Shown here piece by piece: positions 1 to 42,718 of a DNA stretch of 42,718 bases. Positions within the stretch are counted from its first letter, which is position 1, and every line of letters starts with the position of its first letter. Source of the DNA: Clostridia bacterium. Its GTDB lineage: Bacteria; Bacillota; Clostridia; Oscillospirales; CAG-272. The stretch covers positions 1 through 42,718 of the forward strand of contig JAFQPI010000057.1 of the NCBI GenBank assembly GCA_017411805.1, in the 5' to 3' direction. The notes beneath the pieces were generated by a model that did no database searches, was not told the origin of the DNA, and saw only the letters and a list, made by a program, of their open reading frames with translations. The translations under genes were made by a program, and so were the position numbers.

Positions 1-735
1 AACGAGCTTTGGCAGACAGATTTCAAAGGAGATTTTCTTTTACTTGACGGTACGCGCTGCTTTCCACTTGACATCATAGACGATTGCTCACGCTTTTGTC
101 TGTGTATAGATGCCAAGGAAAAGGCAGGCGGGATAATACCGTCATTCGAGACTGCTTTTAAGCAATACGGGCTCCCAAAAGCTATTTTATCCGACAATGG
201 CGGTGCTTTTGCAGGTTTTAAGGGCGGTTATACGCTCTTTGAACGTTGGCTTATGGATCTGGACATACTCCCGATCCACGGTCGCCCGTTGCACCCTCAA
301 ACGCAAGGAAAGATCGAACGTTTTCATCGAACGATGAAGAACGAGCTTCTCAAAAGAAATGCCTTTTTCGACCTTGCCGATGCGGATAAGAACCTCAAAG
401 AATGGCGCACTAAGTACAACGAAGTCAGACCGCACGAGGCGATCGACATGAGGTGTCCCGCGGACGTTTACATACCGAGCGAGAGAAAATACCCCGACAC
501 CATAAAATCTTACGACTACAGTGGATTGCACCGCATTCTCAAAGTTAATTACAAGGGTTATTTGAGATTCGACAGCAAGGTGTTTTACTTGAGCGAATCC
601 ATGGTGGGAGCGGAATTGGAGCTACGTCCGGAAGGCGCAGAGTTTGCTTCGCTCTGCTACCGCAACTACAAGATCGCGGAGATCGATCTGCGGACAGAGC
701 AGTTGCTCAACCGCCGCATTTCGCGCCTCAATTGA
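1..735 (+). CDS. IS481-type transposase, N-terminus outside window
   Basis: A DDE (rve-fold) integrase-type transposase that cuts and rejoins the ends of its own insertion sequence. The reading frame is open from the first base, so the N-terminal helix-turn-helix part is missing from view. The three catalytic acids are visible: Asp7 in LWQTDFKG, Asp65 in SDNGG, and Glu106 in GKIERFHRT, with about 40 residues between the last two. The phrase HPQTQGKIERFHRTMKNELL and a single ORF fit IS481 better than IS3, where a frameshifted ORF A would be expected. The visible part has no stop or frameshift, so the copy may be intact. Confidence 0.85.
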   Translation, partial: NELWQTDFKGDFLLLDGTRCFPLDIIDDCSRFCLCIDAKEKAGGIIPSFETAFKQYGLPKAILSDNGGAFAGFKGGYTLFERWLMDLDILPIHGRPLHPQTQGKIERFHRTMKNELLKRNAFFDLADADKNLKEWRTKYNEVRPHEAIDMRCPADVYIPSERKYPDTIKSYDYSGLHRILKVNYKGYLRFDSKVFYLSESMVGAELELRPEGAEFASLCYRNYKIAEIDLRTEQLLNRRISRLN

Positions 736-745
736 GCCGCGCGCC

Positions 746-792
746 GCTTTTGGAAGCCTCTCTCCGCTACGCTCCGTTCGGCTTCCAAAAGC
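746..792. terminator. Hairpin after the IS481 transposase
   Basis: GCTTTTGGAAGCC (746-758) pairs perfectly with 780-792 around a 21-nt loop, 11 nt after the transposase stop. There is no strong T-run, so it may be a transcript-protecting or end structure rather than a true terminator. Confidence 0.4.
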
Positions 793-963
793 ATAATGAT
801 TAAACATAAAATGTGTATACAATCCTCTTGCACAATTGTTTACAATCTTGCTCTTGACAGAGGACGTCGGTCCCTACGGACTCGAACCAGTATTTTACGA
901 AAAAATATAATTCTGTTTTGCGTACCATAATCTCAATCTATAACTTTTTTGATAAAAAAGCAT

Positions 964-1008
964 GGGCTGTCACATTTTGATTTTGATTAATGAGACAGCC
1001 CCGTTTTT
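964..1008. terminator. Bidirectional terminator between IS481 and EFR1 gene
   Basis: GGGCTGTC (964-971) pairs with GACAGCCC (994-1001) around a 22-nt loop. T-runs follow on both strands (GTTTTTT to the right, GCTTTTTT to the left). It lies just past the stop of the leftward gene at 1008. Confidence 0.65.
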
Positions 1009-1661
1009 TATCTCTTGAGGTAAAACTTCATAATCGGTGACAAGGAGAATTCCAGAGCACCGTTCGGACATTCGCTGACACAGCGCAGACAGCGGATGCA
1101 GTTATTGTTCGGAATACCGTTGTTTATGGCATTCATAGGGCATCGTTCGGTGCATTTTCCGCAAGAGGTGCAGGTGTCGAGCCGCCGTATCTTCACTCCG
1201 ATTCGACTGCGCCAAGCGGGAAAAAAGTCAGCTAAGGGATTTTTTCGTGATCTTGCCGCTTCATTCGGCTGTCCGAGCTTGATTTTTTTGATGACTTCGG
1301 TCAAGTCCGACGGGTCAAACTCCGCAGATTCTCCGAGATAGGTGTGTCCCGTTTTGATATATTCGGATGCAGTGACCGCGGGTTCTATCATCTTTGCCGC
1401 TTCAAAAAGGACGTTTCCGTGAGAAATTCCGCCGTAAGTAGCAATCAGAGCTGCGCTTTTTGTATTAAGCGATTTAAGAAACGGAATGATCGGTGCGGGA
1501 ATGTTCTGGCAGTAAACGGGGAAAACGATCACGGCGGTATCGCACGAGGGAATCGGAGTGGAATTTGTTATTTCAATTAAATCGGTGTCAAGTTCCCGTG
1601 CGAGATATTCCGCAACCGCGCGGCTGTGACCGCTTCCCGAAAAGTAATAGACGGCGGTCAT
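1008..1661 (-). CDS. EFR1-type flavodoxin-ferredoxin electron carrier
   Basis: This 217-residue protein joins an N-terminal flavodoxin-like FMN fold (about residues 1-140; it opens MTAVYYFSGSGHSR, the phosphate-binding loop) to a C-terminal pair of 4Fe-4S motifs (CTSCGKCTERCP and CIRCLRCVSECP). This is the architecture of EFR1-family ferredoxins, cytoplasmic electron carriers common in anaerobic Clostridia. Its start overlaps the stop of the PP-loop gene upstream by 4 nt (ATGA), which suggests translational coupling. It may supply electrons to a reaction involving that ATPase, but this is only inferred from coupling. No partner oxidoreductase is visible. Confidence 0.85.
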   Translation of the reverse strand: MTAVYYFSGSGHSRAVAEYLARELDTDLIEITNSTPIPSCDTAVIVFPVYCQNIPAPIIPFLKSLNTKSAALIATYGGISHGNVLFEAAKMIEPAVTASEYIKTGHTYLGESAEFDPSDLTEVIKKIKLGQPNEAARSRKNPLADFFPAWRSRIGVKIRRLDTCTSCGKCTERCPMNAINNGIPNNNCIRCLRCVSECPNGALEFSLSPIMKFYLKR

Positions 1662-3058
1662 TTTTCATCCTCCAAAAACTTTAGCATAACGGAACATTCG
1701 CAGGGCTCGTCGAGCGAAAAACCGAGATGCAATTCGGCTTCCTTCAGTATCTCCTCGCGCGAACGGCATTGATTCCGACTCGCAAGAGCAATTTCTATCG
1801 CGCTGAAGGGGATCAATTTACTGCGGCAATAATAAAAACGAACGAATTGCGAGTGATCCTTGCATTTTTCGATCTTACAGCTTGTGTGCAAAGCCTTGCT
1901 CGATTCATCGGGCGCGACCCAACCGCATTCCTCTGTGAGAATGGCTTTGGTTTTGTTCCAGTCATAATTTCCGCCGCAGATCTTGTCAAAGTCAAGCGCA
2001 ACAAAGGCGGGGATGTTTCCGCTTCGTGATGATCCTCTTATTGTCTTTTTTAAGGGAGGCAGCAGCGATGGAACCTCGTGAATTGCCGTGACTACGTTTG
2101 AAACAAGAGGATTGGAATATCCGAAGAGCTTTTTGAGCGGGTGGTCACCGTAAGCGAGCTGTTTCATCGTCATAAGAGTCTGAAACTGCCCTTTTTTCAA
2201 AGGAGGACGAAGCATCAGGAGCCTTCCGATATTAATGAGCGTTCCGAGTGATCGGTTTTCGGGGAAGGAATATGCGATCTTCGGTGCCATTCGGTTATAG
2301 TAAAGACCGAGTGCCTGAACAGGCTCGTTGCCCGCGATAAAGAATGGGACTTTCTCTGCCACAAGATCGGGGTAGAAGAGCAGATATGCAAGCGAGGGGC
2401 AGGCGCAGGTGTTGTCGCTCAATTCATAGAGCTTTTTATATATCCTTCGCAGATCGTCTTTTGCAAGTGCGCGCGAAATAAATTCGACGTTTGAAAAATG
2501 CCGCTTGGCGTTTTCTATGCTTGCGCGAGCAGAATCGGACATATAGGGGATCTCCCAGGTCAAGGCAAGCACGCGCAGCTTTTTGACCTTCGCAAGATGA
2601 TAAAGAAGGAAGGTTGAATCCTTGCCGCCCGTATAAAAGATGGCAACGTCGAAGCGCGACTTTTTTGAATGCGGTATCTCATCAATGATGGGCACAAGGC
2701 TTTTCAGATTCTCGGTCTCGCTTGCGGTCCCGCACATCGGACAACGTCTGTCGCCGTCAAATTCCAAGCCCGGGATCATATAGTCGTTAGCGGCACATTC
2801 GCTGCAGAATCTCGCTTCTGCGAGACTTTTGGGAGTCGGTCTGAATTCTTCTTTTGTGACTACCTGAACTCCGATCAGTTTTCCGAGAATTCTGATCTCA
2901 TTATCCGAAAGATCGCGCGGCAGAGTGCGGACGATATCGAGCTGCTTTTTCGTAATTCTGACTTTATTCTTAAAGAGGTTTTCACGGTTGCGAAGACCGT
3001 AATAATACAAAGCACCGTCTTCGATCATCCATCTGTTTTGCAGAAAGTATTCAGCCAT
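1658..3058 (-). CDS. PP-loop ATPase with zinc-ribbon (sugar amidotransferase/thiolase-like)
   Basis: A 466-residue cytoplasmic protein of the adenine-nucleotide alpha hydrolase (PP-loop) superfamily. The ATP pyrophosphatase motif TGGKDS lies at residues 143-148. Before it is a likely zinc ribbon, Cys85-x2-Cys88 and Cys106-x2-Cys109. The order zinc ribbon then PP-loop resembles N-acetyl-sugar amidotransferases (WbpG-like), but the N-terminal 80 residues and the Cys-rich C-terminal third (CGW, TSCKIEKC) do not match that family as I know it. Family enzymes adenylate a carbonyl so that nitrogen or sulfur can replace oxygen; the substrate here is unknown. RBS AAGGAGAG precedes the ATG. It overlaps the EFR1 gene by 4 nt. 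Confidence 0.7.
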   Translation of the reverse strand: MAEYFLQNRWMIEDGALYYYGLRNRENLFKNKVRITKKQLDIVRTLPRDLSDNEIRILGKLIGVQVVTKEEFRPTPKSLAEARFCSECAANDYMIPGLEFDGDRRCPMCGTASETENLKSLVPIIDEIPHSKKSRFDVAIFYTGGKDSTFLLYHLAKVKKLRVLALTWEIPYMSDSARASIENAKRHFSNVEFISRALAKDDLRRIYKKLYELSDNTCACPSLAYLLFYPDLVAEKVPFFIAGNEPVQALGLYYNRMAPKIAYSFPENRSLGTLINIGRLLMLRPPLKKGQFQTLMTMKQLAYGDHPLKKLFGYSNPLVSNVVTAIHEVPSLLPPLKKTIRGSSRSGNIPAFVALDFDKICGGNYDWNKTKAILTEECGWVAPDESSKALHTSCKIEKCKDHSQFVRFYYCRSKLIPFSAIEIALASRNQCRSREEILKEAELHLGFSLDEPCECSVMLKFLEDEK

Positions 3059-3078
3059 ATTCCGCTCTCCTTTTTATA

Positions 3079-3348
3079 GGGTGACAAGAATAATACAAAC
3101 TAGTTTTTTGGCGACAAATATTCGCCATCAGTTCGTTAAACGCCTCGATAGTATTAATATACAATCATCGGCGTTTGCCTGCTGCTGACAAATATTTGTC
3201 AGCCAAAAAATCTCCGACCCGCGAGCCTTAATTTTTAGGTGATTTTTGGTGCGGAGGACGACGCAATGTATTAACCTTGCTAGGACGACAAGCCAAAAAG
3301 CGCCAAAAATCAAGGCTTGCGGGCTGGTTCGGATTATTCTTGTCACCC
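3079..3348. mobile_element. MITE-like element with TA target duplication
   Basis: The 16-bp end GGGTGACAAGAATAAT (3079-3094) is repeated exactly as its reverse complement at 3333-3348, and both ends are flanked by TA (3077-3078, 3349-3350). The match continues imperfectly inward for about 9 further bases. No transposase is encoded in the 270 bp. TA duplication is typical of IS630/Tc1-mariner MITEs. It contains a perfect 20-bp palindrome (3184-3203) and other inverted segments (3209-3231 with 3308-3330). It fills the gap between the divergent genes at 3058 and 3440. Confidence 0.7.
3184..3203. repeat. Perfect 20-bp palindrome inside the MITE
   Basis: GCTGACAAATATTTGTCAGC is its own reverse complement. 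It could be an operator or a foldback part of the MITE; a related imperfect form, GGCGACAAATATTCGCC, lies at 3109-3125. Confidence 0.6.
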
Positions 3349-3383
3349 TACAGTATACCATATCCCCGTCTTTTTGTCAACTG

Positions 3384-3412
3384 TTGATTTTTTGCTCGAT
3401 TTATGCTATAAT
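3384..3412 (+). promoter_or_regulatory. Promoter of lipoprotein gene
   Basis: -35 TTGATT (3384-3389), 17-bp spacer, -10 TATAAT (3407-3412) with an extended TGC. It is 28 nt before the ATG at 3440. Confidence 0.75.
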
Positions 3413-3439
3413 ATCCGTATCAAACAACGAGGTATTGTA

Positions 3440-5209
3440 ATGAAAAAGCTGATCATTTGTTTTTTAGCATTTTTGATGATATTTGCAGTCGGATGTACGC
3501 CTGCGCCTACTCAAGACGCGGCAACGACCGAGGAGGTCACGGAGGCACCCGAGGTCGAGATTCGCATGGATATTTCGAAGGACTACGTTCTGATCTTCTC
3601 GAGTGATGATGCAAGCTACGATACCGCCTACCGCTTCAGCAGGCTTTATTCCGAAGCCACGGGCGTTACGCTCAAAATGAAGAAGGACTCGATGACTGAA
3701 AAGTCGGAGTCTGCAAAAGAGATCGTCTTCGGCAAGACCGACAGGGAAGAGTATTATCAAGTTGATTACGATTCGCTCGTCTCGGATGCTTACGTACTTG
3801 CTCTGCGTGGCGAAAGACTTTATATCTGCGCGGGAAGCGAGGCGGGCTATGAGGCTGCTTTTGCGGCGTTTTTCAAGGAATCTCTCGGAATCGAGGATAT
3901 TGATATGATAGAAAAAGTTGATAAGACTCCGAGCCTGCCCGAGAATTTTGAGTTGATCTCGGAGCCCTCGGTCAAGCTTGAAGCGGATAAAACGGCATCG
4001 GGTATCTCCTATCGAGTTGAGGGCGCGGACAGCGGCGCATTCAATCACTATTCCTTCAAGGAAAGCATAGTATATTGGTTTGACACTCCCGTTGGCAATA
4101 AATTCAATTCCTATTCGCTCATATACTCGACCGATTCGCATCTGAGGGGCGAGATCACGTATCTTTACGAGAATGAAAAGTATACCGAGGAATTCTTCCT
4201 TGAGCCGGGCGAGAAGGTCAATTTCGTCTCTCTCTGTGACAGCGCGCTCAAGGGAAAGACCTGCGACTCGATATCGTCGGTCAAGATCTCTGCGATCAGA
4301 TCGGGCGAGACAAGCTTCATTCTTGAGGATATCGCGGTATCGACACGTGAAATGCCAACCGAGGACGTAGCTTACGTAACCGACGGCAAGTATAAGCTCG
4401 GTGTAAAGCTGACCTGGGGCGGCGGTGTTTCCTATCTTGAGGATCTTGCCGACGGCGACGATTCTATCTCGAATCTTCTCAACGATCACGACACGGGCAG
4501 ACTAATTCAGCAGTCCTATTACGGCACCGATTCCGCACCCTATAAGCCTGCAAAATACGGCGAGAATATGTGGTGCTACAATCCCGTTCAGGGCGGAGAT
4601 CAGTACGGCAACCGCTCAATGCTCGTTGATTTTAAGATCGCGGAGGACGGTAAGAGCATCTGGGTCAAATGTCAGCCGCTTGACTGGGCGCAGAAGAATA
4701 TGCGCACTCCCTCATATATGGAGAATACTTACACGATTGCTGATGGATGCATCAAGGTTGACAACCGCTTTATCGATTTTTCGGGATATACGCACCGAAA
4801 CGCCCATCAGGAGCTTCCCGCGTTCTATACGATCAGCTACCTCTCGGATTTCGTTTTCTATAACGGAAGCAATGCTTGGAAGGACGAGGCACTGACCGTC
4901 AAGAAGGATCTCCCGTTTTGGGCGGGCAATTCGGATGCTTATTTCAATATGAAATCCAAGGAGACCTGGTGCGCGTGGGTCGCTCCGACGGGCTACGGTG
5001 TCGGTGTTTATACCCCGATAGCCGAGATCCTTCTCGCGGGCAGACACGCATATAACGGCTCCAAGGACGCTCATAACAACGCCACAAACTACGTCGCGCC
5101 GCTTATCACTTATAAGCTCAAAACTCTCGAGGTGTTTGAGTATTCCTATTATATCACAACCGGAAGCACAGAGCAGATCAGAAATACCTTTAAGTCTTTT
5201 TCAAAATAA
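3440..5209 (+). CDS. Secreted lipoprotein, DUF4838-like N-terminal region
   Basis: A 589-residue predicted lipoprotein. The ATG at 3440 is chosen over an earlier in-frame start because it follows the promoter and begins a clear signal peptide, MKKLIICFLAFLMIFAVGC, with the lipidated Cys at residue 19. Residues about 50-155 (YVLIFSSDDASYDTAYRF, then SEATGVTLKMKKD, and YVLALRGERLYICAGSEAG) resemble the N-terminal domain that precedes catalytic barrels in DUF4838/alpha-glucuronidase-type proteins. The rest looks like beta-rich carbohydrate-binding or lyase-like domains, but I do not recognise it. It is likely anchored on the outer membrane face and may handle polysaccharide. It is transcribed alone and ends at a strong shared terminator. 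Confidence 0.6.
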   Translation: MKKLIICFLAFLMIFAVGCTPAPTQDAATTEEVTEAPEVEIRMDISKDYVLIFSSDDASYDTAYRFSRLYSEATGVTLKMKKDSMTEKSESAKEIVFGKTDREEYYQVDYDSLVSDAYVLALRGERLYICAGSEAGYEAAFAAFFKESLGIEDIDMIEKVDKTPSLPENFELISEPSVKLEADKTASGISYRVEGADSGAFNHYSFKESIVYWFDTPVGNKFNSYSLIYSTDSHLRGEITYLYENEKYTEEFFLEPGEKVNFVSLCDSALKGKTCDSISSVKISAIRSGETSFILEDIAVSTREMPTEDVAYVTDGKYKLGVKLTWGGGVSYLEDLADGDDSISNLLNDHDTGRLIQQSYYGTDSAPYKPAKYGENMWCYNPVQGGDQYGNRSMLVDFKIAEDGKSIWVKCQPLDWAQKNMRTPSYMENTYTIADGCIKVDNRFIDFSGYTHRNAHQELPAFYTISYLSDFVFYNGSNAWKDEALTVKKDLPFWAGNSDAYFNMKSKETWCAWVAPTGYGVGVYTPIAEILLAGRHAYNGSKDAHNNATNYVAPLITYKLKTLEVFEYSYYITTGSTEQIRNTFKSFSK

Positions 5210-5210
5210 A

Positions 5211-5273
5211 AAAGCACCCATAGCGGGCAATATCATTATTTTAACTAAATGATATTGCCCGAGGGGTGCTTTT
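5211..5273. terminator. Bidirectional terminator
   Basis: A two-part stem: AAAGCACCC (5211-5219) pairs with GGGTGCTTT (5264-5272), enclosing GGGCAATATCATT (5225-5237) paired with AATGATATTGCCC (5248-5260). T-runs occur on both strands. It separates the lipoprotein gene from the convergent gene ending at 5284. Confidence 0.9.
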
Positions 5274-5283
5274 TATTATTGTA

Positions 5284-6288
5284 TTATTGATTGATAGTAT
5301 CGTTGCCGTTTGTTTCGGGGCGGTATACCTGAGCGGGCTCGGTTGCCATGATATTTTGTGAAGCGGCGATGAGATTGTTAAGCAGATTGGTTTCTTCGCG
5401 GATGATATTGTTATTTGCCGTAAGATCCTTGTGGAGATTGGAAAGCCAAATCGTGGAAACGATAACGTACGTGTAGACAGAAATATTTCCCATAGTGCTG
5501 ATCAAAGCCACAGCGTCTGCCGATGACGGAATCGAGCCGATAAGAGTGAGAATGCTGTATACCAAAGCTCCGGTGTAGGGGGGAGCCTTCGTGATCTTAT
5601 ATTCTCCCGTGCTCAGATCGTTCGAGGCATTTTTGAAGAAGCGTCTTCTTCTAAGGTGGATTATACATACCCAGAGCAGTATTGCAGCTACAATAAGGAA
5701 GATGACAGCCATTATACCGAAAAGAGCTCCTCCGCTTACAGAAAGCATCTCGGTTATTTCCTCAAGCTCTTCGATATCGCCGTATTCAAATTCGATTATG
5801 TTTTTAATTTCGGTCATGGACTTGGATATTATCTCATCGCCTACTCCGATAAGAGCGAAGCACGTAATAGAGAGAATTCCGCATGCCGATACAGCAACAA
5901 CCATCATGATCCATTCGGCGGCATCATAGATAGAGATTCGATTCAGATGCTGCGGCGCAAGATTGACGTCGGTTGACTTATAAGCCATCCATGAAAAGAC
6001 TGCGGTAAGTACGGTAAAGATAACCGTAATGTCAAAATTGAAGTTTACGTTTCCGTTTGTCGCGGTTACGGTAAAGCATGAAACAAATTTGAATGCGGAC
6101 GCTACCGTCATAAGGATCGTCATAGCAAGAAATAGCTTTGAATGAAGGCTGTTATGAAGGATCTCTTTGCTTTGAGCTTTGAGGCGGTCCACACGCGCTT
6201 GCTGATTGTTTACGGCACACTTGTCTCCGCAAACGGGACATACGATCGTGGTGTCCGGAATTGTTGAGTTGCATTTTGGACAGGTCAT
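5284..6288 (-). CDS. Zinc-ribbon multi-span membrane protein
   Basis: This 334-residue protein starts with a zinc ribbon, CPKCNSTIPDTTIVCPVCG (Cys3, Cys6, Cys17, Cys20), then a short linker and about five to six hydrophobic segments (near residues 50-72, 83-100, 125-150, 187-212, 240-260, 262-282). Such zinc_ribbon-plus-TM proteins are common in Clostridia and have no agreed function. RBS AAGGAGAAC precedes the ATG at 6288. It lies 85 nt after the gene ending at 6374 and may be the last gene of that leftward group. A soluble C-terminal tail is rich in Asn. Confidence 0.6.
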   Translation of the reverse strand: MTCPKCNSTIPDTTIVCPVCGDKCAVNNQQARVDRLKAQSKEILHNSLHSKLFLAMTILMTVASAFKFVSCFTVTATNGNVNFNFDITVIFTVLTAVFSWMAYKSTDVNLAPQHLNRISIYDAAEWIMMVVAVSACGILSITCFALIGVGDEIISKSMTEIKNIIEFEYGDIEELEEITEMLSVSGGALFGIMAVIFLIVAAILLWVCIIHLRRRRFFKNASNDLSTGEYKITKAPPYTGALVYSILTLIGSIPSSADAVALISTMGNISVYTYVIVSTIWLSNLHKDLTANNNIIREETNLLNNLIAASQNIMATEPAQVYRPETNGNDTINQ

Positions 6289-6373
6289 GGTAGTTCTCCT
6301 TTATATATTTATATAATAGTTTTTTGATTGATTATTGTTTTGCCGTTCGGGTATTTGATAAAGATTGCTATTC

Positions 6374-7513
6374 TTATTCAAGATCGTAATCTTCGGGGTT
6401 ATAATATACAACAGGTGCTCCGTACTTTTCAAGTTCCTTATTGCTCCTGTTCTGTTCTTCTATAAATTCCAATTTCGAATTGTAGTAACCTTGCCACACA
6501 TTCCAGCTACTTTGACCTTTGAGCGGATTTGAAAGCGGAATTAAAGTGACACATATATCAAGTACTTTTCTCGGATTTCCTTGAGGTACGAAATCAACTG
6601 TGATTTCACGAGAGAATGTCTTTTTTTGATACACCATTGGAGGGAGATCGGTAGAAACACATTCGGGAATCTTGAATTGAGGATCTTCCCAATAATATGC
6701 AGATTGACCATTCGTAAGCTTGACCTTGTTTAGTGTTATCGTAGTAGAAACAAAGGGACTTAGCGGTTTATTGCTTGCAATTCTGATGGCGGTGCTGTCA
6801 AAAGTAATTTCGTCATTTTCAGTATAGTTGCCGGTAAAAACCACTGCAATTCCACGAGAAGATGATCCCGTGTTATAAAAAGAACAGCAGGCATGTTTTC
6901 CTATTTGGCAGGGATTTAAACTGTAACGGGGAATGGTGAATTTGGCAGGCTTGCCGTCTTCTTTTTGCGGAGCGGTAAAATACAACTTTACGCAGTTTTC
7001 GGGAAATTCATACAAGTCAATTTGTTCGGGAGACAGTCCGAGATTTTCTGCAGAGCTGAAGAAAAACTCTTCGGCGCAGACGTGCTTTTCCTTGGCGGCA
7101 AGCTTAAAGCTTTCAAAGTCACGGACTTTATTTTTCCAAGCGGTAATATTACTTCGGCGCGGTGCTTTGATTTCATAGGATTTTCCTATATTCAACCAGG
7201 CATCGGTTGAGTCCGCGGGATTGATCAAGTTGAGGAAAAGATAATCGCTGTCAAAGCAAGCAACAGAGATAACGTCTGTATTTGCCGCCACCGATAATGG
7301 ATTAGCAAGGTTAAGAATATCCGTATGTGTAAAAGCATCCGAGCATACAGACGTCCAATCGCTGTTTTCGGGAGAAAAAAGTGATATTTCTATGTCGGCG
7401 TTTTCTCTGTCGCACGGAATAATGCCGCTGGAGGCGTAAAATTCCGAGATTTTTTCTGTAATGATATTAGCGTCTTTTGCCTTCACAAACAGATTAGCAA
7501 AATAACTTCCCAT
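6374..7513 (-). CDS. Protein of unknown function
   Basis: A 379-residue protein with no signal peptide or membrane segment, so probably cytoplasmic. I do not recognise the family. The N-terminal third (about 1-115) alternates helices and strands and includes SVACFDSDYLFLNLI, a segment that reads like a conserved core strand; the C-terminal two thirds is rich in beta strands and Thr/Asn/Pro. The start at 7513 follows AAAGGAT at good spacing. It lies 21 nt after the M20 amidohydrolase and is likely in the same transcript (promoter at 9678-9706). It could be a substrate-binding or immunity-like protein, but nothing decides this. Confidence 0.5.
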   Translation of the reverse strand: MGSYFANLFVKAKDANIITEKISEFYASSGIIPCDRENADIEISLFSPENSDWTSVCSDAFTHTDILNLANPLSVAANTDVISVACFDSDYLFLNLINPADSTDAWLNIGKSYEIKAPRRSNITAWKNKVRDFESFKLAAKEKHVCAEEFFFSSAENLGLSPEQIDLYEFPENCVKLYFTAPQKEDGKPAKFTIPRYSLNPCQIGKHACCSFYNTGSSSRGIAVVFTGNYTENDEITFDSTAIRIASNKPLSPFVSTTITLNKVKLTNGQSAYYWEDPQFKIPECVSTDLPPMVYQKKTFSREITVDFVPQGNPRKVLDICVTLIPLSNPLKGQSSWNVWQGYYNSKLEFIEEQNRSNKELEKYGAPVVYYNPEDYDLE

Positions 7514-7534
7514 TTTTGTTATCCTTTCTTTGAA

Positions 7535-8863
7535 TTATAAAATGATTTTTGCCCCGTCCTCGCTGTATTCTATACGGTCACCCGTGCAGTTGAGGTTATC
7601 GATATACGCGAGATAGTCTGTGGCAGAGGCAAACGGAGCTTCGTATTCGTCAACGATCTTCTTTGCACGTGCCGCGCCGTCCGAAAGCAGAAGCGTAAGC
7701 ATACCGAGCTGAAGCTTTGCGCTTGCAACGCAGGCGGCTTCGGGGTCAACGATATAGAAATCGTTACCGTGCGAGGTACCTGCGGCTCCGCCCGCGTAAG
7801 GATGGATGACGGGCATTATGCAGGAGAGGTCGCCCATATCGGTGCTTCCTGAGCCGAATCCGTGTCCCTCCGTCATCTGATATTCGGGAATGACTTCACC
7901 GGCTGCCTCGAGAGTCAGCGCGATCATGCCCTTATCGTTGTTGAGGGGCGCGTAGCCGGGGATGTCTGTGATGTCGATATTCGTTCCGAGCGAAAGCGCA
8001 CCGCCGATGAGCGCGCGGTTGACCTTTTTGTTTGCGTTAACGATAGCCTCGAAGGTCTTGCCGCGGACGTAGCTTTCGAGCGTTGCGGTCTCGGGGATGG
8101 CGTTGACCATCGCGCCGCCGCTTGTGATTATCGGGTGGACGCGGATGACGTCGGATTCGCGGAAGGTCTCGCGGATGGCGTTGATCGCGCTCAGCCCGCA
8201 ATTCGCGGCGTAAAGTGCGTTGCGACCCGCCCATGGCGATCCGCCCGCGTGCGCCGCCTTGCCCTTGTAAGTGATCTTCTTTGCCATACAGCCGACCGAG
8301 CCGAGCGAGGTGTGGAAGCTGCCCGAGGTATGGATCATAAAGGCGATATCCACGCCGTCAAAGAGTCCGCGCGAGAGGAATTCGCTCTTGCCGCCCATAT
8401 ATTTGATCACGCCCTTGTCGCGCAGATCGGAACGGTACTCGATCTCAAGAAGCTCCTCGGCGGGAACTGCGCAGAGGCGGATCCTTCCGCATAGACCGTC
8501 GATCGCGCCCTCTTCCTTGAGAGCCGCCGCGATGCCTACGAGAGCGGCGCATTGCGCGTTGTGACCGCAGGAATGTACCGCTCCGGTCTTCTTGTCGGAT
8601 TCGGGATGCGCGGGGCAGATTATCGAGTCGAGCTCGGCGAGGACGAGCACCTCGGGTCCGGGTCTGCCCGTATCAATGACGGTGACAAATCCCGTGATGC
8701 CCTCGGCGGGTGTCAGCTCGTAGCCGAGATCCCCGAAGATCTTTTTCATATATGCATCGGTCTTATATTCCTTGTATCCCGTTTCGGGATTTGCCCAGAT
8801 GTATCTTTCGGTTTCAAGAATAAGCTTGCGATGCTTATCTACGGCGGAATTGAGGTTTTTCAT
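7535..8863 (-). CDS. M20-family metallo-amidohydrolase/peptidase
   Basis: A 442-residue cytoplasmic zinc hydrolase of the M20D type (aminoacylase, AbgA/AbgB-like), which removes acyl or aminobenzoyl groups from amino acids or cleaves small amides. Visible motifs are AELDSI, the metal site HSCGHNAQ, AEELLEIEYRSD around the catalytic Glu, the dimerisation-domain KITYKGKAAHAG, and GSGSTDMGDLSCIMPVIHP near the end. CGHNAQ, not CGHDxH, is the form seen in the AbgB-like branch. The start is placed at 8863 because AAGGA lies 9 nt upstream; the longer form at 8881 has a poorer RBS but would overlap the MBL stop as ATGA. The exact substrate is unknown. Confidence 0.8.
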   Translation of the reverse strand: MKNLNSAVDKHRKLILETERYIWANPETGYKEYKTDAYMKKIFGDLGYELTPAEGITGFVTVIDTGRPGPEVLVLAELDSIICPAHPESDKKTGAVHSCGHNAQCAALVGIAAALKEEGAIDGLCGRIRLCAVPAEELLEIEYRSDLRDKGVIKYMGGKSEFLSRGLFDGVDIAFMIHTSGSFHTSLGSVGCMAKKITYKGKAAHAGGSPWAGRNALYAANCGLSAINAIRETFRESDVIRVHPIITSGGAMVNAIPETATLESYVRGKTFEAIVNANKKVNRALIGGALSLGTNIDITDIPGYAPLNNDKGMIALTLEAAGEVIPEYQMTEGHGFGSGSTDMGDLSCIMPVIHPYAGGAAGTSHGNDFYIVDPEAACVASAKLQLGMLTLLLSDGAARAKKIVDEYEAPFASATDYLAYIDNLNCTGDRIEYSEDGAKIIL

Positions 8864-8877
8864 TTTTCTTTGTCCTT

Positions 8878-9648
8878 TCATATTTCCGCGATCATTCCGT
8901 CATGGCAGATAACGATCGGCATATTGTACGTTTTGGCAAATTCGGCGGTCAGACTTTCGGCGGCGGGACGGTCGTCGATGATCTCCCTGCCGTGGTGGTT
9001 GAAATACAGCTTCTCAACGCCTCGCGCCGCCGCGTATTCACAAACGTCAATGACCTTGTGGTGACCCGTTTCCATGATCAGTACGTCAACGCCCGCGCCG
9101 ATGAGCGGATCGAGCTCGTAGGGACTTCTGACGTCGCCCGAGAAGACGATCTTCTTTCCCTCGGCTTCGATCAAGAAGGAGAAGGAGTTGAGTTCTGTCG
9201 TGCTTATATGGCAGTTGTGCTGAGCAGTTACTCGCAAGTTTTTGTCCTCAAAGATCACTCCGTCGCGGATCTGATGCTCGTTGAGAGTGAAATGCATTCT
9301 GCCTTTTAGGGTGGAGATCTTTATGACCGCATCAAGGATATCGCGGTCGGGGAGAAAGATCTCAAGAGAATTTCCGTTTTGAAGTTCCATTCCGTATCTC
9401 TTGATCAGCTTGTTCATGCAGGAGAAGAGATTCGGCATGCCGCCGATGTGGTCGATATGCGGATGCGAGACGAAGAGAGCCTCGGTTTTCATGATATCCA
9501 TACCCGAGGTGTGCGCCGTGTAGGCGCAGGACTCGCCCGCGTCAAACCAATAATATGTACCGCCTATTTCAAAAACGAGCGAGCAATGATGCATACCCGC
9601 GATCGGTTCCGTGCCCGAGCAGGTGCCGAGAAAATGAATTTTAACCAT
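8878..9648 (-). CDS. MBL-fold metallohydrolase, RNase Z-like
   Basis: A 256-residue metallo-beta-lactamase-fold hydrolase. It opens with HFLGTCSGTEP and carries the zinc motif SHPHIDHIGG (HxHxDH), then FSFLIEAEGKKIVFSGDVR with the bridging Asp, and a late His in YFNHHG. This arrangement fits the RNase Z/beta-lactamase-B2 group, which contains phosphodiesterases and lactonases. It is the first gene of a leftward group (M20 amidohydrolase next, with stop and possible start overlapping), so it may act on a related small metabolite. RBS GGAGGC lies before the ATG. It differs from the two PhnP-like MBL proteins elsewhere in the window by lacking their Cys cluster. Confidence 0.8.
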   Translation of the reverse strand: MVKIHFLGTCSGTEPIAGMHHCSLVFEIGGTYYWFDAGESCAYTAHTSGMDIMKTEALFVSHPHIDHIGGMPNLFSCMNKLIKRYGMELQNGNSLEIFLPDRDILDAVIKISTLKGRMHFTLNEHQIRDGVIFEDKNLRVTAQHNCHISTTELNSFSFLIEAEGKKIVFSGDVRSPYELDPLIGAGVDVLIMETGHHKVIDVCEYAAARGVEKLYFNHHGREIIDDRPAAESLTAEFAKTYNMPIVICHDGMIAEI

Positions 9649-9677
9649 GGCTTGCCTCCGTATTCATTCTATAAATA

Positions 9678-9706
9678 ATAATACCACATTATCCGCGATT
9701 TGTCAA
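9678..9706 (-). promoter_or_regulatory. Promoter of the MBL/M20 group
   Basis: On the minus strand: -35 TTGACA (9701-9706), 17-bp spacer ending TGG, -10 TATTAT (9678-9683). It lies 30 nt before the ATG at 9648. Confidence 0.75.
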
Positions 9707-9724
9707 GAACGAGACGAAAAGAGC

Positions 9725-9772
9725 CGATGCTTTGGCGTGATACTCCAAACGGAGTATCACGCCAAAGCATCG
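9725..9772. terminator. Perfect 22-bp hairpin after the ABC operon
   Basis: Positions 9725-9746 pair without mismatch with 9751-9772 around the loop AAAC. A short T-run follows on each strand (TTTTG rightward, CTCTTTTC leftward). It probably ends the leftward ABC transporter transcript. Confidence 0.75.
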
Positions 9773-9781
9773 TTTTGTAGA

Positions 9782-10543
9782 TCATTTTTCTCCCGCGGAG
9801 AGGAAGGCGCGGAGCTTTTCGCTTCTCGGAGAAGAGAAGACTTCTTCGGGTGTGCCCTCTTCCTCGATAATTCCGTCCGAAATGAATATCACGCGGTCGG
9901 ATACGTTACGGGCAAATTCCATTTCGTGCGTGACGATGATCATCGTGCGCTCCGAGTCCTTGAGCGAGCGGATGACTCGCAACACCTCTCCCGTAAGCTC
10001 GGGATCAAGGGAGGACGTGGGTTCGTCGAAGCAGAGAATGTCGGGCGAGAGCATGAGTGCGCGCGCGATGGCAACACGCTGCTGCTGACCGCCCGAAAGC
10101 TGACAAGGGTACGCGGTCGCCTTTTCGGTAAGCCCGACGGTGGCGAGGAGCTTTTCAGCCCTTGCGCGGATATCGTCAAGGCTCTCGCCATTCTTTTGCC
10201 TTTTTGCGCGGAGCTTGGGAGCGAGCATGAGGTTTTCTATGACGTTGTATTGAGGGAAGAGATTGAACTGCTGAAATACCAGACCAAAGGAAAGCTGCGC
10301 TTCGGGTGACATGACCGGCTTTTCACCTTCGTTTGCAGAGTAAACGGTTTCCCCCGCGACTATGATCTCGCCGCTGTTGGCTTTCTCAAGAAAATTGAGA
10401 CAGCGGAGGAGAGTCGTTTTGCCGCCTCCCGAAGAGCCGATAATGGAGAGGACCTCGCCCTTTTTGAGGCTCAGATCGATGCCCTTCAATACTTCGATAT
10501 CTCCGAAACGCTTGCGGAGGTTTTTAATCTCAAGAATCTTCAT
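9782..10543 (-). CDS. Amino-acid ABC transporter ATP-binding protein
   Basis: A 253-residue ATPase of the polar-amino-acid (GlnQ/HisP) family that powers uptake from the inner face of the membrane. Walker A is GSSGGGKTT (about residues 36-44), the Q-loop is VFQQFNLFP, the signature is LSGGQQQRVAIARAL, Walker B is ILCFDEPTSSLDP, and the switch His is in VTHEMEFA. A slightly long segment (YSANEGEKPVMSPEAQL) sits before the Q-loop, as in many Clostridial members. RBS AAGGAGGT overlaps the end of the permease gene 12 nt upstream. It is the last gene of the binding protein-permease-ATPase operon. Confidence 0.95.
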   Translation of the reverse strand: MKILEIKNLRKRFGDIEVLKGIDLSLKKGEVLSIIGSSGGGKTTLLRCLNFLEKANSGEIIVAGETVYSANEGEKPVMSPEAQLSFGLVFQQFNLFPQYNVIENLMLAPKLRAKRQKNGESLDDIRARAEKLLATVGLTEKATAYPCQLSGGQQQRVAIARALMLSPDILCFDEPTSSLDPELTGEVLRVIRSLKDSERTMIIVTHEMEFARNVSDRVIFISDGIIEEEGTPEEVFSSPRSEKLRAFLSAGEK

Positions 10544-10555
10544 TCGTGTACCTCC

Positions 10556-11206
10556 TTAAGCCTTGAAGTAATCGAGCTTCTTCTCAAGCCATCCGAAGAA
10601 GAAGGTGAGCAGGGCTGTGAATACCAGATAGTAGATGGCGGTATAGAAGAGCGGCCAGAGCAGACCGGCGTTCTTGATGTATCTTTGAGCAAAGTAGATA
10701 AGCTCATAGTAGGTTACGACGCGGGCAAGTGAGGTGTCCTTGACGAGCGTGATGACCTCGTTTGACATTGGCGCAAGAATGCGCTTGACGACCTGAAGCA
10801 GGATGACCTTGAAGAAGGTCTCACTCTTGGTCATACCGAGGACCTGCCCTGCCTCGTACTGACCCTTGGCGATAGATTCGATTCCTCCGCGGTATATCTC
10901 CGAGAAATAGCAGGCGTAATTGATCGAGAAGGTGATGTAGACCGCGGTGGTTGCCTTCAGCAGCATTTGACCGAAAATCAGTCCCGGTCCGTAGTACACG
11001 GCTATAAGCTGAAGCATAAGCGGCGTTCCTCGGATGACCCAGACGAATGCCCTTGTTATAGCCGCGAGGGGCTTGAACTTTGACATTGAGCCAAAGGCAA
11101 TGATAAGACCGAGCGGCAAAGAGAAGGCAAGAGTCACGAAGAAGATCTTCAGAGTTTCGCCAAAGCCGACCAATAGGTCGAGCGTAATATTAATAAACTG
11201 TTCCAT
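10556..11206 (-). CDS. Amino-acid ABC transporter permease
   Basis: A 216-residue HisM/GlnP-type inner-membrane permease with about five membrane segments. The coupling motif region reads EAGQVLGMTKSETFFKVILLQ, the EAA-loop that docks on the ATPase; I quote it as one segment of 21 or fewer conserved positions but only EAG and Gly-9 later are invariant. The ATG at 11206 is preferred; a TTG three codons earlier is possible and neither has a strong RBS. It sits between the binding-protein gene, from which a GC hairpin separates it, and the ATPase gene. Substrate is predicted to be a polar amino acid from the binding protein's family. Confidence 0.93.
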   Translation of the reverse strand: MEQFINITLDLLVGFGETLKIFFVTLAFSLPLGLIIAFGSMSKFKPLAAITRAFVWVIRGTPLMLQLIAVYYGPGLIFGQMLLKATTAVYITFSINYACYFSEIYRGGIESIAKGQYEAGQVLGMTKSETFFKVILLQVVKRILAPMSNEVITLVKDTSLARVVTYYELIYFAQRYIKNAGLLWPLFYTAIYYLVFTALLTFFFGWLEKKLDYFKA

Positions 11207-11219
11207 ATTCTTCAATAAC

Positions 11220-11239
11220 GCCCGGGGTGTGCCCCGGGC
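11220..11239 (-). promoter_or_regulatory. Intercistronic GC hairpin
   Basis: GCCCGGGG (11220-11227) pairs with 11232-11239 around a 4-nt loop, between the binding-protein stop and the permease start. There is no T-run on the minus strand. Such stems often protect the upstream message and raise binding-protein output over permease; here this is an inference. Confidence 0.6.
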
Positions 11240-11251
11240 ATGATTTTTTGA

Positions 11252-12070
11252 TTAGTTTTTGATGAGAGCCTTGGCGAGGGTGAGGTCAACTACGGCAGCG
11301 GCGGAAGCTCCCGAAAGTACTTCGAGAAGCGCGTCTGTCTGCGCGGTAACGCCCTTATACCCCTCTTTGAGAGAATCATCGGCAAGGATGACCTTTTCGC
11401 CCGCGGAGCCCGCCTCGGCAGCGATTGCCACGCCGTAAAGATCCTTCAATGTCTTGTATTTTTCGGCGTCAGCCTTCTTGATAACGGCTACCTGAGTGTT
11501 GTACATATAGGGAGCCGTGCAATCTGCGGCAGTCTCGATAGCATCCGTGATTGTCATACCGTTCCAAATGCAGTCGATGTCCTTAGCCTCGAGAGCAACG
11601 AGCTTATAATCCCATTCGATCTCCTTGAATTCTGCTTCAACGCCAAGCTTTTCGCATACGGCTCTTGCGTAATCGGCATCAAATCCGATCCATTCGCCGT
11701 TTTCGTCCTTGTAGTCCATGGGCTTGTAATCGGTGATTCCAATCGTGAGCTTGCCCTTGGATTTTACGTAATCATAATCTCCGCTGCCCTCGCAAGGATC
11801 GGCTTTGGGAGTATAGTCTTCTTTACCAACGGCGCCGACTTCGTATTTTGTTGAAAGCGATGCGATGGTGCCGTCGTTCATGAGCTCGACGGTAATATCC
11901 TCGACCTTTCTGGTAAGGTCGGAGCCTGCACGGAAAGCAATTCCGAAATATTCGCGCTCGAGACCGAGATCAAGGATCGCAAGATCATCATAGCTTCCAC
12001 CCTTAGAGCAGGAGGCAAAAGAGGTGCAGAGAAGCGCGAGTGTAAGGAGCATAACAATTAATTTTTTCAT
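11252..12070 (-). CDS. Amino-acid ABC binding lipoprotein, circularly permuted
   Basis: A 272-residue lipoprotein of the SBP_bac_3 (family 3) solute-binding fold, which captures an amino acid outside the membrane. The ATG at 12070 starts the signal peptide MKKLIVMLLTLALL, with lipid Cys21 in FASC. The domain order is rotated. Residues 26-78 (SYDDLAILDLG, EYFGIAFRAGSDL, DGTIASLSTKYE) are the part that normally ends the protein. Residues about 100-272 (GKLTIGITDYKPMDY, GEWIGFDADYARAVCEKLG, DCIWNGMTIT, EAGSAGEK, AAVVDLTLAKALIKN) are the part that normally comes first. Every expected block is present once. It is the first gene of the transporter operon. Confidence 0.85.
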   Translation of the reverse strand: MKKLIVMLLTLALLCTSFASCSKGGSYDDLAILDLGLEREYFGIAFRAGSDLTRKVEDITVELMNDGTIASLSTKYEVGAVGKEDYTPKADPCEGSGDYDYVKSKGKLTIGITDYKPMDYKDENGEWIGFDADYARAVCEKLGVEAEFKEIEWDYKLVALEAKDIDCIWNGMTITDAIETAADCTAPYMYNTQVAVIKKADAEKYKTLKDLYGVAIAAEAGSAGEKVILADDSLKEGYKGVTAQTDALLEVLSGASAAAVVDLTLAKALIKN

Positions 12071-12122
12071 TTTTGAGTACCTACTTTCTTGATTTATCAC
12101 TTTATCTTGTTAAAGTAATAAA

Positions 12123-12151
12123 ATGATACCACTTTTTTGTCTGTTTGTCAA
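12123..12151 (-). promoter_or_regulatory. Promoter of the ABC transporter operon
   Basis: -35 TTGACA (12146-12151), 17-bp spacer ending TGG, -10 TATCAT (12123-12128) on the minus strand. It lies 53 nt before the ATG at 12070. Confidence 0.75.
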
Positions 12152-12184
12152 TACCTTTCGAGAAAAAATATATGAAATAACAAA

Positions 12185-12215
12185 AAATCCAAAGGCAATG
12201 AAAGCCTTTGGATTT
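12185..12215 (-). terminator. Intrinsic terminator of the TPR-DUF1963 gene
   Basis: AAATCCAAAGGC (12185-12196) pairs perfectly with GCCTTTGGATTT (12204-12215); leftward transcripts then read TTTTTTG. It is just past the stop at 12226. Confidence 0.9.
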
Positions 12216-12225
12216 AAATCGGGGA

Positions 12226-13878
12226 TCAATAGCAATCCCAGTTGTACATAACGTCGGAGAAATCGCGCTCGCGGAGTTTGGTGCGCGGGATGAAGAACTG
12301 GCATCCGCCGTCGTCTCCGAACATAATGAGATCCTCTTCCTTGCCGTTCTCATCGGGCATCGAGTGGCTGACGATCTGAAGGAGAAGGGTATCGTATTTG
12401 TGGAGCTCGCTTCCGAAATCGCGCGGGTCGTCCTGCGTAAAGCAAGGGTAACCGCCGATGCGGTGACCGCCGTAGCTGTTTTCCTCGTGGATGAGATCGA
12501 ATTCCTCGTCCGAAATATCGTCGACGCCGTTCTCAAGTCCCGCTTTTTTCAGCGCGGCGTCGACCGCCTCTTCGAATCGGTAGTCGGTAGAAAGGATACT
12601 TCCCATCGCAGGAGAGAGACGGACGGGGAGGGCGCGCATTATCGGGAAATGCGCGGGGATATTCGGATCATCGCGGAGGCTTCCGTCAAATTTGTCCTCG
12701 TCCTCGTCGTAAAGAACGCGAAAATCGTTTTGCACGTTTGGCTCGTCAAGATCAAGACCGTAATAGTCGTTGCCCGAGATATAGAATCGGAGAACGCCTC
12801 GCTCGGGAAAATCGGGTACGCCGCGAACCTCCGAGCACCAGATGGCGGCAAGGAGATGCATCGGATTTCCCTCGCTGTCGAGAGGAACGACCTTATCGAC
12901 GGGCGCGCCGCCGAGTCTCGTCTTGTTCCCATCCTCGGGTGCGGGGAGACGGATCTCAACCATCGGAACAGCCGTATCGCGCTTGATAAAACCGATCGCG
13001 CGCTTGACCTCGTCGCTGACGTCTACGGGCTCAGCAAAGGGATTGACGCCCTTTGCGATGCTGTCAAGTACAGCCATGATCGCATCGGCTTTTCCACCGT
13101 TGGCAACTGCGTGTTCGAAATGTTTCCGGCTTTCCTCGGTCTTTCCGAGGGCGTAGTACGCGACGGTAAGCGCCGTGTCTGCCTGATGCATATTCGATTT
13201 CAGCTCGAGCGAGCGGAGCGCGGGCTCGATGACCTTCTGCCACTGACAAGCCGTGAGATATGCGTGCGCGAGGTTGTTCCATGCGTATGCGCTGTCGGGA
13301 TCAGCCTTGACCGCGTTGTCATAGCAACGCATAGCCTCGGAAGCCTTGCCCGCTTTTTTGTAAAGCAGACCGAGGTTGGACCATGCAGTTCCGTGCTTTG
13401 AGTTATATTTCAGCAGAGTTTCATATTCCTTGATCGCACTATCTGTGGCACCCGAATCCGAGTAGCATAGTGCCTTGAAGAGGAAAACGGCACAGAAATC
13501 GTCCGCAGTATTGCATTTATCCTCAAGCTGTTCGAGGAGCTTGACCGCGTCGCCGTAGCGATTTTCATTGTAAAGCGCGAGAGCGCGCAGAAGCTTTGTC
13601 TTGTGTTTTTTATTGTCAGAGCGCGAAAAGGCGTTTCCGATCTCGTCCTTATATGCTTTTTCATAAATACGCAGAGTTCGGGGAGAAGAAATTCCCGAAA
13701 TGAGACGCACGAGCGAGATCACGAGACCTGCGAGTACTATCAATGCCTTTGCTCCGCTCGAGGAGCTGAATCTCCAGTCGTTTTTTGAGGCATCGGATAT
13801 AAGAAGTGCGGCAAGGGCGACGATCAAGAGTCCGATCACGACCGCAAGAATGATGCGAAGCTTGGCGTTTTTATCCAT
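12226..13878 (-). CDS. Membrane-anchored TPR protein with C-terminal DUF1963 (YwqG) domain
   Basis: A 550-residue fusion. Two hydrophobic segments (about 7-27 and 43-62) anchor it. Residues about 85-275 form tetratricopeptide repeats (AWSNLGLLYKKAGKASEAM and AWNNLAHAYLTACQWQKV are clear units). Residues about 310-550 match the YwqG/DUF1963 type: KTRLGGAP, LLAAIWCSEV, GVLRFYISG, HRIGGYP, and LIMFGDDGGCQFFI near the end. YwqG domains are of unknown biochemical role, and a TPR-YwqG join is uncommon to me. Its start directly follows the metallophosphatase stop (13879), so the two are co-transcribed. A role as a membrane-linked scaffold is only an inference. Confidence 0.75.
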   Translation of the reverse strand: MDKNAKLRIILAVVIGLLIVALAALLISDASKNDWRFSSSSGAKALIVLAGLVISLVRLISGISSPRTLRIYEKAYKDEIGNAFSRSDNKKHKTKLLRALALYNENRYGDAVKLLEQLEDKCNTADDFCAVFLFKALCYSDSGATDSAIKEYETLLKYNSKHGTAWSNLGLLYKKAGKASEAMRCYDNAVKADPDSAYAWNNLAHAYLTACQWQKVIEPALRSLELKSNMHQADTALTVAYYALGKTEESRKHFEHAVANGGKADAIMAVLDSIAKGVNPFAEPVDVSDEVKRAIGFIKRDTAVPMVEIRLPAPEDGNKTRLGGAPVDKVVPLDSEGNPMHLLAAIWCSEVRGVPDFPERGVLRFYISGNDYYGLDLDEPNVQNDFRVLYDEDEDKFDGSLRDDPNIPAHFPIMRALPVRLSPAMGSILSTDYRFEEAVDAALKKAGLENGVDDISDEEFDLIHEENSYGGHRIGGYPCFTQDDPRDFGSELHKYDTLLLQIVSHSMPDENGKEEDLIMFGDDGGCQFFIPRTKLRERDFSDVMYNWDCY

Positions 13879-15738
13879 TTATTTTTCCTTTCGCTTGATA
13901 CAGATCGGAATTCCGAGAATAACGATGACTGCGGCAGATACGGCAACTGCAGCGCCGCATCCGCTTTTTTCGGGTGCGGGAGCATCGGTTGCGGGCTCTG
14001 TGGGTGCATCTGTCGCGGGCGCGAGGGTGGTATCCTCCGCAGTTGTTTCTTCTTCGGACTTACCGAAGGTAAAGGAGAGAGTCTTGTTGGATTCGGCAAA
14101 GTATTTTTCAAAGACCGTTGAATAATATTCTACCTTTGCGTGGTTGCCGTCCTCGGTGAAGTACATCAGACCGACTGCTCCCATTCCTCCGAGCTTGTTG
14201 CAGGTTGACTGAGGATCCATAAGCACCTGATAAACGGTGTTGCCCGCATCGCCCTCTCTGGGGGCTGAGACGATTGAATCGTGGTGCATATGTCCGCTGA
14301 CTATCATATCTACGTTTTCGTGCTTACTGACGAGCTTTTCCCACATATCCTCGCCGCTGTTGAGCTGTGATTCGTAGGTGTCGGGGGATGCATAGTCATT
14401 CGTGTCAAGGGTGGTTCCGTCTGCGTTGAGATAGCCGTGCGTTACGAGGATGCCTCTGTGCTCGGGATGTGCGTCGAGAACTTCGCCCGCCCAATTGAGG
14501 ATATCATCTGTCGCGCCGAAGTCGAGGTTGATGATTATGTATTTTACCTCTCCGACGCTGAAGGTGAGATAGGTGTTGCGCACGGAATCTTCGTTGAAGA
14601 ATCCGCCCGTGGACGCAACGTGCTGATAATAATAGCCTGTTTTAGGCGCGTATTTCTGGTCGAAATATTCGATCTTGTTGTTCTTGAGTGTATCGTGATT
14701 GCCGCAGACAAGGGAATAATCGAGATATCCGTTGAGTCTGTTGGTCTGACGAACTACGGTGGACCATTCCTTGACGGAATTGGAATTGGTTATATCGCCA
14801 AGACCGATTGCGTATTTGATATTCCTTGTTTTTGATTCGTTTACAAGGAAGTCAAAGACAGGGGTGAGGTTTTTCGGATATTTCTCGGTCATGTATTGGA
14901 TATCGGGGAGGAATGCGAGAACGTATGAGTATTCATATTCATCCTCCTTGCGGATCTCGTTCATCTCCTCCTCGGTGAGCCACATACGGTAATAGCTCAT
15001 ATCGTAGCCGTTGCCGCTTGCATCAGGGACGTCGGACTTTGATTCAGCCTCGGAAAGCTTGTAGTACATCATAAGATTTTCGTCCGAGACGTCGGGAGCT
15101 TTTCTGTAATCCTCCAAGATCTCCTGATCGCTACGGATATCCGAATATACGGCAACGTCGCCGAGGATCCCGCGAAAGCCCTGTTCGTTGAGCGCGCGGT
15201 AGTCGCCCGCGAGGCAGACCACGTTGTCGATAGCCTCGGGATTTGCCTGATACCAGTTTGAGACGCTCGATGCCTGTTTGAATTGTCCGTTGATATAGCA
15301 GTATACCTGCTTGCCGTCATCTCCCGTGCCGTAGACTATCGAAACGTGCGTCCAAGTATCTGCACGGACAGCTGCCTTGGTGAATTTGTAATCGTGCATG
15401 GTTCCGCTCGGATCGTCGATCAGAAGCCGCGGAACTCCGTTTGTATGGATCTCAAAATTAATGAAATCGTCTTTTGAAAAGCTTTGATAATTTCCGATGA
15501 TAATGCCGCCGCGCTCAGCGTAGACGCTTTTGGGGATGTATACCCAAGCCTCGAAGGTTACGGGCATTTTTTCAAAACGCTTTTCGGTCACGTAGTAGCC
15601 GACGGGGTGGGAGACGTTGTTTGTGGTGGTGCGTTCGAGGGTGATTCCCGAATGCTTCTCGTTGGCTCCGAGGGTGTTAAGTGATATCAGGGACGTAAGA
15701 ATAATTAACGATAGGATCAGAGAGAGTGTTCTTTTCAT
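13879..15738 (-). CDS. Secreted LamG-metallophosphatase with Gly-Cys-Gly anchor
   Basis: A 619-residue exported protein. Residues 1-24 are a signal peptide ending near LGAN. Residues about 30-235 form a LamG/concanavalin-type sandwich (FEAWVYIP, WTHVSIVYG, CYINGQFKQ). Residues about 265-520 are a calcineurin-like phosphoesterase with DIQY, GLGDITN, CGNHD, THGY and SGHMHHD. The tail has Thr/Pro/Ala-rich repeats (ATDAPTEPATDAPAPEK), then SGCGAAVAV, a membrane span and IKRKEK, the Gly-Cys-Gly anchor seen in gut Clostridia. It is likely held on the cell surface to hydrolyse an extracellular phosphoester. RBS AAAGGAGAC precedes the ATG. Confidence 0.85.
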   Translation of the reverse strand: MKRTLSLILSLIILTSLISLNTLGANEKHSGITLERTTTNNVSHPVGYYVTEKRFEKMPVTFEAWVYIPKSVYAERGGIIIGNYQSFSKDDFINFEIHTNGVPRLLIDDPSGTMHDYKFTKAAVRADTWTHVSIVYGTGDDGKQVYCYINGQFKQASSVSNWYQANPEAIDNVVCLAGDYRALNEQGFRGILGDVAVYSDIRSDQEILEDYRKAPDVSDENLMMYYKLSEAESKSDVPDASGNGYDMSYYRMWLTEEEMNEIRKEDEYEYSYVLAFLPDIQYMTEKYPKNLTPVFDFLVNESKTRNIKYAIGLGDITNSNSVKEWSTVVRQTNRLNGYLDYSLVCGNHDTLKNNKIEYFDQKYAPKTGYYYQHVASTGGFFNEDSVRNTYLTFSVGEVKYIIINLDFGATDDILNWAGEVLDAHPEHRGILVTHGYLNADGTTLDTNDYASPDTYESQLNSGEDMWEKLVSKHENVDMIVSGHMHHDSIVSAPREGDAGNTVYQVLMDPQSTCNKLGGMGAVGLMYFTEDGNHAKVEYYSTVFEKYFAESNKTLSFTFGKSEEETTAEDTTLAPATDAPTEPATDAPAPEKSGCGAAVAVSAAVIVILGIPICIKRKEK

Positions 15739-15768
15739 ACGTAGTCTCCTTTACAGTAGATTACAATT

Positions 15769-15797
15769 ATTTTATCATAGAAAGATAATAATATCAA
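15769..15797 (-). promoter_or_regulatory. Promoter of metallophosphatase-TPR operon
   Basis: -35 TTGATA (15792-15797), 17-bp spacer ending TGA, -10 TAAAAT (15769-15774), minus strand. Confidence 0.65.
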
Positions 15798-15811
15798 TAG
15801 ATTTCATATAA

Positions 15812-15836
15812 AAAACACCCCGAGGGGTGCTTTTTT
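15812..15836 (-). terminator. Terminator of the YwaF-type gene
   Basis: CACCCC (15816-15821) pairs with GGGGTG (15824-15829) around a tiny loop; A/T runs lie on both sides, so leftward RNA ends in GTTTTTT. Confidence 0.75.
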
Positions 15837-16593
15837 ATGATTTCTTTTTTGCTTTTCTGTCGATAAGATACCAAGGAAGATACGAAATAAAGAATAGCGC
15901 GGTTACAACGGACGCCATAATGATCAATCTGAGCGCGAAGTTCGGAGGGAGGATATCGAGTATCGAGGGAGTGTCCTCGGGTCGCGCCATAAAGAGATAG
16001 TTTGCGCCGGGGCCAATGATGCGGTTAGCCGCATATGCCACGACAGCAAGAATGGCAAACCAGCTCCACGAACGGAAGATCGACTTTACCGTCGGACGCA
16101 TCTTGTGCACGAATATCATATAGAAAACCCCGACGTATCCGATCAGATGCTCGGTCCAGAACTGATAATAACGGAATCGGGTCGGACCTGTGTAAGTGAT
16201 GACGGTTGGAGTGATGAGCGCGAAGATCGTGCCGCAGAGTGCCCAGAAATAGCAGATATCAAACAGATACTGGTTCTTTCCGACTACCATATAGCTGCCG
16301 AATATGACAGCCCATCCGCAGACTGCTATCGGAAGATGATCAACGGGGTTGGGATTCAGATCCGTGATGCCGACAAGCCGCCAATAGTATGCCATCTCGG
16401 AAATGATCATGATCAAGGCGATTGCGTATCTGAACCTGTGCTCGTTTTTACATGCGGCGAGCTTATCTCTGTATAAGTAAATCAGTGTTATGAGGGCAGC
16501 GGCTACCAGTATGGGAGCGAGATGGGCAAAGGTGAAATTTTCAAACTCGACCTCTGTTCCTTGTCCGAAAAAATAATGGAAAAAGTTTTTCAT
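15835..16593 (-). CDS. YwaF/TIGR02206-type integral membrane protein
   Basis: A 252-residue membrane protein with seven likely spans (near 22-40, 56-72, 88-105, 113-133, 148-165, 178-195, 222-243). The pattern of HLAPILVAAAL, DHLPIAVCGWA and WTEHLIGYVGVFYMI matches the YwaF family (TIGR02206), whose function is not established. RBS AGGCGGAC precedes the ATG. It is a single-gene unit with its own promoter and a terminator right at its stop. Confidence 0.8.
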   Translation of the reverse strand: MKNFFHYFFGQGTEVEFENFTFAHLAPILVAAALITLIYLYRDKLAACKNEHRFRYAIALIMIISEMAYYWRLVGITDLNPNPVDHLPIAVCGWAVIFGSYMVVGKNQYLFDICYFWALCGTIFALITPTVITYTGPTRFRYYQFWTEHLIGYVGVFYMIFVHKMRPTVKSIFRSWSWFAILAVVAYAANRIIGPGANYLFMARPEDTPSILDILPPNFALRLIIMASVVTALFFISYLPWYLIDRKAKKKS

Positions 16594-16624
16594 GATGAGT
16601 CCGCCTAACTAAGTATATAAATCA

Positions 16625-16653
16625 ATTATACCATATTTTTTGGAATATGTAAA
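16625..16653 (-). promoter_or_regulatory. Promoter of the YwaF-type gene
   Basis: -35 TTTACA (16648-16653), 17-bp spacer ending TGG, -10 TATAAT (16625-16630), minus strand. Confidence 0.75.
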
Positions 16654-16662
16654 TAGAAAAAT

Positions 16663-16698
16663 GAAAAAATGCCGACAGTCTTTCAAAAGACGGCCGGC
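16663..16698 (-). terminator. Terminator of the SDR gene at 16708
   Basis: A 12-pair stem (16671-16682 with 16687-16698, with one mismatch and one GU pair), then leftward ATTTTTTCATTTTT. Confidence 0.75.
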
Positions 16699-16707
16699 AA
16701 TATAGAT

Positions 16708-17508
16708 TTACGGACGAAGTCCCATACCGCCTTCAAGAGTAACGGTTTCTCCGTTCATATACTTAAAGTCGGGGTTGGCAAGTTGAACGCAAACTCTGCC
16801 TATTTCGGTCTCGGGATCGCCGAAATGACCTGCGGGAGGCATCTTTACATTTGCTTTGAACGCCTCAGGGTAAGCTTTTTCAAAGTTTTCAAGCTGTGCT
16901 GTCCATGCCAGCGGGCATACCACATTGGTGTTGATACCGTCGCGTGCCCATTCTGTTGCGGCAACACGGGAAAGTCCGCGTACTGCTTCCTTGGCGGCAG
17001 CGTATGCACATTGTCCGTAATTTCCGAAAAGTCCTGCGCCTGAGGCGAAATTGATAATACTTCCCTGCGTTTCTTTAAGATAGGGATAGCAAGCCTTCAT
17101 ATAATAGAAGGTTGCGTAGAGTCCTGAGTAGATAGCTAAGTCAAACTGTTCCGTGGTATGATCTTGGAGGGTAATGCCTGATGCCGAAGCTTGGGCATTG
17201 TTGATGAGGACATCGATTCTTCCGAATTCTGCAACAGCGGCATCCACTACTTTCTTCGCGGTAGCTTCATTGTCGCTGCCCGCAGAAATATCTGCCGCAA
17301 GAATGAGTACCTTGATGCCGTAAAGCTTTTCAAGCTCTTCCTTAGCTTTTTCGAGTTTTGAGACATTTCGTCCCGTGATGACGAGGTTCGCGCCCTCTTT
17401 TGCATATGCGGTTGCGATGCCATAACCTATTGAGCCGCATTTGCCGTTTGATAGAACTGCGTAGCCTGCACCGGTGATAATTGCTGTTTTACCTGTTAAA
17501 AATCCCAT
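16708..17508 (-). CDS. Short-chain dehydrogenase/reductase
   Basis: A 266-residue NAD(P)-dependent oxidoreductase with a Rossmann fold. The cofactor loop is unusual: TGAGYAVLSNGKCGSIGYG contains a longer loop than the usual TGxxxGIG, like that of some enoyl-ACP reductase relatives. The rest is classical: DVLINNA, FASGAG with the catalytic Ser region, and YAAAK as the YxxxK pair. It ends NGETVTLEGGMGL, the usual family tail. The substrate cannot be told from sequence. It is transcribed alone. An 8-bp inverted repeat, TATGAGAA (17523-17530) with TTCTCATA (17543-17550), lies in its leader and could bind a regulator. Confidence 0.8.
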   Translation of the reverse strand: MGFLTGKTAIITGAGYAVLSNGKCGSIGYGIATAYAKEGANLVITGRNVSKLEKAKEELEKLYGIKVLILAADISAGSDNEATAKKVVDAAVAEFGRIDVLINNAQASASGITLQDHTTEQFDLAIYSGLYATFYYMKACYPYLKETQGSIINFASGAGLFGNYGQCAYAAAKEAVRGLSRVAATEWARDGINTNVVCPLAWTAQLENFEKAYPEAFKANVKMPPAGHFGDPETEIGRVCVQLANPDFKYMNGETVTLEGGMGLRP

Positions 17509-17555
17509 GTGGTTCTCCTTCTATGAGAATAGTATTTTTTATTTCTCATAAAAAT

Positions 17556-17584
17556 ATTATAGCACAAAACAGAGAAAATGTAAA
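17556..17584 (-). promoter_or_regulatory. Promoter of the SDR gene
   Basis: -35 TTTACA (17579-17584), 17-bp spacer ending TGC, -10 TATAAT (17556-17561), minus strand. Confidence 0.75.
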
Positions 17585-17647
17585 TACGATTTGACGAAAA
17601 ACGATTAAAGTTGCACAAAATTAATGAATTGTTTTATTAAGGCGGTG

Positions 17648-17676
17648 TTGATTTAGCACAACATTTGTGATATAAT
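17648..17676 (+). promoter_or_regulatory. Promoter of small lipoprotein
   Basis: -35 TTGATT (17648-17653), 17-bp spacer ending TGA, -10 TATAAT (17671-17676). Confidence 0.75.
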
Positions 17677-17707
17677 AAATAGGAAATATGATTATTCGGA
17701 GGGTGAA

Positions 17708-18310
17708 ATGAAAAAGATACTGTTGACTATCATTGCCGCTATTGCTCTGCTGTTATCTGTTGCGTCGTGCGCGGATTCGGGTGAAGGCGGCTACGAATAC
17801 AGGGGATTCGTAACCGAGGTATATAAGAATGCAAAAGGTGAAACTGTTATTGCGACGATTTCGGATGACGTAGAGTCCGAATTTATCATCGGTTCAAATA
17901 CAAAAATGATCGCTCCCGCTGCAGATCCGGTTGCCGTCGGCGATTACGTTATGCTTTCGACAACGCGCAGAAGCGACGAATACATCGAAAGGATCAAGGT
18001 CTCGCCCGGACACTCCACAACCGGAAGGCTCATTTACGTTGAAGGCGAGGAATCACCATTCGTTCTTACAGCACCGAAGGAGGACGGAAGCCGCATGCTT
18101 ATCAGACTGACGGACAACAAAGGCACGCTTCCCGGTGTTTCGGGAATTGGTGACGTGATAAAGGTTTTTCACAGCACGCAGATAGTGCTTACGGCACCCG
18201 TTGCAGACGTTGAGGCTCTGATCTTCCTTGAAAACGGTACTGCCGCGGATCTAACAGAAGAGGATATTGCCTTTATCGCCTCTCAGGGTTATACAATTAA
18301 ATCGGAATAA
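17708..18310 (+). CDS. Small lipoprotein of unknown function
   Basis: A 200-residue predicted lipoprotein. The signal peptide MKKILLTIIAAIALLLSVAS is followed by the lipid Cys in VASC. The mature part is beta-rich: residues 30-85 (GFVTEVYKNAKGETVIATI, GDYVMLST) look like a small OB- or barrel-type fold, and a second similar segment follows (GRLIYVEGEESPFVLTA, GIGDVIKVFHS), so it may be two repeats of one beta domain. I do not recognise a family. RBS GGAGGGTG lies just before the ATG. It stands alone with its own promoter and a bidirectional terminator. Confidence 0.65.
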   Translation: MKKILLTIIAAIALLLSVASCADSGEGGYEYRGFVTEVYKNAKGETVIATISDDVESEFIIGSNTKMIAPAADPVAVGDYVMLSTTRRSDEYIERIKVSPGHSTTGRLIYVEGEESPFVLTAPKEDGSRMLIRLTDNKGTLPGVSGIGDVIKVFHSTQIVLTAPVADVEALIFLENGTAADLTEEDIAFIASQGYTIKSE

Positions 18311-18345
18311 AATATGCCCCGACATTCCAATCGGGGCATATTTTG
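18309..18345. terminator. Bidirectional terminator
   Basis: AATATGCCCCGA (18311-18322) pairs with TCGGGGCATATT (18331-18342), with A/T runs on both sides. It serves both the lipoprotein gene and the convergent TauE/SafE gene. Confidence 0.9.
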
Positions 18346-18348
18346 GTA

Positions 18349-19074
18349 TTAGAACAGCATCAGAATTCCGCTGATTATCATTCCGATGTAAATTACGTAT
18401 TTGAGCTTTTGTGCATCAAGCTTATCGAATACCTTTCTGCCGAGAAAGTCGCCCGCGAGACAACCGATGAAGCCGACGGCGGCGTAGATGAGCAGATCGG
18501 CGGTGACGAGTCCGTTTATTGCGCGGTTTGCGGTGGCGTAGATATTTGTCAGGCAGAAATAAAACTGAATAGTGGCAAAGTAGGTGATATTATCGGGCGT
18601 GGCACTCGTCAGGTAGAGAACTGCGGGAGGTCCGCCTGTCGAGAAAAGACCGTTGAGCGCGCCGCCGAGCGTACCTGCGATTATTCCGCTCATTGGCGTA
18701 GGCTTGATCTTTATCTTTTTGTTAAAGAAAAGGAAGTATAAGCTGAGAACAATCAGTACGCTGCCGAGCAGTATTTCAAATATTTTCGCCTCAACCTTCG
18801 CGGCAAAGTAGACAGCTATGGGGATTGAGACCAATGCCGCGGCAAGCATAGGAACGGCGGTTTTATACGCGACATTTTTGCGGTATTTAACCGAGTTGAA
18901 GGTTGTGGTACAGCAGGAAAAGAGACAAGAGATAGTTGCTGCCGCCGTATTTGATGGCAGAAAGTGCGGAAGGAACATCATAGCAAAGATCCCGAGACCA
19001 AATCCGCTGACCCTCTGTACGAATGCCGCGCCGAATCCGACGAGAATAACGTATAAAAAATTAATGGGTTCCAT
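18349..19074 (-). CDS. TauE/SafE-family anion exporter
   Basis: A 241-residue membrane protein with seven to eight spans, of the TauE/SafE (former DUF81) family. It opens with LVGFGAAFVQRVSGFGLG, the conserved Gly-rich first span, and repeats the pattern in the second half (IIAGTLGGALNGLFSTGGP), as is usual for this family's internal duplication. Members move sulfite, sulfoacetate or similar organosulfur anions out of the cell. It lies 3 nt after the PhnP-like MBL gene and is in the same transcript, so the MBL enzyme may make or break down its substrate; this is a context inference. RBS GAGGTGG. Confidence 0.85.
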   Translation of the reverse strand: MEPINFLYVILVGFGAAFVQRVSGFGLGIFAMMFLPHFLPSNTAAATISCLFSCCTTTFNSVKYRKNVAYKTAVPMLAAALVSIPIAVYFAAKVEAKIFEILLGSVLIVLSLYFLFFNKKIKIKPTPMSGIIAGTLGGALNGLFSTGGPPAVLYLTSATPDNITYFATIQFYFCLTNIYATANRAINGLVTADLLIYAAVGFIGCLAGDFLGRKVFDKLDAQKLKYVIYIGMIISGILMLF

Positions 19075-19077
19075 ATT

Positions 19078-19887
19078 TTAAAATTCCACCTCAAATCCGT
19101 CGTATGAGACGAGGTAGCCGTATTCCGATGCGCGCCCGAGGAGATGATCGTGCAGGGGATTGCCGTTGTGCGAAAAGTGGTTGATGCAGATCACGGTGTT
19201 ATTGTCGATCGCAGAAATGGAGCTGAGCTTTTCAACTACGCGGTTGATGTTCGAAAAGCCCATATGCGAGCCTGTGTCGGGGATCGCGATATCGACGTTC
19301 GTGCAATCAAGGCTCAGCATATCGAAGCGGAAATGATTCTTTTCAATAAAATCAAAAACCTCGTCGAAAAAGCATCCCGTGTCGTGCGCGTAGAGAAGTG
19401 TCTTGCCCGAGTTCTCGATTACGTAGAAGAGAGGCTCGCCGCCCGGCATATGACGCGCGGGGAGTGCGGTCACGCGATATGTGCCGAATTCAAAAGCCTC
19501 GAAGGGCTTGATCACGTTTACTCTGACGTTTTTCGGCTCGCCGATGCGCGATGCGGAATAGCCCGAGCAGAAGACCTCAAGCTCGGGCGCGCGCATATTA
19601 TGGGCGTAGCAGCCGTGACGGTTATAGAGATCAGTCGGGTAGAGATGATCGGAGTGCGCGTGGGTGATCAGGAGATATTTGATGCGGTCGCCCTCGATGC
19701 CGTGGGTAAGAAAATGATGATAGGTGTCGGCGGGGAAGTCGATCAGCAGATCGTCGTTCACGAGCGACTGCGAGCGCGTGCGGATGTTCTTTCCGCCGAG
19801 TTTTCTTGCCTCTTCGCAATATTTGCAGTTGCAGAACAGAGCGGGAAATCCCTCTGCCGCCGCAGTTCCGAGATACTTGAGCTTCAT
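19078..19887 (-). CDS. PhnP-like MBL-fold hydrolase
   Basis: A 269-residue MBL-fold enzyme with a Cys cluster in the N-terminal loop (LFCNCKYCEEAR), as in PhnP-type phosphodiesterases, where Cys residues bind an extra zinc. The main zinc motif is THAHSDHL, followed by a late metal-binding pair in LLYAHDTGCF and INHFSHNG. PhnP opens cyclic ribose phosphates in phosphonate breakdown, but no phn genes are here, so the substrate is unknown. It is paralogous to the protein at 28946-29791 (the first ~90 residues are alike). It is the first gene of a two-gene operon with the TauE/SafE exporter. RBS AAAGGAGCG. Confidence 0.8.
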   Translation of the reverse strand: MKLKYLGTAAAEGFPALFCNCKYCEEARKLGGKNIRTRSQSLVNDDLLIDFPADTYHHFLTHGIEGDRIKYLLITHAHSDHLYPTDLYNRHGCYAHNMRAPELEVFCSGYSASRIGEPKNVRVNVIKPFEAFEFGTYRVTALPARHMPGGEPLFYVIENSGKTLLYAHDTGCFFDEVFDFIEKNHFRFDMLSLDCTNVDIAIPDTGSHMGFSNINRVVEKLSSISAIDNNTVICINHFSHNGNPLHDHLLGRASEYGYLVSYDGFEVEF

Positions 19888-19916
19888 TGGTTCGCTCCTT
19901 TGGGTTTAATGGATTA

Positions 19917-19945
19917 ATTATATCACAGAAGATCTATTTTGGCAA
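19917..19945 (-). promoter_or_regulatory. Promoter of the MBL-TauE operon
   Basis: -35 TTGCCA (19940-19945), 17-bp spacer ending TGA, -10 TATAAT (19917-19922), minus strand. Confidence 0.75.
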
Positions 19946-19985
19946 CAAAAAAATGAAAATAGCCTTGTTTTTTCGAAGAATTATA

Positions 19986-20014
19986 TTGTAATTGAGGCGT
20001 TTTTATTGTATAAT
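19986..20014 (+). promoter_or_regulatory. Promoter of the oligoendopeptidase gene
   Basis: -35 TTGTAA (19986-19991), 17-bp spacer, -10 TATAAT (20009-20014). Unlike most promoters here it lacks the extended TGn. Confidence 0.65.
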
Positions 20015-20043
20015 GAAGAAAAAACACAAGGAGTGAACGAAAA

Positions 20044-21804
20044 ATGTACAACGAATGGTCACTTGACGTATTTTATAAGGGCGCGGATGATCCCGCGCTT
20101 GAGCTTGATATTAAAAAGATCGAGGAATCGGTTGCCGAATACAAAAAGGCGATCGCGGCACTTGACGCATCCGCACCGACGGCATCTTTGCGCCGTGTTA
20201 TCGACGTAAAAGAGCAGATGGGCCTGCTGACCCGCCGCCTTATGGGATTCTTCAGCCTCCGTCGTTCGGCAAACGCATCGGACACCGCAGGCGCGGTCTA
20301 CATGACCAAGATCCAGGGTATGATGGCGTCGCTTGCCAAGGAGAACGTCGCTTTCAATAAGTTTGTCGGCGCGATCGAGGATATCGATGCCGTCATCGCG
20401 GGCGACGAGGTCCTTTGCGAATACGGATTCTATTTTGATGAGGTAAAGAAGTCTGTTTCGCATATGCTTTCCGATGAAGCCGAGGAGGTCTTTGCTAAGC
20501 TCAACATCAGCGGCGGCAGAGCCTGGGGCGATCTTTTCTCCTATCTGACCGCAAACGTTGAGGTTGATTACAAGGGCGAAAAGACGACTCTTTCCGCCAT
20601 TCGCGGACTTGCCGAGAGCGATGATGCCGCTGTCCGCCGCGAGGCTTACGAGGCTGAGCTTGCCTGCTACAAAAAGATCCGCGATTCGATCGCGTTTGCG
20701 CTCAACAGCATCAAGTGTCAGGTAAATACCGAGGCTGAGCTCCGCGGCTACGCAGATCCGCTGGCAATGACCCTCGAGGATTCGCGCATGCAGAAGGCGA
20801 CCCTCGACGCAATGCTCGAGGCTATGCGCGAATATATGCCCAAATTCCGCGAGTATATGCGCCATAAGGCAAAGCTTCTCGGATACGAAAACGGTTTGCC
20901 CTGGTTCGAGATGTACGCGCAGATCGGCGACGCAAGCACGCAGACTTTTACCGTCGAGGAGGCGCACAAATATCTCGTCGAGCATTTCGAAAGCTTTGCT
21001 CCCGATCTCGCTGAAATGGTAGACCGCGCGTTCCGTGAAGAATGGATCGACTTTTATCCCCGCGCGGGCAAGGTCGGCGGTGCATTCTGCTCGAATCTGC
21101 CCTTCATCGGTCAGAGCCGTATTCTTACCAATTTCTCGGGCAGCTTCGGCTCTGTAGTCACACTCGCGCACGAGCTTGGTCACGCATACCACGGTCAGCA
21201 GATCGAGTCGCACCGTCCGCTCAACACGGGATACACGATGCCCGTTGCCGAGACTGCATCGAACTTCAACGAGCTTATCATCGTAAACGACGCGATATCG
21301 AAGGCTGAGGGCGCGGAGAAGATCGCTCTTATCGAAAGCCAGATCCAGGATTGCAACCAGATCATCGTTGATATCTACTCGCGCTTCCTCTTCGAGGACG
21401 AGGTCATCCGCCGCAGAAAGAGCAAGTTTATGTTCGCGGACGAGCTTGAACAGATCATGCTTAATGCACAGAAGGAAGCCTACGGCGACGGTCTCGACCC
21501 GAATTATCTTCATCCCTATATGTGGTGCTGCAAGAGCCACTACTACCGCGCGGGTCTCAGCTACTATAATTTCCCCTATGCCTTCGGCGGACTCTTCTCG
21601 CGCGGCCTTTACGCGAAGTATCTCGAGGAGGGCGAGGCATTCCTGCCCAAATACCGCGCGCTTCTGAAGGCAACGACCGTCGAGAGCGTCGAGGACGTCG
21701 CTCATATCGCGGGCATCGACCTGACCAAGCCCGAATTCTGGCGCACGAGCCTGCAGGTTATTGCCGATAGAATTGATGAGTTTATTGCGGAGACGAGCAA
21801 ATAA
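20044..21804 (+). CDS. pepF: M3-family oligoendopeptidase
   Basis: A 586-residue cytoplasmic zinc peptidase of the PepF (M3B) type, which degrades short peptides. The zinc motif HELGH is at residues 376-380 (in HELGHAYHGQ), and the third ligand Glu lies in PVAETASNFNE about 25 residues later. The N-terminal helical domain and the length fit the family. RBS AAGGAGTG is 8 nt before the ATG. It is a single-gene unit with a strong promoter. Codon use is regular, so the antisense frame of similar length is only a shadow. It may act with the amino-acid transporter in peptide scavenging. Confidence 0.93.
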   Translation: MYNEWSLDVFYKGADDPALELDIKKIEESVAEYKKAIAALDASAPTASLRRVIDVKEQMGLLTRRLMGFFSLRRSANASDTAGAVYMTKIQGMMASLAKENVAFNKFVGAIEDIDAVIAGDEVLCEYGFYFDEVKKSVSHMLSDEAEEVFAKLNISGGRAWGDLFSYLTANVEVDYKGEKTTLSAIRGLAESDDAAVRREAYEAELACYKKIRDSIAFALNSIKCQVNTEAELRGYADPLAMTLEDSRMQKATLDAMLEAMREYMPKFREYMRHKAKLLGYENGLPWFEMYAQIGDASTQTFTVEEAHKYLVEHFESFAPDLAEMVDRAFREEWIDFYPRAGKVGGAFCSNLPFIGQSRILTNFSGSFGSVVTLAHELGHAYHGQQIESHRPLNTGYTMPVAETASNFNELIIVNDAISKAEGAEKIALIESQIQDCNQIIVDIYSRFLFEDEVIRRRKSKFMFADELEQIMLNAQKEAYGDGLDPNYLHPYMWCCKSHYYRAGLSYYNFPYAFGGLFSRGLYAKYLEEGEAFLPKYRALLKATTVESVEDVAHIAGIDLTKPEFWRTSLQVIADRIDEFIAETSK

Positions 21805-21830
21805 CACCAGCGGAAAGTTTTTTGAAGCTT

Positions 21831-22220
21831 CTTAAGAAACTTTTTTTCAAAAAAGTTTCTTAAGCCGACCTCCGCAGAGGTCGGAACTTCCTTTTCGCTT
21901 CAAGCGGGCGGCGTCCCTGCCGACCGCTTGAAAGTCTCAACACCTCACATCGCGGGAGGTGTTGAGACTTTACTTTTAAATTTTGTAATACTGTGCCCCA
22001 AAATTAAGTTTAGCATATTACTTAAAAATAAAAAGCCGCGCGCCTGTGGGGCGCGCGGAGGATGAAAGAGCGAAAACCTACCCGCAAAGGGTAGGTTTTA
22101 CTCTTTCCAAACGGGCGGCGACACGCCGCCCGTTTGAAGCGCAGGGGGGATAGTTTCGCGCTCTGCGGAGCGCGACTTAAGGCGCTGCCTTAAGAATCTG
22201 CCACCTTTTGAAAAAGGTGG
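21831..22220. repeat. Array of ten consecutive hairpins
   Basis: No gene lies in the 454 bp between 21804 and 22259. Instead hairpins follow each other at 21831-21864, 21865-21884, 21899-21932, 21932-21970 (15-bp stem), 22036-22058, 22064-22107, 22109-22135 (12-bp stem, 3-nt loop), 22157-22174, 22176-22194 and 22201-22220. Stems differ in sequence, although CTTAAG arms recur in the first and ninth. They may be REP-like elements or multiple terminators. It is the end zone of two convergent genes. Confidence 0.75.
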
Positions 22221-22258
22221 ACGAAAACTTTTTCGCTGCTGTTGTCTTTAGTTTTGAA

Positions 22259-23023
22259 TTAAAGAGTCGAACCGAAATCGGTAACAAGCGTCTGTCCCGT
22301 GATCGCTCTCGACTCGTCGGAGGCGAAGAAGAGGAGCATATTGGCAACGTCCTCGGGCATACAGGGCTGTACCTTGAGGTCGTTGTGCTTCATCATCTGA
22401 CCGAAGATGTTCATATCCATATTAGCGGGGTTCATACCTGCTACCATGGGGGTTACGATGGTGCCGGGGCAGATAGCGTTACAGCGTACGTTGGTGCCTG
22501 CGAAACGGAGAGCGGTGTGACGGGTCAGACCGATAACGGCAGCCTTGGACGCAACGTAAGCCGCGCCGCCGCAGCCCATAACGCCGGCAACCGACGCTAC
22601 GTTTACGATCGAGCCGTAGCCCGTCTTTGCCATCTCGATTGCGACCTCGCGGGTCATACAGATGGTGCCCTTGGTGTTGATGTCGATAACGCGGTTGATG
22701 TCGTCGTCGGAAACGCTGTCGATAGCCTTAAGGCCGTTGTCGAGAACGCCCGCATTGTTGATAAGGACGTCGACTTTGCCGTATTTAGCCATAGTCTCGG
22801 CAACGACTCTCTTTGCGTCCTCGGGCTTGGATATATCGCTGACGATGGGAAGAACCTCGCCGCCTGCCTCACGGATCTTTGCGGCAACCTCTTCGAGCTG
22901 TGCCTCTCTACGTGCCGTGATGACGACACGTGCGCCCTCAGCGGCAAATTTCTGTGCGGTAGCTGCACCTACGCCCGAGTTACCGCCCGTGATAATTGCA
23001 ACTTTTCCTTCCAAACGGTTCAT
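22259..23023 (-). CDS. Classical short-chain dehydrogenase/reductase
   Basis: A 254-residue NAD(P)-dependent oxidoreductase. All classical motifs are present: TGGNSGVG (residues about 12-19), NNAG, SVAGVMG with the catalytic Ser, and YVASK. The tail GQTLVTDFGSTL is usual. The family covers alcohol, sugar, steroid and acyl-ACP dehydrogenases, and the substrate cannot be chosen here. RBS AGGAGGA precedes the ATG. It is a distant homologue of the SDR at 16708-17508 but has the normal glycine loop. It is transcribed alone. Confidence 0.88.
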   Translation of the reverse strand: MNRLEGKVAIITGGNSGVGAATAQKFAAEGARVVITARREAQLEEVAAKIREAGGEVLPIVSDISKPEDAKRVVAETMAKYGKVDVLINNAGVLDNGLKAIDSVSDDDINRVIDINTKGTICMTREVAIEMAKTGYGSIVNVASVAGVMGCGGAAYVASKAAVIGLTRHTALRFAGTNVRCNAICPGTIVTPMVAGMNPANMDMNIFGQMMKHNDLKVQPCMPEDVANMLLFFASDESRAITGQTLVTDFGSTL

Positions 23024-23057
23024 TGAAAAATCCTCCTGTTGTTATGTTTTTTATTTT

Positions 23058-23086
23058 AGTATATCATAAATTTGTGGGTGTGTCCA
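23058..23086 (-). promoter_or_regulatory. Promoter of the SDR gene at 22259
   Basis: -35 TGGACA (23081-23086), 17-bp spacer ending TGA, -10 TATACT (23058-23063), minus strand. Confidence 0.55.
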
Positions 23087-23095
23087 TCAAGACAA

Positions 23096-23776
23096 TTATA
23101 ATTTCTTTTTCAATATATGTTTGAGGTAATTTTTTTTGAAATCTCTGCCGTTTATAAAAAACTCAAGTTCGGAATTTGACGGTGATTTGGTTTCGAACTT
23201 TTTTGCAACAAGCTCAATAGTGCAGATCAAGTCTGCTGCTTGGAATAAGATATAATCTTTAGGCTGAACTTTTCGAAACTCAATATTTGACAACAGGGCA
23301 TTGAATACAGAAGTCAATACTTTGGTAAGTTCAATTTGACCGTTATCGTAGTAAACAACAATTTCGTCGAACTGATTCCAATATTCCATATTCCTGCGCA
23401 AGCTTTCTGAGATGGATTTCGATATTTTGGACGTAAGCTGAATTACATCGGAACATTCTGATTTTTTTATTAGTATAAAGTCGTAATGAATATCGAGTAT
23501 ACGTACGAAATTAAATAGAGAATTGAATAGCTTTTTTCTGCGTTCCATCAGATCGTTCATATAGATCGATTCTCTGCGGATTAAGGGACCTGCATGTATT
23601 GCATGGGGATTATAACCTATGTTGTTTATGAGTTGATAGAAGGAAGAAATCTTGCTCGATATGTCAATATTTTGATCGTGCAGAACCATAGTTACCAAAT
23701 AATATGGCGAATGAGGAGAATACTCTCCGAAATCTCCAGATTCATCAATGAAAATGCTTAATTTTTTATTTGACAT
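23096..23776 (-). CDS. DUF3800-domain protein
   Basis: A 226-residue protein of the DUF3800 family, an RNase H-like fold. The N-terminal signature IFIDESGDFG is clear, with a His-containing HAIHAG, a strand ending EIVVYYDNG, and the second signature FQAADLICTIE. These acidic residues are where a metal-dependent nuclease would have its site. The family is scattered on phages, plasmids and defence-rich regions, and its biological role is not settled. The gene is unusually A+T-rich for the region, hinting at transfer. It has its own consensus promoter, and a structured leader with a terminator lies between promoter and RBS (GGAG, 23785-23788). The ATG follows 8 nt later. Confidence 0.85.
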   Translation of the reverse strand: MSNKKLSIFIDESGDFGEYSPHSPYYLVTMVLHDQNIDISSKISSFYQLINNIGYNPHAIHAGPLIRRESIYMNDLMERRKKLFNSLFNFVRILDIHYDFILIKKSECSDVIQLTSKISKSISESLRRNMEYWNQFDEIVVYYDNGQIELTKVLTSVFNALLSNIEFRKVQPKDYILFQAADLICTIELVAKKFETKSPSNSELEFFINGRDFKKNYLKHILKKKL

Positions 23777-23789
23777 CCAGTACGCTCCG

Positions 23790-23875
23790 ATATAAAAAAG
23801 TGGCGGGGAAATTCCCCGCCGTTCGGTGGACCAGGGTCTTTCGACCAGCCCATCCGGCTCGCGCCGGATTTACAA
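23790..23875 (-). ncRNA. Structured leader RNA of DUF3800 gene
   Basis: Transcription from the promoter at 23880-23908 should begin near 23873. Read leftward, the RNA folds into AUCCGGC-GCGA-GCCGGAU (GNRA tetraloop), then GGUC-GAAA-GACC (GNRA tetraloop), then a strong terminator, GGCGGGG-AAUUU-CCCCGCC followed by ACUUUUUU (23794-23820). The coding start is only beyond this terminator. Several conserved RNA motifs are known from comparative genomics to lie beside DUF3800 genes; this is consistent with that, but I cannot assign a class. It could be a cis regulator or a small RNA. Confidence 0.65.
23794..23820 (-). terminator. Intrinsic terminator in the DUF3800 leader
   Basis: GGCGGGG (23802-23808) pairs with CCCCGCC (23814-23820) around a 5-nt loop; leftward RNA then reads ACUUUUUUAU. 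It stands before the coding start, not after it. Confidence 0.8.
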
Positions 23876-23879
23876 TGTT

Positions 23880-23908
23880 ATTATAACATTTTTTTGGTAT
23901 AATGTCAA
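23880..23908 (-). promoter_or_regulatory. Consensus promoter of DUF3800 leader
   Basis: -35 TTGACA (23903-23908), 17-bp spacer ending TGT, -10 TATAAT (23880-23885), minus strand: a perfect sigma-A consensus. Confidence 0.9.
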
Positions 23909-23965
23909 TACCTTTGACGAAAAATATCGTCATTATTATTATATGCGTAATTAAGTAAAAAAACC

Positions 23966-25105
23966 TTAGAAGACCTGCGGTGTTTCAATGCAAATTTTTT
24001 GGTTGCTTTTAACGATTGTTCCATCAATATCATTTGTTCCTTGCCACCCTCTTATCTTGAAGCTGTTTGCTGATATACTGAATAGATTTAATCCGCAATC
24101 GCTCAGAAATTGTTTCAATGAATCGCAAGTAAGTGGCTCAAGATATTCCTTTGTTATCTCTCCCCCGAAGCAATCTCTGCCGTCCCCAAAAAACTCGATG
24201 GCCAATAGATCACCGGAAATTATCTTATCTATCCACGCTTTTACGCTTTGAATGTCCGGCAAATGCTGATGCTGATAGGAAAATCTGACCATAAACGGAT
24301 CGTATTCATCATCGCTCATATAATAGACGTAAAGATTATCATTACCGAAAGGGTTGTAAATTATCGCCGATTCGAGATCGTCTGAGATATCGACGGTAAA
24401 TCTATCGGCGTATTCCGAAATGAATGAAAGACTGACGTCGGTGCGGCTTGCGAACTTTCGGACGTGGCCGTCGATATCGGAAAGAAATTCCGAAATGTCG
24501 AATCCGTATTTTTTGCCGAGCTTGATAGCCTCAAGACGGATTTTTGCGTATTTGTCTTGCTTGAAAAGATTAAACAGCTCCTCGTTTCTTTCGGGGAGAT
24601 AGTTTTCCTGCAATATTTCGCAAAGAATTTCTTTTTTAAAGCAGTCCTCCGATTCAGCGAAAATATCGGTCAGATAGAAGTAGTTTTCTTCATTTGCCTT
24701 GAGAATATCAAGCGAGTATATTTCATAATTCAGCTTGTTTATATGCTTTGAGACAGAGGTGCGAAGAATACTTTCCGAAATCTTTATTTTATACTCTGCA
24801 ATTACGTCAAGCGCGGCTTTGAGAAAGCTCAAGTCATCCGAGCAGAGCGCATTTTCCAGCAGATAAACAAGCTCAACGGCCTGCGGCAAGCGAAAGACGG
24901 TTTTTAAAACGTAAAGACGGCGGTATTTATCCTTGTGGTCTGAAAAGGACTTCAAAAGCTCGTATGCTTGAGCATCCTCGCTGTAAGACAAAGCCTCACA
25001 GGCAAGCGAGAAGTTTTTCATATTCGGTGAGAAGAGAAGTTCCCGAAGCTCTCCGATCGGTTTGTCATAAGGAATCGGAGCGCCGTTTAAGTATTCTTTT
25101 TTCAT
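23966..25105 (-). CDS. HEAT-repeat-like protein of unknown function
   Basis: A 379-residue, probably cytoplasmic protein. Residues about 20-225 form helical pairs that look like HEAT/ARM repeats (LLKSFSDHKDKYRRLYVLK, LFNLFKQDKYAKIRLEAIK). The C-terminal part (about 225-379) is a mixed alpha/beta domain with WIDKIISGDLLAIEFFGDG. No catalytic motif was seen. The ATG overlaps the TAA of the out-of-frame YgjV tail as TAATG, so the two genes were translationally coupled. Its own RBS is weak, which fits coupling. Confidence 0.65.
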   Translation of the reverse strand: MKKEYLNGAPIPYDKPIGELRELLFSPNMKNFSLACEALSYSEDAQAYELLKSFSDHKDKYRRLYVLKTVFRLPQAVELVYLLENALCSDDLSFLKAALDVIAEYKIKISESILRTSVSKHINKLNYEIYSLDILKANEENYFYLTDIFAESEDCFKKEILCEILQENYLPERNEELFNLFKQDKYAKIRLEAIKLGKKYGFDISEFLSDIDGHVRKFASRTDVSLSFISEYADRFTVDISDDLESAIIYNPFGNDNLYVYYMSDDEYDPFMVRFSYQHQHLPDIQSVKAWIDKIISGDLLAIEFFGDGRDCFGGEITKEYLEPLTCDSLKQFLSDCGLNLFSISANSFKIRGWQGTNDIDGTIVKSNQKICIETPQVF

Positions 25106-25203
25106 TAAGGATTCTCCGTTTTGCCTTTTCTGTATTTTATCAACCCGATTATCGCCGAAGAGAGCACCGCACTTTCGTAAATGACGCCGCCTATCGATAG
25201 GAC
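25105..25203 (-). other. Out-of-frame C-terminal tail of YgjV-family gene
   Basis: After the TAG at 25191, a reading frame shifted by one base continues the protein: VLSIGGVIYESAVLSSAII, then GLIKYRKGKTENP and a TAA at 25105-25107. This is the expected last membrane span and basic tail of the family, and its stop overlaps the next start as TAATG. It supports a single-base frameshift near 25200. Confidence 0.7.
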
Positions 25204-25631
25204 AAGGCGTTATAGACGAGACAGAGCGGGGCTTTTATGAGCATGACCTTGCGCGTATTCTGCGGCTCTGTCAGCGAAAGTCCGACTGCTGTGGCGTAGA
25301 GACCGAACATAAGGATGATGGTGTACCATGATTCCCAGGTCAGAATGCCGATGAAGGTGATCATCGCAATATAGAATATCGGCTCGAAAAGACTTTTGCT
25401 GCCTCGCTTTGCGCGGAAATAATAGAGAATATTGCTGACTGCCGCCAAGAGATTCAGCGGAGCAGCATCGAATGCGCCGATCAGCATATAATGCGCCGCG
25501 AAGAGAAACGCCACCGTGATCTGGCAGGCGAGGATCTTCTTCGGCGTTTTCATCTGAAATGAAACAAATCCGAGGATCACGGCGACGATGCCGAGGAATT
25601 GACCTATATAATAAAGAATGTTGTCAAGCAT
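25191..25631 (-). CDS. YgjV-family membrane protein, apparently frameshifted
   Basis: The reading frame gives 146 residues with four hydrophobic segments (near 8-25, 33-50, 58-73, 86-120), matching the YgjV-type inner-membrane family (LGIVAVILGFVSFQMKTPKKIL, then AAVSNILYYFRAKRG). It ends early at LVYNALSYR, one span short; the missing tail is present in the next frame (25105-25203). The break is at TTGTCCTATCGATAG, where CTATCGATAG is a 10-bp palindrome. It may be a true mutation, a sequencing error or rare programmed shifting. Function of the family is unknown. RBS AAAGGCGG. Confidence 0.75.
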   Translation of the reverse strand: MLDNILYYIGQFLGIVAVILGFVSFQMKTPKKILACQITVAFLFAAHYMLIGAFDAAPLNLLAAVSNILYYFRAKRGSKSLFEPIFYIAMITFIGILTWESWYTIILMFGLYATAVGLSLTEPQNTRKVMLIKAPLCLVYNALSYR

Positions 25632-25657
25632 TACGAGTACCGCCTTTCATTGGTTAA

Positions 25658-25686
25658 ATTATAGCATAAAAGACGGCGGAAGTCAA
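25658..25686 (-). promoter_or_regulatory. Promoter of the YgjV-HEAT operon
   Basis: -35 TTGACT (25681-25686), 17-bp spacer ending TGC, -10 TATAAT (25658-25663), minus strand. Confidence 0.75.
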
Positions 25687-25687
25687 G

Positions 25688-25722
25688 AAAATGCAAAATG
25701 CAGAATGCAAAATGCAAAATGA
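25688..25722 (+). repeat. 7-bp tandem repeat, five copies
   Basis: Units AAAATGC, AAAATGC, AGAATGC, AAAATGC and AAAATGA follow without gaps. The array sits between two divergent promoters and directly abuts the -35 of the GH20 promoter, so a change in copy number would shift upstream DNA. Confidence 0.8.
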
Positions 25723-25724
25723 AC

Positions 25725-25753
25725 TTGAAAAAACATTATAATTATGATATAAT
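25725..25753 (+). promoter_or_regulatory. Promoter of the GH20-like gene
   Basis: -35 TTGAAA (25725-25730), 17-bp spacer ending TGA, -10 TATAAT (25748-25753). Confidence 0.75.
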
Positions 25754-25786
25754 GGTCTCAACAAAATACTCCAATGGAGGGACAAA

Positions 25787-27400
25787 ATGAAAAAGTTCAA
25801 TTACGAAACGCTCGGCGTAATGCTGGATATGTCCAGAAACGCGGTTATGAGCGTAGAGGCACTCAAGAAATATTTCGGCTATCTTAAGAAGATGGGCTAC
25901 AACTGCGTTATGCTATACACCGAGGATACCTATGAGGTAGACGGCGAGCCCTATCTCGGCTATATGCGCGGAAGATACTCAAAGGAAGAGCTCATCGAGC
26001 TTGACGAATACGCATCGGGTATGGGTATCGAGATCATCCCCTGCATCCAGACCCTCGCGCATCTTCAGGGCTTCGTTCCGTGGAAGAAGGTTCCGATCGA
26101 TAATGAGGACGCAATGCTCGTTGATGATCCCCGTACATATGAGTTCATCGAGAACGCGATCAAAGCCTGCCGCGAATGCTTCAAGAGCAGCCGTCTCCAT
26201 ATCGGTATGGACGAGGCTTGGACTCTCGGACGCGGAAAATTCATGGATCTGCACGGATACGAGCATCCCACCTCGATCATCAAGCGTCACCTCGCTCGAG
26301 TTTGCGAGATCGTCCGCAAGTACGATTTCGAGCCTATGATGTGGTCGGATATGTTCTTCCGCAGCATCGACCCGAACAATTCCTATTTCCAGCCCCGCCG
26401 CGAGATGCCGCGTGAGGTCATCGAGGCTGTTCCCGAGGACGTTATCCCCGTTTACTGGGATTACTACCGCGACAACGAGGCGGCTTACGACGGAATGCTC
26501 TATAACCACGAGCAGCTTTCGAAGAAGACCTGGTTTGCGGGCGGTGCCTGGACCTGGAGAGGCTTCCTCCCGATGAACGCATTTTCGATCCTTGCTATGC
26601 GCTACGCTCTCGACGCTTGCCGCAAGCATAAGGTAAAGAATATCTTCGTAACTATGTGGGGCGACGACGGTCACGAGTGCTCGCGATACGCGATCCTTCC
26701 CGCTCTCCATAACATCGCGCAGTACCTCAAGGGTAACGACGATGAGGAAAAGATCCGCGCGGGCTTCCGCCGCATCTTCGGCGCGGAGTACGACGCATTT
26801 ATGTCGCTCGATAAGCTCAACGAGATCGTCAAGAAGGCGAACAGAAACGATGCAACCGCAAAGCTCGTTCTCTTCAACGACTATTTCAACGGCTTCAACG
26901 ATATCCGTCTCCTCCCGAATCAGCGCGAGTATATCGAGTCGGTTGCCGAGGAATGGCACGGCTACGCTAAGAAGTACCGCCGATGGGCATACCTCTTTGA
27001 CAGCGCGGCAAAGCTTGCTGACGCACTTGCAGTCAAGTACGATCTCGGTATCCGCACCCGTCAGGCTTATCTTGCAGGTGACAAGGATGCCCTCCGCAAG
27101 CTTGCAAAGAAGGATTACGTTGAGGTATACAAGCTGATCGAGAAGTTTGCTCTCGCGTTTGAGAAGCAGTGGAATATCGAGAACAAGCCCACGGGCTTTG
27201 ACGTTCAGGATATCCGTCTCGGCGGTCTGCTCCGCAGGACAGATTCCTGCCGTCGCCGTCTGCTCGACTACACGAGCGGTAAGATCGACGAGATCCCCGA
27301 GCTCGCATTCGAGCTTCTCGAGGGTACCGTCCCGAACGGATCGAATAACTGCTACGGCAAGATGTGCACGCCGAACAGACTTACGCATAAGATTCTTTAA
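25787..27400 (+). CDS. GH20-like beta-N-acetylhexosaminidase, cytoplasmic
   Basis: A 537-residue TIM-barrel glycosidase. The GH20 signature is HIGMDEAW, with Asp142-Glu143 as the expected substrate-assisting Asp and acid Glu. PYLGYMRGRYSKEELIELDEYA, quoted here in part as GYMRGRYSKEEL, and QTLAHLQGF also match the family's early barrel strands. There is no signal peptide, so it acts on sugars already imported. The C-terminal ~190 residues are helical and not part of the usual barrel. RBS GGAGGGAC precedes the ATG. It is a single-gene unit with a strong promoter and terminator. It would remove terminal N-acetylglucosamine or a similar sugar. Confidence 0.75.
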   Translation: MKKFNYETLGVMLDMSRNAVMSVEALKKYFGYLKKMGYNCVMLYTEDTYEVDGEPYLGYMRGRYSKEELIELDEYASGMGIEIIPCIQTLAHLQGFVPWKKVPIDNEDAMLVDDPRTYEFIENAIKACRECFKSSRLHIGMDEAWTLGRGKFMDLHGYEHPTSIIKRHLARVCEIVRKYDFEPMMWSDMFFRSIDPNNSYFQPRREMPREVIEAVPEDVIPVYWDYYRDNEAAYDGMLYNHEQLSKKTWFAGGAWTWRGFLPMNAFSILAMRYALDACRKHKVKNIFVTMWGDDGHECSRYAILPALHNIAQYLKGNDDEEKIRAGFRRIFGAEYDAFMSLDKLNEIVKKANRNDATAKLVLFNDYFNGFNDIRLLPNQREYIESVAEEWHGYAKKYRRWAYLFDSAAKLADALAVKYDLGIRTRQAYLAGDKDALRKLAKKDYVEVYKLIEKFALAFEKQWNIENKPTGFDVQDIRLGGLLRRTDSCRRRLLDYTSGKIDEIPELAFELLEGTVPNGSNNCYGKMCTPNRLTHKIL

Positions 27401-27408
27401 TACTAAAA

Positions 27409-27444
27409 TAATCCCCCGACCTCTGATTGAGATCGGGGGATTAG
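27409..27444 (+). terminator. Terminator-like hairpin after GH20 gene
   Basis: TAATCCCCCGA (27409-27419) pairs with TCGGGGGATTA (27433-27443) with a short inner stem. The T-run is weak (GTTCAG). Confidence 0.65.
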
Positions 27445-27529
27445 TTCAGATTACTGACAAACCACTCTTCTAAAAAACGATATGTCAAAGTGCACAAAAA
27501 ACAGTCAAATAGCTGTGTTCGCACTTGCA

Positions 27530-27625
27530 AAGCGGGGTGCAGGGGCGAAGCCCCTGCAAGAAAAAACGTTGTCATTCTGAGGCGGCGTCCGCAGACCGCC
27601 ATGCCGCCGAAGAATCTCGTGCCGC
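27530..27625 (+). repeat. Dispersed repeat, copy A
   Basis: It holds GCAGGGGC-GAA-GCCCCTGC hairpin (27539-27557), then AAGAAAAAACGTTGTCATTCTGAG and CGAAGAATCTCGTG, written here as fragments. It aligns with the reverse complement of 27830-27950. TCATTCTGAG...GAATCTC is a widespread bacterial dispersed-repeat motif. Confidence 0.6.
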
Positions 27626-27733
27626 GCCCATTTACAAGCGCGGCGCGGAACCGGTACGAAGCGATTTGATGTGAATAATCGGATAATTATAGTCAAACGC
27701 GGTTGTATGCACTTTCAAAAGGCAAAATAATAC

Positions 27734-27771
27734 AAAATCACTGTGTAATTTTGATACTACACAGTGATTTT
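27734..27771. terminator. AT-rich hairpin between repeat copies
   Basis: AAAATCACTGTGT (27734-27746) pairs perfectly with ACACAGTGATTTT (27759-27771). It lies in the centre between the two inverted repeats and could be a terminator or part of the same element. Confidence 0.5.
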
Positions 27772-27829
27772 CCATATTCATATACATTTAGTTGGGGCGA
27801 TGCTGTGCAGACCACTTCGCCAGCACCGC

Positions 27830-27950
27830 GACGCCCGAGGAACAACTCGGTCGTCACGAGATCCTTCGGGCGCGGGGGCGGACTGCGGTCGCGCCCTCAG
27901 GATGACATCGTCTTTCTTGAAGGGGGCTGCGCCCCCTTAACCCCTGCTTA
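27830..27950 (-). repeat. Dispersed repeat, copy B (inverted)
   Basis: It holds CGAGATCCTTCGGG, CTCAGGATGACAT, and an AAGGGGGC-TGC-GCCCCCTT hairpin (27920-27938). It is an imperfect reverse complement of copy A. The intergenic 27401-27976 has no gene. Confidence 0.6.
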
Positions 27951-27976
27951 CGAGTACTAACATATCAATTTGTCTT

Positions 27977-28354
27977 TTAGATGTTGAATACCGTCTTTTC
28001 AAGAATTATTACGCCCTCGGGATGCAGACCTTTTCCGAGTTCGTGCGTATGCATTTCTTTAATTGTCCACCCATCCTCGAGATATTTGTTTATCTTATTT
28101 GCACTTTCCTGATAACAGAACTGGAAATACAGAACTTTTTGTTTTTTAACAGTTTTTTTTAAACCCAACAGCTCGTCAACGGTTGTTTCAAAATAAGATG
28201 CTATTGCGGGAAGCAATGTAATATCGGGACAAGATGAGGCATTTTCCCAACGGCTGATAGCTTGCGGAGAAACTCCGAAAATTTCGGCAGCCTGCTCCTG
28301 TGTTAACTGCTTGTCCTTGCGTAAAGCTTTGAATATTTCCGAAAATGTAGCCAT
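27977..28354 (-). CDS. XRE-family regulator with small C-terminal domain
   Basis: A 125-residue protein. Residues about 8-62 are a Cro/CI-type helix-turn-helix (LRKDKQLTQEQAAEIFGVS, then PQAISRWENASSCPD), the DNA-binding part. The C-terminal half (residues about 72-125; KVLYFQFCYQESANKIN, then GVIILEKTVF) resembles small DUF4177-like beta domains. It is likely a local repressor; its target is unknown. RBS GGAGGA precedes the ATG at 28354. It sits beside the repeat pair and downstream of the divergent membrane-protein operon. Confidence 0.75.
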   Translation of the reverse strand: MATFSEIFKALRKDKQLTQEQAAEIFGVSPQAISRWENASSCPDITLLPAIASYFETTVDELLGLKKTVKKQKVLYFQFCYQESANKINKYLEDGWTIKEMHTHELGKGLHPEGVIILEKTVFNI

Positions 28355-28382
28355 AATATTCCTCCGTGTTTTATTTGAGTAT

Positions 28383-28411
28383 ATTATATCATTTTTCTTT
28401 GTTAATTTGAA
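28383..28411 (-). promoter_or_regulatory. Promoter of XRE regulator
   Basis: -35 TTCAAA (28406-28411), 17-bp spacer ending TGA, -10 TATAAT (28383-28388), minus strand. Confidence 0.55.
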
Positions 28412-28457
28412 ATCGGAAAATGAGATTTTGTGTCAAGTGTTGGTTGAATACGGGATA

Positions 28458-28946
28458 TTACTCAACAGCCAACCAAATATTAAAAACCGCAAGGGCGATC
28501 AAGCAGCAGATTATTAATATATCCTGAAGTGAGCTGTGTTTCCGACCGTTCCATTTGCTTTTGCTCCAAATAACGAAAGGATTTCCGTATTGTTCAAGGT
28601 TGTGGTAGATGCCCGCAAAGGTTTCTCCTACACATTGGATGATGCAGAAGATTGCGTATATGATAGCTATCGGTAGGTGCAAAACATCGCTCCAAGCGAG
28701 AGAAACAGAGAGAAGAGTATATCCCAAGCTTCCGAAAAGCAAGATTTGATTCATGTAATATGCAAAACCAAGTTCTTGCTTCAAATTGCGGTAAAGCCAG
28801 TAATTCAGAAAGCCTTTTGTGCTTTTCTTGATAAAGGTTTTGCTTTTTTTCTTATACCTCAAATACGAATGAACGCCGATTCTGAAAGAACCGTATAGGC
28901 ATACTCCAAAGAAAGAAAGGAGAATATTCAACCAGTAAAAGTCCAT
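28458..28946 (-). CDS. Small multi-span membrane protein
   Basis: A 162-residue protein with four likely spans (near 5-23, 66-83, 90-110, 140-160) and a basic segment between the first two (YKKKSKTFIKKSTKGF). No family is recognised. Its ATG overlaps the MBL stop as TGATG, so it is translationally coupled to the PhnP-like gene. It may be a transporter or anchor for that enzyme's pathway, but this is inferred from coupling alone. It is the last gene of the leftward three-gene operon. Confidence 0.6.
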   Translation of the reverse strand: MDFYWLNILLSFFGVCLYGSFRIGVHSYLRYKKKSKTFIKKSTKGFLNYWLYRNLKQELGFAYYMNQILLFGSLGYTLLSVSLAWSDVLHLPIAIIYAIFCIIQCVGETFAGIYHNLEQYGNPFVIWSKSKWNGRKHSSLQDILIICCLIALAVFNIWLAVE

Positions 28947-29791
28947 CAGATCTCAATCTCCATTCCATCGTACGCCACGATCATTCCGACCTCTGCGGCT
29001 TCTTCGGTGAGCTCGTCGTGGGTGCGGTCGACGAGGTGACCGATGTGGCTGAGGGCGAATTTGGTGTTATCATCGGCATTTCCGTTCGATCGGAGAAGAT
29101 CCGCCATTTCGATGCACCAATCGAGGTCCATATGCGACTGCGTGATCTGTGCGCCGCGGCGGAGTGTGCAATCCATTGAGACGAAATCGAAGATAATACC
29201 CGAATTCTTGATCCACTCTACGGTATCGGGAAGGAATTTGCCCGTGTCGTGCGCCCAGAGGATGCTTTTTCCCTCCGACTCGATTACGAAGATCATAGGA
29301 TCGGGCGCGCTTTTGTGAAGTGCGGGGAGGGGAGTTATAATATAATCGAGAATCTCGACGGGCTTGAAATACTCGATGGTATGTACCTCCGCGCGCGTCC
29401 ACGCCTCGGGATCGCGTTTCCCCGACGCGAAATCAGCCTTGTGCTTCTCAACAGTTGCGCGGACGGCTGCCCCCGCGCCCTCGCTGATATAGAAATTTAC
29501 GGGATCACCCATACCCTTTACGCGGCTGAAAAGATCGGTGGTGAAGAAGTGGTCGTGGTGGTTATGCGTGACGATGACGTGGCGCACCTTGGTCATATCG
29601 AGCCCCGCAAAGGCGCAATGATGGAAGGTGTCAACAGAGAGATCGATCGCGAGTCTGCCGTCAAGCAGAGCCATTGAGCGCGTTCTGATATCCTTGCCGC
29701 CGTTTTCTCTCGCGTGGCGGCATATGCGGCAGTTGCAGAAGACCTCGGGCAGTCCGTAGCCGCCGCCGGTTCCGTAATATTTAAGCTTCAT
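28946..29791 (-). CDS. PhnP-like MBL-fold hydrolase, second paralogue
   Basis: A 281-residue MBL-fold enzyme. Its Cys cluster is FCNCRICRHAR, and the metal motif is THNHHDHFF (HxHxDH). Further motifs are SILWAHDTGKF and SHIGHLVDR. It resembles the protein at 19078-19887 in the first ~90 residues (KLKYYGTGGGYGLPEVFCNC against KLKYLGTAAAEGFPALFCNC). PhnP opens cyclic phosphates, but no phn genes are present. It overlaps the TIM-barrel gene by 11 nt upstream and the membrane-protein gene by 1 nt downstream, so the three are coupled. RBS AAAAGG lies inside the TIM-barrel gene. Confidence 0.8.
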   Translation of the reverse strand: MKLKYYGTGGGYGLPEVFCNCRICRHARENGGKDIRTRSMALLDGRLAIDLSVDTFHHCAFAGLDMTKVRHVIVTHNHHDHFFTTDLFSRVKGMGDPVNFYISEGAGAAVRATVEKHKADFASGKRDPEAWTRAEVHTIEYFKPVEILDYIITPLPALHKSAPDPMIFVIESEGKSILWAHDTGKFLPDTVEWIKNSGIIFDFVSMDCTLRRGAQITQSHMDLDWCIEMADLLRSNGNADDNTKFALSHIGHLVDRTHDELTEEAAEVGMIVAYDGMEIEI

Positions 29792-31871
29792 TTTGATTTA
29801 CCTTTTCTTTGAAATATTCCGCCACATAGCGGCAGTTGAGGATCTTTTCGACGATCTGACCCCTTGAGAAATAATAGTGATTTGCCGCTTCGTATCCGAT
29901 CGCGGCATTTTTGTTCATCTGAGCGAGCATTATCCGAGCAGTATTTTCCTCGCTCTCCGCAAGGACGATGCAATCAGAATATCTTTTCTCGTCGCGTGCG
30001 CGGATAAAGCGGATCTGATCGAGCGAGGAACGGAATATGCAGTATGCCGCGCGAGCCATGACGGCAACTTCGCTGTCGTTATTTTTGTCGATCAGAGAGA
30101 GACCCTTTTCCCAACCCTCGCAGAGCTTGCGGAACTGGTCCTCAAAAATATCGACGGGATAGATCGATCGCCACGCCTTAAGGTCGTCGTAGGCAAAGCC
30201 CGTCATGGTTGCGGGGTATCCGCTCGGCTCGGGGAAGAGCAGGCTCGAGGGACCCGCGTTTTGCGGGCCTTTATAGAGCGTTTGAATATGGAACGGGAAT
30301 TCACGGAAAGCCTCCGAGAAGAGCTTTTCAGCTTCGTGAGCAGTGGAGATTTCGTCGGAATGCTCGTAAAAATACTTTGCCGCCGTTGCGACGTTGTTGC
30401 CGGGATAGCCTCCGAGCGTCCAGCTTAGCAGCAGATGCTCAACGCCCTCATCGCGGAGCGCGCGGATATGATCGTCTATCAGCGGAGAAACGGGGATCGC
30501 GGGGATCGTTGAAGCTTCCCAGGTGGTGCTGATCTGCACCTTCGCGCCGATTTCAAGACCGCATTCCTTTGCGATTGCCCATTCTCCGCGCGCTTTTTCA
30601 CCCGGACCCGGAATGCTTATTGAATAATCGAGTACGCGTCCGCATACGCCGCCTATCTCAAAGGGCACTTCGAGCTCGCTTTGAGATAGGAGGATAACGC
30701 TTTTGTCAAGGCGTCGGATTATTTCCTCACTGAAACCGCGCCAAGCCCAGCTCCAGGCGAAAATTTTGATCTCATTTGAGACTCGGTGTGCGCCCTCCGC
30801 GATCGTGTTTATGAGCTCGGAGATGACCTCGGGCGCGCTTCTCTCCGAGCATCTCGGGCAGGAACAGACGGTATTTCCGTCTCCCGAATGCGAATAGCAG
30901 TTGGTCAGGTTTTCCGAGCGCGTGATAGTGAAAAAGCCGCCGATCAGAGGAACCTCGCGGCAGATCTTTTCTATCGAATCGCGGATGTAGCCTCGGACAG
31001 CCTCGGTTGACGTGCAGAGAGATGCTCCGTCTCCTCTGACGTGACCGCAGAGGTCGGGATACTTTTCAAAGAAGGAGAGGGGCATATACCGAGGCTCATT
31101 GATGTAAAGATATAGCTTGATTCCGTAGCGATCGAGCCTTTCGGTCATCTCTTTCATACGCGCGAGGCGTTCCTTGTGACCTTCGGATATCGAGGGCTCA
31201 AAGGGGAATTCTACGAGACCCGAGAGCACGGCTTGCGTCCAGATGCCGTTTACGCCGAGATCGCGGTAAGCCTCGAGCTGTGAGGAGGGTAGATAGACCT
31301 CGCTCGGCAGGTCGAAGGCGTGCTGATAAAGGCCTGAAAAGGCGTAGATCATTCTTGTTTTGAAGACCTCTTTGCCATCGCGGTTGATTTTCGGAACGCT
31401 GTATTCAAATTCAAAAGGCTTCTTTCCCGAGACAGCCACACTCTGCATTATCGCCTTGATCTTCGCGGTCTGCGCACGTTCTTCGTCGGTCAGCTCTCGC
31501 CAATAGACGGGCTCGCATACAGGCTTTTCGCGGAGCTTTTCGGCAAGAAAATCCTCTTCCTTGAGGATCAAGGCAAGCTCACCCTCGGTCATTCCGAGAA
31601 GCTCGAGAAGCTGTGGGTAGGGGAGAATATGCCACATCCTGCGGATGATCGTAATATAACCGCGCTCGAGCCAGATATTGCCGGGCGCGTAATCGGGAAG
31701 CCCCATTTCATCTGCCGCGCGGATGACGTTTTCCTCGGTCGTGCCGAGGATCTTCGCGATCCTTGACATGGGAACGTATTCGTAAGCTCGGAAAATGAAA
31801 GCCTGATGCTTTGTCGGGAAATGCAGAAGGTCAAGCGCGCGCTGTCCCTCCTTAGGTAATGAAAAAATCAT
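29781..31871 (-). CDS. TIM-barrel glycosidase-like protein with N-terminal HTH-like segment
   Basis: A 696-residue protein without a signal peptide. The ATG at 31871 is preferred over earlier in-frame starts because GAGGTGG lies before it and the promoter ends just upstream. Residues about 30-60 (MSRIAKILGTTEENVIRAAD) look like a helix-turn-helix. The middle (residues about 180-480) reads as a (beta/alpha)8 barrel: LGVNGIWTQAVLSG, DRYGIKLYLYINEPRY, KIFAWSWAWRGF and LLLSWTLGGYPG. A CSCPRC motif sits in it, like those in DUF4838-type proteins. It is unassigned; a sugar-active role is inferred. It is the first gene of the operon with the MBL enzyme. Confidence 0.6.
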   Translation of the reverse strand: MIFSLPKEGQRALDLLHFPTKHQAFIFRAYEYVPMSRIAKILGTTEENVIRAADEMGLPDYAPGNIWLERGYITIIRRMWHILPYPQLLELLGMTEGELALILKEEDFLAEKLREKPVCEPVYWRELTDEERAQTAKIKAIMQSVAVSGKKPFEFEYSVPKINRDGKEVFKTRMIYAFSGLYQHAFDLPSEVYLPSSQLEAYRDLGVNGIWTQAVLSGLVEFPFEPSISEGHKERLARMKEMTERLDRYGIKLYLYINEPRYMPLSFFEKYPDLCGHVRGDGASLCTSTEAVRGYIRDSIEKICREVPLIGGFFTITRSENLTNCYSHSGDGNTVCSCPRCSERSAPEVISELINTIAEGAHRVSNEIKIFAWSWAWRGFSEEIIRRLDKSVILLSQSELEVPFEIGGVCGRVLDYSISIPGPGEKARGEWAIAKECGLEIGAKVQISTTWEASTIPAIPVSPLIDDHIRALRDEGVEHLLLSWTLGGYPGNNVATAAKYFYEHSDEISTAHEAEKLFSEAFREFPFHIQTLYKGPQNAGPSSLLFPEPSGYPATMTGFAYDDLKAWRSIYPVDIFEDQFRKLCEGWEKGLSLIDKNNDSEVAVMARAAYCIFRSSLDQIRFIRARDEKRYSDCIVLAESEENTARIMLAQMNKNAAIGYEAANHYYFSRGQIVEKILNCRYVAEYFKEKVNQNEA

Positions 31872-31905
31872 AGCCTTGCCACCTCGTGTTTTTCTGTTCG
31901 ATTTC

Positions 31906-31934
31906 ATTATAGCATAAAAGCCTATCCAAGTCAA
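31906..31934 (-). promoter_or_regulatory. Promoter of the TIM-barrel-MBL operon
   Basis: -35 TTGACT (31929-31934), 17-bp spacer ending TGC, -10 TATAAT (31906-31911), minus strand. Confidence 0.75.
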
Positions 31935-31978
31935 TCCCGATTTTTGCCTGTCGATCGGATGATTTTTTAGGAAACATA

Positions 31979-32007
31979 TTGCCAAGACGCGCGATTTTTG
32001 CTATAAT
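31979..32007 (+). promoter_or_regulatory. Promoter of the glycyl radical enzyme operon
   Basis: -35 TTGCCA (31979-31984), 17-bp spacer ending TGC, -10 TATAAT (32002-32007). Confidence 0.75.
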
Positions 32008-32036
32008 TAAGTAAAATAACGATTTGGAGGATCACC

Positions 32037-34259
32037 GTGAGCGAGCGAGTATTGCGAAATATTGATGAAGCGGCAAGAGCACTGACAGAAAAGCCGATGC
32101 TTGCAGCAGATGCCGAGAGGATACTGATAGCGCACGATCTTATGGATCTCGATGCGGATCTGCCGCAGCCCGTACGTTTTGCGCGGGCTCTCACCGCGAT
32201 CCTTGACCGCGTGAGTGTTCCGCTTGAGGAATACGATCTGATCGCGGGGCGGTCCGTTCAAAGACTGCTGAGCGATGAAGAAGAGGAAAAATTCCGCGAG
32301 ATATGCCGCGATAAGAGATCTCCCTACAAGAGCTGTATCTTCAGCTCGGGGCATTGCTCGTATGATTGGGAAATGGTCGTCGAATACGGAATCGCGGGAT
32401 TGATACGAAAAGCCCGTGCATCTCTCGATGAGAAGGATGACGAAGGCAGAAAGACCTTTCTGCGCTCGATAATCGAGGTCTACGAGGCGATAACCCGATA
32501 TATTCTGCGTTACTCGGATGCGGCAGAAAAGAGAGGGATGACGGAATTATCCTCGACTCTGAGGAAAGCCGCGCTTGAAAAGCCTTCTGATTTCAGAACG
32601 GCTCTGCAGCTTTGCTGGATCATAACGCTGATCGATTGCTCCTACGTCAGCCCGAATCCGACGCTGACCGTCGGCAGACTCGACAAGATCCTATATCCCT
32701 TCTACAAAGCCGATATCGAAAGCGGAAGGCTCACGCGCGACGCGGCGGCTGAGCTGATAACAGATTACTATTGCAAGCACAATCTCAATATGGGCCGCGG
32801 TGAGCATCAGATCGGCGACGAGACGAATTCCACGACCTTTGCACGGATATTCAATTTCGACGCGCCGCAGTATCTTCTGCTCGGCGGCACAGATATCGGC
32901 GGCAATTACACGGTAAATGAGCTGACCTACCTCTTTGCCGAGTGTATCCGTCCCGAATTCAAGAATCCCGTCGTAGTTTTCTATTATGCTCCGGGAATGG
33001 ACAAAGCGTATCCCGATCTCTGGCATACGCTGACGGGAAAAGCACTTAAGTCCTCCTCACTGATGTTCTATAACGACAAGAATATAAAAAGCACGTACCG
33101 CAATCTCGGATTACCCGAAGAGGCATTTGCGAATTATCATCATTTCGGCTGCAATTGGCCCTCTCCGGGATCGCACAGCTTCTGGATCAACGGCTCGCCC
33201 TCTTCGAAGCATTATGGAGCGTTTGATTCAAAGGAAGAGAAGGACGAGCTCCTTCATTCCTTCACCCGTATCCCGAATCAAGGATGGCAGGACGTGTTCA
33301 TAAAGATACTGCGCTCACTTTGCGATGACGGAGAGGCGACTATCGACACGGTTTACGAAAAATATTTCGCTTATATGGAGGACTTTATCTCGAACAAGAC
33401 GGATCGCGGTGTGCGCGAGCTTCGTATACGCCGCCGCAAGCCGTATGCGGTATGCTCCTTTACCGATTGCTTTACCGAGCGTCCGATCGAGCGCGGAGAG
33501 TGCTTCACAGCCTGCGCTGAGTATCTGTTTGCCATAATGAATTTCCAGATGTTCGGAACTGTCGCGGATTGCTTTACCGTTACCGATGCGCTCGTATTCC
33601 GCGATAAAGAGCTGACTCTCGGCGAGCTCCTTTCGGCGGTCGATGCAAATTTTGAGGGCCACCGGAAAACTCTTGCCCGATGCCGCAAAATCCCGAAATA
33701 CGGCAGTGACGATGCTTTTGCAAATGCACACGTTCGTCGTTTGGCAGAGGGAATGGCTCGGATCTCGCGGAAATATGCGGTAAAATATCTCGATTCGGAC
33801 GGATTCCTGGTTGTTCCCTGTATCCAAAGCGACACCTGGCATCTGAAATACGGAATTGCCTACGGCGCGACTCCCGACGGACGTCTCGCGGGAACGCCCT
33901 TTTCGCAGAATTCGCGCCCCGCTAACGGCTCTTGCACGAACGGAATGACCGCGATGTTCAATTCGATGTTGAATATCCCCTCGGACGGATTCCTTTCGGG
34001 CGCGCTGAATCTTGATATCGACCCGAAGCAATTCGAGGGCGAGTGCGGACACGCGCTCTTTGCGGCTCTGCTTGCGGTCTACCTGAACCGCGGGGGACTT
34101 CACGCGCAGGTAACGTCGGTCGGAATCGACGATCTTCTTGATGCGCAGGTAAATCCCGACCGGCATAAGGATCTCCGTGTGCGTATTACGGGCTACAGCG
34201 GCATTTTCGTGGACATTACGAAGCCGCTTCAGGACGATATTATCGAAAGAATGAAATAA
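32037..34259 (+). CDS. Glycyl radical enzyme, unassigned class
   Basis: A 740-residue pyruvate-formate-lyase-like enzyme. The start is GTG, after GGAGG. The C-terminal glycyl-radical motif is RITGYSGIF with the radical Gly719. The thiyl-radical Cys is Cys372 in HHFGCNWPSPG. Many eliminase members have GCVE here; the catalytic Glu position (374) is Trp, so it is unlikely to be a standard diol or choline lyase. It is shorter than the usual 780-850 residues. Downstream in the same transcript are an aldo-keto reductase and the activase, so the product may be an aldehyde or ketone that the reductase then reduces. Its substrate is not known. Confidence 0.88.
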   Translation: MSERVLRNIDEAARALTEKPMLAADAERILIAHDLMDLDADLPQPVRFARALTAILDRVSVPLEEYDLIAGRSVQRLLSDEEEEKFREICRDKRSPYKSCIFSSGHCSYDWEMVVEYGIAGLIRKARASLDEKDDEGRKTFLRSIIEVYEAITRYILRYSDAAEKRGMTELSSTLRKAALEKPSDFRTALQLCWIITLIDCSYVSPNPTLTVGRLDKILYPFYKADIESGRLTRDAAAELITDYYCKHNLNMGRGEHQIGDETNSTTFARIFNFDAPQYLLLGGTDIGGNYTVNELTYLFAECIRPEFKNPVVVFYYAPGMDKAYPDLWHTLTGKALKSSSLMFYNDKNIKSTYRNLGLPEEAFANYHHFGCNWPSPGSHSFWINGSPSSKHYGAFDSKEEKDELLHSFTRIPNQGWQDVFIKILRSLCDDGEATIDTVYEKYFAYMEDFISNKTDRGVRELRIRRRKPYAVCSFTDCFTERPIERGECFTACAEYLFAIMNFQMFGTVADCFTVTDALVFRDKELTLGELLSAVDANFEGHRKTLARCRKIPKYGSDDAFANAHVRRLAEGMARISRKYAVKYLDSDGFLVVPCIQSDTWHLKYGIAYGATPDGRLAGTPFSQNSRPANGSCTNGMTAMFNSMLNIPSDGFLSGALNLDIDPKQFEGECGHALFAALLAVYLNRGGLHAQVTSVGIDDLLDAQVNPDRHKDLRVRITGYSGIFVDITKPLQDDIIERMK

Positions 34260-34271
34260 TGAGGTGTACCT

Positions 34272-35207
34272 ATGAAGAATATTAAGTTGAACAACGGACT
34301 GTCGGTTTCCGAGATCTGTCTCGGCGCGATGATGTTCGGAACTACCGTGTCGAAGGAGGATGCTTACGCCATTCTCGATGCCTATCTCGGAATGGGCGGC
34401 AATTTTATTGACACGTCGAATAACTATGCCCATTGGGCGGGAACGGGCGACGAAAGCGAAACTCTGCTTGGCGAGTGGCTGCGCGACCGCGGATGCCGCG
34501 AGAGGGTCGTGATCGCAACAAAGGTCGGCTTTGACCGCCATGGCTCGGGTGCGGGTCTGAAGCGCGAGCAGATCGAGTATTGGTGCGAGGAGAGCCTTCG
34601 CAAGCTCGGCACTGACTATATCGACCTTTATTACGCCCATACCGACGATCCCGATACTCCGATGGAGGAGACGCTTGAGGCGTTCGATTTGCTGATAAAG
34701 AAGGGCAAGGTGCGCGTTCTCGGCGGAAGCAATTACGACACCTGGCGTTTTGCCGAATTCAATCAGCTTTCAAAGGATAATGCTTGCGCGCCCTATAGTG
34801 TTATGCAGCAGAGATTCTCCTATCTCCATTGCCGTCACGATATGAAGCCGAACTATATTTTCAACGAAAACGTCGGCAGAGAGCGTTTGCGCTATCTTGA
34901 AAACAAGGATATTCCGCTTGTGGCGTACTCAAGTCTGATCCGCGGCGCATACGAGGATATCTCCCGCCTGCCCGAAAATTACGTCGGAGGCGCACGCTTT
35001 GAGGTTCTTGCAAATATGGCCAAGGAAAAGGGAGTCACAAACAGCGCGCTTGCAGTCGCCTGGATGTGCAATCTCCACCGAATGAAAGGGTTCCCGAGAG
35101 TGATACCGCTGTTTTCATCCTCGAATCTCGATCATTTCAAAGCCAACTGCGCGGGTGCCGAGCTTGTCCTTAGCGACGAGGAAATGGCGATCCTTACAAA
35201 CGCATGA
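34272..35207 (+). CDS. Aldo-keto reductase
   Basis: A 311-residue NADPH-type reductase with the family tetrad visible: Asp47 and Tyr52 (in FIDTSNNYAH), Lys84 (IATKVG) and His123 (YYAHTDD). The segment between the second and third strands is normal, and the C-terminus PRVIPLFSSSNLDHFK forms the cofactor loop. It lies 12 nt after the glycyl radical enzyme (RBS GAGGTG) and overlaps the activase by 4 nt (ATGA). The context suggests it reduces the carbonyl made by the radical enzyme. Confidence 0.9.
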   Translation: MKNIKLNNGLSVSEICLGAMMFGTTVSKEDAYAILDAYLGMGGNFIDTSNNYAHWAGTGDESETLLGEWLRDRGCRERVVIATKVGFDRHGSGAGLKREQIEYWCEESLRKLGTDYIDLYYAHTDDPDTPMEETLEAFDLLIKKGKVRVLGGSNYDTWRFAEFNQLSKDNACAPYSVMQQRFSYLHCRHDMKPNYIFNENVGRERLRYLENKDIPLVAYSSLIRGAYEDISRLPENYVGGARFEVLANMAKEKGVTNSALAVAWMCNLHRMKGFPRVIPLFSSSNLDHFKANCAGAELVLSDEEMAILTNA

Positions 35208-35965
35208 TACCCTATGTTTTTGATATAAAGCGCGCCTCGACCGTGGACGGTCCGGGTGTTCGGACGGCGGTGTTTTTCAAGGGCTGTAACCTTGATTGCA
35301 AATGGTGCCACAACCCCGAGAGCAAGTCGCCGGGGCCCGAGCTCGCGCTTATGACCGAAAAATGCATCGGTTGCGGAGTGTGCAAAGAGGTATGCATAAA
35401 AACCGATTCCTGTGTTCTTTGCGGAGAATGTGCGGAAAATTGCCCTGCTGATGCAAGAAAGCTTTACGGGCGTAAATACGCCGCGGACGAGCTTTACAAG
35501 ATCATTTCAGCAGATATCGACTACTACAGCGCGACGGGCGGCGGAGTGACTTTTTCGGGCGGGGAGTGTATGCTTTATCCCGATTTTCTTGCAGAAATTG
35601 CCGAAAAATGCGCCGCGGGCGGTATTTCCGTTGCTATAGACACGGCGGGAAGTCTGCCTTGGAGTAACTTTGAGAAGGTATTGCCCTATGCTTCGTTATT
35701 TCTATACGACGTCAAAGCTCTCGATCCCGAACTGCACAGAAAGGGCACGGGTGCGGACAATTCGCTGATACTTGAGAATCTTGAAAAGCTTATCGGACTC
35801 GGCAAGTATATCATCATCCGCACGCCCGTCATACCCGGTTACAACGACGGCGACGAGCTTGAAAGGATCAAAAAATATTGTACCGACCGAGGACTCAAGC
35901 ACGAGCTGTTGCCCTACCACGCGATCGGAGAAAGTAAAAAAGCCGCGCTGAAGGCGGCGAAATAA
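35204..35965 (+). CDS. Glycyl radical enzyme activating protein
   Basis: A 253-residue radical-SAM activase that makes the glycyl radical on its partner. The SAM-cluster motif is Cys28-x3-Cys32-x2-Cys35 (GCNLDCKWC). Two ferredoxin-like clusters follow at Cys54/57/60/64 and Cys70/73/76/80, typical of the activases for non-PFL glycyl radical enzymes. Then GGGVTFSGGE lies in the SAM-binding region. It is the third gene of the operon and is almost certainly dedicated to the enzyme at 32037-34259. It ends 6 nt before the terminator stem. Confidence 0.92.
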   Translation: MIPYVFDIKRASTVDGPGVRTAVFFKGCNLDCKWCHNPESKSPGPELALMTEKCIGCGVCKEVCIKTDSCVLCGECAENCPADARKLYGRKYAADELYKIISADIDYYSATGGGVTFSGGECMLYPDFLAEIAEKCAAGGISVAIDTAGSLPWSNFEKVLPYASLFLYDVKALDPELHRKGTGADNSLILENLEKLIGLGKYIIIRTPVIPGYNDGDELERIKKYCTDRGLKHELLPYHAIGESKKAALKAAK

Positions 35966-35970
35966 TAGAA

Positions 35971-35994
35971 AAGGGAAGACGAAAGTCTTCCCTT
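35971..35994. terminator. Bidirectional terminator
   Basis: AAGGGAAGAC (35971-35980) pairs with GTCTTCCCTT (35985-35994) around GAAA. It ends the glycyl radical operon and the convergent gene at 35997. Confidence 0.85.
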
Positions 35995-35996
35995 AA

Positions 35997-37418
35997 TTAT
36001 TTGACATATTCTATCCGGTACTCAACCAATTTCATTGTATTGTCTTTCGCATTATATAAAATATTGATGAATACGTAAGTTCCGCTTTCGGACGGGAGCT
36101 TGTTGAATTCTCCGGTATCTTTGTTGAAAATGATATAGTAATCACTTGCAATAACATCGCAGTAATAGGATGAAACCCCAACCAGATCGTTCGGTATTTC
36201 GGTTATCCATTTTGCATTGTTCGGGAGATCTTTTTCAAATTCTTCCGCAACTGTATTATCAAAATAAATATCGCTGGTGTAGAAAACATAACCGCGAGGC
36301 ATGGATTGGTTTCCGGTTGTCTTGTCCATCGTATTGATGCGCGAATGTTCCGGTATGTCGATTCCAAGCAATTGCTCAGCGTTTATGATCGGCTCGTCGC
36401 TGTGAGAATACAGATCGGCAAAAATGAAAGTAAATGAGCCGTAAATGCAAAGTAATACCACCATAATGACGCCCACGATCACATTTGGCTTATATTTATA
36501 CCCTTTTTTCTTTAGGTAAAAGCCGAAAACTATGGATGCGATGGGGATGGGCAGGAACAAAATGAATACCCACATATTCTCCGTCATTGCTTGGTTGAAT
36601 GCGGATAGTATTCCCACTCCAAGAAGTCCACCCCAAATCGTGACGATTGAAAGGATCAACAGAATAGCCGAGACAACTTTTAAGCGGTCGGTTGGCTTTT
36701 TAGCATCATTATTTTCGTATTTGCGTTCGCCAAGTGAAAAGAAAACTGAATTATCGATTAGTTTTTCCTTTTTGATGATAAAGATCTGATCGGAAATATT
36801 CAGAATTATATGATTTTTTATGGATTCAACTTTTTTGATATCGTCGAAATAAACTTTCTGAGTTCTTGTGGTTTCTTCATTTCGGATAATACTCAGCATA
36901 AAGTGCTGATCGTATATCGAGTATGAATAAGTATTTTTTGAAAATATGTTTTCGGTCGGCAGCCAAGCTTTTTTGTAAGCACGATATCCTGTTATCTGTG
37001 TAATGATGCTGATCATTAAATATCCGAGGAGAAAACCGATCAGCAAATCGGGGGCTTCAGTCGCAACAAGAAAAATAAACAAGACGGCACAAGCCAAAGT
37101 TGACCTTATTGCCCGTTTTATAAACGGCGTGCGCAGTTGCTTGAAAACTTCCAAAAGATCATATTTTGTATACTGAAACGTATAAGCTTCCCGAGGCTCT
37201 TTTTTGCTTTCTTCGACGGGCTCTGCGTCACTCAATATATCGTCAACGGATACACAGAATAATTCTTTAAGCAGTAACAAATTATCAATGGTTGGAAGTG
37301 TCTTATCCATTTCCCAAAGACTTATTGTCTGACGGCTGACGAGGATTTTTTGACCGAGTTCCTCTTGCGAGAGCCCGATCTTTTTTCTGTAATACTGTAT
37401 TTTTTCACCAACTGTCAT
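35997..37418 (-). CDS. Membrane-anchored XRE regulator
   Basis: A 473-residue protein. Residues about 6-62 are a Cro/CI helix-turn-helix (YYRKKIGLSQEELGQKILVS, then RQTISLWEMDKTLPT). Two pairs of membrane spans follow (about 105-150 and 245-300, with 320-345). A YcxB-like strand region (residues about 170-215; QHFMLSIIRNEETTRTQKVYF in part) lies between. The C-terminal ~130 residues look extracytoplasmic (IDIPEHSRINTMDKTTG). It could sense an outside signal and regulate DNA near it, but no target is known. RBS AAGGAGGAC precedes the ATG. Confidence 0.75.
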   Translation of the reverse strand: MTVGEKIQYYRKKIGLSQEELGQKILVSRQTISLWEMDKTLPTIDNLLLLKELFCVSVDDILSDAEPVEESKKEPREAYTFQYTKYDLLEVFKQLRTPFIKRAIRSTLACAVLFIFLVATEAPDLLIGFLLGYLMISIITQITGYRAYKKAWLPTENIFSKNTYSYSIYDQHFMLSIIRNEETTRTQKVYFDDIKKVESIKNHIILNISDQIFIIKKEKLIDNSVFFSLGERKYENNDAKKPTDRLKVVSAILLILSIVTIWGGLLGVGILSAFNQAMTENMWVFILFLPIPIASIVFGFYLKKKGYKYKPNVIVGVIMVVLLCIYGSFTFIFADLYSHSDEPIINAEQLLGIDIPEHSRINTMDKTTGNQSMPRGYVFYTSDIYFDNTVAEEFEKDLPNNAKWITEIPNDLVGVSSYYCDVIASDYYIIFNKDTGEFNKLPSESGTYVFINILYNAKDNTMKLVEYRIEYVK

Positions 37419-37444
37419 AAATAGTCCTCCTTCCTTGTGCGATC

Positions 37445-37473
37445 ATTATATCACAAAGCGGGAAATTTGTAAA
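37445..37473 (-). promoter_or_regulatory. Promoter of membrane-anchored XRE regulator
   Basis: -35 TTTACA (37468-37473), 17-bp spacer ending TGA, -10 TATAAT (37445-37450), minus strand. A perfect palindrome with TTGACA in both arms, GCTTGACAGTGTCAAGC, is just upstream (37483-37499) and could be a site for the regulator itself. Confidence 0.7.
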
Positions 37474-37518
37474 GAATAATGTGCTTGACAGTGTCAAGCG
37501 GTGCTTGCGGAGGATAAA

Positions 37519-38589
37519 TTAATACCTTCCAAGCTCGTGGGCGAGTCTTGCGATCTCCGTCATATTTTCAAAGGAGACCGAATTGGGGATCGAGTGGTCT
37601 GATGCGAAAATATAGCCGCCGCCTTCCTTCATTACGGGAATGATGCGCTCCATTTCCGCTTTTACAAGATCAATGTTATCCCAAAGCTGTGCGTTGATGC
37701 CGCCGTGGAATGCGAGTCGGTCGCCGTAAAGATTCTTCAGCTTGAAGGGATCCATTCCCGCCTTGACCTCGAGGGGATTGAGCATCTCGACTCCGGTTTC
37801 GAGCACATCGGGTAGCAGGGGCTCTATATAACCGCAGGAATGCATCTCGGTGACCATTCCGCGCTCGTGTGCCCAATCGACAGCCTTTTTGTGGTAGGGC
37901 TTGAGCAGATTGCGGTAGGTGGCGGGAGAGAAGAAGGGCGAGCCCTTATATCCCATATCGTCATACCAGAAGATGCCGTCGAATTCGTATCCCGCGTCGA
38001 GTATGCGTTGGCAAAGAGCGAGAGAGGTGTTGAGATAGGTATCAAAAATGTCGGTCACCCAATCGGGGTCTTCGAACATTGAAATGAGCATATTTTCCGT
38101 GCCTGTCAGACGTGTGTGAGCAACGTCAAAGCCGAACCAGATAACAAGCTGCGTAAAGCGTCCTTCGGCTTTCCACTTCGGATAATTCTCCTCGAGATAT
38201 TTCCACGGGATCCTGTCCTCGAAATCGGTATACATAGCCGCTTTGGCTTCTTCCCATTTCTCGGGCGTGTCATAATAGAATTCCAAAACCTCGGGAGTCG
38301 AATCGAGAATATTGAACACCTTTTGAGTGCCGCCCCACTTCGTAGTTTCTATCCTGTAACGTTCATTTTCCTCGATGATCTTTCTTTCAAATCTCGGGGA
38401 ATTATCGGGACAGACGCGAATAACACGGTCAAAACCGAAATAATCCTCCCAGGAGACGTTTTTTGGCATACCTTCGTTATACCATCTGTTGATGGTTCCT
38501 CGCCACGCGCTGTCGATCATCGGAATACGGTCGATCTCCTGTCGGCGGTAGGTGCGGAGTATTCTTTCTCTTTCAGTAAGCTGTATCAT
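37519..38589 (-). CDS. Uroporphyrinogen decarboxylase-family protein (methyltransferase-like)
   Basis: A 356-residue URO-D-superfamily protein. The ATG at 38589 is chosen because AAGGA lies 7 nt upstream, overlapping the GH32 stop; a longer frame lacks this. It has HSCGYI, where His and Cys are the zinc-site type of corrinoid methyltransferases (MtaA-like), and the barrel strands GIFWYDDMGYKG and LAFHGGINAQ. It is unlikely to be the haem-pathway decarboxylase, which lacks such Cys. Members in gut anaerobes are often linked to sugar clusters and their reaction is unknown. It is the last gene of the operon with GH32 and the beta-helix protein. Confidence 0.8.
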   Translation of the reverse strand: MIQLTERERILRTYRRQEIDRIPMIDSAWRGTINRWYNEGMPKNVSWEDYFGFDRVIRVCPDNSPRFERKIIEENERYRIETTKWGGTQKVFNILDSTPEVLEFYYDTPEKWEEAKAAMYTDFEDRIPWKYLEENYPKWKAEGRFTQLVIWFGFDVAHTRLTGTENMLISMFEDPDWVTDIFDTYLNTSLALCQRILDAGYEFDGIFWYDDMGYKGSPFFSPATYRNLLKPYHKKAVDWAHERGMVTEMHSCGYIEPLLPDVLETGVEMLNPLEVKAGMDPFKLKNLYGDRLAFHGGINAQLWDNIDLVKAEMERIIPVMKEGGGYIFASDHSIPNSVSFENMTEIARLAHELGRY

Positions 38590-38599
38590 ATTTTTTTCC

Positions 38600-39733
38600 T
38601 TAAAGCAAAGCGGTATAGACATCTTCGCCGCCGTTGACGAAGACTTCGACGATATATCCGTCGCGGAGAATCTTGAGGTCGTCTATCTTGCCTTCATAAA
38701 TTACGGGATCGCGTCCCGCGCGCTCGATGATGAAACCCTTTTCGGTGCGCTTTACCGAAGGGTCTTCGTCCTTGAGCAGATATTGCAGTTCCTTTATCGG
38801 ATAGGCGGTGATCTTGCCGCCATCAAGTCTGATCTCGCGCGGTATCGACATACATCCGACGTCACTCTCGGCATATCCTCGGTATTTCCAGCCGGGAATC
38901 CATGAGATTAGCAGGTTTCTGCCGAGATGATCGGTGAAGATCTGACCCGCGTACTGATCGGGGCCTTTATCGACCTCGGCGGTGTGCTCGACCGTGAATC
39001 TGTCATTTTCAAATTTTCCGTACATCACGGAAAAATAATGGATCTTGTCAAGCGGACAGACCGATGCCGCGAGGAGAAATCTGTCTCCCGACGCCATAAA
39101 GGACGGGCATTCGGCATATTTGCAGTTTGCCCATTCCGACATAATGCCGACGTAATCCCAAGCGAGAAGATCGTCGCTTCGGTAGAGAAGGAGACGCCCC
39201 GTCTTCGTTTCGGGATTGCCCGAAGCCATAACGCAGTAATATAGTCCATCGATCACGCATACCGCAGGATCGCGGAAATCAGGGCCTCCGTCCGCGGGAA
39301 AATGATCGATTACGGGATTACTCGCGTATTTTTCAAAATATATTCCGTCCGTGGAATAAGCCACGCTGACGGTCTGGATCTTTTTCTTCGTGTCCTCGGG
39401 TGTGCGGATCGAGGCGTAAAAGAGGTAGAGCATGCCGTCCTTTACGATCGCTGTACCCGACCAGCATCCGCCCGCGTCGTAATCCTTATCGGGCGCGAGC
39501 GCGATCGGAAGCTCTTCCCAATTCAGAAAATCCTTCGTGCGCGCGTGGCCCCAATGCATCGGCTGCTGCCAGGGGATCTCGAAATCGGGAGCGTGCTGAT
39601 AGAAAACATGATAATATCCTTCAAAGTAAACGAGACCGTTGGGGTCGTTTACCCAGCCCTTTTCGGGGTGATAATGATATTTTAGCTTACTTCTCGAATA
39701 TTCTGTTGAATAATCTGCTGACGCCTTTTCCAT
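38600..39733 (-). CDS. GH32 beta-fructosidase-like, short C-terminal domain
   Basis: A 377-residue enzyme that hydrolyses fructosides (sucrose, levan or inulin-type). The ATG at 39733 has RBS GGAGGT 7 nt upstream. The three acids are clear: Asp30 (WVNDPNG nucleophile), Asp155 (FRDP), and Glu208 (YAECPSF, acid/base). The five-bladed propeller is complete, but the C-terminal sandwich, usually ~130-150 residues, is only ~60 here (it ends FVNGGEDVYTALL), so the fold may be pared down. There is no signal peptide, so it acts inside the cell. It is flanked by the beta-helix protein and the URO-D protein. Confidence 0.88.
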   Translation of the reverse strand: MEKASADYSTEYSRSKLKYHYHPEKGWVNDPNGLVYFEGYYHVFYQHAPDFEIPWQQPMHWGHARTKDFLNWEELPIALAPDKDYDAGGCWSGTAIVKDGMLYLFYASIRTPEDTKKKIQTVSVAYSTDGIYFEKYASNPVIDHFPADGGPDFRDPAVCVIDGLYYCVMASGNPETKTGRLLLYRSDDLLAWDYVGIMSEWANCKYAECPSFMASGDRFLLAASVCPLDKIHYFSVMYGKFENDRFTVEHTAEVDKGPDQYAGQIFTDHLGRNLLISWIPGWKYRGYAESDVGCMSIPREIRLDGGKITAYPIKELQYLLKDEDPSVKRTEKGFIIERAGRDPVIYEGKIDDLKILRDGYIVEVFVNGGEDVYTALL

Positions 39734-39750
39734 AGTAAAGACCTCCGCGG

Positions 39751-40857
39751 TCAAAGGTTATTGTCGGGTTTGAATTTTGATATGACGAATCTTTCACCGC
39801 ATACGGCGGGGAATTCCTTCTTGCCCCAGGGCTTATGCCAACAAAGGCTTCCGCGCAGGCGGCTGTCGGGATCATATACTCCGTATTCGAGCTGAGATAT
39901 TTCCGGCTTCAGCCCGGTGCCGCATTCAAAATTCAGACTTTGGATAATTACGTTGCAGGGACCTTTGGCGTGTCCGAAGAGCATATCGGGCGCGGTGGTG
40001 ACTATGCGACGGTTGTGCTGTGCCACTATGTGATTGATGACTGAGAGGTGGGAGCAATCGTGGAATGCGATACCGTTTTCACAGTTGTGAATATATAGAT
40101 AATCGGCTACCACGTGTTCGCCGAGTACAAAGCCGTACTTGAAGCCCTGAACGGCGACGTTGCGGAGAACGTTATTGTCATTTTGATCTCCCGAGGTCAT
40201 AAGTCCTACCGTGTGGCAGGGATTTTCCTGCAATTCCTTTTCCTTGAGCGTATCTCCGACGTTTTCGTTGAGACAGAATTGGCAATCGCTGATCCATACG
40301 CGGGAAATATTCTGCAGGTTTGCGGCACTTTGAGTGGGGTACATCTTGTCCGTGTTCATTTTGACGCGGAATTCAAGATTCGCCATCGAAAACTGCGAGA
40401 GGCTGAAACGTCCCTTGCAGCTGTCGCCCTCGGGCGCGGATATGATCGACCACGGACGCTCCTCGGGATCGTGGATTTCGGGAGCTTCCCAATCGGAAAA
40501 CAGACGGGTGTTGTTTATCGATTGACTTCCGAAGGTCGTGGGAGTGAAATTATGCTCTGTTGCGCTGAGCGGACGAACCTGATAGGAATACAGCATCTTG
40601 CAGGGCATTTCTCCCTCAAGGAAAATATTAGCGTCGTTTTCGGGAGGGATGACAAGCTGTGCGCGGACCTTGCGTCCATTGTATTCCTCAATACCGGGAG
40701 ACGCCAGACGGTAGCCGCCCTTGGTGTAAGGGAAGAGAATACGCCCGCCTCCTCTTTCAGATACGTAGTTGATGGCAGATTGGATCGCCGCGGTGTCGTC
40801 AGTAATACCGTCGCCCTTCGCTCCGAAATCAAATACGTTTATGCCGAAATTGCTCAT
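39751..40857 (-). CDS. Right-handed beta-helix protein, pectate-lyase-3 type
   Basis: A 368-residue protein. The ATG at 40857 begins MSNFGINVFDFGAKGDGITDD, given here only in part as FDFGAKGDGITDDTAAIQ, the classic first rung of pectate-lyase-3/GH28-like beta-helices. Later rungs include VWISDCQFCLN, NVLRNVAVQGFKYGFVLG and YLYIHNCENGIAFHDC. There is no signal peptide. The active Asp pairs of GH28 were not clearly identified, so the exact activity (lyase, hydrolase or epimerase-like) is open. It is the first gene of the operon with GH32 and URO-D. Its RBS is AGAAAGGCGGTG. Confidence 0.75.
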   Translation of the reverse strand: MSNFGINVFDFGAKGDGITDDTAAIQSAINYVSERGGGRILFPYTKGGYRLASPGIEEYNGRKVRAQLVIPPENDANIFLEGEMPCKMLYSYQVRPLSATEHNFTPTTFGSQSINNTRLFSDWEAPEIHDPEERPWSIISAPEGDSCKGRFSLSQFSMANLEFRVKMNTDKMYPTQSAANLQNISRVWISDCQFCLNENVGDTLKEKELQENPCHTVGLMTSGDQNDNNVLRNVAVQGFKYGFVLGEHVVADYLYIHNCENGIAFHDCSHLSVINHIVAQHNRRIVTTAPDMLFGHAKGPCNVIIQSLNFECGTGLKPEISQLEYGVYDPDSRLRGSLCWHKPWGKKEFPAVCGERFVISKFKPDNNL

Positions 40858-40882
40858 TGTGAACACCGCCTTTCTTGGGTTT

Positions 40883-40911
40883 ATTATATCATACTTTGGG
40901 GCGGATTGCAA
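40883..40911 (-). promoter_or_regulatory. Promoter of the beta-helix-GH32-URO-D operon
   Basis: -35 TTGCAA (40906-40911), 17-bp spacer ending TGA, -10 TATAAT (40883-40888), minus strand. Its sequence is nearly that of the promoter at 41554-41582. Confidence 0.75.
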
Positions 40912-40923
40912 GATGCTTTGGAA

Positions 40924-40987
40924 AATGAAATCGCGCAGCGATTTCATCCATGAAGTGGATTTCACCCGCCGAAGGTGGATTTAGCTG
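40924..40987 (-). repeat. Foldback repeat, short copy
   Basis: ATGAAATCGC (40925-40934) pairs with 40938-40947 (10-bp stem, 3-nt loop). The tail TTTCACCCGCCGAAGGTGGA and TTTAGCTGAAAAAA is shared with the long copy at 41597-41757. Confidence 0.75.
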
Positions 40988-41024
40988 AAAAAAAGCACCT
41001 CTGCGTTGCAGATGTGCTTTTTTT
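40988..41024 (-). terminator. Terminator of the lipoprotein gene at 41054
   Basis: AAAAAAAGCAC with TCTGC, then GCAGA with GTGCTTTTTTT, one bulge; leftward RNA ends in a T-run. Confidence 0.85.
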
Positions 41025-41053
41025 CTGGTGCGTGTTGACAAAAAAGATGCCAC

Positions 41054-41530
41054 TTATTTTTCTATGTATTCCTTAAAAAATTCTGCCCACGGCGTTTCAC
41101 CGCAGTAATCGGAATGATCATATTTGTGACGTCCTTGCCCATCACTGCCAGCGGCATAAGAATATAAGCCGCCTTCGGCAATAATATCATAACCGCCGTC
41201 CGAATACACTACGGCTATAATATATCCATCATAATCACATCCACCATCCATAGGTATTGGGAAAAAGACTACTTCTTTCTCAAAATCGAGGGCGCAAAGA
41301 GTATCTAAAAAGTTCGAGTGTTGCTCAGGTTCTAAAATCACAATCGGCTCATTTTCTTCAAGGAAAGCGTGAATGTCTCCCTCGTAATACGATTTCTCGG
41401 GATTAAATATTTCTATAGATTGAACATTAGCCCGATCCAGTGAAAACTCCAAATCTTTTTTTATATTAGCGCAAGAGGATAAACAGAAAATCAAAAGTAA
41501 GCTTATGAGCAACATGGTTATCTTTTTCAT
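41054..41530 (-). CDS. Small lipoprotein of unknown function
   Basis: A 158-residue predicted lipoprotein. The signal peptide MKKITMLLISLLLIFCLSS ends at the lipid Cys in LSSC. The mature part (IEIFNPEKSYYEG, VVFFPIPMDGGCDYDGYII, AEGGLYSYAAGSDG) is an alpha/beta domain that I do not recognise. RBS AGAAAGGTGGTGGTG is long and resembles the full anti-SD complement with one changed base. The gene stands alone between two copies of a foldback repeat. Confidence 0.65.
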   Translation of the reverse strand: MKKITMLLISLLLIFCLSSCANIKKDLEFSLDRANVQSIEIFNPEKSYYEGDIHAFLEENEPIVILEPEQHSNFLDTLCALDFEKEVVFFPIPMDGGCDYDGYIIAVVYSDGGYDIIAEGGLYSYAAGSDGQGRHKYDHSDYCGETPWAEFFKEYIEK

Positions 41531-41553
41531 ATCACCACCACCTTTCTGATTTT

Positions 41554-41582
41554 ATTATAGCACACTTTGGGGCAGAGTGCAA
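41554..41582 (-). promoter_or_regulatory. Promoter of the lipoprotein gene at 41054
   Basis: -35 TTGCAC (41577-41582), 17-bp spacer ending TGC, -10 TATAAT (41554-41559), minus strand. Confidence 0.75.
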
Positions 41583-41596
41583 GAGGTTGAGAAAAA

Positions 41597-41757
41597 ATGA
41601 AATCGCGCGATGCGCGATGAAATCCTCGCACGGCTCGGATGAAATCTTCGGCGTTCCGCCTCAGATGAAATTAAATCCGCCTCCGTCTCCTGCCGCAAGG
41701 CAGATTTCATCGCGAAGCGATTTCACCCGCCGAAGGCGGATTTAGCTGAAAAAAGGA
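41597..41757 (-). repeat. Foldback repeat, long copy
   Basis: ATGAAAT recurs at 41597, 41617, 41639 and 41665 with small palindromes between, and is answered by GATTTCATCGCGAAGCGATTTC (41703 on, quoted as pieces). The tail matches the short copy at 40924-40987. Such ATGAAATC-spaced elements look like dispersed non-coding repeats. Confidence 0.7.
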
Positions 41758-41762
41758 TGCCA

Positions 41763-42260
41763 TCAGTTTGATGTTTTGATACTCCAAATATATGTACCAT
41801 CATTTTTAATCTCACCGTACTGTATGATAAGTATTTGATTGCTTTCAAAGGCATCCACAACTTCTTCAGAAAAAGTATTGGCAGGGGAAATGATCTGCCC
41901 TTCTATTTCTATAACAACGGTATATCCTGAAAAACTTCCCCTATAATACTCTTCCTCCACCGAAACAACAGTAACATCTCCCTCTAAAACAGAGGCGTTC
42001 CCTTTTTCCATATGATAATCCCAAGATGTGTATTTTATAAAATGGGTGGCAAATACAATCGAAAACACAAGAGGAATGATCACAAATGGTATAAAGTCAA
42101 GAATACGTTTAAAGAAATATTTCAACCCATTCTTTAACTCGTTCTTCATTTGTCGAGCTATAAATTTGACAACAAGCGCAGTAACCACAAGCATTCCGAT
42201 GGCGGCAAGTGCAAAAATAATAATCATGAAAGAACCAAATTCAAATTTATATATTTCCAT
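41763..42260 (-). CDS. Small membrane protein with soluble C-terminal domain
   Basis: A 165-residue protein. The ATG at 42260 is used; an ATG at 42227 is also possible. Residues about 11-35 (IIIFALAAIGMLVVTALVV) and 55-80 (FIPFVIIPLVFSIVFATHF) are membrane spans. The C-terminal part (WDYHMEKGNASVLEGDVT, GSFSGYTVVIEIEGQI) resembles a small beta domain facing outside. No family is recognised. RBS AGAAAGGCGGTG. It stands alone. Confidence 0.6.
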   Translation of the reverse strand: MEIYKFEFGSFMIIIFALAAIGMLVVTALVVKFIARQMKNELKNGLKYFFKRILDFIPFVIIPLVFSIVFATHFIKYTSWDYHMEKGNASVLEGDVTVVSVEEEYYRGSFSGYTVVIEIEGQIISPANTFSEEVVDAFESNQILIIQYGEIKNDGTYIWSIKTSN

Positions 42261-42287
42261 AAATATACACACCGCCTTTCTGGGTTT

Positions 42288-42316
42288 ATTATAGCACAAA
42301 ACCTCTTACTTTTCAA
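42288..42316 (-). promoter_or_regulatory. Promoter of the small membrane protein gene
   Basis: -35 TTGAAA (42311-42316), 17-bp spacer ending TGC, -10 TATAAT (42288-42293), minus strand. Confidence 0.7.
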
Positions 42317-42339
42317 CCGTTATAATTATAATAAAAAAT

Positions 42340-42450
42340 GCTTTTCGCCTCAGCGAAAAGCTACCTCACTTCTTACCTCTTCCCTTTTACCTATTACTTC
42401 CCAAAAAATCCTGCCATTTTAGGTAAGAGTGAAGAGGTAAGAGGTAATCA
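42340..42450. repeat. Noncoding stretch with hairpin and TTACCTCTT repeats
   Basis: It holds GCTTTTCGC-CTCA-GCGAAAAGC (42340-42361) and A/G-rich inverted words (CTTACCTCTT near 42371; AGAGGTAAGAGGTAA near 42433). No gene is seen in 42261-42587. Confidence 0.5.
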
Positions 42451-42553
42451 TAACCACCAGTAAACTGGTGGTTTGCACGGCCCCTATAAGGGGCTAATAC
42501 AGGCTTCATCCCTGAAAGGGACCACCGAAGCTTGACAACGCATTACACTCACA

Positions 42554-42584
42554 GGCAGCCGCTCACGTGCGGCTGTCTTTTTTT
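42554..42584 (+). terminator. Plus-strand intrinsic terminator beside tnpA stop
   Basis: GGCAGCCGC (42554-42562) pairs with GCGGCTGTC (42569-42577, one GU), followed by TTTTTTT (42578-42584). It faces rightward, against tnpA. Confidence 0.8.
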
Positions 42585-42587
42585 AGC

Positions 42588-42718
42588 CTATTTATTCTTA
42601 GCACCCGTAAACGGGTCTGTGTATTCTTTGAAGCTTATTTGATCTGAAGCATTGTCTTCTTCAAGTTGATTTCGTATGTACTCGGCAATTATTTTTTTAT
42701 TTCTCCCTACTGTATCTA
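42588..42718 (-). CDS. IS200/IS605 transposase TnpA, C-terminal tail only
   Basis: The gene runs off the right edge; 42 codons and the TAG (42588-42590) are visible. The residues DTVGRNKKIIAEYIRNQ, then LEEDNASDQISFKEY and TDPFTG, match the C-terminal helix and tail of Y1 (HUH) transposases, which cut single-stranded DNA. The catalytic Tyr and HUH motif would be outside the window. The visible part has no stop. Confidence 0.75.
   Translation of the reverse strand, partial: DTVGRNKKIIAEYIRNQLEEDNASDQISFKEYTDPFTGAKNK

Follow-up and report, generated by a model that had tools for sequence, protein, structure and literature searches.

A gene in the window, by which we mean the whole 42,718-nucleotide stretch analysed here (Clostridia bacterium, assembly GCA_017411805.1, contig JAFQPI010000057.1), encodes a family-3 amino-acid-binding lipoprotein in which the segment that ordinarily ends the protein precedes the segment that ordinarily starts it. 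We consider it very likely that this is a true natural circular permutant, most likely with ordinary type-II function and probably derived from a duplication, and that the switch was repeated in relatives. Its order is conserved, both of its pieces are under purifying selection, it lies in a transporter operon, and the order has switched many times in relatives; a two-lobed fold, the transport of a solute and an origin by duplication would complete the explanation. The features are collected in Table 1.

Table 1. Positions of the permuted gene, its pieces and the neighbouring transporter genes in the window
Feature	Position	Strand	Remarks
Permuted amino-acid-binding lipoprotein gene, class P1, 272 aa	11252..12070	-	ATG at 12070, stop ends at 11252
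Signal peptide and lipid-attachment Cys21	12008..12070	-	Lipobox before Cys21; Cys21 invariant in the 39-row P1 alignment
Residues 23-79, ordinarily the end segment: last lobe-2 strand, then C-terminal part of lobe 1	11834..12004	-	
Residues 80-97, linker between the old C- and N-termini, about 18 residues	11780..11833	-	Between the two profile matches
Residues 98-271, ordinarily the start segment: N-terminal part of lobe 1, hinge strand, most of lobe 2	11258..11779	-	
Cognate ABC permease (BPD_transp_1)	10556..11215	-	PF00528, 70.2 bits
Cognate ABC ATPase, polar amino-acid type	9782..10543	-	PF00005, 114.3 bits

The order of the segments was read with a profile of 247 positions, built only from 121 normal-order relatives. 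Residues 98-271 of the window protein matched profile positions 11-185 (231 bits) and residues 23-79 matched positions 186-241 (47.9 bits), whereas 1000 shuffled versions of residues 22-96 scored at most 5.6 bits. When the protein was rotated into the ordinary order, a single continuous match to positions 11-241 was obtained (285 bits). All segments of a mature family-3 protein are thus present, with the end piece before the start piece. The pieces adjoin at profile 185/186, so that no segment is missing or repeated, the old termini are joined and the new termini lie elsewhere. Direct comparison with the normal-order protein L097 placed residues 71-270 on its residues 23-232 (52% identity) and residues 23-76 on its residues 234-288 (51% identity), indicating that the two pieces meet at the cut. 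The protein holds one copy of each segment in 272 residues and not two complete binding domains as in GlnPQ-like tandems. The Pfam model SBP_bac_3 (PF00497) matched residues 109-265 with 99.5 bits against a cut-off of 26.4, covering positions 2-122 of 132; because the C-terminal part was not reached, this match is no test of order. The short Pfam model was matched almost end to end, and full-length NCBIfam models were matched in part and below their cut-offs, which would explain why the rearrangement goes unseen in annotation. The initial annotation, made from the letters alone, had described a normal signal peptide with a lipid Cys21, an end segment placed before the start segment, new termini at their ordinary junction and a linker of about 20 residues. 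Each of these points was borne out, the linker at about 18 residues, and none of the profile and database searches aligned the entire protein in normal order among the matches listed (best 60 of 198 and best 60 of 87 in two of them). At the level of sequence, the circular permutation is confirmed.

Homologues with the same order, whose search had been proposed as a check, were found. Among 18 matching loci of a bacterial genome collection, 12 were permuted (L033-L044, 45-85% identity) and the other six were not. Seventeen of the 18 are titled as MAGs; by title, the permuted 12 comprise nine RGIG and three SIG loci, and the RGIG ones come from the gut of cattle, goat, yak, deer, buffalo and sheep. 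L033-L035 were judged to be the same contigs as G001, G010 and G005 of a search with the window protein in 59 relatives. In 12 other genomes of the window's genus, three permuted and five normal-order proteins were found, one more (G009) looked normal by coordinates only, and three genomes gave no match at E 1e-20. All six rows of the window clade in a 95-row tree were P1 (support 99/91). The sequences point to a shared ancestry of permuted and ordinary forms and to an order that is fixed in the window lineage.

The genomic context of the permuted genes was compared with that of normal ones. The permease and ATPase beside the window gene, which had been described as looking intact, gave the Pfam matches listed in Table 1; for the ATPase the best NCBIfam matches were TcyN, GlnQ and HisP, all below their cut-offs. 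Within 2500 bases downstream, and among loci with at least 450 bases of downstream sequence, a permease homologue was present on the same strand in 68/77 permuted loci (P1 45/54, P2 10/10, P3 13/13; distances up to 251 bases) and in 105/117 normal loci, and nine of the 54 P1 loci had no permease match in range. An ATPase homologue was found over the same distance in 65 of 75 permuted loci (P1 42/52, P2 10/10, P3 13/13) and 105 of 114 normal loci with at least 1250 bases downstream; the contig-cut locus L185 was excluded from both counts. Both pieces of the window gene are under purifying selection (dN 0.09-0.14 and dS 0.65-1.38 against L004, L005 and L006). The signal peptide is looser (dN 0.18-0.26, dS 0.58-1.03). 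For the linker, dN was 0.04 with saturated dS over 20 codons against L004, and 0.48 against L041, a more distant relative. Nearly all rows retain the lobe-2 aspartate (119/120 normal; 77/78 permuted, exception L185). The lobe-1 arginine, which we take to be the usual carboxylate-binding residue, is kept in 31/55 P1, 9/10 P2, 8/13 P3 and 49/120 normal rows and is Ile in the window protein. Since it is lost in normal and permuted rows alike (71/120 normal rows lack it), its loss does not track permutation. The aspartate and arginine presumably bind an amino acid by its amino and carboxyl groups, and with Ile in place of the arginine the window ligand may be other than a standard amino acid. Most likely, the two lobes close on a polar, amino-acid-like solute as in an ordinary type-II binding protein, and the closed protein would deliver it to the neighbouring permease and ATPase; transport by the window protein is suggested on these grounds.

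Two alternative explanations of the window gene itself were weighed. An assembly or binning error would make the order an artefact of a collapsed or mis-joined metagenome repeat. The window's genome consists of 73 contigs at 84.7% completeness and repeats do get misjoined in short-read assemblies, but the same order occurs in 12 of the 18 public loci, spread over different animal hosts and, judging by the titles, two MAG series, no second close copy that could be misjoined was found in the searched part of the window's genome, and the P3 member L116 comes from a 2-contig genome listed as 100% complete. Because the order is conserved in many separate assemblies, the window order is not an assembly error, and we give this explanation practically no weight. 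A hidden second copy was also considered and rejected: in the searched genome, 84.7% complete, there were only two other matches, both weak (E ~1e-5). A degraded relic that has lost transport is very improbable. Such a relic could account for the facts that no NCBIfam model reaches its cut-off, with full-length models matching in part only, and that the carboxylate-binding arginine is missing. However, the arginine is missing in 71/120 normal-order rows as well, purifying selection acts on both pieces and, against the nearest relatives, on the linker (more weakly on the signal peptide), residues in both pieces are invariant across 39 P1 proteins, and the permease and ATPase are intact. The earlier judgement that the protein is probably functional is therefore likely to be right, as far as the intact transporter genes, the purifying selection and the order conserved in relatives can tell.

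The survey was then extended beyond the 59 relatives. A profile (A1) of 13 close relatives was searched at four taxonomic ranks, namely in the family (295 genomes), the order (394), the class (391) and the phylum (398). In addition, 117 genomes of the order were searched with a single divergent permuted protein. The genome sets overlap with one another. Among 200 distinct lipoproteins, 78 were permuted (55 P1, 10 P2 and 13 P3) and 122 were normal, which is not a frequency because loci were picked by match coordinates and permuted-looking ones were fetched deliberately. Each mature protein was scored against the normal-order profile once and again when written twice. The gains from doubling were all either at most -0.8 bits or at least 35 bits, with none between. 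Five of the 200 labels, four permuted and one normal, were corrected by coordinates and by eye: the permuted P1 proteins L152, L182, L183 and L188 were missed by the test owing to a long tether, and the normal L249 showed a false gain from an insertion. An earlier version of the test had missed L044, L182, L183 and L188, of which the later version recovered L044; L185, a P1 gene cut by a contig end, had first been labelled P2. Because the 121 normal proteins without gain had themselves built the profile, a held-out control with two folds was added. None of the 121 held-out normal proteins gained more than 10 bits (largest -1.3), and 74/78 permuted proteins did in each fold; L182, L183 and L188 fell short of this gain both times, as did L083 in one fold and L152 in the other. 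No class was assigned to the 14 of 220 proteins in which a lipobox was not recognised. One of them, L175:102-1109 (-) (G668:C12), is permuted by eye, of P1 type and with an apparent N-terminal transmembrane anchor, and its genome also carries a lipoprotein P1 form, L151. No permutant cut within lobe 1 was seen among the 200 lipoproteins; such permutants could be overlooked by a survey that mainly used a P1 profile as query and selected loci by match coordinates.

The permuted proteins fell into three breakpoint classes. P1, the class of the window protein, opens before the last lobe-2 strand; its new start (median, range 180-195) and its new end both lie at profile 186. In P2 the chain opens within lobe 2 (start 149.5, range 145-151; end 144, range 140-145) and in P3 at the hinge (start 123, range 111-127; end 112, range 109-120). 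About 5 positions were lost at the cut in P2 members and about 10 in P3 members. To locate the P1 and P3 cuts, the order of secondary-structure elements in two models was used, and for the P2 cut the alignment only; which element belongs to which lobe is assumed from what is generally known of the fold. Read in this way, every cut would lie in lobe 2 or at its border, with the lipid tether running into lobe 2 and lobe 1 continuous. L182, L183, L188 and L152, P1 proteins of two other families of the class, carry a long polar, often acidic tether from the lipid Cys to the start of lobe 2.

The distribution of the orders was then followed on trees, for which sequences had been rotated into a common order beforehand. 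On a careful tree of 95 rows, the order had to change between normal and permuted 15 times, and well-supported branches forced no fewer than 12 of these changes; by class there were 8 changes for P1 (at least 6), 7 for P3 (at least 6) and 2 for P2 (at least 1). These parsimony counts pool gains and losses of the permuted order. A single clade was ruled out by the AU test for both P1 (p 5e-59) and P3 (p 5e-40). A quick tree of 136 rows also gave 15 changes, of which 8 or more were forced; in this tree one branch set P2 apart. A single origin would fit P2 alone, which needs 1 change in the 136-row tree and 2 in the 95-row tree. Both proteins of the L249 locus, L185 and near-identical rows were left out of the trees, and long or oddly composed rows were further omitted from the segment trees (L002, L050, L140, L143) and from the careful tree (L212); the omission of L140 and L143 cannot have raised the count of changes because both are P1. 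For several permuted proteins, normal relatives share 60-72% identity (L154/L172 72%, L176/L016 72%, L177/L161 71%, L024/L224 62%). These results showed, from aligned sequences, many switches between ordinary and permuted order in relatives, by the same kind of rearrangement or its reversal at three cut places. The order in the window is one of these many switches at three recurring breakpoints, which goes beyond what had been noted from the window gene.

It could be argued that there was a single origin of the order, or a single one for each breakpoint class, and that gene conversion with normal paralogues then scattered the permuted genes. The breakpoints lie at near-identical positions (P1 starts at profile 180-195), which independent events need not give, and the trees of short segments are weakly resolved. 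Nevertheless, conversion would have to swap both pieces of a rearranged gene every time, a single origin per class fits P2 only, and the N- and C-terminal pieces need about as many changes as the whole: quick piece trees of 132 rows gave 14 changes for the N-terminal and 15 for the C-terminal piece against 15 for the whole protein (136 rows). The segment trees, with few columns (61 to 180), gave 14-18 changes, so that conversion of a single piece is not supported and fails to account for the scatter, weak as these trees are. We regard scattering by conversion as rather improbable and repeated switching as the better reading.

The fold of the window protein was modelled with AlphaFold2 from 39 aligned P1 proteins (mean pLDDT 92.0, pTM 0.79), and a P3 member was modelled with a pLDDT of 88. 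Foldseek matched type-II proteins, mostly over 166-192 columns at 17-35% identity with a query TM-score of 0.38-0.50 among the best 50 of 1145 matches; being a sequential aligner, Foldseek is unable to score a permuted fold as a whole. Among the matches listed (best 60 of 198, of 247 and of 131), no solved structure had the permuted order, which leaves the fold a predicted one, and the only best stretch spanning both pieces was in the tandem structure 6h30. The models suggest a two-lobed protein whose chain would start in lobe 2, so that the lipid tether would sit on lobe 2 rather than on lobe 1, the latter becoming one continuous stretch.

As a possible origin of the order, the initial annotation had suggested tandem duplication and trimming. 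In this route, a normal binding-protein gene was probably duplicated in frame and in tandem, the front part of the first copy was probably lost behind the signal peptide, and a stop probably arose inside lobe 2 of the second copy. Another genome of the phylum carries a fused tandem lipoprotein, L250:1091-2674 (-) (G1380:C6:28000-31800), a frame of 528 residues in which one complete binding domain follows another head to tail, with 182 of 229 aligned residues identical between them (79%); this is consistent with the kind of intermediate that the duplication route expects. The P3 profile (positions 33-267) matched chain residues 108-325, and the P2 profile (27-277) residues 128-358, of GlnPQ SBD1-SBD2 (6h30), both crossing the domain boundary. 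The suggestion of duplication and trimming thus agrees with the extant tandem and with these matches, though no event was caught in the act. The flanks of the 78 permuted genes were searched for remnants of a lost copy, over at most 500 bases upstream and 300 bases downstream, and none was found in the 465 frames there.

The window protein was compared with known systems. With family-3 proteins (PF00497 SBP_bac_3; GlnH, HisJ, ArtJ, TmArgBP, AncQR) it shares the sequence of both pieces, the predicted two-lobed fold, the lipobox, the operon with permease and ATPase and the lobe-2 aspartate. It differs in the rotated chain order, in an N-terminus and lipid tether in lobe 2 and in a continuous lobe 1. 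To our knowledge, most natural circular permutations are old, rare and visible in structures only. Ribose-binding protein belongs to a different class of binding protein. Its permuted constructs (Michel et al. 2023, as cited in PMC10601554) likewise present parts of a binding-protein fold in permuted form, but they were engineered in the laboratory. Natural circular permutation among ABC-importer binding proteins is documented for a family of glycine-betaine-binding (OpuAC, ProX structures) and molybdate-binding proteins reported with CPSARST, which PMC2395249 describes as found by structure at an identity below 24%. In contrast, the permutation described here is plain in sequence, with nearest normal relatives up to 72% identical, and concerns a single amino-acid family, in which the order switched many times and at three breakpoints. 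The tandem substrate-binding domains SBD1-SBD2 of GlnPQ (PDB 6h30; PMC8025302) share with our proteins the head-to-tail fusion of binding domains, whose boundary the P2 and P3 profiles cross, but they are two complete normal-order domains fused to a permease and not a permutant. No report of natural permutation in family-3 proteins was found among the matches listed in the open-access literature. Natural permutation of binding proteins is known, and its recurrent, sequence-visible form with three cut sites appears to be new.

A single family thus combines many order switches that can be placed on a tree with cut sites that recur at three places and with a present-day fused tandem, which makes it testable where two-lobed proteins tolerate new ends, what this does to transport and how often permutation arises. 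The natural cut sites are also candidates for building biosensors. As a tentative idea, to which we give a minor share of probability, the permutation might be a recurrent, selected switch that shifts the tether from lobe 1 onto lobe 2 and turns lobe 1 into one continuous folding unit, altering folding on export or docking to the permease. If so, the three lobe-2 cut sites would reflect a constraint on folding or docking, and the family would be a natural permutation experiment with replicate events at sequence-level resolution.

Other features of the window were also recorded. Downstream of the transporter, at 7535-9648 (-), lie a gene with an RNase Z-like metallo-beta-lactamase fold, whose NCBIfam matches fell below the cut-offs, and a gene for an M20 amidohydrolase that passed the cut-off of TIGR01891; neither was present within 2500 bases downstream in the listed permuted loci, many of which have too little sequence. 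Positions 20044-21807 hold two long overlapping open reading frames on opposite strands (586 and 582 aa), the minus-strand frame having no Pfam match at E 1e-5. No regulatory RNA was found near the permuted gene, the sole gathering-level Rfam match in the window being a DUF3800-XI RNA at 23805-23852 (-) with 72.9 bits, just upstream of a DUF3800 gene at 23096-23776 (-) (PF12686).
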